NCBI GenBank assembly: GCA_945865815.1
Contig: CAMBFR010000001.1
Span: 1-64,000, forward strand
Direction: 5' to 3'
DNA length: 64,000 nucleotides
From: Candidatus Sulfopaludibacter sp. SbA3
GTDB lineage: Bacteria > Acidobacteriota > Terriglobia > 20CM-2-55-15
The first letter of the stretch is position 1; every line of letters begins with the position of its first letter. Shown here in pieces: positions 1 to 64,000 of this stretch. The translations under genes and the position numbers were made by a program. The notes under the pieces were generated by a model. It was not told the DNA's origin and did no database searches. It was given only the letters and a program-made list of their open reading frames with translations.

Positions 1-6
1 ACTACC

Positions 7-32
7 GAATTCGGGGTGCGTCCCCGGAATTC
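7..32. repeat. Intergenic hairpin at the left edge
   Basis: GAATTCGGGG and CCCCGGAATTC face each other around a five-base loop, with one bulged base, directly upstream of obgE. There is no T-run, so it is not a clear rho-independent terminator. It may be a REP-like element or the end of an element outside the window. Confidence 0.4.
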
Positions 33-49
33 CCCCTCCGATCAATCCA

Positions 50-1066
50 ATGTTCATCGACGAAGCCAAAATCACAGTCAAGGCCGGGGATGGTGGCCAT
101 GGCTGTATCGCTTTCCGCCGCGAGAAGTTCGTTCCAAGGGGCGGGCCGAGCGGAGGCGATGGCGGCAATGGCGGCAGCATATTTCTGGTCACGGATACGC
201 ACCAGAACACTCTCCTGAAATTCCGTTTCAATCACATCTTTCGCGCCGAACGCGGCAGTCATGGCGAAGGCAGCAAGAAGCACGGCCGCAGCGGCGAAGA
301 TCTCGAGATTGCGATTCCGATCGGAACAATCGTCTACGACGACGGTACCGGTGAGTTCGTCCACGACTTCACACTTTCCGGCGAGCGCCTGGAAGTGGCA
401 AAAGGCGGCCGCGGCGGCCACGGCAACGCGCATTATGCGACGGCCATAAACCGCACGCCGCAACGGGCACAGGACGGACTGCCGGGCGAGGAAAGGAATT
501 TGCGCCTCGAGTTGAAGCTGCTGGCGGACGTAGGCCTGGTCGGATATCCGAACGCCGGCAAGTCGACTCTCATTTCACGGCTCTCGGCGGCGCATCCGAA
601 GATCGCCGACTACCCGTTCACCACTCTCGAGCCGCACCTGGGGGTTGTGCAGCTGGACCTGGACAGGTGTTTCGTAATGGCGGATATTCCGGGACTGATT
701 GAAGGCGCGCACATGGGCGCGGGCCTTGGCATTCAGTTCCTGAAACACATTGAACGCACGCACGTGATTCTTCACCTTATCGATGTTTCCGGGATGAGCG
801 ACCGCGATCCGGTGGATGAATTTCATGCCATCAATTCCGAACTTGCCGAACACAACCCCGAGCTGCCGCTCAAGCCCAAGGTGATTGTGGCTTCAAAAAT
901 GGATTCGGCGATTTCCGAAAAGGTTCGCAAGCTCGAGCAATGGAGTAGACAGAACGATTTCGACTTCGTTAAGATCTCGTCCGTAACCGGCGAGGGTCTC
1001 GAAGAGTTGAAAGAACTAGTGGTGAAAAAACTCTCTTCTGCAGACGAGGTATCCAAAGGATCGTGA
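50..1066 (+). CDS. obgE: Obg/CgtA family GTPase
   Basis: This is the conserved essential GTPase that binds the 50S ribosomal particle and acts in ribosome maturation and stress responses in the cytoplasm. The glycine-rich Obg fold fills about residues 1-158 ([19 protein letters not shown]). The G domain follows, with the P-loop GYPNAGKST near residue 165, the G3 motif DIPGL, and a G4 motif read as SKMD instead of NKxD. The 338-residue length is normal. The C-terminal OCT extension of some Obg proteins is absent. Its TGA stop overlaps the GTG start of nadD, so the two are translationally coupled. The function is very secure. The serine in G4 is a variant and not obviously a defect. Confidence 0.97.
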
Positions 1067-1692
1067 GGATTGCCATATTGGGCGGGACTTTCGATCCCAT
1101 CCATAACGGACATCTCGCATCGGCGCAAACCGTCGCCGACATCTTTCAGGTCGATGAGGTTCACTTCGTTCCTGCGTTCTCTCCCCCCCACAAGCAAGCA
1201 CGCGAGATCACTTCGCCTTTCCATCGTTTTGCGATGGTCGCGCTGGCCACCTTACCCTTCAGTGGTTTTCGAACCTCCACGATAGAAGTGGACGCACTGG
1301 AAAAGCGATATACGGTGGAGACGCTTGAAGAAATGGGCCGCCAGTATGCCGGCGCCGGTCTGCTGTTCATCGTTGGAACCGACATGTACCAGGAGATTGG
1401 GACCTGGAAGGACTACAGGCATCTGTTTGACCTGGCGCACATCGTCGTCGTGAACCGGCCGGGATTTCCGTTTCGTGAAGATATCGCGCCATTCCGGGTC
1501 CTCACGGAAAAACACCCTGTCACGTTGCCTGAAGGGCCGTCCGCAGGCAATGCGGTTTTTTATCTGCCCTTCGTTCAACAGCCCATTTCATCGACTGAAA
1601 TTCGTGAGGACTTGAAACGAGGCGGCGAAGTGCGGCAGTGGATACCGTCACAGGTGTGGAGCTACATTGAAAAAAACAAACTCTACTCGTGA
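1063..1692 (+). CDS. nadD: Nicotinate-nucleotide adenylyltransferase
   Basis: It adenylates nicotinate mononucleotide to deamido-NAD in NAD biosynthesis. The 209-residue protein opens with the nucleotidyltransferase signature [11 protein letters not shown] (residues 7-17) and carries ISSTEIR near residue 175, both diagnostic of the NadD family. Translation starts at GTG 1063, inside the GTGA overlap with obgE, so no separate ribosome-binding site is needed. It lies in the common order obgE-nadD-rsfS. The identification is secure. Confidence 0.96.
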
Positions 1693-1726
1693 AAACAGCA
1701 ACAACGGAAAAGAACAAAACCAATTA

Positions 1727-2092
1727 ATGGACAAAGAATATCAACTCAGCGAAGCGATCGAGGCTGCTCTCGATAAGAAGGCGCAGGATCCGGTTGTCAT
1801 CGAACTTGGAGACATCTGCTCCTTTACCGATTACTTTTTGATTTGCACCGGCACTTCCGGCCGGCACAACCAGTCGATCGCAGATGCGATCGAGGAAAGA
1901 CTCAAACAGGAAGGCGTACGCCCGCTTCATATCGAAGGTCATGCCGAAGGGGAATGGATACTCATCGACTACTTCGATTTTGTCGTCCACATTTTCTCGG
2001 CACGCGCCCGGGAGTTTTACGATCTCGAACGATTGTGGCGAACGGGCAAGCGGCGCGATGCGCAGGAACTGCTCACACAGCGGACGATGTGA
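1727..2092 (+). CDS. rsfS: Ribosomal silencing factor RsfS
   Basis: RsfS (Iojap/DUF143) binds ribosomal protein L14 and blocks subunit joining during starvation. The 121-residue product matches the whole family, including the central GDICSFTDYFLICTGTSGRH stretch and the GEWILIDYFDFVVHIF strand region. I chose ATG 1727 (MDKEYQ) over the in-frame ATG 1667, because the extra 20 residues are low-complexity, not family-like and overlap the end of nadD. Its TGA overlaps the GTG start of the following regulator, so the operon continues. Confidence 0.94.
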   Translation: MDKEYQLSEAIEAALDKKAQDPVVIELGDICSFTDYFLICTGTSGRHNQSIADAIEERLKQEGVRPLHIEGHAEGEWILIDYFDFVVHIFSARAREFYDLERLWRTGKRRDAQELLTQRTM

Positions 2093-3054
2093 GCGCGCCA
2101 GAAACAGCAACGCCTCAGACTGCTGCTGTGATCCCGGCTTACCCCATGGTATTTGCGCCGGACTCGCCGGCCATAGCCGTTTACCGTACCCTCGAACGAG
2201 TTCGTGAAGGCACGACTACCGTACTCATCGAAGGTCCGAGTGGAACCGGAAAAGACGCTTTTGCGCAGTGGCTCCACTACAACAGCCCCCGCAAGGACGC
2301 TCCCTTTATCAAGATCGACTTCGGCTCGCTTCCCGAAGACCTTGTCGAATCCGAATTGTTCGGCTACGAACGCGGCGCATTCACAGGCGCAGTGAATTCC
2401 AAGCTCGGCAAGCTGGACATGGCACAGGGTGGCACCGTCGTCCTGGATGAAGTCGCGAGCATGGACTTGAACGTCCAGGCCAAGCTGCTCAACGTTGTCG
2501 AGGCCAAACAGTACTATCGCGTCGGCGGCACCAGGTCGATCCAACTGGACGCCCGGATAATCGCGCTCTCCGGCATCCCCCTGGCCCAGGCGGTGGAATC
2601 CCGGATTTTCCGCCAGGACCTCTTCTTCAGGCTCAACCTGATTACAGTGCGCGTGCCGCCTCTTCGAGAACGCCGATCCGAAATATTTCCGATGGCGGAA
2701 TTCCTACTGGCCCAGCTCGATCGCAAATACAAAAGGAGTTCGCGGCTGCACAAGGATTGCGGGGCCGTCTTCGATGAATATGATTTTCCCGGAAATATCC
2801 GCGAACTTCGCAATGCGCTCGAGCGCGCGCTGCTGCTGTCCCCCGACGGTGAGATCACTCCGGATGTTCTGCCGTCGGGATGGCGCACTTCGAGAGGCAC
2901 CTTCGCCAGGATGCTTTCACTGGAAGAGGTCGAGAAAGACTACATCGCCGAAGTTCTCAAACAGACGCGAGGCAAGAAAGTAAAGGCCGCGGAGATCCTC
3001 GGCATCAGCCGCAAGACCCTTCTCGAAAAGCGCAAGAAGTACGGCCTGGAATGA
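2089..3054 (+). CDS. Sigma-54 activator, AAA+ domain plus Fis-type HTH, no receiver
   Basis: This is a bacterial enhancer-binding protein that remodels sigma-54 RNA polymerase. The AAA+ core has a Walker A motif GPSGTGKD (residues 49-56), the sigma-54 contact loop GAFTGA (96-101) and a Walker B motif GGTVVLDEV (114-122). A Fis-type helix-turn-helix closes the protein (KAAEILGISRKTLLEKRKK). Only about 25 residues precede the AAA+ domain, so there is no receiver, GAF or PAS sensor. Starting at GTG 2089 gives a four-base overlap with rsfS. ATG 2146 is an alternative. The stop overlaps rlmH, so the regulator sits inside the housekeeping operon. How its activity is gated and which promoters it serves are unknown. 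Confidence 0.9.
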   Translation: MSAPETATPQTAAVIPAYPMVFAPDSPAIAVYRTLERVREGTTTVLIEGPSGTGKDAFAQWLHYNSPRKDAPFIKIDFGSLPEDLVESELFGYERGAFTGAVNSKLGKLDMAQGGTVVLDEVASMDLNVQAKLLNVVEAKQYYRVGGTRSIQLDARIIALSGIPLAQAVESRIFRQDLFFRLNLITVRVPPLRERRSEIFPMAEFLLAQLDRKYKRSSRLHKDCGAVFDEYDFPGNIRELRNALERALLLSPDGEITPDVLPSGWRTSRGTFARMLSLEEVEKDYIAEVLKQTRGKKVKAAEILGISRKTLLEKRKKYGLE

Positions 3055-3509
3055 AATTCCGGGCGGTATGGATCGGCAAAACGAAGAGCGCCCCTCTCTC
3101 GGCAGTCTGTCTTGACTACATCACTCGAATCCGCCATTTCCTGCCACTTGAAATCACCGAGGTCCAGGAACCCAAAGGCGATGGCGCACGCCGCATTCAG
3201 GCCGAAGGCGAGAAGCTGCTGGGGGCGCTGGATTCCTCCGACCGGGTAATCGTGCTGGACCCTAAGGGGAAGGCATGGAGTTCGGGGGAATTCGCGAAGT
3301 TTGCCGGCAAGCACATGTCGGAAGACCCCCGCAACCTGACGTTCGTGATCGGCGGCTACGGCGGACTGTCAGAAGCGGTCAAGGAGCGTGCCGACCTGTT
3401 GTGGTCGCTGTCGCCTTTGACATACACGCACGACCTCAGCCGCGTCATCCTTCTCGAGCAGCTTTACCGCGCGTTATCGATCATCCACAACCTGCCGTAT
3501 TCGAAATAG
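3051..3509 (+). CDS. rlmH: 23S rRNA pseudouridine-1915 N3-methyltransferase
   Basis: RlmH is a SPOUT methyltransferase that modifies helix 69 of 23S rRNA on assembled 70S ribosomes. The 152-residue product contains the S-adenosylmethionine-binding knot around FVIGGYGGL and the family C-terminal block YTHDLSRVILLEQLYRA. It ends in LPYSK, whereas well-studied members end in a Tyr-His pair, so the last catalytic-tail residues differ. ATG 3051 overlaps the stop of the sigma-54 activator (ATGA). RsfS and RlmH are often neighbours, and here they are separated by the inserted regulator. Confidence 0.94.
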   Translation: MKFRAVWIGKTKSAPLSAVCLDYITRIRHFLPLEITEVQEPKGDGARRIQAEGEKLLGALDSSDRVIVLDPKGKAWSSGEFAKFAGKHMSEDPRNLTFVIGGYGGLSEAVKERADLLWSLSPLTYTHDLSRVILLEQLYRALSIIHNLPYSK

Positions 3510-3589
3510 AACGAGAATTAGCGGGCGCCCACGGGCTACGGCACGATGTTATACTTCCGCCGCCCTTTCGTTTTTCCCCTTCTACTGTC

Positions 3590-4312
3590 TTGATCGACGC
3601 GATTCTGAATCTCCTCTTCCCTGTTGCCTGCGTCTTGTGCGGGTCGCAAGTCTGCGAGCGCCGCTGGGGCGCGGCGTGCCCGGACTGCTGGTCGCTTCTG
3701 GCGCCGCTTGAGCCACCCTTCTGCCCACAGTGCGGGGAGCCCGCAGCGGCAATCGAAGGTCTTTGTGGGGCCTGCCGTAAGGGCGAGTACGCATTTGATC
3801 TCGCGCGATCGGCGTTCCTTTTCAACGACACGCTCCGCGAAATCATCCACCACCTGAAGTACTCGGATCGCGTGTCGCTGGCACAGATGCTTGGAAAACT
3901 ACTGAAGCAGTGTCTGGATCGAGAACCTTTTACCGGAGACACGATCATTCCAGTTCCTCTGCATCGCGCCCGCGAAGGCGATCGAGGCTTCAATCAGGCC
4001 GAGCTGATCGCCCGGCAACTCGGCCTGCCTGTGGACAGCCGGCTTTTGCGGCGGCGCAAGAACACGCCGAGCCAGACTGGCCTTAGCCGGAACGAGCGGC
4101 AAAGAAATCTTGCGGGGGCATTCGAGGTTCGAGCGGGGCCAAAGCTCCCGCGGACCGTCATCGTCGTAGACGACGTTTACACCACAGGCTCAACCATGCA
4201 CGAAATCGCGCGGACGTTGAAACGGGCAGGCGCAGAGCGGGTGGAAGTGCTTACCGTGGCAAGAGTGATCAGAGACGTTCAGGCGCGGGCCGGGATGGAG
4301 GTTTCGTCGTGA
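3590..4312 (+). CDS. comF: ComF family amidophosphoribosyltransferase-like protein
   Basis: ComF-type proteins pair a zinc ribbon with a phosphoribosyltransferase fold. In competent bacteria they help move incoming DNA, and the enzymatic role is unproven. The N-terminus holds CxxC pairs at about residues 14/17, 30/33, 45/48 and 59/62. The PRPP-binding motif VIVVDDVYTTGST lies near residue 190. No ATG or GTG lies in frame ahead of the zinc ribbon. TTG 3590 is the best start and has no clear Shine-Dalgarno sequence, so the start is uncertain. The 3' end overlaps the convergent lpxC by 34 bases. Confidence 0.88.
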   Translation: MIDAILNLLFPVACVLCGSQVCERRWGAACPDCWSLLAPLEPPFCPQCGEPAAAIEGLCGACRKGEYAFDLARSAFLFNDTLREIIHHLKYSDRVSLAQMLGKLLKQCLDREPFTGDTIIPVPLHRAREGDRGFNQAELIARQLGLPVDSRLLRRRKNTPSQTGLSRNERQRNLAGAFEVRAGPKLPRTVIVVDDVYTTGSTMHEIARTLKRAGAERVEVLTVARVIRDVQARAGMEVSS

Positions 4313-5157
4313 GCCGTGTCCAGAGTCCAATGAGAAGTGCTCTCGAGCAACTCGCCGACGAAGCGCGTGTGCAGCGCATGGCCCGCCCGGTCCGCAATCA
4401 GGCGTCCCAGCACCGGCTGGCCGATCAGGGCGAAATCGCCCAGCAGGTCGAGTGTCTTGTGGCGAACAAATTCGTCTTTGAATCGAAGGGGCGAATCGTT
4501 GAGCATGCCTGTTTCGGTCAGCACGATGGCATTATCGAGAGATCCGCCACGGATCAGCCCATTTGCCCGCAGCGTCTCGACTTCGTTATAGAACCCAAAT
4601 GTCCTGGCAGGCCCGATCGACTCCGCATAATTCGCTGCAGTCATCTCGAAATCGAGCGCCTGCGTACCCACAAGCGGATGCGGGAAATCGATATCGTATT
4701 TGATGCTGAATGTGTTCGACGGAAGAATGCTCAGCGTCTTCTGTCCCTCGGTGAGCTTGAATTCCTTGAGAATCCGAATGTAACGGCGCGGCCGGGTCTC
4801 AGTGGTAATGCCCGCGCGGGCGATCGCATCGACGTACGGCAGGGCGCTGCCGTCAAGAATCGGCACCTCGAAGTTGTCGAGCTCCAGATAAGCGTTGTCG
4901 ATTCCCATTCCGTAAAGGGCCGAGAGCAGGTGCTCGACAGTGGAAATCCAGACGCCCCGGTTCATCAGCGTGGTGGCGTAGGCGACCCGGGCTACGGATC
5001 CGACGTCCGCCCGAATTTCGAAATTATCGAGGTCGACGCGGCGGAAGATGATTCCTTTTCCGGCGGGCGCGGGAAGAATTCGCAGCGAAGCCGGCAATGC
5101 CGTATGCAGGCCGACGCCTTTGAATTCCACCGGAGCGGCTATGGTCCTCTCAAACAT
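4279..5157 (-). CDS. lpxC: UDP-3-O-acyl-N-acetylglucosamine deacetylase
   Basis: LpxC is the zinc deacetylase that commits UDP-GlcNAc derivatives to lipid A synthesis, so the cell has an outer membrane with LPS or a related lipid A. The 292-residue sequence carries the zinc and catalytic residues in the expected blocks: His76 in STVEHLLSA, His233 and Asp237 in VRHKTLDLLGD, and His260 in RAGHALH. It is transcribed away from polA, and its 3' end overlaps convergent comF. Just upstream of ATG is a possible extended -10 (TGCTATGAC), with only eight bases between TATGAC and the start. Confidence 0.96.
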   Translation of the reverse strand: MFERTIAAPVEFKGVGLHTALPASLRILPAPAGKGIIFRRVDLDNFEIRADVGSVARVAYATTLMNRGVWISTVEHLLSALYGMGIDNAYLELDNFEVPILDGSALPYVDAIARAGITTETRPRRYIRILKEFKLTEGQKTLSILPSNTFSIKYDIDFPHPLVGTQALDFEMTAANYAESIGPARTFGFYNEVETLRANGLIRGGSLDNAIVLTETGMLNDSPLRFKDEFVRHKTLDLLGDFALIGQPVLGRLIADRAGHALHTRFVGELLESTSHWTLDTAHDETSIPARA

Positions 5158-5276
5158 GGTTGGTCGTCATAGCATTTGAACAGCCTAACGGGACCGCATG
5201 AGATCTGAAGAACTTAGCAAAGCGTAAGCTCGCAAAAACCGTGTACATTTGTGCACAAGTGTTGTGAAACCGCATC

Positions 5277-7763
5277 ATGCTCAAACATCCCTCGTTTCTT
5301 ATCATTGATGGAATGTCGCAGGCCTATCGCGCTTACTTCGCGATTCGTGGCCTCGCATCGAGCCATGGCCTGCCCACAAATGCGGTCTATGGATTCGCGC
5401 TCATGCTCAAGCGCGTGCTCGACAAGTTTCCGCCCGACTATATCTGCGTCGCGCTGGACAGCCCGGAACCCACTACACGGCACGCGCAATACGACCTCTA
5501 TAAAGCCACTCGAAAGAAGATGCCTCAGGACCTGGCGCAGCAGATTCCGTACATTCGACGATTCTGCGAAGCCATGCGGATACCGGTGCTGGCATTTCCC
5601 GGACACGAAGCCGATGACATCATCGGGACTGTCTGCACGGCGGCGGTCGGCGCCGGTCTTTATCCGGTCGTTGTAACGCTCGACAAGGATCTCTACCAGC
5701 TCGTCGACACGATCCTCGTTCTGAATACCTCCAGGGACGACATGCTTGTCGATCGCGAAAAGGTCCAGGAACTGTTCGGCGTCACTCCTGAACAGATTCC
5801 CGATCTGCTGGGCCTGTGGGGCGACACATCCGACAACATTCCCGGCGCTCCAGGCATCGGCGAAAAAGGAGCCCGCGATCTGATTCAGAAATTTGGATCC
5901 ATCGAAGTTCTCCTGGACCGAACTGCGGAAGTGACCAATGCCAAACACCGAACTTCGCTGACTGAGAACCGGCAGCAGATCGAGATGAGCAAACGGCTGG
6001 TCACGATCGACACCAGGTTGCCGATCCATGTCGACTGGAACGACTTCAAGGTGCAGCCGCCGGATCGCTTGGCATTGACGCCGTTGCTGCGCGAACTGGA
6101 GTTCACCGGCCTGATCAAGGAATACCTGCCCCCGGCGGCCGGACCGGTTATCGACGTTGTCCAAAGCGAAGAGCTGCCGGAGATCCGCGACCGGGTCGTG
6201 TTCGAGATTCAGGACGGCCGTGTCTCGTTGTGGACGGGAGAAAGTCCGGTCGTCGTCGTTCCTTTAGACCAGCGCTTGAAGGCGCTCTTCACCAACGCCA
6301 ATATTCGCAAGGTGACTTACGACGTCAAGAATGCCATCGCCAGGCTTCGGCGCGTGGCCATTGAACTCGCCGCTCCCTATGATGATCCGCAGCTCATGGC
6401 GTATCTGCTGTTCCCCAATCGCGGCAAATACGAACTTGAAGATGTTGTCTTCGAACTTGCCGGCCAGACAATCGACGACGTCCGCGTTCCATGGATTGAC
6501 CGGTTGTGGCAGGAGCTCGAACCGAAGGTCCGGGAGGAAGTTTCCACAGCCTACACCGACATCGAACTCCCGCTGGCGCCGGTGCTGGCGGAAATGGAAT
6601 CCGCCGGAATCCGCATCGACGTGGGTGTACTCGAACGTATGTCGGGAGAGATGGGCACGCAGCTCGAGGATCTCACCCGGCAAATCTGCGAAATGGCCGG
6701 AGGTGATTTCAACATCAACTCGCCGCGACAGCTTGGTGAAATCCTGTTCGACAAGCTGAATCTGCCCAAGCCGCGAAAACTGAAGAAGTCCGGCCAGTAT
6801 TCAACGGCTGTCGAAGTTCTGGAAGAGCTGGCCACCCAGCATGAACTTCCCCGGCTCGTGCTGGAGTACCGGCAGTTGTCGAAGTTCAAATCGACCTACA
6901 TTGACGTGATTCCAACGTTGCTCAATCCGGAAACCGGCCGCCTCCACACCACGTTTCATCAGGCCGCGGCGGCGACGGGGCGCCTCTCGAGCAGCAATCC
7001 AAATCTTCAGAACATCCCGGTTCGCACCGATCTCGGCCGGAAGATTCGCGGAGCATTCATTCCTGACGAAGGCTGGTGGTTCATCGCCGCGGACTACTCG
7101 CAGGTGGAGCTGCGCATCTTGGCGCATCTCTCCGGCGATGCACGGTTGGCCGAGGCATTTGCCGCCGGAGAAGACATTCACCGTCGAACCGCCGCGGAGG
7201 TTTTGGGATTGCCGATCGAGGCCGTCACTTCGGAACAGCGTAGCCGCGCAAAGGCCGTGAACTTTGGAATCGTGTATGGCCAGACTCCGTATGGCCTCGC
7301 CCAGCAACTGGGCATCAGTAACGACGAGGCCGCCGAATTTATCGCGCGGTATTTCGCCCGTTACCAGGGCGTGCAGAATTACATCGAGAGTTGCCTGAGT
7401 GCGGCCCGCGATACCGGCGTAACCCGGACGCTCTTCGGCCGCATCCGTCAGCATCCGGAAATTAATTCTCGCAACGGCATGCGCCGCAGCATGGCCGAGC
7501 GCACGGCGATCAATTCGCCTATCCAGGGCACAGCCGCCGATATCATTAAACTGGCGATGATCCGAATCGCCGACGAACTGCGCGACCGGAATCTCCGCAC
7601 GCGGATGGTCCTGCAGGTCCACGACGAGCTGATTTTCGAGGTCCCCGAAGACGAACTCTCCGTGCGCGACCTCGTGCGCGACCGCATGCAATCGGTCGTA
7701 AAGCTGAATGTTCCCCTGACGGTCGATGTAAAGCAGGGCCGAACATGGGAACAGCTCGGTTGA
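5277..7763 (+). CDS. polA: DNA polymerase I, probably without proofreading
   Basis: This repair and Okazaki-fragment polymerase has three parts. The 5'-3' exonuclease fills about residues 1-290, with GHEADDIIG, LDKDLYQLV and the helix-hairpin-helix GIGEKGARDL. A 3'-5' exonuclease-like region follows at about 300-440. The polymerase has motif A (DYSQVELRILAH, near 605), motif B (RSRAKAVNFGIVYG, near 655) and motif C (QVHDELIFEV, near 778). Where the proofreading domain should have a metal-binding Asp-x-Glu, this protein reads VVFEIQDGRV (near 308), so that activity is probably lost, as in Taq polymerase. Length is 828 residues. It is divergent from lpxC. Confidence 0.97.
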   Translation: MLKHPSFLIIDGMSQAYRAYFAIRGLASSHGLPTNAVYGFALMLKRVLDKFPPDYICVALDSPEPTTRHAQYDLYKATRKKMPQDLAQQIPYIRRFCEAMRIPVLAFPGHEADDIIGTVCTAAVGAGLYPVVVTLDKDLYQLVDTILVLNTSRDDMLVDREKVQELFGVTPEQIPDLLGLWGDTSDNIPGAPGIGEKGARDLIQKFGSIEVLLDRTAEVTNAKHRTSLTENRQQIEMSKRLVTIDTRLPIHVDWNDFKVQPPDRLALTPLLRELEFTGLIKEYLPPAAGPVIDVVQSEELPEIRDRVVFEIQDGRVSLWTGESPVVVVPLDQRLKALFTNANIRKVTYDVKNAIARLRRVAIELAAPYDDPQLMAYLLFPNRGKYELEDVVFELAGQTIDDVRVPWIDRLWQELEPKVREEVSTAYTDIELPLAPVLAEMESAGIRIDVGVLERMSGEMGTQLEDLTRQICEMAGGDFNINSPRQLGEILFDKLNLPKPRKLKKSGQYSTAVEVLEELATQHELPRLVLEYRQLSKFKSTYIDVIPTLLNPETGRLHTTFHQAAAATGRLSSSNPNLQNIPVRTDLGRKIRGAFIPDEGWWFIAADYSQVELRILAHLSGDARLAEAFAAGEDIHRRTAAEVLGLPIEAVTSEQRSRAKAVNFGIVYGQTPYGLAQQLGISNDEAAEFIARYFARYQGVQNYIESCLSAARDTGVTRTLFGRIRQHPEINSRNGMRRSMAERTAINSPIQGTAADIIKLAMIRIADELRDRNLRTRMVLQVHDELIFEVPEDELSVRDLVRDRMQSVVKLNVPLTVDVKQGRTWEQLG

Positions 7764-7788
7764 CAGGGCAACGGACGGAACTTATATT
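7760..7788 (+). promoter_or_regulatory. Sigma-70-type promoter of tRNA-Val
   Basis: TTGACA (7760-7765) and TATATT (7783-7788) are separated by exactly 17 bases and lie about 30 bases before the tRNA. The -35 box overlaps the polA stop codon. This is one of the two best-matching promoters in the window. Confidence 0.75.
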
Positions 7789-7817
7789 GGAAACGTCACT
7801 TGACGTCGTTTCTTGTC

Positions 7818-7891
7818 GGGCGCTTAGCTCAGTTGGAATGAGCGCTACCTTGACACGGTAGAGGTCATCGGTTCGATCCCGGTAGCGCCCA
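7818..7891 (+). tRNA. tRNA-Val (GAC)
   Basis: The cloverleaf folds by eye. The acceptor stem GGGCGCT/AGCGCCC pairs perfectly (7818-7824 with 7884-7890) and the discriminator base is A7891. The anticodon stem CTACC/GGTAG encloses loop TTGACAC with anticodon GAC (7852-7854), which reads valine codons GUC and GUU. The T arm carries loop TTCGATC. CCA is not encoded and must be added after transcription. Confidence 0.95.
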
Positions 7892-7911
7892 CTTGCAAAT
7901 TCAATCAGTTA

Positions 7912-7938
7912 GGCGGGTCCAAAAGGCCCGCCTTTTTT
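7912..7938 (+). terminator. Rho-independent terminator after tRNA-Val
   Basis: GGCGGGtCC and GGCCCGCC pair around an AAAA loop with one bulged T, followed by TTTTTT (7933-7938). It lies about 20 bases after the tRNA and probably ends that one-gene transcript. Confidence 0.85.
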
Positions 7939-8059
7939 CAAGTTAAAGGACTGGAAAGTGCGCCTCACCCCCTCAGATCCCGACATTGAAACTATCGTTA
8001 GCCGCATACGAAGTCGTCGACCTCCTTCGCTCTCGAAATCCTGTCGATTCAAGCCGGGT

Positions 8060-8638
8060 CTACGTTGGATAAGCAAGGCGGGTCAGGCGATCGATCAGGT
8101 CGATCAGGTACTGGCGCAATTCTACTGCTGACACGCCTCCGGGCGGGGTGAGTTCATCACCGATTTCGATCTGGCTCAAAACCCATCCCAGCTGAGCTGG
8201 AGTCAACCCTCCATCCTTTTTCATAGCCGACGGAATCGCGACCTCGACACGGTAGCCGGCACGTTCCAGCGCACGCACATCGACCAGATCTCGAAGTTCT
8301 GACCTCGACAACAAGGTGCACAGCTTGTTCGCCAGAATCTCTTCCGGTGGATCCACGCGAATACCATTGATGACAGCTTTATCGATGCGGGCCTGCACAC
8401 CGCGCTCACGGACCAAATCCACCACTACGGCTTCCTCGCCGCGACGGATCAAGAATCGGCGAAAATCCGGAGAGGTCTGGATGGGCTCAAAAGACGCTTT
8501 GAATTTGCGGGCGATTTCTGCCAGCGAGGCCATGAACCCAGCAAGGGCGGCGCCTCCCGTGAGGAAAAACCGGGTCTCGCGTTCGAAAAACGCGTCCAGG
8601 ACTTCCTGCTGTAAGCGGCTTAGCTTACCGGGTTCCAA
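8060..8638 (-). CDS. AbiEii/DUF1814-like nucleotidyltransferase, core motif missing
   Basis: The sequence resembles the AbiEii/AbiGii nucleotidyltransferase family, whose members act as toxins or as uncharacterised nucleotidyltransferases. The family start FFLTGGAALAGF (about residues 24-35) is followed directly by MASLAEIARKF. In the family, a segment carrying the catalytic Asp-x-Asp (typically DLDLF) lies between these blocks. About 20-30 residues therefore appear to be deleted in frame. The later family blocks are intact (SPDFRRFLIRRG, EEILANKLCTLLSRSELRDLVDV, GGLTPAQLGWVLSQIE). The product (192 residues) may be catalytically dead. Its start overlaps the upstream partner gene by 14 bases. 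Confidence 0.72.
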   Translation of the reverse strand: MEPGKLSRLQQEVLDAFFERETRFFLTGGAALAGFMASLAEIARKFKASFEPIQTSPDFRRFLIRRGEEAVVVDLVRERGVQARIDKAVINGIRVDPPEEILANKLCTLLSRSELRDLVDVRALERAGYRVEVAIPSAMKKDGGLTPAQLGWVLSQIEIGDELTPPGGVSAVELRQYLIDLIDRLTRLAYPT

Positions 8639-8927
8639 TGAGACCTTCTTGTTGCCAGTGGCCGAGCAGGAATTCCCAAAAGCGGCGACGACGGCCGAGA
8701 TGTGGGGAGAGCGACGGCCATCGGCTCCAAACCTCCATGGGAGAAACGAACGTCCAAACGTCCGTGTCGCGAGCCTCGCGGAGCAATTTGCCCATAAGCC
8801 GCAACTGCTCAGCTTGCGGGGCCGACCTCAGCCGCGCTTTGAACTCCGCCACGGTCATCGGATCGTCCCACAAAAAATAAGGAATTGCCGATGGATCGGC
8901 CAAATCAGTCGATAGAAAGGTGCTCAC
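8625..8927 (-). CDS. Small hypothetical partner of the AbiEii-like gene
   Basis: This 100-residue protein has no function I recognise. It is soluble and rich in aromatic residues near the C-terminus (WEFLLGHWQQEGLIG). It lies upstream of the nucleotidyltransferase-like gene and overlaps it by 14 bases, so the two are co-translated. A small upstream gene overlapping an AbiEii-type gene resembles a toxin-antitoxin layout, but the sequence is not a recognisable AbiEi antitoxin. The antitoxin role is speculation. Confidence 0.6.
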   Translation of the reverse strand: MSTFLSTDLADPSAIPYFLWDDPMTVAEFKARLRSAPQAEQLRLMGKLLREARDTDVWTFVSPMEVWSRWPSLSPHLGRRRRFWEFLLGHWQQEGLIGTR

Positions 8928-9031
8928 TCAGAACTCCGATTGAAAACAATTCCTCTACATTCTACTACCGCTGTTAACGGTCCGTCCCTATGAGGATCTC
9001 CGACGGTGCTACTTCCCCCGAGATTTGCTAA

Positions 9032-10387
<1,356 letters not shown>

Positions 10388-10399
10388 TTCCCGTCCTGT

Positions 10400-13036
10400 T
10401 CATTGTCCGCGCTGAATCAGCCGGATTGCATCTAGGCGGAGCCGCGCGTTCGTCAGGTGTTCGTCCAGCGCATGGCGCTGCGTGGCCAGCAACTCGATTT
10501 CCTCATTCCGAACACTGCGATTCACTTTCTGTAGTTCCGCCAGGCGCGTCATTTCGTGTGCAAGCTGCGCGGTCATTTCCTTGCGAGCCAAGGCGACGAT
10601 GCCCTTCGCATGGCCACCCGCAATGCTCTCCGCCTTTTCGAGAAGAAACGGAAGCAGGTCCTCGCGCAATTCCGGTTTCTCCAACAGCGCGTGCGGGTCA
10701 GCGATTTGCAAACATCGCGCCAGCATTTCAGGAGTGATGGAACTGCCGGCATCACTACCTTGATGATCCACCAGCACACGCAGCGGAGTCGGCGGCAGAA
10801 ACCGGTCCACATGGAGATGTGGCGGAGCGACGCATTCAAGCAGGTAGATCGCTTCCACGTATATGCCGGCAACCCGGGTATCCGGCCAGTGGGCGAAGCT
10901 GCTGTTCCCTTTCTCGGACCCTAACAGAAGATCGAGCGCTCCGGTAACGAGTGGATGGTCCCAGGTCAGGAACTGAAGATCCTCGCGGGCAAGCGCCCGC
11001 TGCCGGTCGCAGGTGACTGTGAATCCCCCGGAAGGCAGGCCCGGAAAGGAATCCACGAGCACTCCGGCCGAGCCCAGCCTATACGTCCGTTGCGCCACCT
11101 CTTCGACAGCAAGCATGTAGTGATCGAAGACCGAAAGCATGAACGCTTCCAGGGACGCATCCGCATCCTGGCTTCGAATCTCATCGCCGAGCCTCGCGGC
11201 GGCCTCCGGGCGAAATGAATTCAGCTCGAGCAGTCGATCCCGGCCCTCGTGCAGTCGTGCCGCTATCTCGCTGTAAGCCTCTTGTGTCTCCTGAATCAGG
11301 TGATCCAGCCCGGCTTCACCCGGATTCTGCGCGAGGCCGTACACTCGCGCGCCAAACCGCTCGAGCAGTTCGTTACCGCCCTGCAGGTTTCTCTCAAACG
11401 CGCCCAGTCCTTCCTGATACCAGCGCGCCAGAACTTCCTGTCCGGTGCCTGCGATGAAAGGCACATGCACCTGGATTTCAGAAGTCTGCCCGATCCGGTC
11501 GAGCCGGCCGATTCGCTGTTCAAGCAGTTCCGGATCGAGCGGAAGATCGAATAGAACCAGGTGGTGGGCAAACTGAAAGTTGCGGCCTTCACTGCCTATT
11601 TCCGAACAGACCAGAAGCTGCGCTCCGTGATCCTCCGCAAACCACGCCGCGTTGCGGTCTCGCTGCACCAGCGAGAGCCCCTCGTGAAAGACGGCGATCC
11701 GTACATTCTTGATTCGTCGTCGAAGAGCGGTGTCGATGGCCGCGACCTTGGCCTGGGTGCGGCAGATCAAGAGCACCTTGGCCGGATCCAGAGTCCGCAA
11801 CAGGCCGGCGAGCCACTCGATCAGTGGAGTCTCCGAAGGATGCGCGGCCAATGGATGCATTCGCACAACGCGTTTCGGGAAATGCCCGATAGTCGCGCGC
11901 GTGTTTCGAAAGCTCACCCGGCCTGGCCCGTGCTGGTCGAGCAGGGCGTCAAGCTCTTCGATGTCGTGTAAATTCCCGGCGCGGCGCGCAACGTCGCGGT
12001 ATTGATCCACTTCGTTGATGAATTCGCCAAGGTCGTAAAAGCGATCCGGATCCAGCAGGCGCAGGCGCGCGAAGTGGCCGGCAATGCCGAGTTGCTCCGG
12101 AGTCGCCGTCAGGAGTAGAAGCCCCGCAGTCTGCCTGCCAAGGGCTTCGACCAGCGCGTATTCCGGGCTGACGTTCTCCGGTGACCATCCCAGATGATGG
12201 GCTTCGTCGACCACGAGGATGTCCCATCCGGCCTCCAGCGCCTGACGGGTCCTCTGTTCGCCGGCGCTCAACAACCCGATGCTGCAAAGCACGAATTGAT
12301 CTTCAAGGAATGGATTGTCTTCCGGATTGACGGCTTCGATGGATTCGCATCGCTCCTCATCGTAGATGTGGAACCAGAGGTTAAAGCGGCGCAGCAATTC
12401 CACGAACCACTGATGCACCAGCGATTCCGGCACGAGGATCAATACACGCTGCGCACGGCCCGTAAGGATCAGCCGATGAAGAATCAAACATGCTTCGATG
12501 GTCTTCCCGAGCCCGACTTCGTCGGCGAGCAGGACGCGCGGGGCCAGCCGTGCCGTCACTTCGGACGCGATATAGAGCTGGTGTGGAATAAGATCGATCC
12601 GGCCACCCACAAATCCCCGGACCCTGGATTTACGCCGCCGGTGCTGATGCGTGAGCGCGGTCACTCTCAGATCGAAAACTTCCGGCGGATCCATTTGTCC
12701 GGCAAACAAGCGCTCTTCGGGCTCGTTGAAACTGATCGCATCGCTGAGCTCGGTTTCACACAGTTCCTGTCCACCGAAACCATAAAAAAGGAGTCCGTTT
12801 CGTTCGGTGACCGACTGGACGATCAGAGGAGTGTGGTCGTTCCTCTTGATTGTGTCGCCGACGCGAAAGTGCACCCGGCGAAGCGGCGCATTGGCGCGGG
12901 CGTACTCCCGCTTCTCGCCACTGACCTTGAATACGGCCGTGACCGTTCGATCGGTAACGCGCAGGATCGAACCCAACCCGAGTTCGGGCTCACTCTCGCT
13001 GATCCATCGCTGACCCGGATGAAAGTCGCTTCGCAT
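10400..13036 (-). CDS. rapA: RapA-like SNF2/SWI2 helicase
   Basis: RapA is a Swi2/Snf2 ATPase that binds RNA polymerase and helps recycle it after transcription. The N-terminus (about 1-110) has the tandem beta-barrel region. The helicase core has motif I ADEVGLGKTIEA (from 171), DEAH (277-280), SLVHQWFVELLRRF, and motif VI blocks QRIGRLDRIGQ. A long RapA-type C-terminal part follows to residue 878, compared with about 968 in E. coli. The identity as a RapA-family protein is good. The RNA polymerase role is inferred from enterobacteria. TAGACT lies six bases upstream of ATG and there is no Shine-Dalgarno sequence. It converges on argG. Confidence 0.88.
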   Translation of the reverse strand: MRSDFHPGQRWISESEPELGLGSILRVTDRTVTAVFKVSGEKREYARANAPLRRVHFRVGDTIKRNDHTPLIVQSVTERNGLLFYGFGGQELCETELSDAISFNEPEERLFAGQMDPPEVFDLRVTALTHQHRRRKSRVRGFVGGRIDLIPHQLYIASEVTARLAPRVLLADEVGLGKTIEACLILHRLILTGRAQRVLILVPESLVHQWFVELLRRFNLWFHIYDEERCESIEAVNPEDNPFLEDQFVLCSIGLLSAGEQRTRQALEAGWDILVVDEAHHLGWSPENVSPEYALVEALGRQTAGLLLLTATPEQLGIAGHFARLRLLDPDRFYDLGEFINEVDQYRDVARRAGNLHDIEELDALLDQHGPGRVSFRNTRATIGHFPKRVVRMHPLAAHPSETPLIEWLAGLLRTLDPAKVLLICRTQAKVAAIDTALRRRIKNVRIAVFHEGLSLVQRDRNAAWFAEDHGAQLLVCSEIGSEGRNFQFAHHLVLFDLPLDPELLEQRIGRLDRIGQTSEIQVHVPFIAGTGQEVLARWYQEGLGAFERNLQGGNELLERFGARVYGLAQNPGEAGLDHLIQETQEAYSEIAARLHEGRDRLLELNSFRPEAAARLGDEIRSQDADASLEAFMLSVFDHYMLAVEEVAQRTYRLGSAGVLVDSFPGLPSGGFTVTCDRQRALAREDLQFLTWDHPLVTGALDLLLGSEKGNSSFAHWPDTRVAGIYVEAIYLLECVAPPHLHVDRFLPPTPLRVLVDHQGSDAGSSITPEMLARCLQIADPHALLEKPELREDLLPFLLEKAESIAGGHAKGIVALARKEMTAQLAHEMTRLAELQKVNRSVRNEEIELLATQRHALDEHLTNARLRLDAIRLIQRGQ

Positions 13037-13051
13037 ATTCTCAGTCTACTT

Positions 13052-13079
13052 GTGGGCACGGGGCTGAAGCCCCGCGCCC
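13052..13079. repeat. GC-rich palindromic repeat, copy 1
   Basis: The core CGGGGCTGAAGCCCCG is flanked by GTGGGCA and CGCCC. The same core, with small changes, recurs at 13432, 23850, 63425 and 63485, always between genes. It is REP-like and lies just upstream of the RapA-like gene. Confidence 0.8.
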
Positions 13080-13159
13080 TCGAGTTTGGACATTAGCATC
13101 TACGTCTTCAACCTCATGCTTCATGCACACGCATGTTGAGCAAGCGAAACGTGAGTCCA

Positions 13160-13397
13160 AGCTCCCCTCCTGTTTTAGGAGGGGTGGCTGCGCCACCAGG
13201 GAAATGGTCCCGTTCCTTACTGGCGCAGACGGGGTGGTACGGAATGACGCGAAGCCACGTTATGGATGCCCGCGCAGCGCTCATTCAAATCGGTGCGCTG
13301 CGCGAATATCTATAGGGTGGCTTCGCAGCATGTACACCACCCCGCCGTTCGCTGAAAAACGCGCGAACGGCACCCCTCCTAATCCAGGAGGGGAGTT
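13160..13397. mobile_element. MITE-like element with 27-bp terminal inverted repeats
   Basis: The left end (13160-13186) and right end (13371-13397) are near-perfect inverted copies, with about 24 of 27 bases matching. Each end is itself a hairpin with CCCCTCCT/AGGAGGGG arms. The 238-base body has no plausible gene and contains further small inverted repeats. That fits a non-autonomous miniature element, though no target-site duplication could be confirmed. Confidence 0.6.
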
Positions 13398-13431
13398 TTT
13401 GCGCTACCCTCCCACAAATGTCCAGACTCCG

Positions 13432-13462
13432 GTGCACGGGGCTGAAGCCCCGCGACCACAGG
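13432..13462. repeat. GC-rich palindromic repeat, copy 2
   Basis: CACGGGGCTGAAGCCCCGCG with CCACAGG after it, in the same orientation as copy 1. The two copies bracket the MITE-like element. It ends 22 bases before the start codon of the kinase/RapZ-C gene. Confidence 0.8.
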
Positions 13463-13484
13463 CCCTAACTCAGGAGTTCCTCTC

Positions 13485-14930
13485 ATGTTATCTTTCTCGC
13501 GCATGGACGTTCTAAAAAAGCTCTTCGAGGAGCATTTCCACATGCCGGCCGAGCGGGTGCAGCCGCTGCAGGGTCAGCTTGGCGGCTCCGGACGTAACAT
13601 CGTCCGGCTCTCAAGCGAAAGCCGCAGCGCGATCGGCATCATCTACCCTGTGCGTGAAGAGAACGTCGCATTTATAGAGTTTTCACGGCATTTTCGAAAA
13701 CACGGGCTGCCTGTGCCGGAAATTTACGGGGAAGATCTGAGCCACGGCGCTTACCTGGAAGAGGATCTCGGGAACACGACGCTTTTCGAGTTCCTGTCGG
13801 ACAATCGTGCCGGCGAAAACGTCGCTCCACAGGTGATCGAGGCCTATAGCAAGGTTGTCGCGGTATTGCCGCGGTTTCAGATCGAAGCGGGCCGCGATTT
13901 GAATTACAAGGTCTGCTATCCGCGCGACAGCTTCGATCGCCAGTCGATTGCCTGGGATCTGAATTACTTCAAGTACTATTTCCTCAGGCTCGCCGGCGTC
14001 GCCTTCAACGAGCAGGCGCTCGAAGATGATTTTGTTCGTTTGACTGATTTCCTGCTGACCGCCAACCGCGATTATTTTCTCTATCGCGATTTTCAGTCAC
14101 GCAACGTGATGCTGCGAGATGGCCAGCCATTCTTCGTGGATTACCAGGGCGGACGAAAAGGCGCGCTGCAGTATGACATCGCTTCCTTGTTGTACGATGC
14201 CAAGGCCGACCTGCCTCCCGGCCTCCGCCAGCAATTGCTCGATCAATACATCGACACCATCGGCGAGATGGCCGCGATCAAACGCCCGGCGTTCATGGAG
14301 CACTACTACGCCTATGTCTACGTCCGCATCATGCAGGCGATGGGCGCATATGGCTTTCGGGGCTTCTATGAGCGCAAGCCTCATTTTCTGCAGAGCGTCC
14401 CGTACGCCCTGAAGAACCTGCGGTGGCTGCTTCATCATGCCGAGCTGCCGATCGCGCTGCCGGCCCTGGTCAGCGCGTTCAAGAGCATGGTGGGCTCCGG
14501 GAAGTTGCAGGGCCTGGCTTCCGAAACAGGAAACATGACGGTTCGGATTTTCAGTTTTTCATATCACCGCGGCCTGCCGAAGGACGAGACCGGCAACGGC
14601 GGCGGCTTCGTGTTCGATTGCCGGGCGCTGCCTAATCCGGGCCGGGAGGAGCGCTACAAGGATTTAACGGGCAAGGACGAGCCGGTAATGGATTACCTCA
14701 ATCAGCAGGAGAGCCTGCATCAGTTGTTTTCCAATGTCATGTCGCTCGTGGATGCAAGCGTGAGCACGTACCAGCGCCGCGGCTTCAAGAATCTGATGGT
14801 GTCGTTCGGCTGCACCGGTGGACAGCATCGTTCCGTATATCTGGCGGAACAGTTAGCGAAATATCTGGGCGGCAGAAGCGGTGTCGAAGTCGTGGTGCGG
14901 CATCTCGGGCTGGAAGCCCTCGGCAAATGA
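13485..14930 (+). CDS. APH-fold sugar kinase fused to a RapZ C-terminal domain
   Basis: Two domains are joined. Residues about 8-320 are an aminoglycoside-phosphotransferase-fold kinase, with Asp202 and Asn207 in YRDFQSRN and metal Asp219 in FVDYQGG. The catalytic-loop His of the classic HxD motif is Tyr. The nearest functional match is AmgK, the anomeric MurNAc/GlcNAc kinase. Residues about 352-481 are the RapZ C-terminal domain (FVFDCRALPNP, GCTGGQHRSVY 442-452), which in E. coli senses glucosamine-6-phosphate. The RapZ N-terminal ATPase domain is absent. AGGAG lies eight bases upstream of ATG 13485. The ATGA overlap with the MurU-like gene supports a cell-wall sugar salvage role, which is inferred. 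Confidence 0.87.
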   Translation: MLSFSRMDVLKKLFEEHFHMPAERVQPLQGQLGGSGRNIVRLSSESRSAIGIIYPVREENVAFIEFSRHFRKHGLPVPEIYGEDLSHGAYLEEDLGNTTLFEFLSDNRAGENVAPQVIEAYSKVVAVLPRFQIEAGRDLNYKVCYPRDSFDRQSIAWDLNYFKYYFLRLAGVAFNEQALEDDFVRLTDFLLTANRDYFLYRDFQSRNVMLRDGQPFFVDYQGGRKGALQYDIASLLYDAKADLPPGLRQQLLDQYIDTIGEMAAIKRPAFMEHYYAYVYVRIMQAMGAYGFRGFYERKPHFLQSVPYALKNLRWLLHHAELPIALPALVSAFKSMVGSGKLQGLASETGNMTVRIFSFSYHRGLPKDETGNGGGFVFDCRALPNPGREERYKDLTGKDEPVMDYLNQQESLHQLFSNVMSLVDASVSTYQRRGFKNLMVSFGCTGGQHRSVYLAEQLAKYLGGRSGVEVVVRHLGLEALGK

Positions 14931-15658
14931 AGGCGATGATTTTGGCAGCCGGGCTTGGCACGCGGTTGCGGCCGCTTACCGACAATCGTCCTAAAGCATT
15001 GGTGGAAATAGCCGGCCGTACGATGCTGGAGATTACGCTCGCGCGGCTCCGCGCCGTTGGGGTCGGCGACGTGATCGTGAACGTGCATCACTTTGCCGAC
15101 ATGGTTGTTGATTACCTGAAGGCGAACGACAACTTCGGCATGCATGTCGAAGTTTCTCGCGAAGAGGTCCTGCTCGACACCGGCGGCGGCTTGAAGAAAG
15201 CCGGCTGGTTTTTTAGCGGCGGCGATGAACCGTTCATCCTGCACAACGTCGATGTCATCAGCACGATTGACCTCCAGCGGATGGTCCAATTTCATACGGA
15301 CAATCAGTGCCTGGCAACGTTGGCGATGCAGCAGCGGAAGACCTCCCGCTACCTGCTGTTCGACGAGCAGCAACGGCTTTGCGGACGGCAGGCGGGGCCC
15401 GGCCGGCAACCTGAGCTTGTTCGATCGCCGCAGCATACCGAGGCGCTGGCTTTTTCGGGCATCCACGTTATTTCTCCCAGCCTTCTTCCGATGCTGACTG
15501 AAGATGGAGTCTTCTCGATCATTTCTGCATACTTGCGCCTCGCCGCCCGAGGAGAAAAGATTCTCGCCTTTCGAGCTGACGAATATTATTGGCGGGACCT
15601 CGGCAAGCCGGAAAATGTGACGCAGGCTGCCGAGGATTTGCGAGGTAAGGCCCTTTGA
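14927..15658 (+). CDS. MurU-like sugar-1-phosphate nucleotidyltransferase
   Basis: This is a single-domain nucleotidyltransferase of 243 residues with the signature LAAGLGTRLRP (6-16) and the following PKALVEIAGR. HNVDVIS marks the metal-binding aspartate region. MurU and related mannose-1-phosphate guanylyltransferases have this size and lack the C-terminal beta-helix acyltransferase domain of GlmU. It overlaps the kinase/RapZ-C gene by four bases. AmgK and MurU act in sequence to make UDP-MurNAc during peptidoglycan recycling in Pseudomonas, and the pair here has the same order. The substrate is not proven. Confidence 0.82.
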   Translation: MKAMILAAGLGTRLRPLTDNRPKALVEIAGRTMLEITLARLRAVGVGDVIVNVHHFADMVVDYLKANDNFGMHVEVSREEVLLDTGGGLKKAGWFFSGGDEPFILHNVDVISTIDLQRMVQFHTDNQCLATLAMQQRKTSRYLLFDEQQRLCGRQAGPGRQPELVRSPQHTEALAFSGIHVISPSLLPMLTEDGVFSIISAYLRLAARGEKILAFRADEYYWRDLGKPENVTQAAEDLRGKAL

Positions 15659-15681
15659 GCTTACGGCGACGGATTAGCTGA

Positions 15682-16311
15682 ATGAATCTACCGCTCACAC
15701 ACATATTCCAGCCGGCTCGCTCGCCGTCCCAACAACTCGTCATCGTCCTGCATGGCCGGGGTGATTCCGCCCAGGGTTTCCTTTGGCTGCAGGATGAACT
15801 GGCAATCGATTCCCTCGACTTCCTCTTGCTTAACGCGCCGGGCTCCTATTACACGGGCTACAGTTGGTACGACCTTCCGCCGGATCAGCTTCCGGGAATT
15901 CTGCGGTCTCGAAAGCTGCTCGAAGACGTGTTTCAAGAGACGGAGAGCAGCGGATATCCGCCGGAGCGGACGTTTCTGCTGGGATTCTCGCAGGGCTGTC
16001 TCATGACATTGGAATTCGGAACACGGCATTCGCGGCGGCTCGCGGGTTACATAGGGATCAGCGGGTATTCCAACGAACCCGAAGCGATCGTTCGAGAGCT
16101 GAATCCGGAAGTGAATCAAGGCGATTGGCTCATCACGCACGGCACTCAGGATGAAATGTTACCGGTCGAACGAACCCGAGCGCAGATGCAGTTGCTCCGC
16201 GACGCGGGTTTCAAACTGGACTATCGGGAATACAGGAAGACCCATACGATCGATTTTGAACGAGAACTGCCGGAGATCCGCGAGTGGATGCAGGCAAGAA
16301 TACTGAGGTGA
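15682..16311 (+). CDS. Carboxylesterase/phospholipase-type alpha/beta hydrolase
   Basis: The 209-residue protein has the compact alpha/beta hydrolase fold of the bacterial carboxylesterase/acyl-protein-thioesterase family. The nucleophile Ser103 is in GFSQG, the oxyanion region is HGRGD (24-28), the acid is probably Asp157 (HGTQDEML) and the base His188 (RKTHTID). No signal peptide is seen, so it is probably cytoplasmic. It begins 23 bases after the MurU-like gene and may share its transcript. The substrate is unknown. It ends three bases from the convergent malic enzyme. Confidence 0.8.
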   Translation: MNLPLTHIFQPARSPSQQLVIVLHGRGDSAQGFLWLQDELAIDSLDFLLLNAPGSYYTGYSWYDLPPDQLPGILRSRKLLEDVFQETESSGYPPERTFLLGFSQGCLMTLEFGTRHSRRLAGYIGISGYSNEPEAIVRELNPEVNQGDWLITHGTQDEMLPVERTRAQMQLLRDAGFKLDYREYRKTHTIDFERELPEIREWMQARILR

Positions 16312-16314
16312 TAC

Positions 16315-18099
16315 CTACACGTACGCGGCATACTCCGGGTTGTACATCTCGTTACGGATCTGTGCCGCCAGATCATCCGGACGAACCATATCCGTGAGAC
16401 CGCGCTGGAAAGCCACATCCGCGACAGCTGCAGCAATAGCGGCCGACACGTTTCGGATGTGTCGAAGTTCAGGATAAATGCGGCCATGCCGGACGTCTTC
16501 TTCCGTAACCAGCCCTGCCAGGGTCTTTGCGGCCACGAAAAACATTTCGTCAGTCACGCGCCTGGCCGCGCTGGCGATCACGCCCATGCCGACACCCGGG
16601 AATATGTATGCGTTGTTGCATTGACTTGGTTGATGACTGTGGCCGTCAATCGTGACTGGAGAGAATGGACTGCCGCTGGCAAAGATGGCTCTGCCTTGTG
16701 TCCATGTATAGGCCTGCTCGGCCGTACACTCGGAGCGGGAAGTGGGGTTGGACAGGGCAAAGATAACCGGCCGCTTGTTCAGGCTTGCCATGGCTCTGAC
16801 GACGGGTTCACTGAAAGTTCCAGGCATGCCGGAAGCGCCAATAAGCATATTGGGCTTGAGCGTCTCGACAGCTTCGAGCAGGTCCGACACTGGCGCGTGA
16901 TCGTGTGCAAAGTGAAGTTTGTGCTCTGCCAGATCGTTGCGGCTGCTGACGACCAGGCCTTTCGAATCCACAAACCAGCACCGGCGGCGTGCCGCGGCCT
17001 CGGAGACGCCCACAGTTTTGAGAGCTTCGACAATGAGATGGCCAATGCCGATACCTGCCTCACCGGCGCCAAAGAGCAGGAAAGTGCTGCTCGCGAGATC
17101 GGCGCCGGACACACGAAGGGCCGAGTAGAGTCCCGCCAGGGTGACTGAGGCAGTGCCCTGGATATCGTCGTTGAACGTGCAGGCCCGATCGCGATATCTC
17201 TCAAGCAACCGAAAGGCATTCGTGTTTCCGAAGTCCTCGAACTGGATACACACGTTGGGGAACACCTCCTGTGCAGCCGTGAAGAATTCCTCAACCAGTT
17301 CGTCGTACGCCGGGCCACGCAGGCGGTTTTGCGGCAGACCGATGTACATGGGGTCGGCGATCAGCTCCTCGTTGTTGGTTCCAACGTCCAACATGACCGG
17401 AAGACATTTCTGAGGCGCTACGCCAGCGCAGGCGGTATAGAGCGAGAGCTTGCCGACGGGAATGCCCATTCCGTTGGCTCCAAGATCGCCCAGGCCGAGG
17501 ATCCTTTCGCCATCGGTAACAACGATCATCCGAACGCCGGGTTCGGGCCAGTTCTGCATCACGCGTTTCACGCGTCCACGATCCTTCATCGATATGAAGA
17601 GTCCCTGTGGACGCCGAAAGATGAGCGCGTATTTCTGGCAGGCCTGCCCCACAGTGGGCGTATAGATGAGCGGCATCATTTCATCAAGATTGTCGATGAC
17701 AACGCGATAGAAGAGAGCCTCGTTTCGTTCCTGAAGCGAAACGAGGTACGTGTATTTGTCCAGGTCGTTCTGTTTTCGCCGTATATGGCCCAATATCCGG
17801 GACAGCTGCTTTGCCTGAGTCGTTACCTTCGGAGGCACCAGGCCACGCAAACCCAACGCGTCGCGCTCCTCCTCCGTAAATGCTGTCCCTTTGTTCAAAC
17901 GCGGGTCGTGCAACAGATCCACTCCGCGTTTTCCATGAAGATTAAGGTTCGCCGGCATGATCAATACTCTCTTTCCTTGGTCGAGATGGACATGAGCTTT
18001 GAGAATATTCTCTGATCCACGAATGCGAAAGGGCAATTTGAGGGTTCCAGTGAGATCTTCGGGGGACAATTCAGGATAATCGGATGACGTTAGCCGCAT
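16315..18099 (-). CDS. NAD-dependent malic enzyme
   Basis: It decarboxylates malate to pyruvate with reduction of NAD(P). The 594-residue protein belongs to the large malic enzyme family shared with eukaryotes and E. coli MaeA. Visible blocks are the catalytic Tyr region MPLIYTPTVG, VTDGERILGLGDLG, the Lys region GMGIPVGKLSLY, the metal site FEDFGNTNAF and FNDDIQGTASV, and the nucleotide loop LLFGAGEAGIGIGHL. The first about 48 residues lie ahead of the usual family start, so MPANLNL is a possible alternative start. It stands alone and is convergent with the esterase gene. Confidence 0.93.
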   Translation of the reverse strand: MRLTSSDYPELSPEDLTGTLKLPFRIRGSENILKAHVHLDQGKRVLIMPANLNLHGKRGVDLLHDPRLNKGTAFTEEERDALGLRGLVPPKVTTQAKQLSRILGHIRRKQNDLDKYTYLVSLQERNEALFYRVVIDNLDEMMPLIYTPTVGQACQKYALIFRRPQGLFISMKDRGRVKRVMQNWPEPGVRMIVVTDGERILGLGDLGANGMGIPVGKLSLYTACAGVAPQKCLPVMLDVGTNNEELIADPMYIGLPQNRLRGPAYDELVEEFFTAAQEVFPNVCIQFEDFGNTNAFRLLERYRDRACTFNDDIQGTASVTLAGLYSALRVSGADLASSTFLLFGAGEAGIGIGHLIVEALKTVGVSEAAARRRCWFVDSKGLVVSSRNDLAEHKLHFAHDHAPVSDLLEAVETLKPNMLIGASGMPGTFSEPVVRAMASLNKRPVIFALSNPTSRSECTAEQAYTWTQGRAIFASGSPFSPVTIDGHSHQPSQCNNAYIFPGVGMGVIASAARRVTDEMFFVAAKTLAGLVTEEDVRHGRIYPELRHIRNVSAAIAAAVADVAFQRGLTDMVRPDDLAAQIRNEMYNPEYAAYV

Positions 18100-18229
18100 T
18101 CTGAACGACAGAATTCGGTCAACGTCACTCGATTACATAAAGACTCTATCGCCTTTATCGTTGCAGCGCGATCTTCCCGGTAGGTAAACTGCGCCCGCAA
18201 GAAATGACTATTTCCCTAAAGGAGTTCGA

Positions 18230-18538
18230 ATGCTTTTTCTCATTAAGGTTTCCATGCCTGTTGAATCGGGGAATGCCGCTGCTAAGGGTGGCTTCAAGAT
18301 CATCCCGCAAATTCTGGAAGAGCAAAAGCCTGAAGCCGTCTACTTTGTGGCTGAAAATGGCGTGCGAACGGCATTGATCTTCATCGACATGAAAGACGCC
18401 TCGCAGCTTCCAGCAATTGTCGAACCCTGGTTCCTCGGGCTGAACGCTTCGGTCGAGGCCACACCCGCGATGCGCCCCGAAGATCTCCAAAAGGCGGGCC
18501 CCGCCATTAAGCAAGCTGTCAAAAGATACGCCAGGTAG
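18230..18538 (+). CDS. DUF3303-like small protein
   Basis: This 102-residue soluble protein begins MLFLIKVSMPVESGN and has a single mixed alpha/beta domain reminiscent of DUF3303 and dimeric alpha-beta-barrel proteins. The function is unknown. A good Shine-Dalgarno sequence (AAAGGAG) precedes ATG 18230 at normal spacing, which supports it as a real gene. It is divergent from the malic enzyme, with about 130 bases between them. The next 280 bases hold no convincing gene. Confidence 0.72.
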   Translation: MLFLIKVSMPVESGNAAAKGGFKIIPQILEEQKPEAVYFVAENGVRTALIFIDMKDASQLPAIVEPWFLGLNASVEATPAMRPEDLQKAGPAIKQAVKRYAR

Positions 18539-18820
18539 ATAGCCACACCGCTGGGCGTTCCGTGCCGATTGCCGCTCATCGATGCCGGGGTGTTCGCTTG
18601 CCGCCACTTCGACTGCGGGTACAAGCGGAAGACTCCTATGAGCATCGGTCAATCGCCATAAGGCCGCCCAGCGTTTACGAATCCGGCGCCGATCAATGGC
18701 TCTACCCTTCGCGTTTCGCGACTAATGGCCGCGGACATGTTTTCCCCAGCGATCCACCATCTCGAAAAGCGCAGACCGTTACGTCCTTGCCCTCCTATGC
18801 CTTCGCGCCCGGACTGATCT

Positions 18821-19972
18821 TCACATCGTGAACATGAACATTACCGAGAAACGGTTCGATTTTAATGCCCCTGGCGGCACCTTCGTCTGCTTTGTGTAAT
18901 CGACCGATACATTGATATTTCCGCGAACGTAAGCGATCAACGCCAGGGCCACCGATTGAGTCGAGGCCAGACCCGAATTGGACTGGACTGACTCGTAGCG
19001 GAACACCGGCACGACGGGCACGGGCGTCGGCGTTACGTAGAGAGTCTGGAAATACCAAGCGGCGTTTTTTTGGCTGCCGAGCGTCGTTGTGAGGTCCTCC
19101 TTCGCGCGGTACCACAGAGCATTGACCGTGAAACCGTGGCTGTCCACCTGCAGATCGGCTCCGGCGCGAGAGTATTGCTGAATTCGTGCCGGGGCGGCGA
19201 GTTGCTTATCACCAATGAGCGAGAACCCTCCAATGCTCACGCCGCCGGGCAAATCGTAGGCGGCCCGGAAAAGGTAGTCCTTTCTATCTGTCCCGGCGGG
19301 ATCCCCCGCACCCGTGCCTGCACTGGCACTGTAGAAGAGCTCTCCAGCGCGTCCGTAGAAGGTCGCAAACGGTGTCTCATCGCGAAACCGATAACCCGAC
19401 TGGAACCTGGCGCCGTTCGGCGAGGGCCTGTCCTGGGTAAGGCGGCGGCTCGCAAAGGTGTTGAACGGGTCGGCGAAGGTTAGCGGCCCGTAGCCTCCGA
19501 GAAAGTTGACTTGCGCGCGCGGGTGCCACCCCGCTACAAGGTCCGACAGCTCCACCTCCCAACCTGCTTCGTCTTCGGCCTCCAGGTTCGCAAAGTACGA
19601 ATAGTTGTCGACTGCGGAATCGGCTACATAAAGCTCCAACTCGTGAACAACCTGCATCCGATAACGCTGGTCGGTGTTGCGTTTGACAAACGGTCTGCCC
19701 TGGACCCGAAACGACATCGGTAGAACCCCGGGCAGCACCAGGCGGTCATCGATCACGACGTCGCCAGGGTCCGCCGTAGTCCTGGGCGCCCTATCCAGCC
19801 GGTAGCCATTCTCCTTGAAGGTCCGGCCGAACTCGTTGAGAAGCGGCCACGCAGAATGGCACTGATTGCACGCGAGTTGGTGTTTTCTCGAAAAGGCGGG
19901 AATTGCTTCAAGGTCCGCCGGAACCATCAGGAACCCAGCTAACATGATGCAAACTGTTATGATCTTTTTCAT
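18821..19972 (-). CDS. Cyc2-like monohaem porin-cytochrome of the outer membrane
   Basis: A signal peptide (about 25 residues) is followed at once by one c-type haem motif, CNQCH, in the context AFSRKHQLACNQCHSAWPLL, and then FGRTFKENGYRL. The remaining about 300 residues look like a beta-barrel, with alternating strands and a final VMFMFTM strand. This layout, one N-terminal haem fused to a porin, is that of Cyc2-type proteins, which pass electrons across the outer membrane and include iron oxidases. ATG 19972 is preferred, since GAGGGG lies at proper spacing. ATG 19978 lies too close to it. The cytochrome gene is 20 bases upstream. Iron oxidation is not shown. Confidence 0.77.
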   Translation of the reverse strand: MKKIITVCIMLAGFLMVPADLEAIPAFSRKHQLACNQCHSAWPLLNEFGRTFKENGYRLDRAPRTTADPGDVVIDDRLVLPGVLPMSFRVQGRPFVKRNTDQRYRMQVVHELELYVADSAVDNYSYFANLEAEDEAGWEVELSDLVAGWHPRAQVNFLGGYGPLTFADPFNTFASRRLTQDRPSPNGARFQSGYRFRDETPFATFYGRAGELFYSASAGTGAGDPAGTDRKDYLFRAAYDLPGGVSIGGFSLIGDKQLAAPARIQQYSRAGADLQVDSHGFTVNALWYRAKEDLTTTLGSQKNAAWYFQTLYVTPTPVPVVPVFRYESVQSNSGLASTQSVALALIAYVRGNINVSVDYTKQTKVPPGALKSNRFSVMFMFTM

Positions 19973-19992
19973 AATCATTCCCCTCTCTCTTC

Positions 19993-20711
19993 CTATTTGG
20001 TTTGTCTACCGCTCATAATCGCCATATTGGCGACCCGTTCTTTCAACTCCAGCAAGTACTCAGCGACCGCACGAATCTGTTCGGCGCTGAGACGCCCGTT
20101 GTACGCGGGCATCACTTTGCCTTTGCCGCTTGCGATTGTGGCTTCGATCTCGTCAACAGGAGGCTTCCACCCCGGATCAGTGAATCGTGGCGATCGTTTT
20201 GCGATCGGTTTTGGAGTTCCATTCTCACCGTGACACTTGGCGCAATGGTCGGCGTAGACCATTGTTGCGGACTCGGGAAATTCCGTATCCATTTGAATCG
20301 GTCGATCGGTGTTCCACATCGGCTGCCCATCGTGATCCCGAACGACAAAGACTGCGCTCGTCGTCCGGACTTCACGCGCAAGCAGGATTTTGCGGGCCTT
20401 GACAACAACCTGCACTCCTAAAACCGTGAACATCCCGCCCGGCTTGAGTTTGAAGCCGCTGCGTTTAACAAACTCTTTCGGGCCAATTTGTACTTCCATG
20501 ATGTCGTCCGCTGTCTTGAAGGCAAAGTACAGAAGACCCTCGACATCGTTTTCTTTGCTTTCTACCGAACCCTCAAACACCCGTTCGGCTAACACGTCGT
20601 ATCGAAGGGCGTCGAGATCGCCAGCGGGCCGACCAAAGGCCCCGCTCCAATGGCCGTCAGCAGAAGCATTGCTGAGGCGACGAAGGTAGCAAAGACAAGT
20701 TTTGTCTTCAT
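19993..20711 (-). CDS. Periplasmic cytochrome c with an OB-like domain, frameshifted near its start
   Basis: A clean signal peptide begins at ATG 20711 (MKTKLVFATFVASAMLLL). Its frame ends at a TAG near 20588, while mature-protein sequence continues in another frame (GHWSGAFGRPAGDLDALRYD) into the main open frame. The shift lies at about 20640-20670 and equals one missing base. The body has an OB-like domain (FEGSVESKEN to LREV-type strands) and then a cytochrome c domain with CAKCH and a C-terminal MPAYNGRLS methionine region. GTG 20593-20595 would allow only a signal-less product. The gene may be a sequencing error, a pseudogene or a -1 recoding site. It is in operon with the Cyc2-like gene. 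Confidence 0.7.
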
Positions 20712-20899
20712 AGCAGTGTCAATTCTTCTTGAGGTTTGGGAAGCAATTCACCTGCCAAGATGCGGCAATAGAGGCCCCACATACGCTAGGGGATTTCGAC
20801 CGTCCATCTACAGCCGATTGCCACATTATCGCAATCACTGAAACCGGTGACTGGAGGTCAGCCAGAATGTCAGAAGGAGCCGGAATAGGGCCTCCTCCT

Positions 20900-20928
20900 T
20901 TGACAGCCGTATTTCCGCCGACTATAGT
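20900..20928 (+). promoter_or_regulatory. Sigma-70-type promoter of the TAXI-TRAP operon
   Basis: TTGACA (20900-20905) and TATAGT (20923-20928) are separated by 17 bases. The start codon at 20938 is only nine bases after the -10, so transcription would begin almost at the ATG. No Shine-Dalgarno sequence is present, so the mRNA may be leaderless. Confidence 0.7.
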
Positions 20929-20937
20929 CTCGGCACG

Positions 20938-21909
20938 ATGCGCGGAAGAATCAGGCTTTCGGTTATTTTTCTATTGGCCATGCTGGTGGCGAGTTGCAGT
21001 TCCGAAGACACGGGCAAGACACGCCTGTCGATCGCGACGGGAGGCACGGGCGGCGTCTACTATCCTTACGGCGGCGGTATCGCAAAAGTAATCACAGCGT
21101 ATATCCCAAATGTTGAAGCCACCGCGGAGGTAACAGCAGCCTCCGTCGACAACCTCAAATTTTTGCGCGACCGGCAGGCCGACCTCGCGTTTACCACGGC
21201 CGATACTCTTGCCGACGCGGTGAACGGCGCCGACGCGTTCCAGGACGCGAAGCTGCCGCTTCGCGCGCTTGCCGTGCTATACGTCAACTACACGCACGTC
21301 GTGACGCTCGCATCGAGTCCGATCCGGACGCTCGCCGACCTCAAGGGCAAAGTGGTGTCTACCGGCTCGCCGGGCAGCGGAGGCGAGGTGACGGCGTTTC
21401 GCGTCCTCCGCGCGGCAGGGATCGATCCTGCAACGGACATTCAGATGCAGAGCCTGGGCGTCGCCCAGGCAGCCGATGCATTGAAAGACCGGAAGATCGA
21501 TGCGTTCTTCTGGAGCGGCGGGGTTCCTACCGCGGCCGTTGTCGAACTCGCGCATACCCCCGGCATTACGATTCGCATGCTGTCCAACAATGATGTTCTT
21601 TCCGCACTGCGTCAAACCTACGGACCGTCGCTCTATTTGCTGGGAAACGTCCCGAAAGCCACTTATGCCGGTCTTGAGGCCGACGTGCCGGTCGTATCGG
21701 TACCCAACATACTCGCGGTGCACGAAAGCATGCCCGAACAACTCGCATATGACATCACACGAACGCTTTTCGAGCATCAGGCGGAACTGGTAGCCATTCA
21801 TCCTGAGGCGAAAAACCTGTCGCTCGCATCGGCCGTTGAGGGATCGCCGGCGCCATTTCACAGCGGCGCCATTCGCTACTACACCGAACGGAACGCCTGG
21901 CCTAAATGA
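20938..21909 (+). CDS. TAXI-type TRAP transporter solute-binding lipoprotein
   Basis: This is the extracytoplasmic binding protein of a tripartite ATP-independent transporter. The signal sequence ends in a lipobox, LVASC, with Cys20 as the lipid anchor. The mature protein opens with IATGGTGGVYYPYGGGIA, the hallmark of the TAXI (TRAP-associated extracytoplasmic immunogenic) family. Length is 323 residues, as expected. The stop overlaps the permease start (ATGA). TAXI systems are often linked to glutamate or other small carboxylates, but the ligand cannot be read from the sequence. Confidence 0.93.
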   Translation: MRGRIRLSVIFLLAMLVASCSSEDTGKTRLSIATGGTGGVYYPYGGGIAKVITAYIPNVEATAEVTAASVDNLKFLRDRQADLAFTTADTLADAVNGADAFQDAKLPLRALAVLYVNYTHVVTLASSPIRTLADLKGKVVSTGSPGSGGEVTAFRVLRAAGIDPATDIQMQSLGVAQAADALKDRKIDAFFWSGGVPTAAVVELAHTPGITIRMLSNNDVLSALRQTYGPSLYLLGNVPKATYAGLEADVPVVSVPNILAVHESMPEQLAYDITRTLFEHQAELVAIHPEAKNLSLASAVEGSPAPFHSGAIRYYTERNAWPK

Positions 21910-23831
21910 ACACTCCGGCCGATCGGCCAATCGAAGCGCTGATCGAGACTTTCGAACCTGAGGCCGCTGCCCGCCCGCTCTCCGGCCGGCTGAATCTTCT
22001 TGCCACAACCCTTGCGACGGGTCTCTCGCTCTACGCGTTGTACTGGGTCATCGCCGTCATCCAGCCGCAGATCTATCGCGTAACCTTCCTGCTGCTCGCG
22101 CTGGTGCTCTCGTTTCTGCTGTTCCCTGCCGTCAAAGGAAGCCGCCGAAGCGTGACATGGCTGGACTGGCTGCTCATCGCAGTAACGATCGCGGCCCTGG
22201 CCTGGCCGATCGTGGATTTCGAACAGTTCGTCTACCGGGCTGCGGAACCGAACAGCTTCGACCTCATCTGCGGAACCTTAACCATAGTGGTAGTGCTCGA
22301 AGCAACGCGCCGGACAGTGGGCGGGATACTGCCGCTGACGGCGGCGGCGTTTCTCGTCTACGGCTATTACGGACCGCTGTTCGATCGCATTGGGCTCGGA
22401 TTGCTGGCCCATCGCGGATACAGCCTGGAACGGCTGATCGGCTCGCTCTACATGAGCCTCGAAGGCATCTTCGGCGTACCGCTCGATGTCGCCGCAACCT
22501 ACATCGTGTTATTCACCGTCTACGGCGCCGTGTTGCAGTTTTCGGGCGCGGGACGTTTCTTCCTGGACTGGGCAATGGCCGTGAGCGGCCGCTCGGGCGG
22601 CGGAGCAGGCCCGGGACGCACCGTCACGATCGCAGGCTTTCTGCTTGGAACAGTCTCGGGAAGCGGTGTCGCCACGACGGTAATGCTGGGATCGGTTGCG
22701 TGGCCACTATTGAGAAGCGCGGGATACCCTGCCGAAGTTGCCGGAGCAATCCTGTCGGCGGGCGGCATTGGCGCCATCCTCTCGCCCCCAACACTTGGCG
22801 CCGCGGCGTTCCTGATTGCGGAGTTCCTGCAGATTTCATACCTGCAGGTGCTCGTGATGGCGACCGTGCCCACACTGCTCTACTACATTTCGATCTTCCT
22901 GATGATCGAAGCCGACTCCCGCCGGCTGGGAACGAAAAGCGCGAGATTGAGCACCCTCTCCCTGGCGCAACTGACATGGAGGTACGGCTATCACTTCAGT
23001 TCGCTGGTCTCCATTGCAGGGTTCATGTTGATGGGCATGACGGCGTTCAGAGCCGTGTTCTGGGCAACCTGCCTGGCCATTGCGTTGAGCTTCGTCCGGT
23101 CCGAAACTGCGCTTTATCCGCGAAAGCTTTTCCAGGCGATGGAAGCCGGCGGCAAGGGCGTCCTCTCGGTGGCGGCAACGACGGCGACGGCAGGCATCAT
23201 TGTGGGTGTCGTCACGTTAACCGGACTCGGCTTGAAGATCGCCGGCATCATCGTCACGTTCGCCGGCGGCTCGCTGGCGCTCACGGTCGTGTACTCGGCT
23301 ATCGCCGTGTGGCTGCTCGGTCTGGCGGTCCCCGTGACGGCGTCGTACATCATCGCCGCGGTCATGATAGCGCCGGCGCTCACTCAGGTCGGGGTCGCGC
23401 CCGCGGCCGCGCACATGTTCATCTTTTACTACGCGGTGCTTTCGGAAGTGAGTCCGCCGACGGCCCTCTCCCCATTTGCCGCCGCAGCGATCACGGGCGG
23501 GAACCCGTTTCGCACGATGATGGTGACGTGGAAGTACACGCTGCCAGCGTTTCTGGTGCCTTTCGTATTTACGCTGCGCGGCGAAGGAATGGGCATCCTG
23601 CTGCAAGGGCCGCCCAGTTTGATTCTGTGGACGTCGCTGACTGCCGCGATCGGCGTCTGCGCCCTGGCTGTGGGCGCCGGCGGCTGGCTTCGACGCAAAG
23701 CCACTCTCTTTGAACGGATGCTGGCCATAGCTGCCGGCATCCTGCTGATGTATCCGGCGGCAACGACGGATTTCGCGGGACTCGCATGTTTCGCCGCAGT
23801 CATCGCGTATCACTTCTGGCGCACCCGGTAG
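21906..23831 (+). CDS. TRAP transporter fused 4TM/12TM permease
   Basis: This 641-residue integral membrane protein fuses the small (DctQ-like) and large (DctM-like) TRAP subunits, as is usual for TAXI partners. Many hydrophobic segments run from about residue 30 to 635. The DctM part contains GTVSGSGVATTVMLGSVAWPLL-like glycine-rich ion-site loops (about 245-265) and AGGIGAILSPPTLGAAAFL (about 280-300). It would use a sodium or proton gradient for import. It overlaps the binding protein by four bases. A palindromic repeat follows the stop and may protect or end the transcript. Confidence 0.94.
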   Translation: MNTPADRPIEALIETFEPEAAARPLSGRLNLLATTLATGLSLYALYWVIAVIQPQIYRVTFLLLALVLSFLLFPAVKGSRRSVTWLDWLLIAVTIAALAWPIVDFEQFVYRAAEPNSFDLICGTLTIVVVLEATRRTVGGILPLTAAAFLVYGYYGPLFDRIGLGLLAHRGYSLERLIGSLYMSLEGIFGVPLDVAATYIVLFTVYGAVLQFSGAGRFFLDWAMAVSGRSGGGAGPGRTVTIAGFLLGTVSGSGVATTVMLGSVAWPLLRSAGYPAEVAGAILSAGGIGAILSPPTLGAAAFLIAEFLQISYLQVLVMATVPTLLYYISIFLMIEADSRRLGTKSARLSTLSLAQLTWRYGYHFSSLVSIAGFMLMGMTAFRAVFWATCLAIALSFVRSETALYPRKLFQAMEAGGKGVLSVAATTATAGIIVGVVTLTGLGLKIAGIIVTFAGGSLALTVVYSAIAVWLLGLAVPVTASYIIAAVMIAPALTQVGVAPAAAHMFIFYYAVLSEVSPPTALSPFAAAAITGGNPFRTMMVTWKYTLPAFLVPFVFTLRGEGMGILLQGPPSLILWTSLTAAIGVCALAVGAGGWLRRKATLFERMLAIAAGILLMYPAATTDFAGLACFAAVIAYHFWRTR

Positions 23832-23849
23832 TGGGGGTCTGAGAATATG

Positions 23850-23885
23850 CCTGTGAGCACGGGGCTCAAGCCCCGCGCCCACAGG
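23850..23885. repeat. GC-rich palindromic repeat, copy 3
   Basis: CCTGTGAGCACGGGGCT pairs with AGCCCCGCGCCCACAGG around a two-base loop, giving a long interrupted palindrome. It is the same family as 13052, 13432 and 63425, and lies 18 bases after the TRAP permease stop. Confidence 0.82.
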
Positions 23886-23914
23886 CAAGGCGGCGGAGCG
23901 GCGCCATTGTTTAG

Positions 23915-23933
23915 CCCACGGCGTCAGCCGTGG
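23915..23933. repeat. Short palindrome, second intergenic family
   Basis: CCCACGGCGTCAGCCGTGG forms a hairpin with CCACGGC/GCCGTGG arms between the TRAP permease and rlmN, which run towards each other. No other copy was seen in this window. Confidence 0.55.
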
Positions 23934-23941
23934 ATACGTGA

Positions 23942-24919
23942 CTACGCAGACAGGCCGGCCTTCTTCAATTGGCCACAGGCGCCGGAAACATCGTCACCAC
24001 GAGTCTTGCGAATGAAGGTGGTGACGCCGGCTTTCAGAAGGATTTGCTGGAAGCGAAGAATGTCCGCATGATCGGCGCGCTCGAAGTTGAGGTCGGGTGA
24101 CTGGTTCAGTGGAATCAGATTCATTTTGGTTCCAAGCCCCCCGAGTAATTTCGAAAGGCGCCCGGCATCGGCGGCCGAATCGGTTACTCCTTTAATCATC
24201 ACGTACTCGAACATCACGCGTTTCCGGCGGCTCACTGGCAGACCACGAACAAATCCGACAACATCTTCGATCGGGTACTTCCGATTGATCGGCATGAGTC
24301 GATCGCGAATCGTGTTGGTGGCGCCGGTCAGCGAGATGGACAGGTTGGGAAAGAGCGATTCCTTCGACAGGCGCTCCAGTCCGGGCATTAGGCCCGCGGT
24401 GGAAAGCGTTATGCGGTGCAGCGGCACGGCGAGACCGTGATCGTCTGCCAGAATCTGAATGGCCTGTAGAACGTTTTCGTAGTTTTGAAGCGGCTCTCCC
24501 ATTCCCATCAGCACGACGCTGAAGCGGCTGGCGCCTCCCGAAGGAATCTCTGCCCGCTGCACCAGCACCTGCGAGACGATCTCTCCGGCCGACAAGTTCC
24601 GGGTGAGGCCAAGCTGCCCGGTTAGACAGAATTCGCAAGCCAGCGCGCAACCAACCTGTGAGGAAATGCAGAACGTGAACCGTTGCTTCTCCGGAATCAG
24701 GACGCCCTCCACGACCTCTCCGTCCGCAAGCTGAAAAAGGTAGCGCCGCGCCCCATCCGCGGATTCGAAGCAGCTCACAAGCGATGGCAGCGCCAGGTCG
24801 AAGTGCTCAATCGCAGTGACGCGGTCTCGATACACAGAGTGATAGAGCCGCGTGGCGCGCGCAATACTTCCCAAATGCCCCGCTAATTCCATCCGCGTAA
24901 AATCAAAGAAGCTCTTCAT
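23942..24919 (-). CDS. rlmN: 23S rRNA A2503 / tRNA A37 C2-methyltransferase
   Basis: RlmN is a radical-SAM enzyme that methylates A2503 of 23S rRNA and A37 of some tRNAs. The CxxxCxxC cluster ligands lie in CALACEFCLTGQLG. The second catalytic Cys is in GDDVSGACGQLK near the C-terminus. GMGEPLQN is the GGE-type SAM motif. I chose ATG 24919 (MKSFFDFTR), because the 35 extra residues available upstream are not family-like and run across a hairpin. This gives 325 residues, slightly short for the family. The next gene upstream is a DinB-type gene on the same strand. Confidence 0.94.
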   Translation of the reverse strand: MKSFFDFTRMELAGHLGSIARATRLYHSVYRDRVTAIEHFDLALPSLVSCFESADGARRYLFQLADGEVVEGVLIPEKQRFTFCISSQVGCALACEFCLTGQLGLTRNLSAGEIVSQVLVQRAEIPSGGASRFSVVLMGMGEPLQNYENVLQAIQILADDHGLAVPLHRITLSTAGLMPGLERLSKESLFPNLSISLTGATNTIRDRLMPINRKYPIEDVVGFVRGLPVSRRKRVMFEYVMIKGVTDSAADAGRLSKLLGGLGTKMNLIPLNQSPDLNFERADHADILRFQQILLKAGVTTFIRKTRGDDVSGACGQLKKAGLSA

Positions 24920-24943
24920 TAGATAACCCACCCCAGCCATGTT

Positions 24944-24968
24944 GGCAGACCCATCTACCGGGTCTGCC
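24944..24968 (-). terminator. Hairpin after the DinB-family gene
   Basis: GGCAGACCC and GGGTCTGCC pair perfectly around a seven-base loop, between the DinB stop and rlmN. No T-run follows on the minus strand, so termination is only possible, not shown. Confidence 0.4.
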
Positions 24969-24989
24969 CGTATGGCGCTAAGGAGACGG

Positions 24990-25490
24990 CTAGCCCATGC
25001 TGCCCTCGTCCGCGGAAGGTCCATAAATGGATGGCACGGACACGTTGAGTTGGCGAAGGTACACCGAGAGTTGCCCCCGATGGTGAATGACGTGGTTCAT
25101 GACGAATGTGCGGACTACCGCGACCTTGGGCATCGTCATGAGCGTCTTTTCCCCGTTCTTCAACGCCCAGTTCTTCATGAACGTCTCATCGCTGCAGCCG
25201 GCAATTGCCGCGCGCGCTGCCGCGACGTTCTTGTCAAAAAGCGCCAGAAGTTCGGCCCGCGATCCGCCCTCGAATGGTTTATAGCCGCCGGCAAGATCCA
25301 GGGAATCCTGCGTGATGCCCGTGGTGGCCCATGCCGGCATTTCGGCGACGTGCGAGGCAAGACGGCCGGCCGTCATCGACTTTTCATGAGGCTTCCAGCC
25401 ATATTTGTCTTCGGGGACGCGTTCAATGACCGTCCTCGATGTCGCCATTTCGTAGTCAAATTCAGGTAAAAGAGAAGCGCTGATTGCCAT
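24990..25490 (-). CDS. DinB-family metal-dependent protein
   Basis: DinB/YfiT proteins are four-helix bundles that bind a divalent metal through three histidines. Some act as thiol transferases, and most are uncharacterised. Candidate ligands are the His in LASHVAEMPAW (about residue 47) and the two in NHVIHHRGQLSVYLR (about residues 132-137). Length is 166 residues. GGAGG lies about seven bases before ATG 25490. It is divergent from the pirin gene. The substrate is unknown. Confidence 0.86.
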   Translation of the reverse strand: MAISASLLPEFDYEMATSRTVIERVPEDKYGWKPHEKSMTAGRLASHVAEMPAWATTGITQDSLDLAGGYKPFEGGSRAELLALFDKNVAAARAAIAGCSDETFMKNWALKNGEKTLMTMPKVAVVRTFVMNHVIHHRGQLSVYLRQLNVSVPSIYGPSADEGSMG

Positions 25491-25552
25491 TTGTTTTCCT
25501 CCAGTAAATTTCGAATGGTGGAATATTCTAACGGTTGTTCAAAGGAGGCATG

Positions 25553-26437
25553 ATGGAAACTCGCCAAAGGAGCATCTCAGGCATTTACCGTGGGGCGCCG
25601 TTCCACTGGGTGGGTGATGGCTTCCGGGTGACCAACTATTTTCCGTCTGGAACGGACTTCGGGCCGAAGATCAGCCCATATATCCTGCTGGACTATCACG
25701 CTCCGCACGTCTACCCGCCCACGGAAAGTCAACATCGCGGAGTCGGTCCGCATCCGCATCGTGGTTTCGAAACCGTAACGCTGGCATTCGAAGGCAGCAT
25801 TGCCCACCATGACAGCATCGGCAACGGGGGCGTTATCGGCCCCGGCGATGTGCAGTGGATGACCGCGGCCTCGGGCATTCTGCACAAGGAATATCACTCC
25901 ACTGAATTCGCAAGAACGGGCGGCACAATGCACATGATGCAGATCTGGGTGAATCTGCCGAAGGCCCACAAGATGGATCCGCCCCGTTATCAGCCGATCG
26001 TCGCAAGCCAGATGGGACAAGTCGAACTGCCGAATGGCGGCGGCTGGGTTCGCGTGATCGCAGGATCGTATCAGGGCGCCAAGGGGCCAGCCGTTACATT
26101 CACGCCGATCAATATGTTCGACATTCTCCTCGAACCGCAGGGACGGATCGATCTTTCTTTCCCTGCGCATGAAAACACTGCGGTGGCAGTGCTCAAGGGA
26201 GACGTGAAGATAAACGGCGCTACCAGTGCGGCCGCCCTGGATTTCGTGCTATTCGAAAACGATGGCCAGGACTTTTCCGTCGAGGCACAGACAGAGACGC
26301 ACCTGCTGCTGCTTAATGGCGAACCGATTCATGAACCGGCCGTCCAGTACGGACCATTTGTAATGAACACGAAGCAGGAAATCCGCGAGGCAATCGAAGA
26401 CTTCAACAGCGGCAAATTCGGGCATCTGGACGACTGA
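25553..26437 (+). CDS. Pirin family bicupin protein
   Basis: Pirins are two-cupin-domain iron proteins. Bacterial members include quercetinases and regulators of pyruvate metabolism. The metal-binding N-terminal cupin shows the pirin signature GVGPHPHRGFETVTL, with His residues for iron, and HHDSIGNGGVIGPGDVQWMTAASGI follows the normal pattern (segments HHDSIGNGG and DVQWMTA). AGGAGG (25543-25548) best fits ATG 25553, and ATG 25550 is one codon earlier. The product has 294 residues. It stands alone between a divergent DinB gene and a convergent small membrane gene. Confidence 0.93.
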   Translation: METRQRSISGIYRGAPFHWVGDGFRVTNYFPSGTDFGPKISPYILLDYHAPHVYPPTESQHRGVGPHPHRGFETVTLAFEGSIAHHDSIGNGGVIGPGDVQWMTAASGILHKEYHSTEFARTGGTMHMMQIWVNLPKAHKMDPPRYQPIVASQMGQVELPNGGGWVRVIAGSYQGAKGPAVTFTPINMFDILLEPQGRIDLSFPAHENTAVAVLKGDVKINGATSAAALDFVLFENDGQDFSVEAQTETHLLLLNGEPIHEPAVQYGPFVMNTKQEIREAIEDFNSGKFGHLDD

Positions 26438-26441
26438 GCCC

Positions 26442-26720
26442 TCAAGTACCCGCTTTCTTCATAAAGTGCACGGCGATCAGTGCGGCAATCATTGCGCAGG
26501 CCGGGCTCAGAATGAACGGACCGATCACGGGCGGCCACCAACTCTCCGTAAACATGAATATGACGATCCCCGCAAACGAGCCCGCCACGCTCCATACAAC
26601 AGGACTTCGGTTTGTCTGAAGAATATTGATTCCGGTCAAGGCGAGCGCCACCAGGATTCCAAATGCGCTCCCGATCAGGGCCGCCGGAAAAAACATCAGT
26701 GCTGCCAGAGTCCAGTCCAT
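26442..26720 (-). CDS. Small hypothetical membrane protein (92 aa)
   Basis: I do not recognise a family. Three hydrophobic segments are visible (about residues 4-31, 42-58 and 65-87), ending in a basic MKKAGT tail. It is probably an inner-membrane protein. It ends four bases from the stop of the convergent pirin gene and its start is about 60 bases from the divergent DUF5916 gene. Its codon use looks like that of its neighbours. Confidence 0.6.
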   Translation of the reverse strand: MDWTLAALMFFPAALIGSAFGILVALALTGINILQTNRSPVVWSVAGSFAGIVIFMFTESWWPPVIGPFILSPACAMIAALIAVHFMKKAGT

Positions 26721-26766
26721 GCCAGTTCATAATAGCGCCCGGGACGTGATTTGAACGCTCAGGCCC

Positions 26767-26772
26767 TATAAT
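26767..26772 (+). promoter_or_regulatory. -10 box directly before the DUF5916 gene
   Basis: A perfect TATAAT ends nine bases before ATG 26781. No good -35 lies at 16-18 bases, and no Shine-Dalgarno sequence is present. Transcription from here would give a leaderless or near-leaderless mRNA. Confidence 0.45.
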
Positions 26773-26780
26773 TACTCGCG

Positions 26781-29039
26781 ATGAAAACGTTATTTAGTCT
26801 TGTAATCATTCTGCTCTGTTTATCTATAGCTCAAGCTCAAGATGTACAGCGTCCGGTAGTCGAGATACCCAAAGTCGAACGTGCTCCGCGGCTGGAAGAA
26901 TTCCTCGAAATGAAACTGCCTCCGGAATGGGAGGGGCGGCTTGCGCATGTATCGGGTTTGCTTCAGCGGCAACCGAGGGACGGGGAGCCGTCAAGCCAGC
27001 GCACCGACGTCTACGTCGGCTACGACGGCGACTTCATTTACGCAGTATTCATCTGCTTCGATACGGATCCGTCCGGAGTGCGCGCGCGAATGAATCCGCG
27101 CGGCATGACCGATGGCGACGACTGGGTGCACATGATGCTGGACACGTTTAACGACCAGCGGCGCGCTTACGTTTTCAGCTCAACGGCTCTGGGTGTGCAA
27201 TGGGACGCGCTGTGGACGGAAGGCCCCGGTGGAGATCCGGCCTTCGACACGCTGTGGTACAGCAAGGGCGCATTGACCGACCAGGGCTTCGTCGCATGGA
27301 TGGCGATTCCTTTCAAGAGCCTCCGGTTTCCGCCGGGTTCGGAGCAGCGGTGGGGAATCATGTTCGGCCGCAGTATACCGCGGCTGAACGAGCAGGCGTT
27401 CTGGCCTGAATATTCGAGCCGTGTTGAAGGCCGGCTGAATCAGGAAGGCACGCTGACCGGTTTGAGAGACATCTCTCCCGGACGCAACATCCAGCTCCTG
27501 CCGTTTACCGGATTCCGGTCTTTTCGCGCGCTGGACCAGCGAGATCCACTCCGTCCACGGTTTGTCAGGGACCGCTCGGCCACGGATGCGGGGCTGGACG
27601 CGAAAATTGTTTTGAAAGGCAGTCTTGTTGCCGACATTGCAGTCAATCCGGACTTCAGCCAGGTGGAGTCGGACGAACCACAGGTGACGACGAATCAGCG
27701 CTTCGAAGTTTTCTTTCCCGAGAAACGTCCTTTCTTCCTGGAAAACGCGAACATCTTCCAGACACCGATAAATCTGGTTTTCACGCGCCGAATCGCCGAG
27801 CCGCAGTTCGGCGGGCGGCTGACCGGAAAGGCAGGAGCATTCACCATAGGCGCCCTTGTGGCGGATGACCAGTCGCCGGGAAAGCGGGTATTGGAAGGCG
27901 ATCCGGCGTTCGACAAGAGAGCGCGATTCGGTATTCTTCGCGTCAGCCGCGATTTTGCGAGTCAATCGAATATCGGAATGATTTTCACGGACCGGAGCTT
28001 CCAATCCACATTCAATCGCGTTGGCGGCGTTGATGCGCGAATCAAGTTGACTCGAACCTGGGTAGCGCAATTGCAGGCCGTGACCAGTACAACGCGTTTC
28101 AATGATGGCGCGCGCCGCTCCGGACCAGCCTATGAAGCCAGGCTTACGCGGGCGGCGCGGCAGTTCAACTTCAATTTGAATTACACCGACCGCAGCGCGG
28201 GATTTTTAACACTGGCGGGATTCAATCCCAGGACCGACATTCGCAATGTCAATACGACCGCAAGTTACGCGTTTCGGCCGGAGGGGAAGTACTGGATTTC
28301 GATGACACCAAGCATCAACGTCAATCGCGTGGTGGCGCGCGACGGCCAGCGGCTGGAAGCGGCGTACATGCCGGGCATCACATGGGAGTTCGCCGGCCAG
28401 ACTTTTCTGGAGGTCTACCACAAGACCGAAGGCGTCGGGCTACGCCCGGGAGAGGCTCGCGTCCGAACGGCGCGGGATTTCAACCGTCACACGGCCGGAG
28501 GCGCATTCAGGACTATGGTCGTCTCACAAATCCAGCTCGATGCGAAACACTATCGGGGCACCGACGTCAACTACACCCCTGCTCCAGGACGGGAACCTTC
28601 GCTGGAAAACTGGGCCAACACCGACGTCGCGATCACCCTGCGCCCAACCCGGCAACTGAGCATCTCAAACCGTTATTTGTTCACGAAGCTTGGCGATCGC
28701 AGGACCGGCGCCACGATCTTCAACGATCATATTGTGCGCTCCCGCTGGAACTTCCAGTTCACACGCGAACTCTCCGTGCGTTTAATCATGCAATACAGTT
28801 CGGTGCTCTCAAATCCACAGTTGACGAGTCTGGAAGCCAGAAAGGGCATCAATACGGATCTTCTGTTCGCTTATCAGGCCAATCCCTGGACGGCGCTATA
28901 CGTCGGTTACAACAGTAATGCGCAAAACATGGAACTGGCGCCGACCGCCACGGGATCCCGGATCGTTCGGACACCCATGGGATTCATCAATGACGCTCAT
29001 CAGTTTTTTGCAAAATTCTCGTATTTAATTCGATTTTGA
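26781..29039 (+). CDS. DUF5916 outer-membrane protein with a CBM9-like N-terminal domain
   Basis: A signal peptide (about residues 1-20, cut after SIAQA) leads into a family 9 carbohydrate-binding-like domain (about 55-215, with TDVYVGYDGDFIYAVFICFD). A DUF5916 beta-barrel follows (about 235-752) with the typical VNPDFSQVESDEPQVTTNQR and FPEKRPFFLENANIF blocks. The protein ends in a barrel strand with terminal Phe. Such proteins are frequent in Acidobacteriota and Bacteroidota and have no assigned role. Binding or export of an envelope substrate is a guess. It has no operon partner, since the next gene is about 65 bases on. Confidence 0.86.
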   Translation: MKTLFSLVIILLCLSIAQAQDVQRPVVEIPKVERAPRLEEFLEMKLPPEWEGRLAHVSGLLQRQPRDGEPSSQRTDVYVGYDGDFIYAVFICFDTDPSGVRARMNPRGMTDGDDWVHMMLDTFNDQRRAYVFSSTALGVQWDALWTEGPGGDPAFDTLWYSKGALTDQGFVAWMAIPFKSLRFPPGSEQRWGIMFGRSIPRLNEQAFWPEYSSRVEGRLNQEGTLTGLRDISPGRNIQLLPFTGFRSFRALDQRDPLRPRFVRDRSATDAGLDAKIVLKGSLVADIAVNPDFSQVESDEPQVTTNQRFEVFFPEKRPFFLENANIFQTPINLVFTRRIAEPQFGGRLTGKAGAFTIGALVADDQSPGKRVLEGDPAFDKRARFGILRVSRDFASQSNIGMIFTDRSFQSTFNRVGGVDARIKLTRTWVAQLQAVTSTTRFNDGARRSGPAYEARLTRAARQFNFNLNYTDRSAGFLTLAGFNPRTDIRNVNTTASYAFRPEGKYWISMTPSINVNRVVARDGQRLEAAYMPGITWEFAGQTFLEVYHKTEGVGLRPGEARVRTARDFNRHTAGGAFRTMVVSQIQLDAKHYRGTDVNYTPAPGREPSLENWANTDVAITLRPTRQLSISNRYLFTKLGDRRTGATIFNDHIVRSRWNFQFTRELSVRLIMQYSSVLSNPQLTSLEARKGINTDLLFAYQANPWTALYVGYNSNAQNMELAPTATGSRIVRTPMGFINDAHQFFAKFSYLIRF

Positions 29040-29105
29040 AAACATTCCCGCCGGGAAAGCGCAAAAACCTGCGTCCTGTCCGTATTCTCGGGCTGAGATA
29101 GATCT

Positions 29106-29471
29106 ATGTTCGGAATGACGCCCAGAAGAGTCCTGATTTGGCTCTGTTTCGCAAGCTTGGTCCACGCGGCCTCACAGTACATTCCTGTCCTGTTCTATGC
29201 GTGGGAGTTTGACGACTTCGTCAGAGATGAGGTCCGGTTTACCCCGGTGCGCGAAAGTATCGAACGAGATCATCTTGCCGATCACATTCTTCAGCAGGCG
29301 CGCCTATACAAGCTGATTCTCGACGATAAGGGCGTTCAGGTTACGAAAACTCGCGACCCCAGGCGAGGAATCCGAGTCCTGGCCGTCGAAGTAGGCTACC
29401 GGGCGCCGGTAGACCTTTACTATTTCGTTCACGAGATTCGATTCCAGGTCCGCGCCTCGACTTTCTATTAG
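29106..29471 (+). CDS. Hypothetical membrane-anchored protein (121 aa)
   Basis: One N-terminal hydrophobic segment or signal peptide (about residues 8-27) precedes a soluble domain with a strand-rich end (VLAVEVGYRAPVDLYYFVHEI). It is faintly like DUF4845-type small proteins, but I cannot assign it with confidence. The stop overlaps the convergent ApbE-family gene by four bases. The role is unknown. Confidence 0.6.
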   Translation: MFGMTPRRVLIWLCFASLVHAASQYIPVLFYAWEFDDFVRDEVRFTPVRESIERDHLADHILQQARLYKLILDDKGVQVTKTRDPRRGIRVLAVEVGYRAPVDLYYFVHEIRFQVRASTFY

Positions 29472-30937
29472 ATCGGTATCTCGATCGCGCCGCCATTGCG
29501 GTGAGCCGCCTTCTCGAGAAACATCCTGGTCCACTCGGATGTGCTCCGAATGTTGAGATCACCGTCACCGGACGGCACAAGAAAAATGGCTGCGACGCCG
29601 TGTTCCTCAGCCCAATGAATACCGGCATCCGGACCCATTACATAGAGAGCCGTGGACAGGATATCGGCAACAACTGCGCGCGGATGCCATACAGAAACAG
29701 ACACATCGGAAACAACAGGAAGGCCTGTGGCGGGATCGAGGAGATGGCCGATGCGCTGGCCGTCACGGTAAACATCACGTTCGGAGCCTCCACTGGTGGA
29801 TATCGATCCGGATGTCAGCCGCACACTCAGCACAGCCTTGTCACGCTCGATGGGATGCGCCAGGTCCACGCTCCAGGCTCGCTGCGAGGGGGGACTACCG
29901 TCGACGATAATCTGTCCTCCCAGGTCTATCAGAAAGGCGGTTGACGCGTTCGCGCGCGCATACTCCAGCACGCGGTCCAGGCCTTCGCCCTTTCCGAACG
30001 CTCCCACATCGATCGTGATATCGCGTTCCTTGATCAGTTGAAGACCCTCCGGATCGAGACGTATGTGCCCGATGCCGGATTGATGCCGCGCCAACCGTAA
30101 CTCCTGAGGTTGCGGAATCCGGCCGCTCCCATGAATGTCCCAGGCGCGGGTAAGCATGCCGATTCCAGGATCAAAGGCGCCCGCGGTTTCCCTGCTCCAG
30201 AAAAGGAGGTCCTCGAAGAGGCGGGCCAGTTGCTTACTAAGAGGAAACGGCATTCCGGCTGGATGTTCATTCAGCCTGCTGAATGCGCTATCGCTTCTCC
30301 AGGTACTCAGCTCCTGTTCCGTCTCTTCGAGGATGCGGATGAAATTCTCCAACTGCTCAAGGCCGGCCCGGCGGTCCGCGTTGTAGGTGGTAAGGCTCGC
30401 CTCTGTGCCCATCAGGTGTACCCGGCGAGTGACTTCAGAATGATCGCCTTGTCCGAAACTGATGCCCAGCAGCGCGCATAGAAACAGGGCCGCTACACCT
30501 GCCGCCTTCACGGCCGCATCCAGGCGAACGCTGATCAATTGGTGAATGATGTACGTCAAAAGAAACAAGCCGGAAGCCACGAGATGCGATACGAGAGCAA
30601 TCTTGTTGATCGTGGAATTCGTGACAACCTGCAACGCGTAGCCCGAAACGACCATCGCAGGGAATGCGACCATCGAGACCAGGCCTGAGCGCCGGTTATA
30701 AGGTGACGGCACGGCAAGCTTCTTCCGAATATGAGAGTTGATCATGAGACCCAGAACGAAAACGAGCACGGGGGCCGTGACAATGTGAGCGCTCAGCATG
30801 GCAGGCTGCAACGGGTGATTCACGACGCTGAATGGGTCATCGGTCTCCATGAAATACTTCATCCAGAGATAGATCAACCCGCTCAAACTGACGACGATCG
30901 TGGAAACGTGTGAAAGCCATCTTTCGGCGGGGCTCAT
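29468..30937 (-). CDS. Membrane-domain / ApbE FAD:protein FMN transferase fusion
   Basis: Residues about 10-160 form four or five membrane segments with histidines in or near helices (His51, His118, His132), resembling DUF4405 cytochrome-b-like domains. Residues about 172-489 are ApbE, the flavin transferase that attaches FMN to a Ser or Thr of extracytosolic proteins. Its motifs DVGAFGKGEG and GHLLDPATGLPV are clear, as is SGSISTSGGSE. The ATGA overlap with the FMN-binding protein gene names the likely target. The membrane part may pass electrons to that protein through haem, which is inferred. The fusion, with 489 residues against about 330 for plain ApbE, is notable. Confidence 0.87.
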   Translation of the reverse strand: MSPAERWLSHVSTIVVSLSGLIYLWMKYFMETDDPFSVVNHPLQPAMLSAHIVTAPVLVFVLGLMINSHIRKKLAVPSPYNRRSGLVSMVAFPAMVVSGYALQVVTNSTINKIALVSHLVASGLFLLTYIIHQLISVRLDAAVKAAGVAALFLCALLGISFGQGDHSEVTRRVHLMGTEASLTTYNADRRAGLEQLENFIRILEETEQELSTWRSDSAFSRLNEHPAGMPFPLSKQLARLFEDLLFWSRETAGAFDPGIGMLTRAWDIHGSGRIPQPQELRLARHQSGIGHIRLDPEGLQLIKERDITIDVGAFGKGEGLDRVLEYARANASTAFLIDLGGQIIVDGSPPSQRAWSVDLAHPIERDKAVLSVRLTSGSISTSGGSERDVYRDGQRIGHLLDPATGLPVVSDVSVSVWHPRAVVADILSTALYVMGPDAGIHWAEEHGVAAIFLVPSGDGDLNIRSTSEWTRMFLEKAAHRNGGAIEIPI

Positions 30938-31485
30938 GGTCTCCTTTCGCCGGCAGTTGCGCCTGTCACAACGCGATCGATCGCCAGGACCCGCCGTACG
31001 GCACGCGCCGTGGCGGCGCCGGTCAGCGTCGCTCCGGCAATCGGCCGGATTCCGCGGTTCAGATTCAGGTCATCATTCAACGGTTTCCCGCTGAACTGCG
31101 CGTACCACGCCGGCGGACCCAGATACTCCGGCGGTTCGAGAAACGCGGTCACCTCGATCCGTTTGACGTCGCCCTTCTCATCCAGGCAAATCAGCAGGCT
31201 CTCTCGTTTCGTTCGGACCACATGAGTATCGACGTAGGCACGGCCCACCACTCTGCCGTCAGCCACAGCGGAATAGAGAGCCACCAAAGCAGTCTCCACC
31301 TCCGTGCCGGCAAGAGCGCTGGCTGCCGCCATTTGATCGTTCCTCAGGAACAGCCTCTCCGCGCGAATCGCCGCGCCGGGATAGACCCTTGCCAACGCTT
31401 CTTCGCGGCTGACCTGTGAAAAGCCGGACACGGAAAAGACCAGCACCAGGCCGAAAGCAAATGCCCAGGTCTTCCGCCAGGTCAT
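30934..31485 (-). CDS. Exported FMN-binding domain protein
   Basis: A signal peptide (MTWRKTWAFAFGLVLVFSVS) precedes an FMN_bind domain like those of NqrC and RnfG. The C-terminal motif AGATLTGAATARAV resembles the S/T-G-A-T site where FMN is esterified to Thr. TAFLEPPEYLGPPAW is typical of the domain. ATG 31485 was chosen over the longer open frame, because the added N-terminal 30 residues lie in the porin gene. It begins four bases after the porin stop and overlaps the ApbE fusion by four bases, so the three form one operon. Confidence 0.86.
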   Translation of the reverse strand: MTWRKTWAFAFGLVLVFSVSGFSQVSREEALARVYPGAAIRAERLFLRNDQMAAASALAGTEVETALVALYSAVADGRVVGRAYVDTHVVRTKRESLLICLDEKGDVKRIEVTAFLEPPEYLGPPAWYAQFSGKPLNDDLNLNRGIRPIAGATLTGAATARAVRRVLAIDRVVTGATAGERRP

Positions 31486-31489
31486 CGCG

Positions 31490-32794
31490 TTAGAACGAGT
31501 AGCCGAGCGCAATATTGAATTGACCGAGTCCGGTATTTGCGGCATTCCTGATCCATTGATAATCCGCCTTAACAACCACGTTCCGGATGGGCTGAAACTG
31601 AAGTCCGGCCGTGTGGTACTTGCGATCCATTGCAGCGTTAGCGGCGAAGCCCGCGGCAGGGCGCTTCTGCGTGTTGAACTTCTCGAACCGATAAAAGGGA
31701 GTCAAAGCGGCTTCGTCACGGGATTGAGAAAGTACGTTGTATCCAATCTGCAAATAACCGCCGTCCATCTGCTCTGCAATCGCGTTGCCGCCGGTGAGGT
31801 TGCGAACCGCATTGAGTGCCGCGGCATCGTCCAGGACGGTACGCGCAAAAAGGCCACGAAAATCCACGCCTCTCATCTGAATCTGCGCATGGAGTTCCCC
31901 AACGGTGGTTTTCACATTGAGCTGCCGGCCGCCCAGGGTGAACTGATCCTGATCTGAGCCGCCGACGTAAAACGATCCACCGACCAGGGCGCCGGGAATT
32001 GGCGTGGCATCAAGCCGTCCCACGAACGCCGCATCGCTGACTCGCGCCCTGGATCCCCTTTGCCGTCCGCCACGCAGCCCGTCGCTGGTGAACCCCGCGG
32101 CGTTCATGCCATTCACGACATAGGCCCGGTAGCTGAATTTTCCGGCGGAACCAACGACCCCGAAACCGTTCTCTCGCCAGGTGGAAGGAATGATGCGGCT
32201 CTCGGTCTCGGTTCGACGCGCGCCCAAGAACGTATTCGGCTCATGAAATTCGTTGGTCAGTCCCATTGGAACAAGCAGGAGGCCACCGCGGACCGTCAGT
32301 GCAGGATGCGCAATGTAGTCGACGTATGCGAATTCCGTCCATATCTCGTTGGCGTGCTCCAATTCGATTTCGGAATTGAACAGAAATTTGTCGTTGAAGC
32401 GGTAACCGAAGTACAGGACTGCGCGCAGAAAATCCAACTGGGCTCCCTGGTTCCTTGTTCGTCCGGCCTGATCCGCAGATGCAAAATTCTCGTACAGCAT
32501 CTCGCCGTAGCCGGCAATCGAGACGCCCCGCTGCTTTCGATAAACTGACGCCGCGGAGAATCCAAGGCCCAGTGCCCGAGCCTGATCCGGAGTGACTTCG
32601 ACTTCGGGTTCCCCGCTTCTCTGCTTCTCAACCTCTTCCGCCAGGACATCTACCTTCCGGCTCAACTCTTCCAATTCGGAAGCCGGGGTTTGCGGAGGCG
32701 CAGCCTGACCCTGGAATGCCCCTACATCGCCACCGTAAAACAGCAAACACGAAACAAACAAACCTGCGGCCCACCTGAACAACAATTTCTTCAT
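31490..32794 (-). CDS. Outer-membrane porin with N-terminal coiled coil
   Basis: A signal peptide (about residues 1-26) precedes a short coiled coil (ELEELSRKVDVLAEEVEKQ, about 41-59), as in phosphate-selective porin O/P-like and SLH-free porins. A beta-barrel then runs to the terminal LGYSF, which ends in the expected Phe. Length is 434 residues. As first gene of the porin/FMN-binding/ApbE operon, it may admit the substrate or hold the redox partner at the outer membrane. The ligand is unknown. A Fur-box-like palindrome lies about 200 bases upstream. Confidence 0.8.
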   Translation of the reverse strand: MKKLLFRWAAGLFVSCLLFYGGDVGAFQGQAAPPQTPASELEELSRKVDVLAEEVEKQRSGEPEVEVTPDQARALGLGFSAASVYRKQRGVSIAGYGEMLYENFASADQAGRTRNQGAQLDFLRAVLYFGYRFNDKFLFNSEIELEHANEIWTEFAYVDYIAHPALTVRGGLLLVPMGLTNEFHEPNTFLGARRTETESRIIPSTWRENGFGVVGSAGKFSYRAYVVNGMNAAGFTSDGLRGGRQRGSRARVSDAAFVGRLDATPIPGALVGGSFYVGGSDQDQFTLGGRQLNVKTTVGELHAQIQMRGVDFRGLFARTVLDDAAALNAVRNLTGGNAIAEQMDGGYLQIGYNVLSQSRDEAALTPFYRFEKFNTQKRPAAGFAANAAMDRKYHTAGLQFQPIRNVVVKADYQWIRNAANTGLGQFNIALGYSF

Positions 32795-32901
32795 GGTTCT
32801 CCCTACTGACTAATGGCAGGGGATGGATTGACGCTCCGCAGAGGAGAAACCTATACTCATGCCGGCGTTTCGAACGGTACCACCCAATTAGGAACGCTCC
32901 G

Positions 32902-32932
32902 GGGATGCGCTGGTCTCAGTCCAGCGCATCCC
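32902..32932. repeat. Perfect 12-bp inverted repeat upstream of the porin operon
   Basis: GGGATGCGCTGG and CCAGCGCATCCC pair perfectly around a seven-base loop (TCTCAGT). No T-run follows on either strand, so it is an operator, mRNA leader structure or repeat and not a terminator. Confidence 0.65.
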
Positions 32933-32991
32933 TTCCCACCACTTACCTTCCTGTTAAAAATCGTCTGACTTTAACTGACTGCAATCTAATT

Positions 32992-33010
32992 GAAATTGAA
33001 AATCAATTTC
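32992..33010. promoter_or_regulatory. Fur-box-like operator
   Basis: GAAATTGAAAATCAATTTC matches the classical 19-base Fur box at 14 positions by my count, and is the centre of a 25-base palindrome (32989-33013). It could control the porin/FMN/ApbE operon, the cyclase gene, or both. No Fur gene is visible in the window. Confidence 0.5.
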
Positions 33011-33130
33011 AATAGAAGATTTTCGCCTTCGAAGGAATCCTTTGTCAATGGGATTTAGCGATATGGGAATCACAAGAGGGCGAACCCATAGACTTCCTCT
33101 TCGGTATACTTCGTCTCGCGTGACGGGAAT

Positions 33131-34180
33131 ATGGCCAAAAAAATACTAGTCGTCGACGACGAAGTCGCGGTTCGGTCCGTGCTCAGGACATTGCTCGAAG
33201 ACGAGGGTTACGAGATATTCGAGAACCGGACGGCGGAAGAAGCATTGCGAACGGCCACTGTGAACGAAATCGACGCGTTTCTCCTGGATATCGACCTTGA
33301 AGGAATGAGCGGAGTCGAACTTTGCAGAGCACTGCGTCTCATGGAGCGATACCGCCTGACTCCGATAATGTTCGTCACCGGTCATGATGAAGGAAGCGCG
33401 CTGGAAAGCGGGTTCAAGGCCGGATGTAACGATTTCCTGAAAAAACCAATTCAAACCGCAGTTCTGCGTGTCCGCCTGAAAGGTCACCTGGAGCGCATGG
33501 AATACATGTCGGAACTCGAAAAGGTGAGGCGGAATCTCAGCCGGTATGTTTCCACGCGTACGAAGGCGGTGGTTGAAACCTATTCCCGAACAGGGGAGCT
33601 GCCGGCGCCTCAGGAAAACGACGTATGCATCTGCTTCACCGATATCCGCGGTTTCACGGCGCTTTCCGAAGAGATGGAGTCCCACGTCCTGTTTTCGATC
33701 CTGAGCAAGTTTCTCGCTGAACAGGTGGACCTTGTGTATCAGTACGAAGGCTATATCGACAAGTTCGGCGGTGACGGAGTGATGGCAATCTTCGATGGTC
33801 CCGGCATGGCGGTGCGGAGTTGTCTGTGTGCATTGCGTGTCATGGAATCAGCGAAGAGGCTGGGCGAAGGAGAAGACGAGCGAGTCCGTCAGATCGGTAT
33901 CGGAATAAATTTGGGCCGGGTGATCATTGGAAACATCGGATCGTCGGAACACTTCGACTATTCCGTGATCGGAAGTTCAGTGAACCTGGCAGCGCGCCTT
34001 TGCGGCGTTGCGGCTCCAATGACGGTGGTAGTTTCCGAGGCCGTGCGCGACGGTGCGCAACACGACCCGAGGCTGCTGTTCCACGATCGCCAGGAGGTCG
34101 CCATTCGTGGATTCAGGCAACCGGTCTCGGTATACAGGCTCTCGCGTCACGAACCGGACGCGGCGCCCGGCACCAGGTAG
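33131..34180 (+). CDS. Response regulator with class III adenylate/guanylate cyclase
   Basis: The receiver domain fills about residues 1-120, with acidic pocket VVDDE, phosphoacceptor Asp53 (LLDID), the Thr of FVTGHD and the Lys of FLKKPI. A helical linker of about 40 residues joins it to the class III cyclase domain (about 160-340). The metal aspartates are Asp171 (FTDIRGFT) and Asp215 (KFGGDGVMAIFDG). Lys211 fits purine binding, and NLAARLC holds the transition-state Asn and Arg. So a two-component signal probably sets cyclic nucleotide levels. No histidine kinase is adjacent. Confidence 0.92.
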   Translation: MAKKILVVDDEVAVRSVLRTLLEDEGYEIFENRTAEEALRTATVNEIDAFLLDIDLEGMSGVELCRALRLMERYRLTPIMFVTGHDEGSALESGFKAGCNDFLKKPIQTAVLRVRLKGHLERMEYMSELEKVRRNLSRYVSTRTKAVVETYSRTGELPAPQENDVCICFTDIRGFTALSEEMESHVLFSILSKFLAEQVDLVYQYEGYIDKFGGDGVMAIFDGPGMAVRSCLCALRVMESAKRLGEGEDERVRQIGIGINLGRVIIGNIGSSEHFDYSVIGSSVNLAARLCGVAAPMTVVVSEAVRDGAQHDPRLLFHDRQEVAIRGFRQPVSVYRLSRHEPDAAPGTR

Positions 34181-34187
34181 ACATACT

Positions 34188-34493
34188 CTAGGCTGCTGAT
34201 CTCCACCACATTTTGAACACCAGGCCCTGGAGTGCGGACACGGCAATTAGAAGCGGATCATCAAGACCATAAACAGTGATGAAGAATGGGGTGACGCGGC
34301 GGATCAGAAGAATCAGTATCATCGCAGCGAAAACGTTGGCGACGAGAAAGACAGCGCTCGTTCCGATACATTCCAGTGCCTCCCCGGTGGCCCGGCGCAG
34401 TGAACCTGTGGCGCCCGCGGCGAACCGGCGGGCGATCAAGCAAGCTGCAATGGAAGTCGCGATCACCAAAACCGCGCCAAATGCGTTGTCCAT
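34188..34493 (-). CDS. Small hypothetical membrane protein (101 aa)
   Basis: Three hydrophobic stretches are seen (about residues 5-25, 43-65 and 73-92), so the protein is probably an inner-membrane protein. No family is recognised. The stop lies seven bases from that of the convergent cyclase gene. It follows the YdcF-like gene by about 14 bases on the same strand and may share its transcript. Confidence 0.55.
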   Translation of the reverse strand: MDNAFGAVLVIATSIAACLIARRFAAGATGSLRRATGEALECIGTSAVFLVANVFAAMILILLIRRVTPFFITVYGLDDPLLIAVSALQGLVFKMWWRSAA

Positions 34494-34507
34494 AACACCT
34501 CCTGATA

Positions 34508-35131
34508 CTAAATGTAGCCCGACAGCCTGTAGTAAATGAGGGCCGCGGATTCCTGTAAGACTCTCGTCATCAGCCAGATCCGGTCCTCAGGAGTGAACAC
34601 TTCTGCCGGATACCGATCCGAAGGCGCGGGCGAAACCTGGAAGCCTGCGCCTTCGAATACGCGCTTCGCTCGAAGCATGTGAAGGGACTCGGTAACCAGC
34701 AAGATATGGATCGCGCGGCGTGGATGCAGTAACCCGGCGATGCGTGTGGATTCCTCACGAGTGGTATTCGCATTCCTTTCAAGAAGGATTGCGTTGGCAG
34801 GAATGCCTATGTCGCGTGCGAGGCGGGCGCGAACCTCAGCTTCGGCGCCGCTGCCTGAAAACACAATCAACGGCGCCAAGCCGCGCTGATAGAGCCGCAT
34901 CCCTTCAAAGGTCCGGCGCAGCGACTCTTCGCCGAGCGTCGACTCCCCGCCCATCCCCGCAGCGAGCACGACAATCGCATCGGCGGAAGCGATTTCGGCG
35001 GCCGGTGACAATCTACGCGCGGCAAGGTTCCAGACAGGAGTGAACGCGGAACCCGCGAAGACGGCAATCACGCCTATGCCCAAGATCCTGGTGAAGCGAT
35101 TCCAGCTCATTTGCGCCATAGCATAAAGCAA
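34508..35131 (-). CDS. YdcF/ElyC family (DUF218) membrane-anchored protein
   Basis: An N-terminal membrane anchor (about residues 12-34) precedes a DUF218 domain with the typical ADAIVVLAAG start, GLAPLIVFSGSG, and the NANTTREESTRIAGLL block near the active-site region. Family members such as ElyC and SanA affect envelope integrity and peptidoglycan at low temperature, and their chemistry is not established. Length is 207 residues. It lies between thrS and the small membrane gene on the same strand. Confidence 0.84.
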   Translation of the reverse strand: MLYAMAQMSWNRFTRILGIGVIAVFAGSAFTPVWNLAARRLSPAAEIASADAIVVLAAGMGGESTLGEESLRRTFEGMRLYQRGLAPLIVFSGSGAEAEVRARLARDIGIPANAILLERNANTTREESTRIAGLLHPRRAIHILLVTESLHMLRAKRVFEGAGFQVSPAPSDRYPAEVFTPEDRIWLMTRVLQESAALIYYRLSGYI

Positions 35132-35165
35132 CGGAACAACGGCGTGGAGAAACTCCGCTCTTTAC

Positions 35166-36959
35166 CTACTTCTTGCTTTCGACTGCCTGCTGCGCGATAG
35201 CCAGGAACTCATCGACGGACTTCGATTTCAAGTCTTCGCCTGAGCGCAACCGCACGGACACTGCGCCGTTTTCCTGTTCCCGATCGCCGACCACCAGCAT
35301 GTAAGGAATCTTCCGAAGCTGGGCGTTCCGGATTTTTGCGTTCATCCGGTCCACGCCACTATCGATTTCCACGCGGAGTCCGGCGGCTTTCAGCCGTTCG
35401 TGAACGACCTTGCCGTAATCGAAATGACGGTCTGCGATCGGAATGACCACCGCCTGCACCGGCGCCAGCCAGACGGGCAGCGCCCCACCGTGATGTTCAA
35501 GCAAAACACCGAAGAAACGCTCCATGCTTCCCAGCAGCGCCCGGTGAATCATGAACGGCCGATGCTGCGCGCCGTCCTCACCTATGAACGAAAGATCAAA
35601 TCTCTCCGGAAGGTTGAAATCGAACTGCACCGTGCTCAACTGCCACGGACGGCCGATGGCATCCTTCACAAGGATGTCGATCTTTGGGCCATAGAAGGCG
35701 CCGTCCCCGGCGTTGACCTGATACTTGATTCCGGAACGCTGCAGAGCCGCTTCCAATGCGGCTTCGGCAACGTCCCAATCCTCCTCGCGTCCAACACGCT
35801 TTTCAGGTCTGGTGCTGAGAAGAACTTCAAACGAATCGAAACCGAACGCCCGAAGGATATCGAGACTGAAGTTGAATGCCTTATCGATCTCCTGGGGCAT
35901 CTGGTCCGGGCGGCAAAACAGATGCGCATCATCCTGGGTAAAACCGCGCACGCGCGTCAGGCCGTGCAGCACTCCGCTCCTCTCGAACCGGTATACGGTG
36001 CCCCATTCCGCGAAGCGCAGTGGCAGATCGCGATACGAACGCAGCCCGCTCTTGAAGATGTTCACGTGGAACGGGCAGTTCATCGGCTTCAGGTAATAGA
36101 GTTGCTCTTCGATCTTGATCGGCGCGTACATGTTCTCGGCATAAAAGCCCAGATGTCCGCTGGTTTCCCACAAGCTCGCGCGGCCGATATGCGGTGTGTA
36201 TACAAAGTCATAGCCGGCCCGGAGATGTTCCTTCTTGCAGTACTCTTCTATGAGGTACCGGATCAGGCCGCCCTTTGGATGCCAGAGTATGAGTCCGCCG
36301 CCGATCGTATCCGGCTGGATGCTGAACAGGTCGAGTTCCTGCCCGAGCTTCCGGTGGTCCCGCTTCTTGGCCTCTTCGAGCCTGACGAAGTACTCTTCGA
36401 GCTCTTTCTTCGTATCGAAAGCGACGCCATACACTCGCTGCAGCTGCTCGCGAGCCTGGTCGCCGCGCCAGTAGGCGCCCGAAACGCGCGTCAGCCGGAA
36501 GCTGGCGGTGTCGATTTCGTCGGTGCAGTCCACATGGGGACCGCGGCACAGATCGGTAAAGCTCCCGGTCTTGTAAACGCTTACTTCGCTTACGCTTCCA
36601 CCGACAAGGTTTGCGTCTTCAAGGTCGGCGACTGCCGTCGTACCGCGCGTTGCCAGGTCCCTGAGGAGTTCCACCTTGAAGTCCTGTTTCATCGTTCCGA
36701 ACATTTCAGCGGCCTGAGCCATCGGAAATTCCGAGCGTTCGAAGCGAAGCTTCTGCTTCACCTTCTCTCGCATCCGGCTCTCGATCATCTGCAAGTCCTC
36801 GGGGACGAGCGACCGGTTCAGGTGGACGTCGTAGTAAAAACCGTCCTCGATCACCGGACCGACACCGAACCTGGCTTCCGGAAAGATTTCCTGAATGCTG
36901 GCTGCCATCAAATGGGCCAGCGAATGACGTTTTGTATCCAAGCGTTCGTTTTTGGGCAT
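35166..36959 (-). CDS. thrS: Threonyl-tRNA synthetase lacking the TGS domain
   Basis: It charges tRNA-Thr. The 597-residue protein starts directly in the editing domain (RHSLAHLMAASI, an HxxxH zinc-type motif) and lacks the about 60-residue N-terminal TGS domain of the E. coli enzyme (642 residues). The class II catalytic core shows the zinc residue contexts MNCPFH, RFAEWGTVYRFERSG and GFTQDDAHLFC, plus motif 3 HRALLGSMERFFGVLLEHH. The anticodon-binding domain follows. TAAAAT lies nine bases before ATG, and GGGA may act as a weak ribosome-binding site. The following infC-rpmI-rplT operon is divergent, an unusual break of the common thrS-infC order. Confidence 0.96.
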   Translation of the reverse strand: MPKNERLDTKRHSLAHLMAASIQEIFPEARFGVGPVIEDGFYYDVHLNRSLVPEDLQMIESRMREKVKQKLRFERSEFPMAQAAEMFGTMKQDFKVELLRDLATRGTTAVADLEDANLVGGSVSEVSVYKTGSFTDLCRGPHVDCTDEIDTASFRLTRVSGAYWRGDQAREQLQRVYGVAFDTKKELEEYFVRLEEAKKRDHRKLGQELDLFSIQPDTIGGGLILWHPKGGLIRYLIEEYCKKEHLRAGYDFVYTPHIGRASLWETSGHLGFYAENMYAPIKIEEQLYYLKPMNCPFHVNIFKSGLRSYRDLPLRFAEWGTVYRFERSGVLHGLTRVRGFTQDDAHLFCRPDQMPQEIDKAFNFSLDILRAFGFDSFEVLLSTRPEKRVGREEDWDVAEAALEAALQRSGIKYQVNAGDGAFYGPKIDILVKDAIGRPWQLSTVQFDFNLPERFDLSFIGEDGAQHRPFMIHRALLGSMERFFGVLLEHHGGALPVWLAPVQAVVIPIADRHFDYGKVVHERLKAAGLRVEIDSGVDRMNAKIRNAQLRKIPYMLVVGDREQENGAVSVRLRSGEDLKSKSVDEFLAIAQQAVESKK

Positions 36960-37293
36960 ACGATCCCTATTTTATTTGAACTTCGAATCGCGCAGACTCG
37001 AACTACGTGAAAAGCGTCCGTTCTGTTTCGATCGTGGGGTGTTGTTTTCTGGGGAGTATCCCTCGGGCGCACCCGGAGAGCGAGCTATTGTGGCCAGACA
37101 TGCCACTCGGATAGTCCGCCACAGAGCCCTTCTGGGGAACCTGAGCGCCGCAACCGGCCGACGCCAACCCTATGGCCGTGGAAGCCGGAATCTGCGGACC
37201 GAACCGCGTATTAATGACTGCGTGACGCATGCTCGTCAGCCTAACCGAAACACCGGTTTTGCACAAGTTACGGAATGTTACGGAATAGGTTCG
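36960..37293. other. Long intergenic region between thrS and infC
   Basis: I see no gene in these bases. It is unusually long for this compact region. Only the decamer repeat near its right end stands out. The infC leader could contain structured regulatory RNA, but I could not recognise one by eye. Confidence 0.5.
37267..37286. repeat. Tandem decamer upstream of the infC promoter
   Basis: GTTACGGAAT occurs twice with no gap, ending seven bases before a possible -35. Two head-to-tail copies on about one helical turn suggest a regulator site. Confidence 0.5.
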
Positions 37294-37322
37294 TTGAAAA
37301 CAGGTGTTCTTCTTTGTTATCT
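37294..37322 (+). promoter_or_regulatory. Putative promoter of the infC operon
   Basis: TTGAAA (37294-37299) and TTATCT (37317-37322) lie 17 bases apart, about 40 bases before the infC start. The -10 is a poor match, so this is moderate evidence only. Confidence 0.4.
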
Positions 37323-37363
37323 TTAGCGTTTATCTCAACGGCAATGTTTCAGGAGGCTAGGCC

Positions 37364-37873
37364 ATCGACAAAAACATAAGGGTGAACCATCGCATCCGGG
37401 CTCGGGAAGTTCGTGTCATCGACGACGAAAATGCGCAACTCGGAATAATGACGCCTCAGCAAGCGTTAAAGGTCGCTGAGGAACGGGGCCTGGATCTGGT
37501 AGAGGTCGCACCCACTGCGCAGCCTCCGGTTTGCAGGATCATGGATTATGGGAAGTACCTGTACCAGCTCAACAAGAAGCTTCATGAGGCAAAGAAGCAC
37601 CAGAAGAACATTACAGTTAAGGAAGTAAAGTTTCGGCCCAACACGGATGATCACGATTACGAGTTCAAAAGGAACCACATCATCCGGTTCCTCCAGCAGG
37701 GGGACAAGGTTAAGGCGACGGTATTTTTCAGAGGCCGCGAAATCGTTCACCAGAGTATCGGCCGCGCGTTGATTGAGCGGTTGGTGACGGAACTGGCCGA
37801 AATCGGGGCCGTTGAGGCCCGGCCCAAAATGGAAGGGCCCAATTTAATCGCTATATTTGCTCCAAAAAAGTAG
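37364..37873 (+). CDS. infC: Translation initiation factor IF-3, rare ATC start
   Basis: IF-3 guards start-codon choice and subunit joining. The N-domain ([20 protein letters not shown]) and C-domain ([20 protein letters not shown]) are both normal. Reading upstream in frame gives IDKNIR, with ATC at 37364, exactly seven bases after a perfect AGGAGG (37351-37356). GTG 37382 is the first common start codon, but it has no ribosome-binding site. A rare AUU, AUC or AUA start is known for infC, where IF-3 rejects its own mRNA and so autoregulates. The same mechanism is likely here. Product 169 residues. Confidence 0.93.
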
Positions 37874-37882
37874 GAAGAAGTT

Positions 37883-38077
37883 ATGAAGTTAAAAACGCAC
37901 AAAGGCGCGGCAAAGCGCTTCAAACTTACGGGAACCGGCAAGGTCAAACGTCGTCACGCATTCGCTCGGCATATTCTTACGAAAAAGGCCGCGAGCCGAA
38001 AAAGAAGACTGGGCAAATCCGCCATAGCGACTGACGCGGATACTCCCAAAATTCTCGCAATGTTGCCTTACGCCTGA
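37883..38077 (+). CDS. rpmI: 50S ribosomal protein L35
   Basis: This 64-residue basic ribosomal protein shows the L35 signature MKLKTHKGAAKRFKLTGTGK and HILTKKAASRKRRL. It starts nine bases after the infC stop, with GAAGAAG ahead of ATG. The infC-rpmI-rplT order is the classical IF-3/L35/L20 operon. Confidence 0.96.
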   Translation: MKLKTHKGAAKRFKLTGTGKVKRRHAFARHILTKKAASRKRRLGKSAIATDADTPKILAMLPYA

Positions 38078-38107
38078 AGCAGTAGCAGCAAATGAGCGGC
38101 TGCGAAT

Positions 38108-38134
38108 GCAAGCCCGACAGGGCGCAGCCAATAA
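38108..38134. repeat. Short intergenic repeat, copy A
   Basis: GCAAGCCCgacaGGGCGCAGCCA lies between rpmI and rplT. A near-identical copy lies at 47145 before thiE. GCCC and GGGC can pair. Both copies sit just upstream of a start codon. Confidence 0.6.
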
Positions 38135-38149
38135 GTAAGGAGTTATAGA

Positions 38150-38515
38150 GTGCCTCGAGTTAAACGCGGAACAAAACGGCATAATCGCCGAAAGAAGATT
38201 TTGAAGCTTGCGAAGGGTTATTACCTGAGTAAGAGCAAGCTTTTCAAGTTTGCCAAAGAGTCGGTTCAGAAAGCACTGGGATACGCCTATCGCGACCGGA
38301 AAGCGCGCAAGCGCGATTTCCGGCGGCTGTGGATCATTCGAATTGGAGCGGCAGCCCGGCAGAATGGCCTGAACTACCATCAGTTTATCTTCGGGTTGAA
38401 GCAAGCGGGCGTCGACCTGGACCGCAAGGTCCTGGCAGACCTCGCCCTCAGCGATCCGGCCGCTTTCACGCGTCTGGCGGAAACAGCCAAAACTGCCGCT
38501 ACCAAGACTGCGTAA
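38150..38515 (+). CDS. rplT: 50S ribosomal protein L20
   Basis: L20 organises 23S rRNA early in 50S assembly and, in many bacteria, represses its own operon. The 121-residue sequence opens with the usual [16 protein letters not shown] and has [16 protein letters not shown]. Translation begins at GTG 38150 after TAAGGAG. The protein is about the usual length, with a slightly Ala/Thr-rich C-terminal tail. It is followed after about 60 bases by pheS. Confidence 0.97.
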
Positions 38516-38575
38516 AGCGGTGCGGCGCTCCCATGGACGGGTTGCGCACCCGGCCATGGAGGGTACAGTGAAAAA

Positions 38576-39613
38576 ATGGCTTCAAAAACCGGGATCGACC
38601 AGCTTCGAGCGATCGAGGAGCAGTTCGAGCGCGACCGCGCTTGCGTGGTCGATCTCCGGTCACTGGAAGACATCCGCACCCGGTATCTCTCCCGCAAGTC
38701 CGGTCTAATCACCACGCAACTTCAGAATCTGCGAGAGCTTCCTTCCAGCGAACGCGCGGAATTCGGCCGAGTCGGCAACGAACTGAAGACCAGGATCGAA
38801 GCTGCGATTGAGACGCTACAGACCACGATCGCGGAGCAAGAGAAGCTCAGCACACTGGAGCGCGAACGCCTCGACATCACGCTGCCTGGCAATCGCCGCC
38901 GCATCGGCCATCACCACCCCCTCACGATTGTCCGAAACGAAATCGAAGAGATCTTCGTTTCGATGGGTTATACGGTTGAGGACGGGCCGGAGGTCGAGAA
39001 TACCTACTACAACTTCGAAGCGCTGAACATTCCCGCCGGACATCCGGCGCGGGACCCAAAAGACACTTTCTACATTTCGGATGATCTGGTGCTTCGCACG
39101 CACACCTCTCCGGTTCAGGTAAGAACGATGGAGAAGGTGCAGCCGCCGGTCCGGATTATCTGCCCGGGCAAGGTGTTCCGGCGCGACGCCGCGGACGCCA
39201 CGCACTCGCCGATGTTCCATCAGGTCGAAGGCCTGCTCGTTGACGAAGGCATCACCTTCTCAGATCTCAAGGGAACCCTCGAGCGTTTTCACAGGGAATT
39301 CTTCGGTAAAGGCACCAAAACCCGGCTGCGTCCCAGTTTTTTCCCGTTCACGGAACCCAGTGCGGAAGTGGACGTGTCGTGCGTTTTCTGCGGGGCTGCG
39401 GGTTGCCGAATCTGCAAAAACACCGGATGGATCGAGGTGATGGGGTCCGGTATGGTGCATCCGAATTTATACTCGTTTGTGAAGTACGATCCGGAAAAGT
39501 ACACGGGCTTTGCGTTTGGCGGCGGCATCGAGCGCTACACGATGTTGAAGTACAACATCAGCGACATTCAGTCGTTTTTCCAGAACGATATGCGGTTCCT
39601 GGAGCAGTTTTAG
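38576..39613 (+). CDS. pheS: Phenylalanyl-tRNA synthetase alpha subunit
   Basis: This is the catalytic subunit of the alpha2-beta2 enzyme that charges tRNA-Phe. The N-terminal coiled coil (about 1-85) that contacts tRNA is followed by the class II core, with [40 protein letters not shown] and [16 protein letters not shown]. Length is 345 residues, as expected. It lies after the L20 gene and directly before pheT, so translation genes are grouped in one direction. Confidence 0.97.
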
Positions 39614-39623
39614 CGGGCCATCC

Positions 39624-41636
39624 ATGAAGATCAGTCTCGCCTGGCTCAAAGAGTTCGTAGAAGTGCCTGTTGAACCGGCCCGGTTCGGCCAGGACGTCAC
39701 ACTGGTCGGTCTTGCCGTGGACACAGCCGAAACCGTCGGCAGCGACACCATATTTGAGCTCGACATAACAACGAATCGTCCAGACTGTCTGAATCACGCC
39801 GGTGTTGCCCGTGAGGTAAGCGCCATATACGGGAAACCGCTGCGCGCGCCCGAGTTTGACCTCAAGGAATGCGACCGCCCGGCCAGCGGCATCTTTTCGA
39901 TTTCAATCACCGATGTCGATCTGTGCGCCAGGTACTGCGGACGCTACATCGAAGGAGTAAAGATTGGACCGTCGCCGGACTGGCTGAAACAACGGCTGGA
40001 AGCGCTGGGTGTACGCTCCATCAACAATGTTGCCGACGTGACGAACTACGTCATGCTTGAACTCGGCCAGCCGTTGCACGCGTTCGATGCAGATACATTA
40101 CAGGGCCGTCAAATCATCGTTCGCCGGGCGAGCATCGACGAAAAGATCACCACCCTTGACGGAATCGAGCGCGCACTGAATCCTTCCATGCTGGTCATCG
40201 CCGACGCTAATCGCCCGGTTGCGCTTGCCGGAATCATGGGCGGACAGGATACGGAAATTTCAGGGAAAACGACGAACGTTCTTCTCGAGAGCGCCACCTT
40301 CGCTCCCCTGTCCATTCGCAAGACCGCGCGGACTCTGGGTTTGGCTACAGAGGCTTCGTATCGCTTTGAGCGCGGGGCTGACATTGAGATGGCGCGCTTC
40401 GCCTGCGACAGGGCCGCGGCCATGATTCAGCAGCTCGCCGCGGGAACCATATACAGGGGCGTCATCGACACCTACCCGGTTACCAGAAGACCCGTCGTGG
40501 TCACGCTGCGGCGAGCGCGGATCGCCGCTTTTCTGGGATCCCAGGTCGATGACCAAATCGTTGAGAGGATCTTTGCAAAGCTCGGATTCCGCGTGGATCA
40601 GGCAGACGGAGGGTGGTCCGTGGAGGTTCCCACGTTCAGAGTTGACGTGAGCCGCGAGGAGGACCTGCTCGAAGAGATCGCGCGCCACCACGGCTTCGAC
40701 AAATTTGCTCCAACATTGCCGGTGTGGTCGGGTTTTGGTTCGGGCCTGCCACAGTATTCGAGGGAAAAGTCGCTGCGTGCCCTGCTTACGGGCAGCGGAT
40801 ATTCGGAGATCTACGGTCTGTCGCTATCGGACGACAAGATCGAGCATCAATTCCGGCCGGATGTGAGCCTGGAGAGACTGACGAACCCGCTTACCGAAGA
40901 CGCCTCCGTTCTGCGCGCGTCGTTGCTACCCGGCGTCCTCAAGGCAATTCAGTGGAATCTAAACCACGGCATTCGCGACTTGCAGTTCTTTGAAATGGGC
41001 AAGGTTTATAAGAAGGGATCGGAACGGCGCGAACTGATTCTCGCAGCCACTGGATATTTGCGGCAAAAATCCATCCAGGAGTCCACCCGCGAGTTCACTT
41101 TCTACGATTTGAAAGGCGACGTCGAAATGATTCTCAAGGCCTTTGATCTGGAAATGACGATGGAAAAGACCGGCGTGCCCTCGTCCTATCATCCCGGGCG
41201 CTCTGCCCGGAGCGGCAATATGGTGAAGATGGGGGAACTTCACCCCGATTACACCGAGTCCTTCAAAGTGCGTCAGCGCGTGTATGTCGCCGAATTCGAT
41301 CTCGATGCCGTTTTGGAGTCTCGCGACAGGCGCCAGCTCCAACCGGTTCCCCGGTTTCCATCGATTCGCCGTGATTTCTCTCTCCTGCTTGATAGGTCCA
41401 CTCGATTCTCGGACGTCAAGGCAGCCATCGAAAGCGCCGGAATCCAGGAGCTTGTTGAAGTTGGGCCCTTCGACCGGCTGGAAACGGGACCATTTCCTGA
41501 ATCCAGGTACAGTCTCGCGGTTTCGGTCGTTTATCAATCTTCGGAACGCACACTCACGGACATTGAGGTCGAACAATTCGACCAGCAGATTTTGCATCTG
41601 CTCGGTCAGCGCCTCGGGGCGCAGTTGAGGAGTTGA
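39624..41636 (+). CDS. pheT: Phenylalanyl-tRNA synthetase beta subunit, short form
   Basis: The beta subunit carries editing and the B-domain folds. The 670-residue protein starts [16 protein letters not shown], then passes straight to [14 protein letters not shown]. The about 110-residue OB-fold tRNA-binding module that the E. coli-type subunit (about 795 residues) holds between these blocks is missing. The B3/B4 editing region, B5 and the C-terminal FDX-ACB domain ([16 protein letters not shown]) are present. It begins 10 bases after pheS. The short form is known in several bacterial groups, so it is not necessarily a defect. Confidence 0.95.
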
Positions 41637-41639
41637 GTG

Positions 41640-41855
41640 ATGGCCGCGGACAAGTTCGACAAACTGGAAGCGCGAATCATACAAACCATCGCGCTACTGA
41701 AGACGACGCGCAGGGAAAAGGATCTTCTAGAAAAAGAACTGGCCGCCGTTCGCCGCGAACTGACGGAATTCAGGCGCGAGCGTGCCGTCGTTCAGGGTAA
41801 AGTCGAGTCATTGCTCGAAACGTTATCGGAACTGAGCGAGGAAAGTCTTGTCTAA
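41640..41855 (+). CDS. Small coiled-coil protein upstream of ZapA
   Basis: The 71-residue product is one long charged coiled coil (KLEARIIQTIALLKTTRREK and onward), reminiscent of ZapB-like cell-division proteins, although I cannot assign it. ATG 41640 has GAGGAG seven bases upstream. The GTG three bases earlier is less well placed. It follows the pheT stop directly and overlaps zapA by eight bases. Co-translation with ZapA supports a septum-related role. Confidence 0.72.
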   Translation: MAADKFDKLEARIIQTIALLKTTRREKDLLEKELAAVRRELTEFRRERAVVQGKVESLLETLSELSEESLV

Positions 41856-42114
41856 GCGGCCGCGGAGCATCGACGTCGAGATCTTCGACCAGAAGTACTC
41901 CATCTATTTAAAGAGCCCGTTGTCGGAGCCTGAAGTGCGCCGGCTGGCTGACGACGTGGACAACCGCATGCGCGAAATTTCAGCCGCGGCCAATACCGCC
42001 GACTCGCTAAAAGTGGCGATTCTGGTGGCTCTCCACCTGGCTGAGGAACTGGCCGCGGTCCGCCGGAAGAGCGACGAGTGGACCCAGGCTTTGGAAGAGG
42101 TCTTGAAGAAGTAG
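41848..42114 (+). CDS. zapA: Cell division protein ZapA
   Basis: ZapA binds and bundles FtsZ at the division ring. The 88-residue sequence has the usual head (VEIFDQKYSIYLKSPLSEPEVRRLADDVDNRM) and a C-terminal coiled coil with LVALHLAEELAAVRRK. The only reasonable start is TTG 41848, overlapping the upstream coiled-coil gene. The region after it folds as a 6S-like RNA, and zapA-6S adjacency is known in proteobacteria. Confidence 0.85.
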   Translation: MSKRPRSIDVEIFDQKYSIYLKSPLSEPEVRRLADDVDNRMREISAAANTADSLKVAILVALHLAEELAAVRRKSDEWTQALEEVLKK

Positions 42115-42133
42115 CCGCCCTTCCTCTAGAATC

Positions 42134-42291
42134 TTTGAACCCTGCGAAGTGCGTGATGGTTCCACTAATTTTGAACCAATGCTTATTTGATAGGGAGTCT
42201 GCGTTTCGTCGTGGTGTGCGGGCCTAACCCCTCGGGGTACCAAGGTCCCCTAAAGCGCGAATAGGACACCCACCTGTGTAGCAGGTTCAAA
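42134..42291 (+). ncRNA. ssrS: Candidate 6S RNA
   Basis: No gene fits here, yet the 158 bases fold into one long rod. TTTGAACCCTGC (42134-42145) closes with GCAGGTTCAAA (42281-42291) with a single bulge. GTGCGTG (42149-42155) pairs with CACCCAC (42267-42273) with one mismatch, and an apical GGGCCT/AGGTCCC stem encloses ACCCCTCGGGGT. A long closed stem with a central bubble is the 6S architecture, and 6S genes follow zapA in many bacteria. The identity is inferred from structure and position, and the ends are approximate. Confidence 0.55.
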
Positions 42292-42319
42292 TAAGGTGAG
42301 CCACACGGCTTCTGCGGGG

Positions 42320-42394
42320 CCAACTGTAACCAGTTGGATCGCGGCTGACCCTCCTTGGTGGCGTCCAACCCATCCATAGGGATGCGGGTACGCC
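42320..42394 (+). other. Two further hairpins after the 6S-like RNA
   Basis: CCAACTG/CAGTTGG forms a perfect hairpin at 42320-42337. A second arm at 42360-42394 pairs GGCGT/ACGCC, CCC/GGG and ATCC/GGAT. There is no T-run. They may be part of a longer RNA or the leader of the next gene. Confidence 0.5.
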
Positions 42395-42410
42395 TTAGAA
42401 AGTAGCTTCC

Positions 42411-43187
42411 GTGAAAATCCTCTTTATTGGCGACACTGTCGCTCGTCCCGGGCGAGCGATTGTCCACGACCATTTGCGGCACATCCAGAGGGAATACGAA
42501 ATCGATTTCACAGTGCTGAACTGTGAAAACGCGGCCAACGGGTTCGGAATTACGCCGAAAATCGCCGATGAACTCTTCGACTGGGGAATCGACGTACTGA
42601 CATCCGGAAATCACGTATGGGACAAGAAGGAGATCCTTCCGTACCTTAACAACAACACGAGAATACTGAGGCCGGCGAACTATCCGCCCAACAATCCGGG
42701 GCGTGGAACCGCTGTCCTGAAAAGCCGAAACGGGGAGGAAGCCGCTGTCATCAACCTGCAGGGACGGGTATTCATGCCCGCAACCGATGATCCTTTTCGT
42801 GTCGTTGACGAGGAACTGACAAAAATTCCAGAGCACGTCAAAGTGATCTTCGTCGACATGCATGGTGAAGCGACTTCCGAAAAAGTCGCAATGGGTTGGT
42901 ATCTCGATGGCCGCGTTTCGGCCGTCGTCGGCACTCATACCCACATTCCTACCGCCGATGAGACGATTCTTCCCGGCGGAACCGCTTATTTGACGGATGT
43001 CGGGATGTCGGGTCCGTTCCACTCCGTAGTGGGCGTCATGAAGGAGCAGGCAATCAACCGGTTCCTGACGCAGATCAACGACAAGTTCGAGTCCGCTTCA
43101 GAGGACGTGCGCCTGAATGCCGTGGTAATCGGCGTGGACTCGAAAACGGGCAAAGCACAGACAATCGAGCGCATCCAACGGCGATAG
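42411..43187 (+). CDS. YmdB-like metallophosphoesterase
   Basis: YmdB-type proteins are binuclear metallophosphoesterases that hydrolyse 2',3'-cyclic and other nucleotide phosphodiesters. Bacillus YmdB affects biofilm and RNA-turnover genes. Metal-ligand motifs are FIGDTVARPGR (Asp), LNCENAANGFG, LTSGNHVWDKKEI (Asn-His), VDMHGEATSEK and VGTHTHIPTADE. Length is 258 residues. The start is GTG 42411 with only a weak ribosome-binding site. It lies between the 6S-like RNA and ffh. Confidence 0.9.
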   Translation: MKILFIGDTVARPGRAIVHDHLRHIQREYEIDFTVLNCENAANGFGITPKIADELFDWGIDVLTSGNHVWDKKEILPYLNNNTRILRPANYPPNNPGRGTAVLKSRNGEEAAVINLQGRVFMPATDDPFRVVDEELTKIPEHVKVIFVDMHGEATSEKVAMGWYLDGRVSAVVGTHTHIPTADETILPGGTAYLTDVGMSGPFHSVVGVMKEQAINRFLTQINDKFESASEDVRLNAVVIGVDSKTGKAQTIERIQRR

Positions 43188-43211
43188 CCCGCCCGATATA
43201 TACTGAAAACT

Positions 43212-44555
43212 ATGTTCGAAAACCTCTCCGAAAAACTTCAACGTGTCTTCAAGAACCTTCGCGGTGAAGGCCGGTTGACCGAGGAACACGTTCAAGAGTC
43301 GCTTAAAGAGATTCGCATCGCCCTGCTGGAAGCGGACGTCAATTTCAAAGTCGTAAAGCAATTTACGGACGCGGTCAGGGAAAAGGCCATGGGACAGGAA
43401 GTGATGCAAAGCCTCAGTCCCGGGCAGCAGGTTGTAAAAATTGTCCGCGACGAGCTGGTCGAGATGCTGGGGGGATCGAACGTCAGACTCAATTTCGCCT
43501 CACAGCCCCCGACTGTAATCATGCTGGTCGGCTTGCAGGGTTCGGGTAAGACGACGTCTTCCGGAAAACTGGCGAGGTGGCTGGAGAAGAATGGCCACCG
43601 ACCCATGCTGGTATCGGTCGACGTGTATCGGCCCGCCGCGCGCGATCAGCTCAAGGTGATTGCGAAAGAGATTGGCGTAAAGCTCTACGAGGGTAATCCG
43701 GACGACAAGCCGCTGGCTCTGTGCGAAGGCGCTCTTCGCGAAGCGCGCAACACTGCTCATGATGTCCTGGTAATCGACACGGCTGGCCGTCTTCACATCG
43801 ACGAACCGTTGATGAACGAGCTTCGCGAGATCCAGACGAAGCTTCACCCCAGTGAAATACTTTTCGTGGCGGACGCCATGCTTGGCCAGGACGCCGTAAA
43901 GAGCGCGCAGCAGTTCCATGAGCAGCTTGGCTTCAGTGGTTTCATCCTCACAAAGATGGACGGCGATGCCCGCGGCGGTGCAGCGCTTTCGATCAAGCAG
44001 GTCACCGGTCAGCCCGTGAAATTCGTAGGCACCGGCGAGAAATACGATGCGCTGGAATTGTTCCATCCCGACCGGCTGGTGTCGCGAATCATCGGGATGG
44101 GTGACGTTCTTTCGCTTATTGAGAAGGCCGAAGAGGTTGTCGATAAGAAAAAGGCGTTGGAACTCACCGAAAAGCTGAGAACGGACACCTTCTCGCTTGA
44201 AGATTTCCGCGACCAACTCACCCAGATTCGAAAGCTTGGCTCGCTGGAACAGATCCTCGGAATGCTTCCCAGCATTGGCCCATTCAAAGACATGCAGAAA
44301 GCAAAAGTTGATGAAAACGAACTGGTGCGGATCGAGGCGATCATCAACTCGATGACGCCAAAGGAGCGCCGAAATCATCAAATCATCAACGGAAGCCGAC
44401 GCAAACGGATCGCCAGGGGGAGTGGAACGAGCGTTCAGCAGGTCAACCAGCTTCTGAAGCAGTATGTGCAGACCCGCAAGATGATGAAGGGGATGAAAAA
44501 TTCATTCTTCGGAAAGCGGATGAAGGGGATGAAACTGCCGCAAATGCCCTTCTAG
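43212..44555 (+). CDS. ffh: Signal recognition particle protein Ffh
   Basis: Ffh is the SRP GTPase that targets membrane proteins to FtsY and SecYEG with 4.5S RNA. The N domain (about 1-85) is followed by the G domain with GLQGSGKTTSSGKLA (G1), DVYRPAARDQL (G2/IBD), IDTAGRLHIDEPLM (G3) and TKMDGDARGGA (G4). A methionine-rich M domain ends the protein (MKGMKLPQM). Length is 447 residues, as expected. TATACT ends seven bases before ATG, with no Shine-Dalgarno sequence, so a near-leaderless message is possible. No SRP RNA gene was recognised nearby. Confidence 0.97.
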   Translation: MFENLSEKLQRVFKNLRGEGRLTEEHVQESLKEIRIALLEADVNFKVVKQFTDAVREKAMGQEVMQSLSPGQQVVKIVRDELVEMLGGSNVRLNFASQPPTVIMLVGLQGSGKTTSSGKLARWLEKNGHRPMLVSVDVYRPAARDQLKVIAKEIGVKLYEGNPDDKPLALCEGALREARNTAHDVLVIDTAGRLHIDEPLMNELREIQTKLHPSEILFVADAMLGQDAVKSAQQFHEQLGFSGFILTKMDGDARGGAALSIKQVTGQPVKFVGTGEKYDALELFHPDRLVSRIIGMGDVLSLIEKAEEVVDKKKALELTEKLRTDTFSLEDFRDQLTQIRKLGSLEQILGMLPSIGPFKDMQKAKVDENELVRIEAIINSMTPKERRNHQIINGSRRKRIARGSGTSVQQVNQLLKQYVQTRKMMKGMKNSFFGKRMKGMKLPQMPF

Positions 44556-44635
44556 GCCGGAATTCAGAAATTCAACCTGCCTTTTGCGCTGCTTTTAGCT
44601 ATACTTCAAAGGTTTTTCATAAGGAGGCTTATCTT

Positions 44636-44878
44636 TTGGTAGCAATGCGTCTGACCCGGATCGGGTCTAAAAAGCGTCCGTACTACCGGATTGTGGTTAT
44701 TGATAAAAGGCGTGCCCGGAATGGCCGATTCCTGGAAGTCCTGGGCCAATACAATCCCATTGCGAATCCCGTGCAGATGGAAATCAACGCGGAACGCGCT
44801 CAATACTGGCTTTCAAAGGGTGCGGAACCGTCGGAGACTGTCCGCAGCATCCTTCGGAAAAAGGAGATCGTGAAGTAA
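44636..44878 (+). CDS. rpsP: 30S ribosomal protein S16
   Basis: This 80-residue ribosomal protein reads MRLTRIGSKKRPYYRIVVID after a three-residue lead. TTG 44636 is preferred, because AAGGAGG (44621-44627) lies eight bases upstream. ATG 44645 would be 17 bases away. The extra residues also restore the usual S16 start. It heads the rpsP-khpA-rimM-trmD-rplS operon, which is conserved in bacteria. Confidence 0.95.
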   Translation: MVAMRLTRIGSKKRPYYRIVVIDKRRARNGRFLEVLGQYNPIANPVQMEINAERAQYWLSKGAEPSETVRSILRKKEIVK

Positions 44879-44977
44879 CAGCCGGGCAAGCCAGGGTCCT
44901 TCGGTCCCTCATCCAGTATTCATATTACTTGTAGCTCAATTTCGTAGCGCTAGGCACAAGTCGAGTGGAGGTGGCTG

Positions 44978-45208
44978 ATGAAGGAGCTTATTGAGCAAAT
45001 CGCGAAAGCCCTGGTGGATAACCCCGAACAGGTCACGGTTCGGCCGATCGAAGGGGAACAAACAACCGTTCTGGAACTGAGAGTTGCGCAGAGCGACCTG
45101 GGCAAGGTAATTGGAAAGCAGGGGAGAACGGCACGCTCGATTCGAACCATTCTCAGCGCAGCGGGGATGAAGCTAAAGAAACGTTTCACGCTTGAAATCC
45201 TGGAGTAG
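44978..45208 (+). CDS. khpA: KhpA RNA-binding KH-domain protein
   Basis: KhpA is a 76-residue KH-domain protein that with KhpB binds RNA and influences cell-wall growth in streptococci. The GxxG loop is in [22 protein letters not shown] precedes ATG 44978. It sits between rpsP and rimM, the usual place. Its TAG stop is in the same frame as the rimM reading frame that follows with no gap. Confidence 0.93.
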
Positions 45209-45214
45209 TGCTTC

Positions 45215-45742
45215 ATCAGTCAACGAGAGGCTTCCTTCATTTCCATCGCCCGGATCACAAAGACTCAGGGTCTTAAGGGCGCCGTAAGAGTAGAAGTTAC
45301 GCTCGAAGAGGACGAGGTATTCACCCCGGGCCGCCGGGTGGTTGTGACCGCCAAAACCGGCGAGAGACATACTGAAATCGAATTTTTCCGCAGGCAGCAC
45401 GGGCGCTGCATTATCAAACTTCGCGGACTGGATGAGATTTCAGAGGCCGAAAAGTGGATAGGCGCCGAGATTAAAATTCCCGCCAACGAACTTTTGCCGG
45501 CGAAGGAAGGCTGGTTTTACAGGTTTCAGTTGAAGGGATGCGGCGTTTTCAGCGAGAGCGGCGAGTATGTCGGTGACGCTGCCGACGTGCTTGACTCACG
45601 CGGCGCGCAGATTCTGAAAGTCATCCACGGCGATGAAGAACTGCTGATCCCATTCGCCGATGCGTATATAAAGAAGATCGATGTGGATCAGCGGCGAATC
45701 GAAGTGTCGTTGCCCCAGGATCTGCGGGAACTGAACAAGTGA
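45215..45742 (+). CDS. rimM: 16S rRNA processing protein RimM, no standard start codon
   Basis: RimM matures the 30S head and binds S19. The body is normal, with ARITKTQGLKGAVRVEV, the PRC-barrel strand GWFYRFQLKGCGV and LLIPFADAYIKKID. Between the khpA TAG (45206-45208) and the first conserved residues no ATG, GTG or TTG occurs in frame. ATC 45215 has GGAG nine bases upstream and gives a natural N-terminus (SQREASFISIARI). ATT 45239 has GAGAGG eight bases upstream but gives a very short N-terminus. I annotate the ATC with doubt. The stop overlaps trmD by four bases. Confidence 0.88.
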   Translation: MSQREASFISIARITKTQGLKGAVRVEVTLEEDEVFTPGRRVVVTAKTGERHTEIEFFRRQHGRCIIKLRGLDEISEAEKWIGAEIKIPANELLPAKEGWFYRFQLKGCGVFSESGEYVGDAADVLDSRGAQILKVIHGDEELLIPFADAYIKKIDVDQRRIEVSLPQDLRELNK

Positions 45743-46428
45743 CGTTTGACGTCGTTACTATTTTCCCGGAATTCTTCAAGGGCCCTTTCGATTTCGGTGT
45801 CGTCAGGCGGGGCCGCGAAAAGGGTCTCATCGAAACACGGATCCGGGATCTCAGGGAATTCACCTCGGATCGGCATCGAACAGTCGATGATCGGCCTTTC
45901 GGCGGCGGCGAAGGAATGGTTTTCAAACCGGAGCCGATTTTCGATGCGGTCGAAGCGGTTCGGATGAGTGACCAGGCTGAAGTAGTCGTGCTCAGCGCAG
46001 CCGGCCGCAAATTCTGCCAGGCCGAAGCGCTACGGCTGTCCAAGGCGCCTCAGGTTATTTTGATCTGCGGACGCTACGAAGGAATCGACGAACGCGTTGC
46101 CGAGCATCTGGCAACGGCGGAAATTTCGGTCGGCGACTTCATTCTGTCGGGCGGCGAAATTGCGGCGGCGCTCGTAGTGGATGCCGTGTCGCGTTATGTG
46201 CCGGGTGTTGTCGGCAAGGAAGAATCGATATTGCGGGACTCTTTTTCAAACCCCGCGGAACTGAATCAGCGAGTGGAACATCCGCACTATACAAGGCCGG
46301 CGGATTTCCGCGGATGGAGAGTGCCCGACGTTTTGATATCGGGCGATCACGAGGCCGTCCGAAAGTGGCGCGATGAAGCCGCTCTCATAAAGACGGAAAA
46401 AAACAGGCCGGATCTATTGACGAGGTAG
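45739..46428 (+). CDS. trmD: tRNA (guanine-37-N1)-methyltransferase
   Basis: TrmD methylates G37 next to the anticodon and prevents +1 frameshifting. This SPOUT enzyme of 229 residues shows [29 protein letters not shown], the trefoil-knot SAM block [13 protein letters not shown], and [12 protein letters not shown]. It begins at GTG 45739 inside the rimM overlap. RplS follows after two bases, completing the operon. Confidence 0.97.
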
Positions 46429-46430
46429 TT

Positions 46431-46781
46431 ATGAATACATTGGACATGGTGGAGAAACCGCAACTTCGAACCGACCTTCCCGGGTTTAAACCTGGCGACA
46501 CTGTCAAAGTTCACGTAAAGATCAAGGAAGGCGATAAAGAGCGCATTCAGGTGTTTGAAGGAGTCTGTATTGCGCAGAAACACGGGGGAGTGCGCGCCAC
46601 CTTCACGGTTCGGAAAATGTCCTTCGGACATGGAGTCGAACGTATCTTTCCTCTCCATTCCCGCACAATCGACAAAATCGAGGTAGTGCGCTCGGGCCGC
46701 GTACGGCGCGCCAAACTGTATTACATACGTGAACTCCGCGGAAAAGCCGCGCGCATCAAAGAGGCCAAGGCCGCACAGTAG
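46431..46781 (+). CDS. rplS: 50S ribosomal protein L19
   Basis: L19 sits at the 30S-50S interface. The 116-residue protein contains the family blocks [24 protein letters not shown] and [24 protein letters not shown] precedes ATG 46431. The C-terminal tail (RIKEAKAAQ) is a little longer than in E. coli. It ends the rpsP operon, and a long inverted repeat follows. Confidence 0.97.
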
Positions 46782-46801
46782 ACATTTCGGCATTCGAACT
46801 T

Positions 46802-46853
46802 TCGGATTTCGGATTCCGGCGCATTTTACCGTGCCCGCCGCTCCGAAATCCGA
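46802..46853. repeat. Long inverted repeat after rplS
   Basis: TCGGATTTCGGA (46802-46813) and TCCGAAATCCGA (46842-46853) are perfect inverted copies, with partial pairing continuing outwards (TTCGGCA/TGCCGAA). It may end the rplS transcript but has no T-run. Confidence 0.6.
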
Positions 46854-46880
46854 TTGCCGAACGTCGAAATCCGAATTTTC

Positions 46881-47138
46881 ATGGGTCGCCTTCTTGCCAT
46901 AGCCTTCATTCTCTTCTGCTTCGAAATTGGAATATTTCTCGTCTTCGTGCCCTGGTCGGCACTGTGGGAAAACAATTTCCTGCTGGATTATTCGCCCTTA
47001 CTCCGTGGGATTCTCCTGAATAACTTCGTCAGGGGAGCTGTTTCGGGGCTCGGAGTCATCGACTTCCTGATCGGACTCGCTGAACTCGCGGGCTTCTGGA
47101 AGTCGCTCCGCATGGTCGATCACACTTCAACTGAATAA
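46881..47138 (+). CDS. Small two-helix membrane protein (85 aa)
   Basis: The 85-residue product has two hydrophobic helices (about residues 3-26 and 50-72) and a polar tail, so it is probably an inner-membrane protein. No family is recognised. I start at ATG 46881, because the upstream in-frame TTG lies in the inverted repeat. The ribosome-binding site is weak. The short repeat copy B follows its stop, ahead of thiE. Confidence 0.55.
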   Translation: MGRLLAIAFILFCFEIGIFLVFVPWSALWENNFLLDYSPLLRGILLNNFVRGAVSGLGVIDFLIGLAELAGFWKSLRMVDHTSTE

Positions 47139-47144
47139 GTGAAA

Positions 47145-47171
47145 GCAAGCCCTATAGGGCGCAGCCATCAA
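47145..47171. repeat. Short intergenic repeat, copy B
   Basis: GCAAGCCCtataGGGCGCAGCCA differs from copy A at 38108 only in the four-base loop and in a few outer bases. It ends six bases before the thiE start. Confidence 0.6.
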
Positions 47172-47176
47172 GAATA

Positions 47177-47710
47177 ATGATCCGCTACTACGTCACAGAT
47201 CGCAGGCAGGGCGACATCATCGTCTTTGCGAGGCGGGCTATCGATGACGGCGTACACATGATTCAGGTCCGCGAAAAAGACCTTCCAGCCAAACAGCTCT
47301 TTGAAATCGTTTCTCAAATCCGCGATCTCGCCGGCAAGAGCAATACGAAAGTCCTCGTCAATGACCGCGTTGATATTGCGGTAACCGCAAGTGTCGGAGT
47401 TCATCTCCCGTCAAACGGCTTGCCGGCGGAACGTGTACGGCCGCTTGTGCAGGTTCTGGGCGTTTCCACACACTCTGTCGAAGAGGCGATTCAGGCAGAG
47501 AAGGCCGGCGCGGATTTCGTCGTCTTCGGCCCGGTCTTCGAAACACCCGGAAAGACTCCTGCGGGCCTCGATACGCTGCGCCGCGTTGTTGCGGCTCTCA
47601 GACTCCCGGTCCTTGCCATAGGTGGCGTCACAATGGCAAATGCGGCGCAGATCCTCGATTGCGGCGCCGCAGGCATTGCGGGCATTCGACTATTCCAGAC
47701 TTCAGGGTGA
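47177..47710 (+). CDS. thiE: Thiamine-phosphate synthase-family protein
   Basis: ThiE couples hydroxymethylpyrimidine and thiazole phosphates to thiamine phosphate. The TIM-barrel protein has VQVREKDLPAKQL-type phosphate motif (VREKDLPA), a conserved VNDRVDIAV, GVHLPSNGLP, and a phosphate loop AIGGVTMANA. At 177 residues it is shorter than the usual 205-215, so TenI-like thiazole tautomerase is an alternative. No other thiamine gene or recognisable TPP riboswitch is adjacent. A strong terminator follows. Confidence 0.8.
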   Translation: MIRYYVTDRRQGDIIVFARRAIDDGVHMIQVREKDLPAKQLFEIVSQIRDLAGKSNTKVLVNDRVDIAVTASVGVHLPSNGLPAERVRPLVQVLGVSTHSVEEAIQAEKAGADFVVFGPVFETPGKTPAGLDTLRRVVAALRLPVLAIGGVTMANAAQILDCGAAGIAGIRLFQTSG

Positions 47711-47728
47711 CCTGTGAGTGATCTGAAA

Positions 47729-47762
47729 AATAAGGGCGCACACCTGCGTGTGCGCCCTTATT
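47729..47762. terminator. Bidirectional terminator between thiE and the Oar-type receptor
   Basis: A perfect 15-bp stem (AATAAGGGCGCACAC and its complement) encloses the four-base loop CTGC. A/T-rich stem ends let it work for both converging genes. Confidence 0.85.
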
Positions 47763-47781
47763 ACTGGACGGACCAGACGGG

Positions 47782-50700
47782 CTAGAAGAGGTACTTCAGC
47801 GCGAACTGCAGGATCCTTGGATCCTGCGCGGTTCGGATGATGCCGAACTGGGTCGGCTGACTCAAGTTCGTTGTAGGGTTTTGCGGCCGGAAGCTGTTTG
47901 TAACGTTGTACGCTTCGGCACGAAACTCAAGACGATTATCTTCCCTGAAACGGAAGGCCCGTGACAGGGCGAGATCGAAGTTCCAAGTTCCCAGGCCTCC
48001 AACGCTCAAGCGGCCCACGCTCCCGAACGTGCCTGTAGCGGGTACGGCAAATGCCGCGGAGTTCAGGAAAACTGTTCCGGGACGACCGGATTTGTCGAGG
48101 TAAGGGCTGGTCAATACCTGATTGGGCCGCTGGTTGTTGGTACCCGTCAGAGAGTTATCCACTCCCGTCGTAACGTTCAGATACGCCCCCGTTGCGTACC
48201 GGTAGATTCCCGATAGTCTCCAGCCCGATGCGAGCAATCGGACCGTGTTATTGGCAAATCGCGGCGTCTCGGCCACCGACGTCAGGTTAAACACGTGCCG
48301 GCGATCCGATACGCAGTTGGCGCGATCTCCATCCCGGTTGTTGGCATCCTGAACGTCCGTTCCCGGGTCCGGGCCCGAACCATTGAAGTCCGTGTAGTCA
48401 CCAATGCAGTGAGACCATGTGTAATTGCCGGAAACCGTCACGCCGTTCGAGGCGCGGCGTTGCACATTCAAGAGCAAACCGTTGTAACTCATCGTTCCGC
48501 CATCATCGAACTCCGACATGACGCCGATGAACCGTCCTTCTGCCGGGTTCTCGAGAAAAAGTTTCCGGCGCTGGGTCAGGTTTGCAAGCGTTGCTCCAGG
48601 CGTAAGAATGCCGGGGTTCAACGCCTTCTGCGTCCAAAGGTGAACGGTCTGGCTGCCGGTGTAGGTACTCGACACTAACCAGCTCTCGCCCAGCTGCCTT
48701 TGAACGCTCAGGTTCCAAGAACCCGCATACGTGTTGCCCGCATCGTAAGGAGTATTGTTAAAGGTACCTCCCTCCACGAATGGCGTGTCTGCATTGAACA
48801 CGGTCGGGAACGGGTTTCCCCCAGGCCGGCCCAGCCACGGATTATCCAGGCCACCCGCCGGGGTGATCAAATTGACCTGATTGCCCCATGGCGGCGCGTT
48901 CGCCGTGTCGATGTGCCAGACGAGCGGTTTGAAGTTGTAAGCAATGCCGTATGACGCCCTGACCGATGTTCGGCCGTCACCATTGACATCCCAGGCCAGG
49001 CCGAGGCGCGGCTGGAAGACGTTGAAGTCGTTATAGCTGCCCGTATTGCCGGGGAATCCGGGATCGCCCGGATAGTAGAAGCCCGCGGGCGCATTTCGGA
49101 ATACAGTGCTCTTGATGCCCTGCTTGAAGCGATCGTAGTTGAAGTTGTAGATCGTCTCGCCGTCAATTGCCTGCGGGAAATAGGGCTCCCAGCGAATGCC
49201 ATAGTTCACCGTCACGGTCGGCGTAGCCTTCCAGGTGTCCTGACCGTACAGCCCGATATACCACCGATGTGTCAGCAACAAGGCAGGTCCGGACTGTATG
49301 AACGTGTTTACCCGCCCCAACAGAAAATCTCCCAGTGCCGCACCGGTCTGCTGGGCTGAGATGGTAAAGCTGCCGGGCGAGCGAACGTTGGATACGCCAT
49401 TGGAGTATCCGCGCGACACGACGCCTCCGAAAGCCATCTGATGGGACCCGCGAATAATGCTCAGATCGTCGCTGGCCTGGACATTGTAGTTATGGAATGT
49501 CGAGGTGGTGCATGTGCCGCACCCGACGCCAAATGCGCCTTGAACGCTCAAGATGGTGTACTTCGGCAAGTAACTATAAGTATTGATCCCGACCTCGTTA
49601 GGCGCGAAGATTTCGGCGCCCAGGCGCGCGACTTTTGTCAAACCACCAGCCGCGCGGAACGAGTTCACCGTGTTTGGACCGAGCAGGTAAGTCGATCCGA
49701 GAGTCAAGGCGTGCGAAATGTTGCTGTAGCCCCGTTGATTCGACGCCAGCAGATCTTTCGTAATTTCATAGGGAATTTTGACGTCGTACCACGTGGACAG
49801 AAACCGGCCGAAAATCGAGTGCTTGTCGGTCGCCTGATAATCGAGCCTGCTTACGAGCTGTCCGTCGTTTCGGGAGTTGATGACGCCGTACGAGATCTCG
49901 CCACAGGGACTGCCTGTGGTCGGAAGCTTGCTCGCGATGTTGAGCGCCGCTCTGCTGTACAGTGCGGGATCGACGCGGTTATTGACGAACGGAGCTCTCA
50001 ATGCAACCTGCCGTCCGCCATTGCATGCGGGCGAAGTGAATACGGTGAAGTCGCCGGCCAGCATTGCCGCAGTCGGAATGAAAGTCCGGGTATCGGACGG
50101 GTCCTCGCGGGTGGTCGTGCCCTGGTAGCCGCCAAACACAAACAGCTTATTCCTTACGATGGGCCCGCCGATCGTTCCGCCAAACTGGTTGCGTTTCAGC
50201 GTACTGCCCTTCGTCGCAAAATATTGCCGCGCGTTGAACAGGTCGTTGCGGACGAACTCAAAGAGGCCGCCGTGGAACTCGTTCGTGCCTGATTTCGTGA
50301 CGGAGTTGACCCATGCGCCGGACTGGCCTCCATTCGAAGCCGTAACGCCGCTGGTTTCCACCTTGAATTCCTGCAACGCGTCCGGGAACGGAAAGGGCTG
50401 GCCCAGTCCGCTGTATTGATCCGTATGCGGGGCGCCGTCGAGGTTGTATTGCACTCCGAACCCGAGCCCGCCATTCACCGAAATAAAGCGGCCCGAATCG
50501 AAACTCATCGCTGCCGGCGTACCAGACTGGACGGCTCCGGCGGTGAGCGTGATCAATTCAGTCACGTTCCGTCCGTTGAGTGGCAGCTCCAGAATCCGCT
50601 CATTCTCGATAATCTGCGAAACGCCGACGCTGCGCGTTTCCACCATCGCTGAATTCGCCTGCACTTCGATCGTTTCGGAAACCTGACCAACCTCCAGCAC

Positions 50701-51021
50701 CGGATTGATCACGGGACTGCTGTTGACCTGCAGGACTATCCCCGTCTGCAGAAACGTGCGAAATCCGGGCAGCGACGCTTCCAGCCGGTAGGGTCCCACC
50801 GGCAGGTTCGGCAGTGTGTAGGATCCGGTTTCATTGGTAATGGTCATCCGGCTGATGCCGGTGTCCGTTTGCGTCGCGGTGATCTCTACTCCCGGCAGTA
50901 CGGCCGCGCTTTGGTCTCGAACCGTTCCACTGATCTCGGCCGTTGCCTGCGCCAGGACCATGCCGCAGCTCATTGCAGCCACCAGGAAAACACTCGACAG
51001 ATACATTACGATGCGTCCCAT
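47782..51021 (-). CDS. Oar-type TonB-dependent receptor-like outer-membrane protein
   Basis: A signal peptide (about 1-24, ending MVLAQA) precedes a carboxypeptidase-regulatory-like domain (about 27-110, ISGTVRDQSAAVLPGVEITA). A plug domain with LNGRNVTELITLTAGAV and a beta-barrel follow, to the terminal LKYLF. Length is 1079 residues. This is the Oar-like family that is abundant in Acidobacteriota. Whether it is energised by TonB is unknown, as no clear TonB box was seen. It is the last of a co-directional run starting with the aldolase gene and may take up the substrate of that pathway. Confidence 0.9.
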   Translation of the reverse strand: MGRIVMYLSSVFLVAAMSCGMVLAQATAEISGTVRDQSAAVLPGVEITATQTDTGISRMTITNETGSYTLPNLPVGPYRLEASLPGFRTFLQTGIVLQVNSSPVINPVLEVGQVSETIEVQANSAMVETRSVGVSQIIENERILELPLNGRNVTELITLTAGAVQSGTPAAMSFDSGRFISVNGGLGFGVQYNLDGAPHTDQYSGLGQPFPFPDALQEFKVETSGVTASNGGQSGAWVNSVTKSGTNEFHGGLFEFVRNDLFNARQYFATKGSTLKRNQFGGTIGGPIVRNKLFVFGGYQGTTTREDPSDTRTFIPTAAMLAGDFTVFTSPACNGGRQVALRAPFVNNRVDPALYSRAALNIASKLPTTGSPCGEISYGVINSRNDGQLVSRLDYQATDKHSIFGRFLSTWYDVKIPYEITKDLLASNQRGYSNISHALTLGSTYLLGPNTVNSFRAAGGLTKVARLGAEIFAPNEVGINTYSYLPKYTILSVQGAFGVGCGTCTTSTFHNYNVQASDDLSIIRGSHQMAFGGVVSRGYSNGVSNVRSPGSFTISAQQTGAALGDFLLGRVNTFIQSGPALLLTHRWYIGLYGQDTWKATPTVTVNYGIRWEPYFPQAIDGETIYNFNYDRFKQGIKSTVFRNAPAGFYYPGDPGFPGNTGSYNDFNVFQPRLGLAWDVNGDGRTSVRASYGIAYNFKPLVWHIDTANAPPWGNQVNLITPAGGLDNPWLGRPGGNPFPTVFNADTPFVEGGTFNNTPYDAGNTYAGSWNLSVQRQLGESWLVSSTYTGSQTVHLWTQKALNPGILTPGATLANLTQRRKLFLENPAEGRFIGVMSEFDDGGTMSYNGLLLNVQRRASNGVTVSGNYTWSHCIGDYTDFNGSGPDPGTDVQDANNRDGDRANCVSDRRHVFNLTSVAETPRFANNTVRLLASGWRLSGIYRYATGAYLNVTTGVDNSLTGTNNQRPNQVLTSPYLDKSGRPGTVFLNSAAFAVPATGTFGSVGRLSVGGLGTWNFDLALSRAFRFREDNRLEFRAEAYNVTNSFRPQNPTTNLSQPTQFGIIRTAQDPRILQFALKYLF

Positions 51022-51091
51022 TTCCCCCCCTTTTTGAAAACGCGAAAAGCCCGGAGCGCCGGTTCGATCCGGGCTTTCGTCTTACTACTTA

Positions 51092-51859
51092 TTACCTGTT
51101 TTGCACTCCGCCTGCGGGATTCCGCACCCTCTGGTTAAAGGCATCTTCAACCGAAGGCGCGCAGAGTTCCTCACGAAGCCCATACCACCCGTCGAATGTC
51201 AGTGACGCCTTTGAGGCCAGGCGGGAAACTTTCTTTTCGCTGACCCACGGCGCCGTGTACATCCTGGGATCCGTCAGTTTCATTGTGAGTTCCAGAGTGT
51301 CACCCGCACGCCGGTATCGTTCCTCCAGACGCATTTCGCTGCTGAAAGGATTACCGAACTGATCGAGCCAGCTTCTGTCTTCAAAACCGCTGGATTCGAC
51401 GACCAGCGTGTCCCCTTCCCACCTGCCGACCGAATATCCGTACCACCGGGGATCCGCGTCCTCGGGCAATTTGCGTCCATCAGTCCATATGTCGCGCCAT
51501 ACGTGCGTCCACTCAAAGAACTGCACGACACGGTCGGGGAGGACGACCAATTCAAACGGTCTCGGAAAAAGGAGCAGACGAACCAAACCCAGCGGATCGC
51601 AATTGCCGACAGGATCGTTTCCCTGTGCGGGAGGAATGGCCCTGTCCCCGTAAGAGGGTTTCGTGGCGTTGAATTTCGCCTGGCCCTCGCGCGTCATCGC
51701 CGGAGCCTGATTGGTTATGGCCCGGCCACCGCCGAACTGATTCCAGACGCCATTCAGGCTGGCCGGACCAGACTGTGGCGCAGCCTGCGCAAGAGCCATC
51801 GCCGGGAAAACCAGCACAGCCATGACTCCAAGGATCAAACTCATATACACGTATCGCAT
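51092..51859 (-). CDS. Exported protein of unknown function (255 aa)
   Basis: A signal peptide (about 1-24, ending AMALAQA) precedes a soluble domain. The block GYSVGRWEGDTLVVESSGFE and the following GDTLELTMKLTDPRMYTAPW look like proteins common in Acidobacteriota that lie next to DUF6152 genes. The role is unknown and no catalytic motif is visible. It follows the DUF6152 gene by about 50 bases and precedes the Oar-type receptor by about 70, so the three are probably co-transcribed. Confidence 0.75.
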   Translation of the reverse strand: MRYVYMSLILGVMAVLVFPAMALAQAAPQSGPASLNGVWNQFGGGRAITNQAPAMTREGQAKFNATKPSYGDRAIPPAQGNDPVGNCDPLGLVRLLLFPRPFELVVLPDRVVQFFEWTHVWRDIWTDGRKLPEDADPRWYGYSVGRWEGDTLVVESSGFEDRSWLDQFGNPFSSEMRLEERYRRAGDTLELTMKLTDPRMYTAPWVSEKKVSRLASKASLTFDGWYGLREELCAPSVEDAFNQRVRNPAGGVQNR

Positions 51860-51908
51860 GGAAAAACTCCTTACCCTTGATTCGCGGCCGCTCGTTATGG
51901 GTAATCAG

Positions 51909-52304
51909 CTAGTCGTTTCTCTCTCGCGGCAGTGGCTTGCCGTTGAGGATAACGCCCTTCGACTGGTCCACAACTCCGACAGTCGCGCCGGCCTTGGAGG
52001 GGAAAACGGTGAGAGAGACCGCGTCGCCAACCTTGAACGTCCGCCTGCTCCACCCGGATCGGGCAAGGACACCCGGACTGTTCAGTTCGCCCGCCCATTT
52101 GACGACTTTCCCGCTCGCATCCTTCACGTCAAAGTAAAGCTGCACGTGCGGATTGGACCAGGCAAATTCAGTGATGGTTCCCGTCAATGTGATCGGCTTG
52201 TCGTGATCGTATGAAATGTTGGTGCCGTGATGCGCAAGCAGGGTGCCGCAAGTCATAAGGAAGGCCACAAGCAGCCCCAAGGACACTGATCGACTGGTTT
52301 TCAT
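51909..52304 (-). CDS. DUF6152-type exported protein
   Basis: The 131-residue product has a signal peptide ending in LLAHHG, then a small beta domain with ITLTGTITEFAWSNPHVQLYFDV, the DUF6152 pattern. ATG 52304 is supported by CAGGAG ahead of it. The longer open frame adds 21 residues with no ribosome-binding site. Function unknown. It starts about 65 bases after the aldehyde dehydrogenase stop. Confidence 0.82.
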   Translation of the reverse strand: MKTSRSVSLGLLVAFLMTCGTLLAHHGTNISYDHDKPITLTGTITEFAWSNPHVQLYFDVKDASGKVVKWAGELNSPGVLARSGWSRRTFKVGDAVSLTVFPSKAGATVGVVDQSKGVILNGKPLPRERND

Positions 52305-52370
52305 TCGATTTCTCCTGAAAATTCCATTGGCCAGAAAATACGCCGGGCCGCTTTGTAGTGTCAACATTCA

Positions 52371-53756
52371 TCACCCAATACAGACGGTTTTGACGTTGGC
52401 GAACGATCGGATTCCCTGCACCCAGAGTTCACGGCCAAAACCCGATGCCTTGATGCCTCCGAATGGCATCCTCGGGTCGGAGCGTGTCATCGAATTCACG
52501 AACACCATTCCCGACTCGATCTGCGAAGCAACGCGGTTGGCCCGGTCCATGTCCGCCGTCCAGAGCGAGGACCCGAGGCCAAAGCGGCTGTTATTTGCCG
52601 TGGCGATGGCCTCCGCTTCATCCTTCACCCGGATGACAGCAGCGACCGGTCCGAATGTCTCTTCGTGAAAAGCCGCGATCCCCGGCGTTACATCCGTCAG
52701 CACGGTCGGCGGATAGAAGGCGCCCGGTGACGCCGGTATGGATCCCCCTAACAAGACTTTCGCTCCGGCCTTGACCGATCGGGCAACCTGATCGTGCAAC
52801 TCATCACGCAGGTCATGGCGGGCCATCGGCCCCACTTGCGTGTCTTTCTCAAGCGGATCGCCCATTTTCAGGGCCTTAATGTGAGCCGTAAACTTCTGGA
52901 CGAATTCGTCGTACACGGAGTCGACGACTATAAACCGTTTGGCCGCAATGCACGATTGACCGGCGTTCTGGTTGCGTGCCCAGGCGCCCACCTTTGCAGC
53001 CTCTTCAATATTCGCGTCATCCAGGACAATGAATGGATCCGAGCCGCCAAGCTCGAGCACGCACGGTTTCAATTCGGCGCCTGCAGCCGCTGTAACCGCG
53101 CGTCCGGCCGGCTCAGATCCCGTGAGTGTAACAGCCGATACGACAGGGTGCCGGATCACGTTCGGGACCTGGCGGGCAGTGATCTTCAGCGTCCTGAAAA
53201 CATTCTTCGGCAAGCCCGCCCTGTTCAGGATTTGTTCGATCAAAATGGCGCATCCCATGACATTCGATGCATGCTTCAGCACCATGGCGTTGCCGGCCAT
53301 AATGATGGGACCGACGCATCGCAGCACCTGCCAGAAGGGAAAGTTCCAGGGCATTACGGCGAGCACAGTGCCCAGCGGCTGATAGCGAATAAGGGCCTGC
53401 TCCATCTGCAACTTTTCGTCAGCCAGGAAAGATGCCGCATGCTCGGCGTAGAAGTCGCAATTCGATGCGCACTTTTCAACTTCGGCGAGCCCCTGCGCCA
53501 TGGGTTTGCCCATCTCGATCGCCATGGTCTTCGCAATTTCGTCGGCCTCCTTCCGGAGTTGAACGGCGATCGCCCGAAAGTGCATGGATCTTTCCGGGAA
53601 GGGCACGCCCTGCCATTTCCGTTGCGCAATTCCAACATCCGCAAGAATTGCTTCGACCTCAGCGTCCGAATGGCCCAAATAAGTCGCAACTTCCTGTCCA
53701 GTTGCCGGATTGATAATTACAAAAGACGCGGCCGTTTCTTTCTGCGCGACCGTCAT
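52371..53756 (-). CDS. Succinate-semialdehyde-type NAD(P) aldehyde dehydrogenase
   Basis: This 461-residue aldehyde dehydrogenase oxidises an aldehyde to the acid with NAD(P). Catalytic Cys lies in NAGQSCIAAKR, the general base Glu in LELGGSDPF, and the amide region in VMPWNFPFWQ. The overall look is that of GabD1-type succinate-semialdehyde dehydrogenases, though substrate is inferred. Its ATG overlaps the TAA stop of the iron alcohol dehydrogenase by one base (TAATG). It would oxidise the aldehyde released by the upstream aldolase. Confidence 0.88.
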   Translation of the reverse strand: MTVAQKETAASFVIINPATGQEVATYLGHSDAEVEAILADVGIAQRKWQGVPFPERSMHFRAIAVQLRKEADEIAKTMAIEMGKPMAQGLAEVEKCASNCDFYAEHAASFLADEKLQMEQALIRYQPLGTVLAVMPWNFPFWQVLRCVGPIIMAGNAMVLKHASNVMGCAILIEQILNRAGLPKNVFRTLKITARQVPNVIRHPVVSAVTLTGSEPAGRAVTAAAGAELKPCVLELGGSDPFIVLDDANIEEAAKVGAWARNQNAGQSCIAAKRFIVVDSVYDEFVQKFTAHIKALKMGDPLEKDTQVGPMARHDLRDELHDQVARSVKAGAKVLLGGSIPASPGAFYPPTVLTDVTPGIAAFHEETFGPVAAVIRVKDEAEAIATANNSRFGLGSSLWTADMDRANRVASQIESGMVFVNSMTRSDPRMPFGGIKASGFGRELWVQGIRSFANVKTVCIG

Positions 53757-54979
53757 TAGTATGCCTCCTCAAGAATATTCAACAGGGCTGCCTGATCGAA
53801 CTGTACCGGACTATTGTCGAGCAGGCGCTTGATGCCGGATGCAAGCTCCGCCATTTCATTCAGTTGTTCGCGCTTCATGCCGATCGCGTGAAGCCCGCGT
53901 GGGATCTGTACGCTGTCCCCAAGCCGGGCGACCAGTTCAGGAGCCTGGCGCGCGGCGTCTTCATCACTTGCCTGGTTCAGACGCGAATCCAGCGCGCGAG
54001 CGATAAATGCCATCTCCGGAACGCGCGATTGGAGTATGGCTCGCAGTACTGCCGGCATAAGGACCGCATTGCCCAGACCATGCGACGTGTGGGTCGCCTC
54101 GCCCACCGGATACTGCAGCGCATGAACGGCGGCCGTGCCGGCGTTTGAAAACGCCATCCCCGCCGATAAACTTGCCAGCGCCATGTCCTCCCGGGCTTCT
54201 TTGTTACCCGGTTCCGAGACGGCTTTTGCAAGGGATCCGGCAATGAGTTGAATCGCCTGCTTCGCAAGACTGTCGGAGATCGGGTTCTTTCCGACGAAGA
54301 TGGCCCTCGGTGAGCGGTCAGTGGGAATTCGCGCGCAAAAGGATTCGATGGCGTGGCTCAGGGCATCCATGCCCGAGTGGGCGGTAACGTGCGGCGGACA
54401 GGAAACAGTCAGCGACGGATCCACCAGCGCCCACTTCGGCGTGATGCGCCGGCTTGCGATGCCGACCTTCATAAAGCGGTCCGGATCGGCGACGACCGCT
54501 ACCGGGCTGACTTCCGAACCCGTGCCCGACGTGGTAGGGATCGCGATCACGTCCACCACTGCTCCGGGCACGGCATTCTCGCCGTAGTACTTCTGTAGCG
54601 GCCCGGGATACCGAAGCAGAATTGCGACACATTTCCCGAGATCCAGGTTACTGCCGCCACCGACCCCGACGATCACGTCCGGGCTGAATTGGCGAGCGGA
54701 TTCCGCGGCGTCGGAAATGGTTTTGATATCGATTTCGGGACGGCCATCGGGGAAGACCAGAACTTCCGCACCACCTTCTTTCAACAGGGACTCGACTCTC
54801 TCCGCAATGCCGCTCTTAATAATGTTTCGATCGGTGCAGATCAGCGCCCGCTTCCCAATCTCCTGGCTGACATTGCGAAGTTCCTCCAGCACGCCCCAGC
54901 CAAAAAAGACACGCCCCGCCGTGGAAAAACCCCAATGGCGGTTACCTGCAGATTGTGGAATAGAGCCGCTCTGCCTCAT
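53756..54979 (-). CDS. Iron-containing alcohol dehydrogenase
   Basis: This group III alcohol dehydrogenase, 407 residues from ATG 54979, would interconvert an alcohol and aldehyde. Nucleotide loop GVGGGSNLDLGK lies near residue 95. The metal region shows HSGMDALSHAIESF and THTSHGLGNAVLMP. ATG 54979 has GAGGAGG six bases upstream, which is much better than the start 10 codons earlier. It overlaps the Ldh gene by 38 bases. 4-hydroxybutyrate or semialdehyde substrates are possible. Confidence 0.87.
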   Translation of the reverse strand: MRQSGSIPQSAGNRHWGFSTAGRVFFGWGVLEELRNVSQEIGKRALICTDRNIIKSGIAERVESLLKEGGAEVLVFPDGRPEIDIKTISDAAESARQFSPDVIVGVGGGSNLDLGKCVAILLRYPGPLQKYYGENAVPGAVVDVIAIPTTSGTGSEVSPVAVVADPDRFMKVGIASRRITPKWALVDPSLTVSCPPHVTAHSGMDALSHAIESFCARIPTDRSPRAIFVGKNPISDSLAKQAIQLIAGSLAKAVSEPGNKEAREDMALASLSAGMAFSNAGTAAVHALQYPVGEATHTSHGLGNAVLMPAVLRAILQSRVPEMAFIARALDSRLNQASDEDAARQAPELVARLGDSVQIPRGLHAIGMKREQLNEMAELASGIKRLLDNSPVQFDQAALLNILEEAY

Positions 54980-55970
54980 GCCAGACCTCCTCGGGATGCG
55001 GAATCCCATTTACCAGGCGTTCTTCTCGCAGCTTATTCTCGGGATCACCGGGGGCAGATACCTGCTTAAAGCCCTTCCCGGGCTTCGATGCTCGTAATTC
55101 ATCCAGGTAGCCCTTCACTCCCGCGACGAGCGTTTCACCGCCGGGGAATGCTTTCGGATCGAGAACGATGAACAAGTCTCCAACCGTGCATCGATACTCG
55201 GTATCCAACGTGCCGAGAACGGCTTTCCCGATCTCTGTGCCGGGCAGCAAACCCGCGAGCATCGCTATCGAGATGCCGAGCCCGTATCCTTTTGGACCAC
55301 CTGCTGGAGTCAGCGAACCATGCAATGCCGCGTCAGGATCGGTCGTGGGATTTCCGTCTTTGTCGATCGCCCAACCTTCCGGAATCTTCTCGCCGCGGTG
55401 CTTGAAGGCGATTATTTTTCCCATGGCGCTGACCGAAGTGGCCATGTCCAACAAGAATGGCCGGGGGCTGCTGGGAATCCCGATCGCAATGGGGTTCGTT
55501 CCCACCAAAGCTTCCGATCCGCCAAAGGGATGAACGAGCACCTCGGTGGTTGTGAAAGCAATACAGACCAGTCCTTCTAACGCACGGCGCTCGGCGTAAT
55601 AGCCGACCATTCCAATATGAGCGGCGTTTCGAACGGTCAGCACCGCGACACCGTGCTTCCGCGCGGCTGGTGTGAGCTCTCTAAGGGAGGTCTCTGCGAT
55701 GGCTGTGCCAAACCCATCCTTCCCATCGACATTCAACACAGAGTCCGTGGTCCATGTACGTTCGGGTATAACGTTGACCTTCTGCAACCCTTTCTGAATG
55801 CGCGTGACCATAACAGGCAGCCGTTGCACGCCATGGGAGTGAATCCCCCTCAAGTCCGCTTCCGTCCACACGTCCGCCTGGATGAAGCTTTCATCCTCGC
55901 TGGCACCCAAAGCACGAAGGACGGAAGTGGTGAGTTCGATTTGTTGCTTGTGAGAAACCGTTACGGACAT
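54942..55970 (-). CDS. Malate/L-lactate (Ldh) family oxidoreductase
   Basis: The Ldh family of NAD(P)H-dependent 2-keto acid reductases includes malate, ureidoglycolate and 2,3-diketogulonate dehydrogenases. The 342-residue protein shows the conserved GIHSHGVQRLP (about 43-52), AAHIGMVGYYAERRA and NPIAIGIP. It has its own fold, not the Rossmann lactate dehydrogenase fold. It lies between the aldolase and the alcohol dehydrogenase genes on the same strand. The true substrate is unknown. Confidence 0.87.
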   Translation of the reverse strand: MSVTVSHKQQIELTTSVLRALGASEDESFIQADVWTEADLRGIHSHGVQRLPVMVTRIQKGLQKVNVIPERTWTTDSVLNVDGKDGFGTAIAETSLRELTPAARKHGVAVLTVRNAAHIGMVGYYAERRALEGLVCIAFTTTEVLVHPFGGSEALVGTNPIAIGIPSSPRPFLLDMATSVSAMGKIIAFKHRGEKIPEGWAIDKDGNPTTDPDAALHGSLTPAGGPKGYGLGISIAMLAGLLPGTEIGKAVLGTLDTEYRCTVGDLFIVLDPKAFPGGETLVAGVKGYLDELRASKPGKGFKQVSAPGDPENKLREERLVNGIPHPEEVWHEAERLYSTICR

Positions 55971-56054
55971 AACGATCGACTCCTTCCTTGTTTCTCTACG
56001 GTTGGAGTGAGACCTGCCGGGAACCCGCCAGGGGGTTCCCGGTTTCTGGACGGT

Positions 56055-56900
56055 CTACATCAACGCTGTCGTACGGCGGACCCACGGCGCCTTGCCGGCT
56101 TCTTTCGAGACCTTCTCCATATCCGCAACGTATGCGGTCGACTGCGTCAGGATGTGATGCAGGTCATTTCCGATGCTGATGAGCGGGAACCCCTTGTTCA
56201 AGAATTCGCCAACTCGCGACGTTCCAAAGAGGAAGAGGCCGAGAATGACATTGTTCTTAGCTGCAGCAGCCTTTAACTTATCGGTCGCCTGCATCAACTC
56301 GGGGGACGTGTACATGTCGGGGAACTTGTACTTTTCGAAAAGGCCCATCGACATGCAGAGATCATTCTGACCGAGGAAGAGAAGATCCACGCCCTTCACC
56401 GCCGCAATCTCGTCAATGTTCTTGATGCAATCCGCAGTCTCGACCTGCAGCGCGGTGATCACATTGTCGTTGGCCGCGCCGGCATAACCCAGCAAGCCGG
56501 CCTTGTTCATACTGCGCTGCGGGAAATATACGGACCGGGTTCCGGCGGTTGGATAACGCGTACAACTCACGGCCTGCCGGGCTTCCTCGGCAGTATTGAT
56601 GTATGGCACGAGCACGCCGTCCGCGCCCATATCGAGCGACTGCTGAATACCCGAACGGTCGCTATAACCACCAACTCGTACAAGCGACTTGGCGCCTCCG
56701 CTCGAAATGCCAGCCAGCATTGTTGACAGAGTTTCATTGCTCATCGGCCCATGCTGGGTATCAACCAGCAGCCAATCCAGGCCGCTGTGCGCCAACTGCT
56801 CTGCAACAGTTGAACTGTGCGAATTCAGAAACAAGCCCATCTTCGGGGTTCCCGCACGCAACTGCTTCTTAAACTCGGCTCCGCTTAAAGTCTCACTCAT
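56055..56900 (-). CDS. HpcH/HpaI family aldolase
   Basis: This class II aldolase family releases pyruvate from 2-keto-hydroxy acids, such as 4-hydroxy-2-ketoheptanedioate in homoprotocatechuate breakdown. The His region is VDTQHGPMS, the metal Glu lies in LQVETADC, and FLGQNDLCMSMG holds the metal Asp. Length is 281 residues. AGGAGAAG precedes ATG 56900. It is first in the co-directional run, followed by Ldh, alcohol dehydrogenase and aldehyde dehydrogenase genes. Pyruvate plus a semialdehyde would fit the next enzymes. Confidence 0.87.
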   Translation of the reverse strand: MSETLSGAEFKKQLRAGTPKMGLFLNSHSSTVAEQLAHSGLDWLLVDTQHGPMSNETLSTMLAGISSGGAKSLVRVGGYSDRSGIQQSLDMGADGVLVPYINTAEEARQAVSCTRYPTAGTRSVYFPQRSMNKAGLLGYAGAANDNVITALQVETADCIKNIDEIAAVKGVDLLFLGQNDLCMSMGLFEKYKFPDMYTSPELMQATDKLKAAAAKNNVILGLFLFGTSRVGEFLNKGFPLISIGNDLHHILTQSTAYVADMEKVSKEAGKAPWVRRTTALM

Positions 56901-57648
56901 TTAATTCTTCTCCTGTGCTTCTCGTTAAATTGAATTCCTGCCGAAAAAAGACCGTCTTCCCACCCATCGGCATACGACGCGTCTGCAACCGGACCTTTTT
57001 TTTTGGCACGCAACTCTACCTCATTTATGGAATTCATGAAAGTGGGAGGTTTCTTTCGGGTAGTGTCTATCGGGCGTCTACGCTTTCCGATGAATCGCAC
57101 CCTTATTCAACGCATTTGTGTAGCCGGTTACCCAATCCCCGGAACATGGCCATAGTAGTTTCAGCAACTTACTGTTCACAACAAATTGGACAGCCGCGTG
57201 CAAAAGAAAGATACGTGCGATCGAAGGCAAACCGAACGGAGGAAGTAGTGGATTCCAGACAGGCACAACCCGGAACACACATAATGTTCTTCAGCCTCCT
57301 CGGCGGTGTGACCGAACTGAAAAAAATCGGTTGCTCCATGGGCCAGGCAGACCATTACATTCTGCGTCATCATGCCAAATCGCAGACACCAGCCGAAATC
57401 ATAAAAATTGGATCGGTCATGGACTCAATGTCGTGGACAGGCTTTCGTTATCAGGACGATCACTTCAGCTTCGTCAAGGGAACACATTCAGTCCGGTTTG
57501 ACTAGCACTCATAGATCGAGTTGCTGCTGTAGCCAGGGACGGCCGTCAGTTGCTCTTGGACCAGGACGGCAGCGGAGGGAAGGATACCGGAGGTCAAGGA
57601 CGCCTCATCGCAACCAGAAGTAGCCGACGGACAGGCAAAACGGCAAAG
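56901..57648. other. Gene-poor region between the aldolase operon and pyrF
   Basis: About 750 bases show no convincing gene, and all open frames look like chance (poor composition, no ribosome-binding site). No transposase motif was seen. It may be decayed sequence. The left part should hold the promoter of the aldolase operon, but I could not fix it. Confidence 0.55.
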
Positions 57649-57679
57649 CGCCTCACCGCTCAGGACGAGTTGTGAGGCG
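57649..57679. terminator. Hairpin downstream of pyrF
   Basis: CGCCTCAC (57649-57656) pairs with GTGAGGCG (57672-57679) around a 15-base loop. It lies about 30 bases beyond the pyrF stop on the minus strand. No clear T-run is present on that strand. Confidence 0.4.
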
Positions 57680-57708
57680 TTGTTATTTATGGGGTCAATT
57701 CCCGCTTC

Positions 57709-58404
57709 TCATTTCAGGGACTCCATCATCGCCTCCAATGCCTTTCGCGGACTCGGATCCTCTGTCACTGCACGGCCAACCACAATGAAGTCCGCACCAG
57801 CCTCGATGGCGGAGCGCGGCGTAGCTATGCGCTGCTGATCATGAATGGACTGCTCCGGCATGCGGATTCCGGGCGTGACGATTCGAAAATCCGGCTTCAC
57901 GGCCTTCCGGAGTAGTTGAATCTCCTGCGGCGAACAGACTACCCCGTCAATGCCGCAATCCTGGGCAAGCAGGGCCAGACGCCGCACTTGACTCTCGACA
58001 GCGTCCGGCACGCCGACCTCTCGGAGCGTGGGTTCGTCGATGCTCGTCAAGACCGTGACCGCCACAACGACAGGCCTCGAACCCCCGGAATTTTCCTGCA
58101 GGCCGCGCGCAACGGTCTCCATCATATTCCGGCCGCCGCTTGCGTGGATTGTCATCATCGAAACGCCCCGCTTTGCCGCCTCGATGGCCGCCTGCTTAAC
58201 CGTATTTGGAATATCGTGAAACTTGAGATCCAGGAAGACTTTGCCCCCATTGTCGATAATCTCCTTCACAATTGCGGGGCCGGCAGCCATATATAACTGG
58301 CTGCCCACTTTGAACATCCCTGTGAGGGATTTCAATTCCCTGACGAGATTCAGCGCCTGATCCCGGGAACTGACGTCCAGGGCGATGAGAATTCGCTCCT
58401 TCAT
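57709..58404 (-). CDS. pyrF: Orotidine-5'-phosphate decarboxylase
   Basis: PyrF decarboxylates OMP to UMP, the last step of de novo UMP synthesis. The active-site pair is in VFLDLKFHDIPNTV, and the N-terminal ALDVSS and C-terminal GADFIVVGRAV are typical. I start at ATG 58404 (MKERILIALDV), which matches the family. ATG 58437 would add 11 residues and also lacks a good ribosome-binding site. It follows pyrD on the same strand. Confidence 0.95.
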   Translation of the reverse strand: MKERILIALDVSSRDQALNLVRELKSLTGMFKVGSQLYMAAGPAIVKEIIDNGGKVFLDLKFHDIPNTVKQAAIEAAKRGVSMMTIHASGGRNMMETVARGLQENSGGSRPVVVAVTVLTSIDEPTLREVGVPDAVESQVRRLALLAQDCGIDGVVCSPQEIQLLRKAVKPDFRIVTPGIRMPEQSIHDQQRIATPRSAIEAGADFIVVGRAVTEDPSPRKALEAMMESLK

Positions 58405-58453
58405 TTCCTTGATGGCCGCGCCCAATCGGGCATGCATTCGCGTCCGCTCATTT

Positions 58454-59377
58454 CTATGATGGCTTCATCTTTCCGATAAGACCTGTTACCGAGCTCAGGC
58501 CACGCCTGGCCAGAAGCCTCTCGAGGCCTTCGAGGACGTGGAGCGGCGCGCGCGGATCGTAGAAATTCGCGGTGCCGACCTGAATCGCGGAAGCACCAGC
58601 AAGCAGGTACTCGGCCGCATCCTCTGCCTCCACGATGCCCCCCAGCCCGATAACCGGAATCTTCACTCCGCGAACACATTGATAAACCATGCGCAACGTA
58701 ATTGGGCGGATGGCTGGTCCCGACAGCCCTCCGGTCACTGTATATATCCGCGGCTTGAATGTCTCGGTATCGATAGCCATCGCGAGATACGTATTGGCTA
58801 CGGTCAAGGCATCGGCCCCGCCGGCTTCCGCGGCGCGAGCAAGTTCCACGATGTCGGTAACATTTGGCGAGAGTTTAACGATCACAGGGCGCATCGACCT
58901 GTCTTTCAGCCTTCTCGTAAGGGCTTGAGTCGCTGCCGCGCTCGTTCCGAATACCATTCCACCATGTTTGGTGTTGGGGCAGGAAATGTTCAGCTCATAT
59001 GCTGCGATGCCGGCACACGCATTCAGCTTCTCGATTACTTCCAGGTATTCGTCTTCGCTGAATCCAAACACATTCACGAAGACCGCCAGGCCCATGTTGC
59101 GAAGAAACGGCATTTTATCGCGGATGAACGCATCGACTCCGACGTTCTCCAGGCCGATCGAATTGAGCATTCCGGAGGCGGTTGGAAAAAGCCGGGGTGG
59201 CAGGTTGCCTTCGATGGGTTGGGCTGACGTTCCCTTTACGGCGATGGCGCCGATTCGCCGCAGGTCGACGAATCGTTCAAACTCTTCTCCATATCCGAAG
59301 GTGCCACTCGCGGCAATTACAGGATTGCGAAGGTGGATTCCCGCTAGTTCTATGGAGAGGTCGGGAACCTGACTCAT
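58454..59377 (-). CDS. pyrD: Dihydroorotate dehydrogenase, class 1B
   Basis: PyrD oxidises dihydroorotate to orotate. The catalytic Cys of class 1 enzymes lies in NISCPNTKHGG. The FMN phosphate loop is GLGGIVEAEDA and AIQVGTANF. Length 307 residues from ATG 59377 fits the cytosolic class 1B type, which normally needs a PyrK electron-transfer subunit. No pyrK gene lies in the window. The longer open frame to 59428 would run into pyrR. It diverges from pyrR with 34 bases between start codons. Confidence 0.94.
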   Translation of the reverse strand: MSQVPDLSIELAGIHLRNPVIAASGTFGYGEEFERFVDLRRIGAIAVKGTSAQPIEGNLPPRLFPTASGMLNSIGLENVGVDAFIRDKMPFLRNMGLAVFVNVFGFSEDEYLEVIEKLNACAGIAAYELNISCPNTKHGGMVFGTSAAATQALTRRLKDRSMRPVIVKLSPNVTDIVELARAAEAGGADALTVANTYLAMAIDTETFKPRIYTVTGGLSGPAIRPITLRMVYQCVRGVKIPVIGLGGIVEAEDAAEYLLAGASAIQVGTANFYDPRAPLHVLEGLERLLARRGLSSVTGLIGKMKPS

Positions 59378-59411
59378 ATCCGGACGAACATAGCATATAA
59401 TTTCCGCCGCA

Positions 59412-59954
59412 ATGACATTGAAGCTCAACTATCAACTGATGACGACCCAGGACGTGCGCGGCACGCTGGACCGTTTGACTGACGAAATCCTGCACGCGAA
59501 TGAAGGGCGCCCCGTGGTACTCCTCGGCATCCAGAGGCGCGGGGTTCCGATGGCGCAGCGCATGGCCGAAATGATTGCGAAAAAGACGGGAAAGCATCCT
59601 CAGATTGGAACGCTCGACATTAACCTGTATCGGGACGACCTGACGCGAGTCGCTTTCCAGCCCGTCGTACGCAAGACTGATCTTCCCCAGGATATCGATG
59701 ACAAAGACGTCATTCTGGTGGATGACGTACTCTATACAGGCCGCACCATACGCGCGGCCCTCGATGCGCTCTGTGATTTTGGACGAATGCGCACGATTCA
59801 ACTGGCGGTCTTCATCGATCGTGGCCATCGCGAATTGCCGATCGAGGCCAATTTCATCGGCAAGAAAATCTCAACTAAGGACAATGAAGTCGTTGAGGTA
59901 AAACTGATGGAAATCGATGGCGAAGACGCGATCTACGTAATGGAAAAAGCCTAG
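59412..59954 (+). CDS. pyrR: PyrR bifunctional regulator / uracil phosphoribosyltransferase
   Basis: PyrR is a UMP-sensing RNA-binding attenuation protein and a weak uracil phosphoribosyltransferase. PRPP motif [18 protein letters not shown] is clear, and the family fold is complete at 180 residues. TATAAT (59396-59401) lies ten bases before ATG 59412, leaving little or no leader for the usual PyrR attenuator. It is 11 bases ahead of pyrB and divergent from pyrD. Confidence 0.94.
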
Positions 59955-59965
59955 AAATATCCCTC

Positions 59966-60898
59966 ATGCTCAAGCGCAAGGACCTGCTGGGAATCCAGGA
60001 ACTGGGCTGCGACGAAATCCTGGAGATACTCGACACCGCGGAATCGCTACAGGAAATCTCTTCGCGTCCCATCAAGAAAGTCCCCACGCTGCGTGGGAAG
60101 ACGGTGATCAACCTCTTCTTCGAAGCCTCCACGCGCACTCGGACGTCATTCGAGATCGCCGGAAAAAGGCTGTCGGCCGATGTCGTCAATATTTCGGCTT
60201 CGACAAGCAGCGTCTCCAAGGGCGAAACGCTGATCGATACAGCCAGAACCCTGGATGCCATGGCAGCAGACTGTGTCGTAATCCGGCACTCTTCATCAGG
60301 CGCACCGGCCACGATTGCAAGAATGACAAAAGCTGCAGTCATCAATGGCGGAGACGGCGCCCACGAGCACCCGACCCAGGCGCTGTTGGACGCGCTCACC
60401 ATCCGGCAGCGCAAAGGTCACCTCGACGGTTTGAAAGTCGCAATCGTCGGAGATATCACTCACAGCCGCGTGGCTCGATCCAACATTCACCTTTTGACAA
60501 AATTCGGATCGCACGTGTGGCTGTGTTCGGCGCCGACGCTAATGCCTGTCGGCGTCGAACAAATGATCTGCGACAACAGCCAGTTCCTGCACACGACGAA
60601 CTCAATTGACGAAGCGGTGGCTGATGCAGACGTCATCATGATGCTGCGTGTGCAGTTCGAGCGCATGAGCGAGTCGTTCTTTCCATCGGTCCGCGAGTAC
60701 TTCCACTACTTCGGACTGAGCAGGGCCCGCGTCCATCTGGCAAAACAGGATGTAATCATCATGCATCCCGGCCCGATGAACCGCGGAGTGGAGATCTCCA
60801 GCGAGGTGGCGGACGGTCCTTATTCGGTAATCTTTGACCAGGTTTCCGCAGGCGTCGCGGTTCGAATGTCGGTTCTCTATCTCATGCTGGGGGCGTAA
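59966..60898 (+). CDS. pyrB: Aspartate carbamoyltransferase catalytic subunit
   Basis: PyrB joins carbamoyl phosphate and aspartate. Carbamoyl-phosphate motif STRTRTSFE and HPTQALLD (HPTQ) are intact, and the C-terminal [12 protein letters not shown] is typical. Length is 310 residues. No PyrI regulatory subunit is adjacent. Its TAA stop overlaps the pyrC start by one base (TAATG), so the two are coupled. Confidence 0.96.
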
Positions 60899-62160
60899 TG
60901 GATCTGCTTATAAAAAACGGACGAGTCGTTGATCCGGAACGGAAGATCGACCGGATCACCGACGTGGTCATCCGCGACGGAAAAATCCGATCCATCGGAA
61001 CCGCAAACGACGTCGAACTGCCCGTATTCGACGCCACCGGCCTGGTCGTCGCGCCGGGTTTCTTCGACATTCATGTGCACCTGCGCGAACCGGGCACGGA
61101 GGAGGCCGAGACCATTCGGACCGGCGGCAACGCCGCGGTAGCCGGAGGCTTCACGGCCGTGGCCGCGATGCCGAACACGAAGCCGCCGAACGACAACCCG
61201 TCGATCACCAGCTACATTGTGTCCGAAGCCAGGCGCTCATCCCCGGCTCGCGTGTTTCCAATAGGCGCCATTACGAAGGAACAGAAAGGCGAAACCCTCG
61301 CTGAAATCGGAGAGATGGTGCAGGCCGGTATTACGGCCATTTCCGACGACGGCAAACCGGTGATGGATGGGCAGCTCTTCCGGCGCGCCCTCGAATACGC
61401 CCAAATGTTCGACATTCCCGTGATTGAACACTGCGAAGACCTTCATCTATCGAAGGGCGGCGTCATGCACGAAGGGGTGTATTCAACGCGGCTTGGCCTC
61501 AAGGGAATCCCCGGCGCCGCGGAAGAAGCGATGTTGTCCCGCGACCTGATCCTCGCCGAAATGACAGGCGGAAGGTATCACGTCGCTCACCTCAGCACGC
61601 GGGGATCGGTCCAGATGGTTCGCGAGGCAAAAGCGCGCGGTTTACAGATTTCCGCCGAAGTGACTCCCCATCATTTCACGCTTACCGATGCCGCCGTCGC
61701 CGACTACGATACCAACGCGAAAATGAATCCGCCGTTAAGGTCCAGCGACGACCTCGCCGCATTGATCGAAGGAATTGAAGACGGCACCATAGACGCGATC
61801 GCGAGCGACCACGCGCCCCATCACATGAACCTCAAGATGCTGGAATTCGACAGCGCGCCGTTCGGAATCACGGGGCTTGAAACTTCTGTGGGCCTGGCTA
61901 TTACCCAGCTCAAACTTTCGATGAAACGCCTGATTGAAATGTTGTCGATCAACCCCCAAAGGATCATGAGAGTGAAGCCGTGGGGTCTGTTTGAAGACAG
62001 TACGGCGGACTTGACAATCCTGAACCCTAAACGCAAGTGGACCTTCGACGTAAAACACTCGCGTTCGCTGAGCCGCAACTCGCCGTTTCATGGGTGGGAG
62101 ATGACGGGAAAGGCCGTGGCGACCATAGTAGGGGGCAAAATCGTTTATGAAGATCGCTAA
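60898..62160 (+). CDS. pyrC: Dihydroorotase
   Basis: PyrC cyclises carbamoyl aspartate to dihydroorotate. It is a metal-dependent amidohydrolase with zinc His pair in FDIHVHLREPG, Asp in SDDGKPV, HCED, and SDHAPHH near residue 302. The 420-residue length fits the longer type I family. It overlaps pyrB by one base and the following peptidase gene by 14, so it is in one transcript with pyrR-pyrB. Confidence 0.95.
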   Translation: MDLLIKNGRVVDPERKIDRITDVVIRDGKIRSIGTANDVELPVFDATGLVVAPGFFDIHVHLREPGTEEAETIRTGGNAAVAGGFTAVAAMPNTKPPNDNPSITSYIVSEARRSSPARVFPIGAITKEQKGETLAEIGEMVQAGITAISDDGKPVMDGQLFRRALEYAQMFDIPVIEHCEDLHLSKGGVMHEGVYSTRLGLKGIPGAAEEAMLSRDLILAEMTGGRYHVAHLSTRGSVQMVREAKARGLQISAEVTPHHFTLTDAAVADYDTNAKMNPPLRSSDDLAALIEGIEDGTIDAIASDHAPHHMNLKMLEFDSAPFGITGLETSVGLAITQLKLSMKRLIEMLSINPQRIMRVKPWGLFEDSTADLTILNPKRKWTFDVKHSRSLSRNSPFHGWEMTGKAVATIVGGKIVYEDR

Positions 62161-63418
62161 CTGGATACTCGCATTCAGCGTGTTCAGCGGAATCGCCCTG
62201 GCGCAGGGCGCTCAGGCGCCGGCCGATCGGATACTCGCAAATCCGAGGTTCAAGGCCGCACAGGAATACGTCGAAAAGGATCACGATCGGATCGTCCGCG
62301 AGATAGTTCAAATCAACGAAATCGAAGCGCCGCCTTACAAGGAAACCAGGCGCGCCCGCGCATTCATGGCAATGCTCCGTGAGCACGGCCTCACAAACGT
62401 GGAGATGGACTCCGAAGGCAATGTCATGGGACTGCGCAAGGGAACCGGTAATGGAGCCCTGCTTGCCGTCGCCGCACACCTCGATACGGTTTTCCCCGAA
62501 GGCACCGACGTTAAGGTGAAACGTGAAAACACCCGGCTGCTGGCTCCGGGCATCGGCGATAATTCGCGGTCGCTTGCCGTGCTGCTTGCGATGATTCGGG
62601 CGTTCAACAGCGCGAATATCCAGACTGCCAGCGACATTCTGTTTATCGGCAACGTCGGCGAGGAGGGGCAGGGAGATCTTCGAGGCATGAAGTATCTGTT
62701 TCACGAGGGACCCTACAAAGACAGAATCCGGACGTTCATTTCCATGGACGGATCCGGCGGCGGCGACGTAATCACCACCGGGGCATTGGGCAGCAAGCGG
62801 TATAAGGCGACATTCACGGGCCCCGGCGGCCACAGCTATGGCGCGTTCGGCCTGGTGAATCCTGCCTACGCCCTGGCAAAGGCGATGAACAAGATCTCTG
62901 CGATGAATGTCCCGCAGAGACCCAGGACCACGTTCAACGTCGGTGTCATCGGGGGTGGAACATCGGTCAATTCGATCCCGTTCGAATCCTGGATGGAAGT
63001 CGACATGCGATCCGAATCTAACCTCGAGTTGGATGAGACGGTCGCAACGTTCAGCCGCCTCCTTAACGAAGCTGTTAACGAGGAAAACAGGGAACGTTCA
63101 ACCGCGCAGGGCCGGATTGAACTCGATCTTAAGTTGATCGGCGACCGCCCTTCAGGCGCGACTCCGCTCAATTCATCCCTTGTTCAGGCGGCCGGCGGAG
63201 TTGTCAGAGCATTCGGCATGACGCCCATTTACAGCATCGGCAGCACCGACTCCAACATTCCGATCAGCATGGGCATACCGGCAATAACAATAGATTCCGG
63301 CGGAAGAGGCGGCCGCTCCCACGCTTTGGACGAATGGATCGACGTCGAAAAGACCTCCAGCGTTCGAGGAATCGCACTCGGAATGGCAATCGTGCTGGCA
63401 GCCGCCGGAGCCCAGTAG
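62147..63418 (+). CDS. Exported M20-family metallopeptidase
   Basis: A signal peptide (about 1-20) precedes an M20/M25/M40 di-zinc amidohydrolase. Metal and catalytic residues are in AHLDTVFPEG (His, catalytic Asp), GIGDNSRS (bridging Asp) and NVGEEGQGDLRGM (Glu-Glu). The dimerisation domain sits about residues 220-330. Length is 423. It overlaps the pyrC end by 14 bases. A link with pyrimidine synthesis is not obvious, and the substrate is probably a small peptide or acyl amino acid. Confidence 0.87.
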   Translation: MKIANWILAFSVFSGIALAQGAQAPADRILANPRFKAAQEYVEKDHDRIVREIVQINEIEAPPYKETRRARAFMAMLREHGLTNVEMDSEGNVMGLRKGTGNGALLAVAAHLDTVFPEGTDVKVKRENTRLLAPGIGDNSRSLAVLLAMIRAFNSANIQTASDILFIGNVGEEGQGDLRGMKYLFHEGPYKDRIRTFISMDGSGGGDVITTGALGSKRYKATFTGPGGHSYGAFGLVNPAYALAKAMNKISAMNVPQRPRTTFNVGVIGGGTSVNSIPFESWMEVDMRSESNLELDETVATFSRLLNEAVNEENRERSTAQGRIELDLKLIGDRPSGATPLNSSLVQAAGGVVRAFGMTPIYSIGSTDSNIPISMGIPAITIDSGGRGGRSHALDEWIDVEKTSSVRGIALGMAIVLAAAGAQ

Positions 63419-63424
63419 AGTATT

Positions 63425-63517
63425 CCTGTGGGTGCGGGGCTTCAGCCCCGTGCCAGGTTCTAACAGAAAGAACAGTTTCTCGATCCTGGCACGGGGCTGA
63501 AGCCCCGCACCCACAGG
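63425..63517. repeat. Perfect 33-bp inverted repeat of two palindromic repeat copies
   Basis: Two copies of the GC-rich repeat, 63425-63457 and 63485-63517, are exact reverse complements of each other with a 27-base spacer. Each copy alone also has the CGGGGCTTCAGCCCCG type core. This is a BIME-like doublet seven bases after the peptidase stop. It could form a large cruciform or transcript-end hairpin. Confidence 0.88.
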
Positions 63518-63536
63518 CGCCTCACAGGAAGTGAAA

Positions 63537-64000
63537 ATGAGTGAAGAACATCGGCACGCAGGAAGCGCCAGAGCAATCGGTGAGCAGCGTACCGGTACGC
63601 AGGTCGACGAGATAAAACGAGCCCTGCTCGATAATCTGTTTTACGTCCAGGGGAAGTTTCAGGAAGTTGCGACCCGCAACGACTGGTATATGGCCGCTGC
63701 GTATACCGTGCGGGACCAGCTCTTACGCCATTGGCTGCAATCCGTGCAGGACTACTACGAGCGCAGAGCGCGGACGGTCTGTTACGTTTCCGCGGAATTC
63801 CTGATCGGCCCTCAGCTCGGTATGAATCTGCTCAGTCTCGGTATTCAGAACGAATTCCGGCAGGCTGTTACTGATCTTGGCCTGGATCTCGACGATTTGA
63901 TCGAACACGAAAAGGAACCGGGCCTGGGTAACGGCGGTCTCGGGCGCCTTGCCGCGTGTTTCATGGAATCGCTTGCGACGCTCGACGTTCCGGCCATCGG
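63537..64000 (+). CDS. glgP: Glycogen/alpha-glucan phosphorylase, N-terminal part
   Basis: The gene runs off the window after about 154 codons. Translating from ATG 63537 (AGGAAG upstream) gives a long first part and family blocks such as YVSAEFLIGPQLGMNLLSLG and EPGLGNGGLGRLAACFMESL. These match the start of alpha-1,4-glucan phosphorylase, which releases glucose-1-phosphate from glycogen. The active-site Lys for pyridoxal phosphate lies beyond the window. The lead of about 15 residues before the domain is normal. Confidence 0.92.
   Translation, partial: MSEEHRHAGSARAIGEQRTGTQVDEIKRALLDNLFYVQGKFQEVATRNDWYMAAAYTVRDQLLRHWLQSVQDYYERRARTVCYVSAEFLIGPQLGMNLLSLGIQNEFRQAVTDLGLDLDDLIEHEKEPGLGNGGLGRLAACFMESLATLDVPAI

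Follow-up and report, generated by a model that had tools for sequence, protein, structure and literature searches.

An APH-fold sugar kinase joined to the C-terminal domain of RapZ (RapZ-C) is encoded, immediately ahead of a MurU-like nucleotidyltransferase, in the window analysed here (a stretch of 64,000 nucleotides from Candidatus Sulfopaludibacter sp. SbA3, Acidobacteriota). This domain combination is real and widespread, and it is undescribed in the literature searched, where nothing was found on RapZ joined with AmgK, MurU or a phosphotransferase domain. The module probably represents the AmgK-MurU salvage route in a new form, and our preferred explanation, which we place just short of probable, is that its two genes would convert muramic-acid sugar phosphates into UDP-MurNAc, with RapZ-C acting as a putative sugar-6-phosphate phosphatase that stands in for MupP. 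From the architecture, the conservation, the gene order, the gene fission, the co-occurrence and the local identity of the loop with the RapZ pocket in published data, all of which are observed, we infer both catalytic activities, the substrate and the order of use.

Both domains lie in one open reading frame (Table 1). Pfam places the APH domain at residues 55-264 (E 7e-14) and RapZ-C at residues 351-474 (E 3e-35), in both cases above the cut-off, and finds no RapZ N-terminal P-loop (Walker) ATPase domain in the 481-residue protein, the APH kinase domain being in its place. The AlphaFold2 model of the whole fusion has a mean pLDDT of 91.6 and, in a fold search, matches the APH kinase 3csv (TMt 0.77) as well as RapZ structures, while the RapZ-C part modelled alone (pLDDT 94.2) agrees with the E. 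coli domain (5o5s) at TM 0.83/0.91. The sequence-only reading had described this kinase (D202, N207, D219) as fused to a RapZ-C with the stretch GCTGGQHRSVY, with the RapZ ATPase domain missing and a four-base overlap with the next gene; on all these points it is borne out. The source genome, a 4.34 Mb draft that is about 98% complete, also encodes a separate canonical RapZ. A gene for a complete RapA/HepA-type RNA-polymerase recycling helicase lies at positions 10400-13036 of the window, and its transcription runs divergently from that of the fusion.

Table 1. Features of the fusion gene and of the adjoining transferase gene (positions in the window).
Feature	Position	Strand	Description and basis
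Kinase-RapZ_C fusion gene	13485..14930	+	481 aa; ORF list, Pfam; AGGAG 8 nt before ATG 13485
APH-fold sugar kinase domain, AmgK-like	13485..14504	+	Residues ~1-340; Pfam APH; NCBIfam AmgK below cut-off; fold match 3csv
Kinase catalytic core	14088..14141	+	D202, N207 (RDFQSRN), D219 (DYQGG); conserved in all aligned members except one gap/masked residue
RapZ C-terminal domain	14535..14906	+	Residues 351-474; PF22740 E 3e-35; TM 0.83/0.91 to 5o5s
Class-specific glycine loop G-x-G-G-G	14592..14606	+	Residues 370-374; in 81-82 of 82 fusions/splits
N-P-G-R	14634..14645	+	Residues 384-387; G386 82/82, R/K387 82/82
CX5RS phosphate-binding/phosphatase-type loop	14811..14834	+	C443-T-G-G-Q-H-R449-S450; alignment of 82
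MurU-like sugar-1-phosphate nucleotidyltransferase	14927..15658	+	243 aa; overlaps fusion by ATGA; Pfam, NCBIfam

Chance does not account for the fusion, as hundreds of genomes share its architecture. A scan covering 84,980 species genomes returned at least 576 relatives, the best 80 of which belong to six or more phyla, including Acidobacteriota, Elusimicrobia, Calditrichota, Ignavibacteria, Neomarinimicrobiota and Bacteroidota. Within 61 related genomes about one third have the fusion, in most of them with the same transferase adjoining and the same four-base overlap; in the survey of transferase neighbours that had been proposed from the sequence alone, the transferase motif lies downstream in 70 of 78 complete loci. 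For the Bacteroidota, Calditrichota, Ignavibacteria and Neomarinimicrobiota genomes examined, the fusion type is the sole RapZ-C. The AmgK/MurU route has been described for the AmgK of Tannerella forsythia, whose family-mate Parabacteroides distasonis has the fusion. NCBI gives the label 'RNase adapter RapZ' to the fusions of 476 residues from P. distasonis (WP_005858754.1) and Bacteroides finegoldii (WP_237923178.1), at L230:4986-6416 and L232:4986-6416, although these are without the RapZ ATPase domain. A phage-borne RapZ-C was also found, as the 'nucleotide-binding protein' of the cyanophage Microcystis phage MaAM05 (MW495066.1, 261221-261637), which aligns with fusion residues 339-481 at 35% identity (E 1e-16).

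The kinase shows the APH fold with the catalytic Asp/Asn/Asp, in the model and in the alignment. AmgK is its best and sole NCBIfam kinase match, yet the scores stay below the curated cut-offs (50.8 of 500 bits for NF045698 and 48.1 of 550 for NF045759), and the kinases of fusion relatives tested across several phyla behave alike, with the AmgK models as top match at about 50 of 500 bits. The 243-residue protein, a nucleotidyltransferase according to Pfam, has MurU as its best match among the sugar-1-phosphate transferases and also misses the curated cut-offs (127.9 of 250 bits for NF045761, 118.9 of 370 for NF045697). Across loci the fusion-linked transferases reach 114-146 of 250 bits with MurU, whose models lead by 25-65 bits in most of the loci tested, and control transferases from elsewhere fit mannose-1-P guanylyltransferase (man1P_GTase) better than MurU. 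The MurU profile alone was rejected as an identifier of MurU, since mannose-1-P transferases also score about 120-138 bits. The MurU/AmgK-type pairing suggested earlier stands as far as the best-matching models go, and falls well below the curated cut-offs.

Such scores would also fit a module that salvages or activates another sugar (GlcNAc, for instance) to an NDP-sugar, the MurU/AmgK label then holding at superfamily level; AmgK is itself named as a MurNAc/GlcNAc kinase, and apart from the transferase there is mostly no conservation among the genes around the fusion. We consider this distinctly unlikely, given that the MurU and AmgK models are still the top matches across several phyla, that the classical AmgK-like pairs of the same survey adjoin NamZ, a MurNAc-releasing enzyme, and that there is an association with AnmK/MurQ (see below) as well as a muramic-acid gene context in one genome (G060, locus L159), where murQ and murA are both divergent neighbours of the fusion. 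In a few other acidobacteria murQ lies divergently upstream of it (L040 and L055, by N-terminal sequence).

The RapZ-C domain was aligned over 82 members, both fused and split, and compared with ten canonical RapZ proteins and with E. coli RapZ. Its CX5RS loop is close to invariant (Cys443, Thr444, Gly445, Gly446 and Arg449 in 82/82, His448 and Ser450 in 81/82) and has the CX5R[ST] form of the cysteine-dependent (PTP-type) phosphatases. In E. coli RapZ, the CTGGxHRS-type loop is a sulfate/malonate pocket (PMC5737377), the C247S exchange inactivates the protein, and crystals with GlcN6P contained density for what is 'likely a chemically transformed product' (PMC9841335); the resemblance to a tyrosine-phosphatase loop was pointed out by Khan and Gorke, who proposed hydrolysis for RapZ (PMC7199280). 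The phosphatase idea for RapZ itself is thus theirs and not new, and no paper in the literature searched was found to extend it to this fusion and to MurNAc-6-P. The fold is that of RapZ: a PDB fold search with the RapZ-C model returned no tyrosine phosphatase, the sole matches at E < 0.001 being RapZ, so that a PTP fold was rejected. Identity with MupP (HAD phosphatase, NF009696) was also discarded, since the domain has the RapZ-C fold and not the HAD fold or motif, and it could be a functional replacement at most.

Compared with the RNase adapter RapZ, the fusion has the C-terminal fold and the GCTGGxHRS loop and lacks both the pocket His190 and the RNA-contacting residues. In the alignment, Gly386 takes the position of His190 (from the GlcN6P pocket of E. 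coli RapZ) in all 82 members and is followed by Arg/Lys, and the G-x-G-G-G loop is present in none of the ten canonical RapZ nor in E. coli RapZ. Among the E. coli residues that contact GlmZ RNA, R238 is replaced by Phe in 81/82 members and K251 by Gln in 72/82. These replacements, together with the invariant pocket loop, make it highly improbable that RapZ-C serves solely for oligomerisation or RNA binding and has no small-molecule role, as might be suggested by the dimer formation and RNA binding of the E. coli domain and by the invariance of D378, which is equivalent to Asp182, needed for self-interaction in E. coli RapZ.

The main rival to the phosphatase reading is an allosteric sensor, in which RapZ-C would bind an amino-sugar 6-phosphate (MurNAc-6-P or GlcN-6-P) and act as an on/off switch of the kinase, so that salvage is balanced against breakdown or de novo synthesis. 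It is through this domain that E. coli RapZ senses glucosamine-6-phosphate. Regulation is often built by fusion to an enzyme, and the distribution with MurNAc-6-P metabolism described below fits a sensor too. The sequence-only reading was of this type (amino-sugar level gating kinase activity), and we no longer regard it as the best one, considering the loss of His190, the near-invariant cysteine, which is unexpected for a plain sensor, and the fate of the domain after gene fission. Three adjacent genes in the order kinase (338-343 aa), RapZ-C (133-135 aa) and transferase are found in G116 and in the related pair G180/G097, and these split lineages are nested among the fusions in two places of a FastTree tree of the kinase domains (the sole kinship check, in which the row of G104 is empty). 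With RapZ-C encoded by itself in two lineages, regulation in cis is not required; the domain thus functions as a polypeptide in its own right, in keeping with a subunit or with an enzymatic step of its own, and the persistence of free-standing RapZ-C genes argues against a sensor. Fusion-type kinases (RDFQSRN, DYQGGR) were also found without RapZ-C and with the transferase still adjoining, in L178 (G094) and at L162:3850-5681 (G002), the latter kinase being nested in the acidobacterial fusions of the same tree. Both retain the catalytic residues, which again counts against a switch, and we consider the sensor rather unlikely, as second choice to the phosphatase. The CX5RS core and the distribution with MurNAc-6-P metabolism point to catalysis upstream of the kinase at least as strongly as they do to a sensor.

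As for this distribution, all 34 genomes carrying RapZ-C have AnmK, MurQ or a BadF-type kinase, and none of these three was found in the genomes G002 and G094, where the fusion-type kinase is without RapZ-C. AnmK and/or MurQ accompany 20/20 intact fusions of the acidobacterial relatives. In a sample of 118 Bacteroidota genomes, RapZ-C occurs in 14, all with the kinase; among these, AnmK or MurQ is present in 11, and the remaining three encode BadF-type kinases (130-144 bits). Five genomes of the sample are AnmK+ MurQ-, and all five are among the 14 with kinase and RapZ-C (hypergeometric 1e-5 against 14/118 overall, uncorrected for kinship). Cells of this kind need a MurNAc-6-P phosphatase, if MurNAc is recycled. 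A scan for MupP among 30 HAD-2 proteins, taken from G050 and from four of these five genomes, gave no score at the cut-off; the top one, with 101 of 359 bits, scores higher as phosphoglycolate phosphatase. A simple association of AnmK with RapZ-C was looked for and not found in Bacteroidota overall (10/14 versus 80/118, with MurQ in 83/118), the pattern becoming visible after adding MurQ, the BadF kinases and RapZ-C loss; three acidobacterial AnmK+ MurQ- genomes are without the fusion. Made post hoc on related genomes, the counts suggest that RapZ-C follows MurNAc-6-P metabolism, with kinship keeping the effective sample small, so that they give a direction and not a corrected significance.

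The genome family to which the window belongs lacks AnmK (0/11), and the source of MurNAc-6-P would therefore be another kinase; the window's own genome does encode one of BadF type. MurQ, also encoded there, acts on MurNAc-6-P, which makes MurNAc-6-P metabolism likely. In the murQ-nagA-murA cluster of this genome (L158:2157-5456), genes for muramic-acid breakdown are coupled with that for the enzyme that starts UDP-MurNAc synthesis. A further 26 kinase-only genomes were rejected as independent RapZ-C losses, since their kinases are classical AmgK-like (RDFH, DFQDA), lie beside NamZ and look like one clade, and just G002 and G094 were therefore counted. A two-gene pair of AmgK-like kinase and transferase (312-319 aa), mostly followed by a NamZ exo-muramidase gene, is found at L179-L193; these genomes (1.8-3.0 Mb, in the Bacteroidota sample, without AnmK and MurQ) are probably one clade, Chlorobia-like in our estimation, with direct MurNAc salvage.

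In the Pseudomonas route, MurNAc-6-P is converted to MurNAc by the HAD phosphatase MupP, MurNAc to MurNAc-1-P by AmgK and the latter to UDP-MurNAc by MurU (PMC5371407). Under the phosphatase reading, RapZ-C, kinase and transferase would map onto these three steps: RapZ-C would hydrolyse a sugar-6-phosphate, preferably MurNAc-6-P, through Cys443 as nucleophile and Arg449 of the CX5RS loop, doing the job of the unrelated MupP; the kinase part would phosphorylate the freed MurNAc at C1 (the AmgK step); and the adjoining transferase would make UDP-MurNAc (the MurU step). A single fused protein would in this way move the phosphate from C6 to C1, taking MurNAc-6-P to MurNAc-1-P. Several points count against a phosphatase: the fold is not of the PTP type, and no general acid was identified for the putative RapZ-C enzyme; the CTGGxHRS loop is invariant in canonical RapZ too, a protein accepted to act in sensing and RNA presentation; and AnmK is lacking from the window's genome family, as is the fusion from the three acidobacterial AnmK+ MurQ- genomes. 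The co-occurrence pattern would fit a MurNAc-6-P sensor as well, and it is chemistry that separates the two readings. A broader proposal, which we regard as possible and still doubtful, is that RapZ-C was ancestrally a cysteine-dependent sugar-6-phosphate phosphatase, which in the fusions acts in series with a C1 kinase to move the phosphate of MurNAc from C6 to C1, the enterobacterial RapZ sensor being a repurposed, slowly turning-over form. If true, the phosphatase reading would provide cell-wall recycling in Bacteroidota, Acidobacteriota and other phyla with its missing MurNAc-6-P phosphatase, would correct the 'RNase adapter RapZ' label of the gut Bacteroidales fusions, and would make RapZ-C chemistry on GlcN-6-P directly testable, the free-standing version of 133-135 residues being a simple protein.

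Four known systems can be set beside the module. Like AmgK-MurU-MupP of Pseudomonas, it encodes an anomeric-kinase-like enzyme together with a MurU-like transferase and is linked to MurNAc-6-P metabolism; unlike that route, it has RapZ-C fused to or beside the kinase, no MupP in the genomes checked, and sequences far from curated AmgK and MurU. The AmgK-like APH kinase 3csv of Silicibacter has the fold and the catalytic residues in common with the fusion kinase, and differs in lacking a RapZ-C domain and in sequence (about 20% identity). With the cysteine-dependent phosphatases (CX5R[ST]), RapZ-C has the loop signature in common, phosphate/sulfate binding being published for RapZ, whereas the folds differ. 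Finally, E. coli RapZ (5o5s) and the fusion have in common the C-terminal fold, the C-T-G-G-x-H-R-S loop and the equivalents of D176, D182, R184 and H276; in the fusion, by contrast, the Walker ATPase domain is absent, His190 is Gly, a G-x-G-G-G loop is added and the RNA-contact residues are lost, and the genome that carries it, unlike the E. coli system, holds a separate canonical RapZ.
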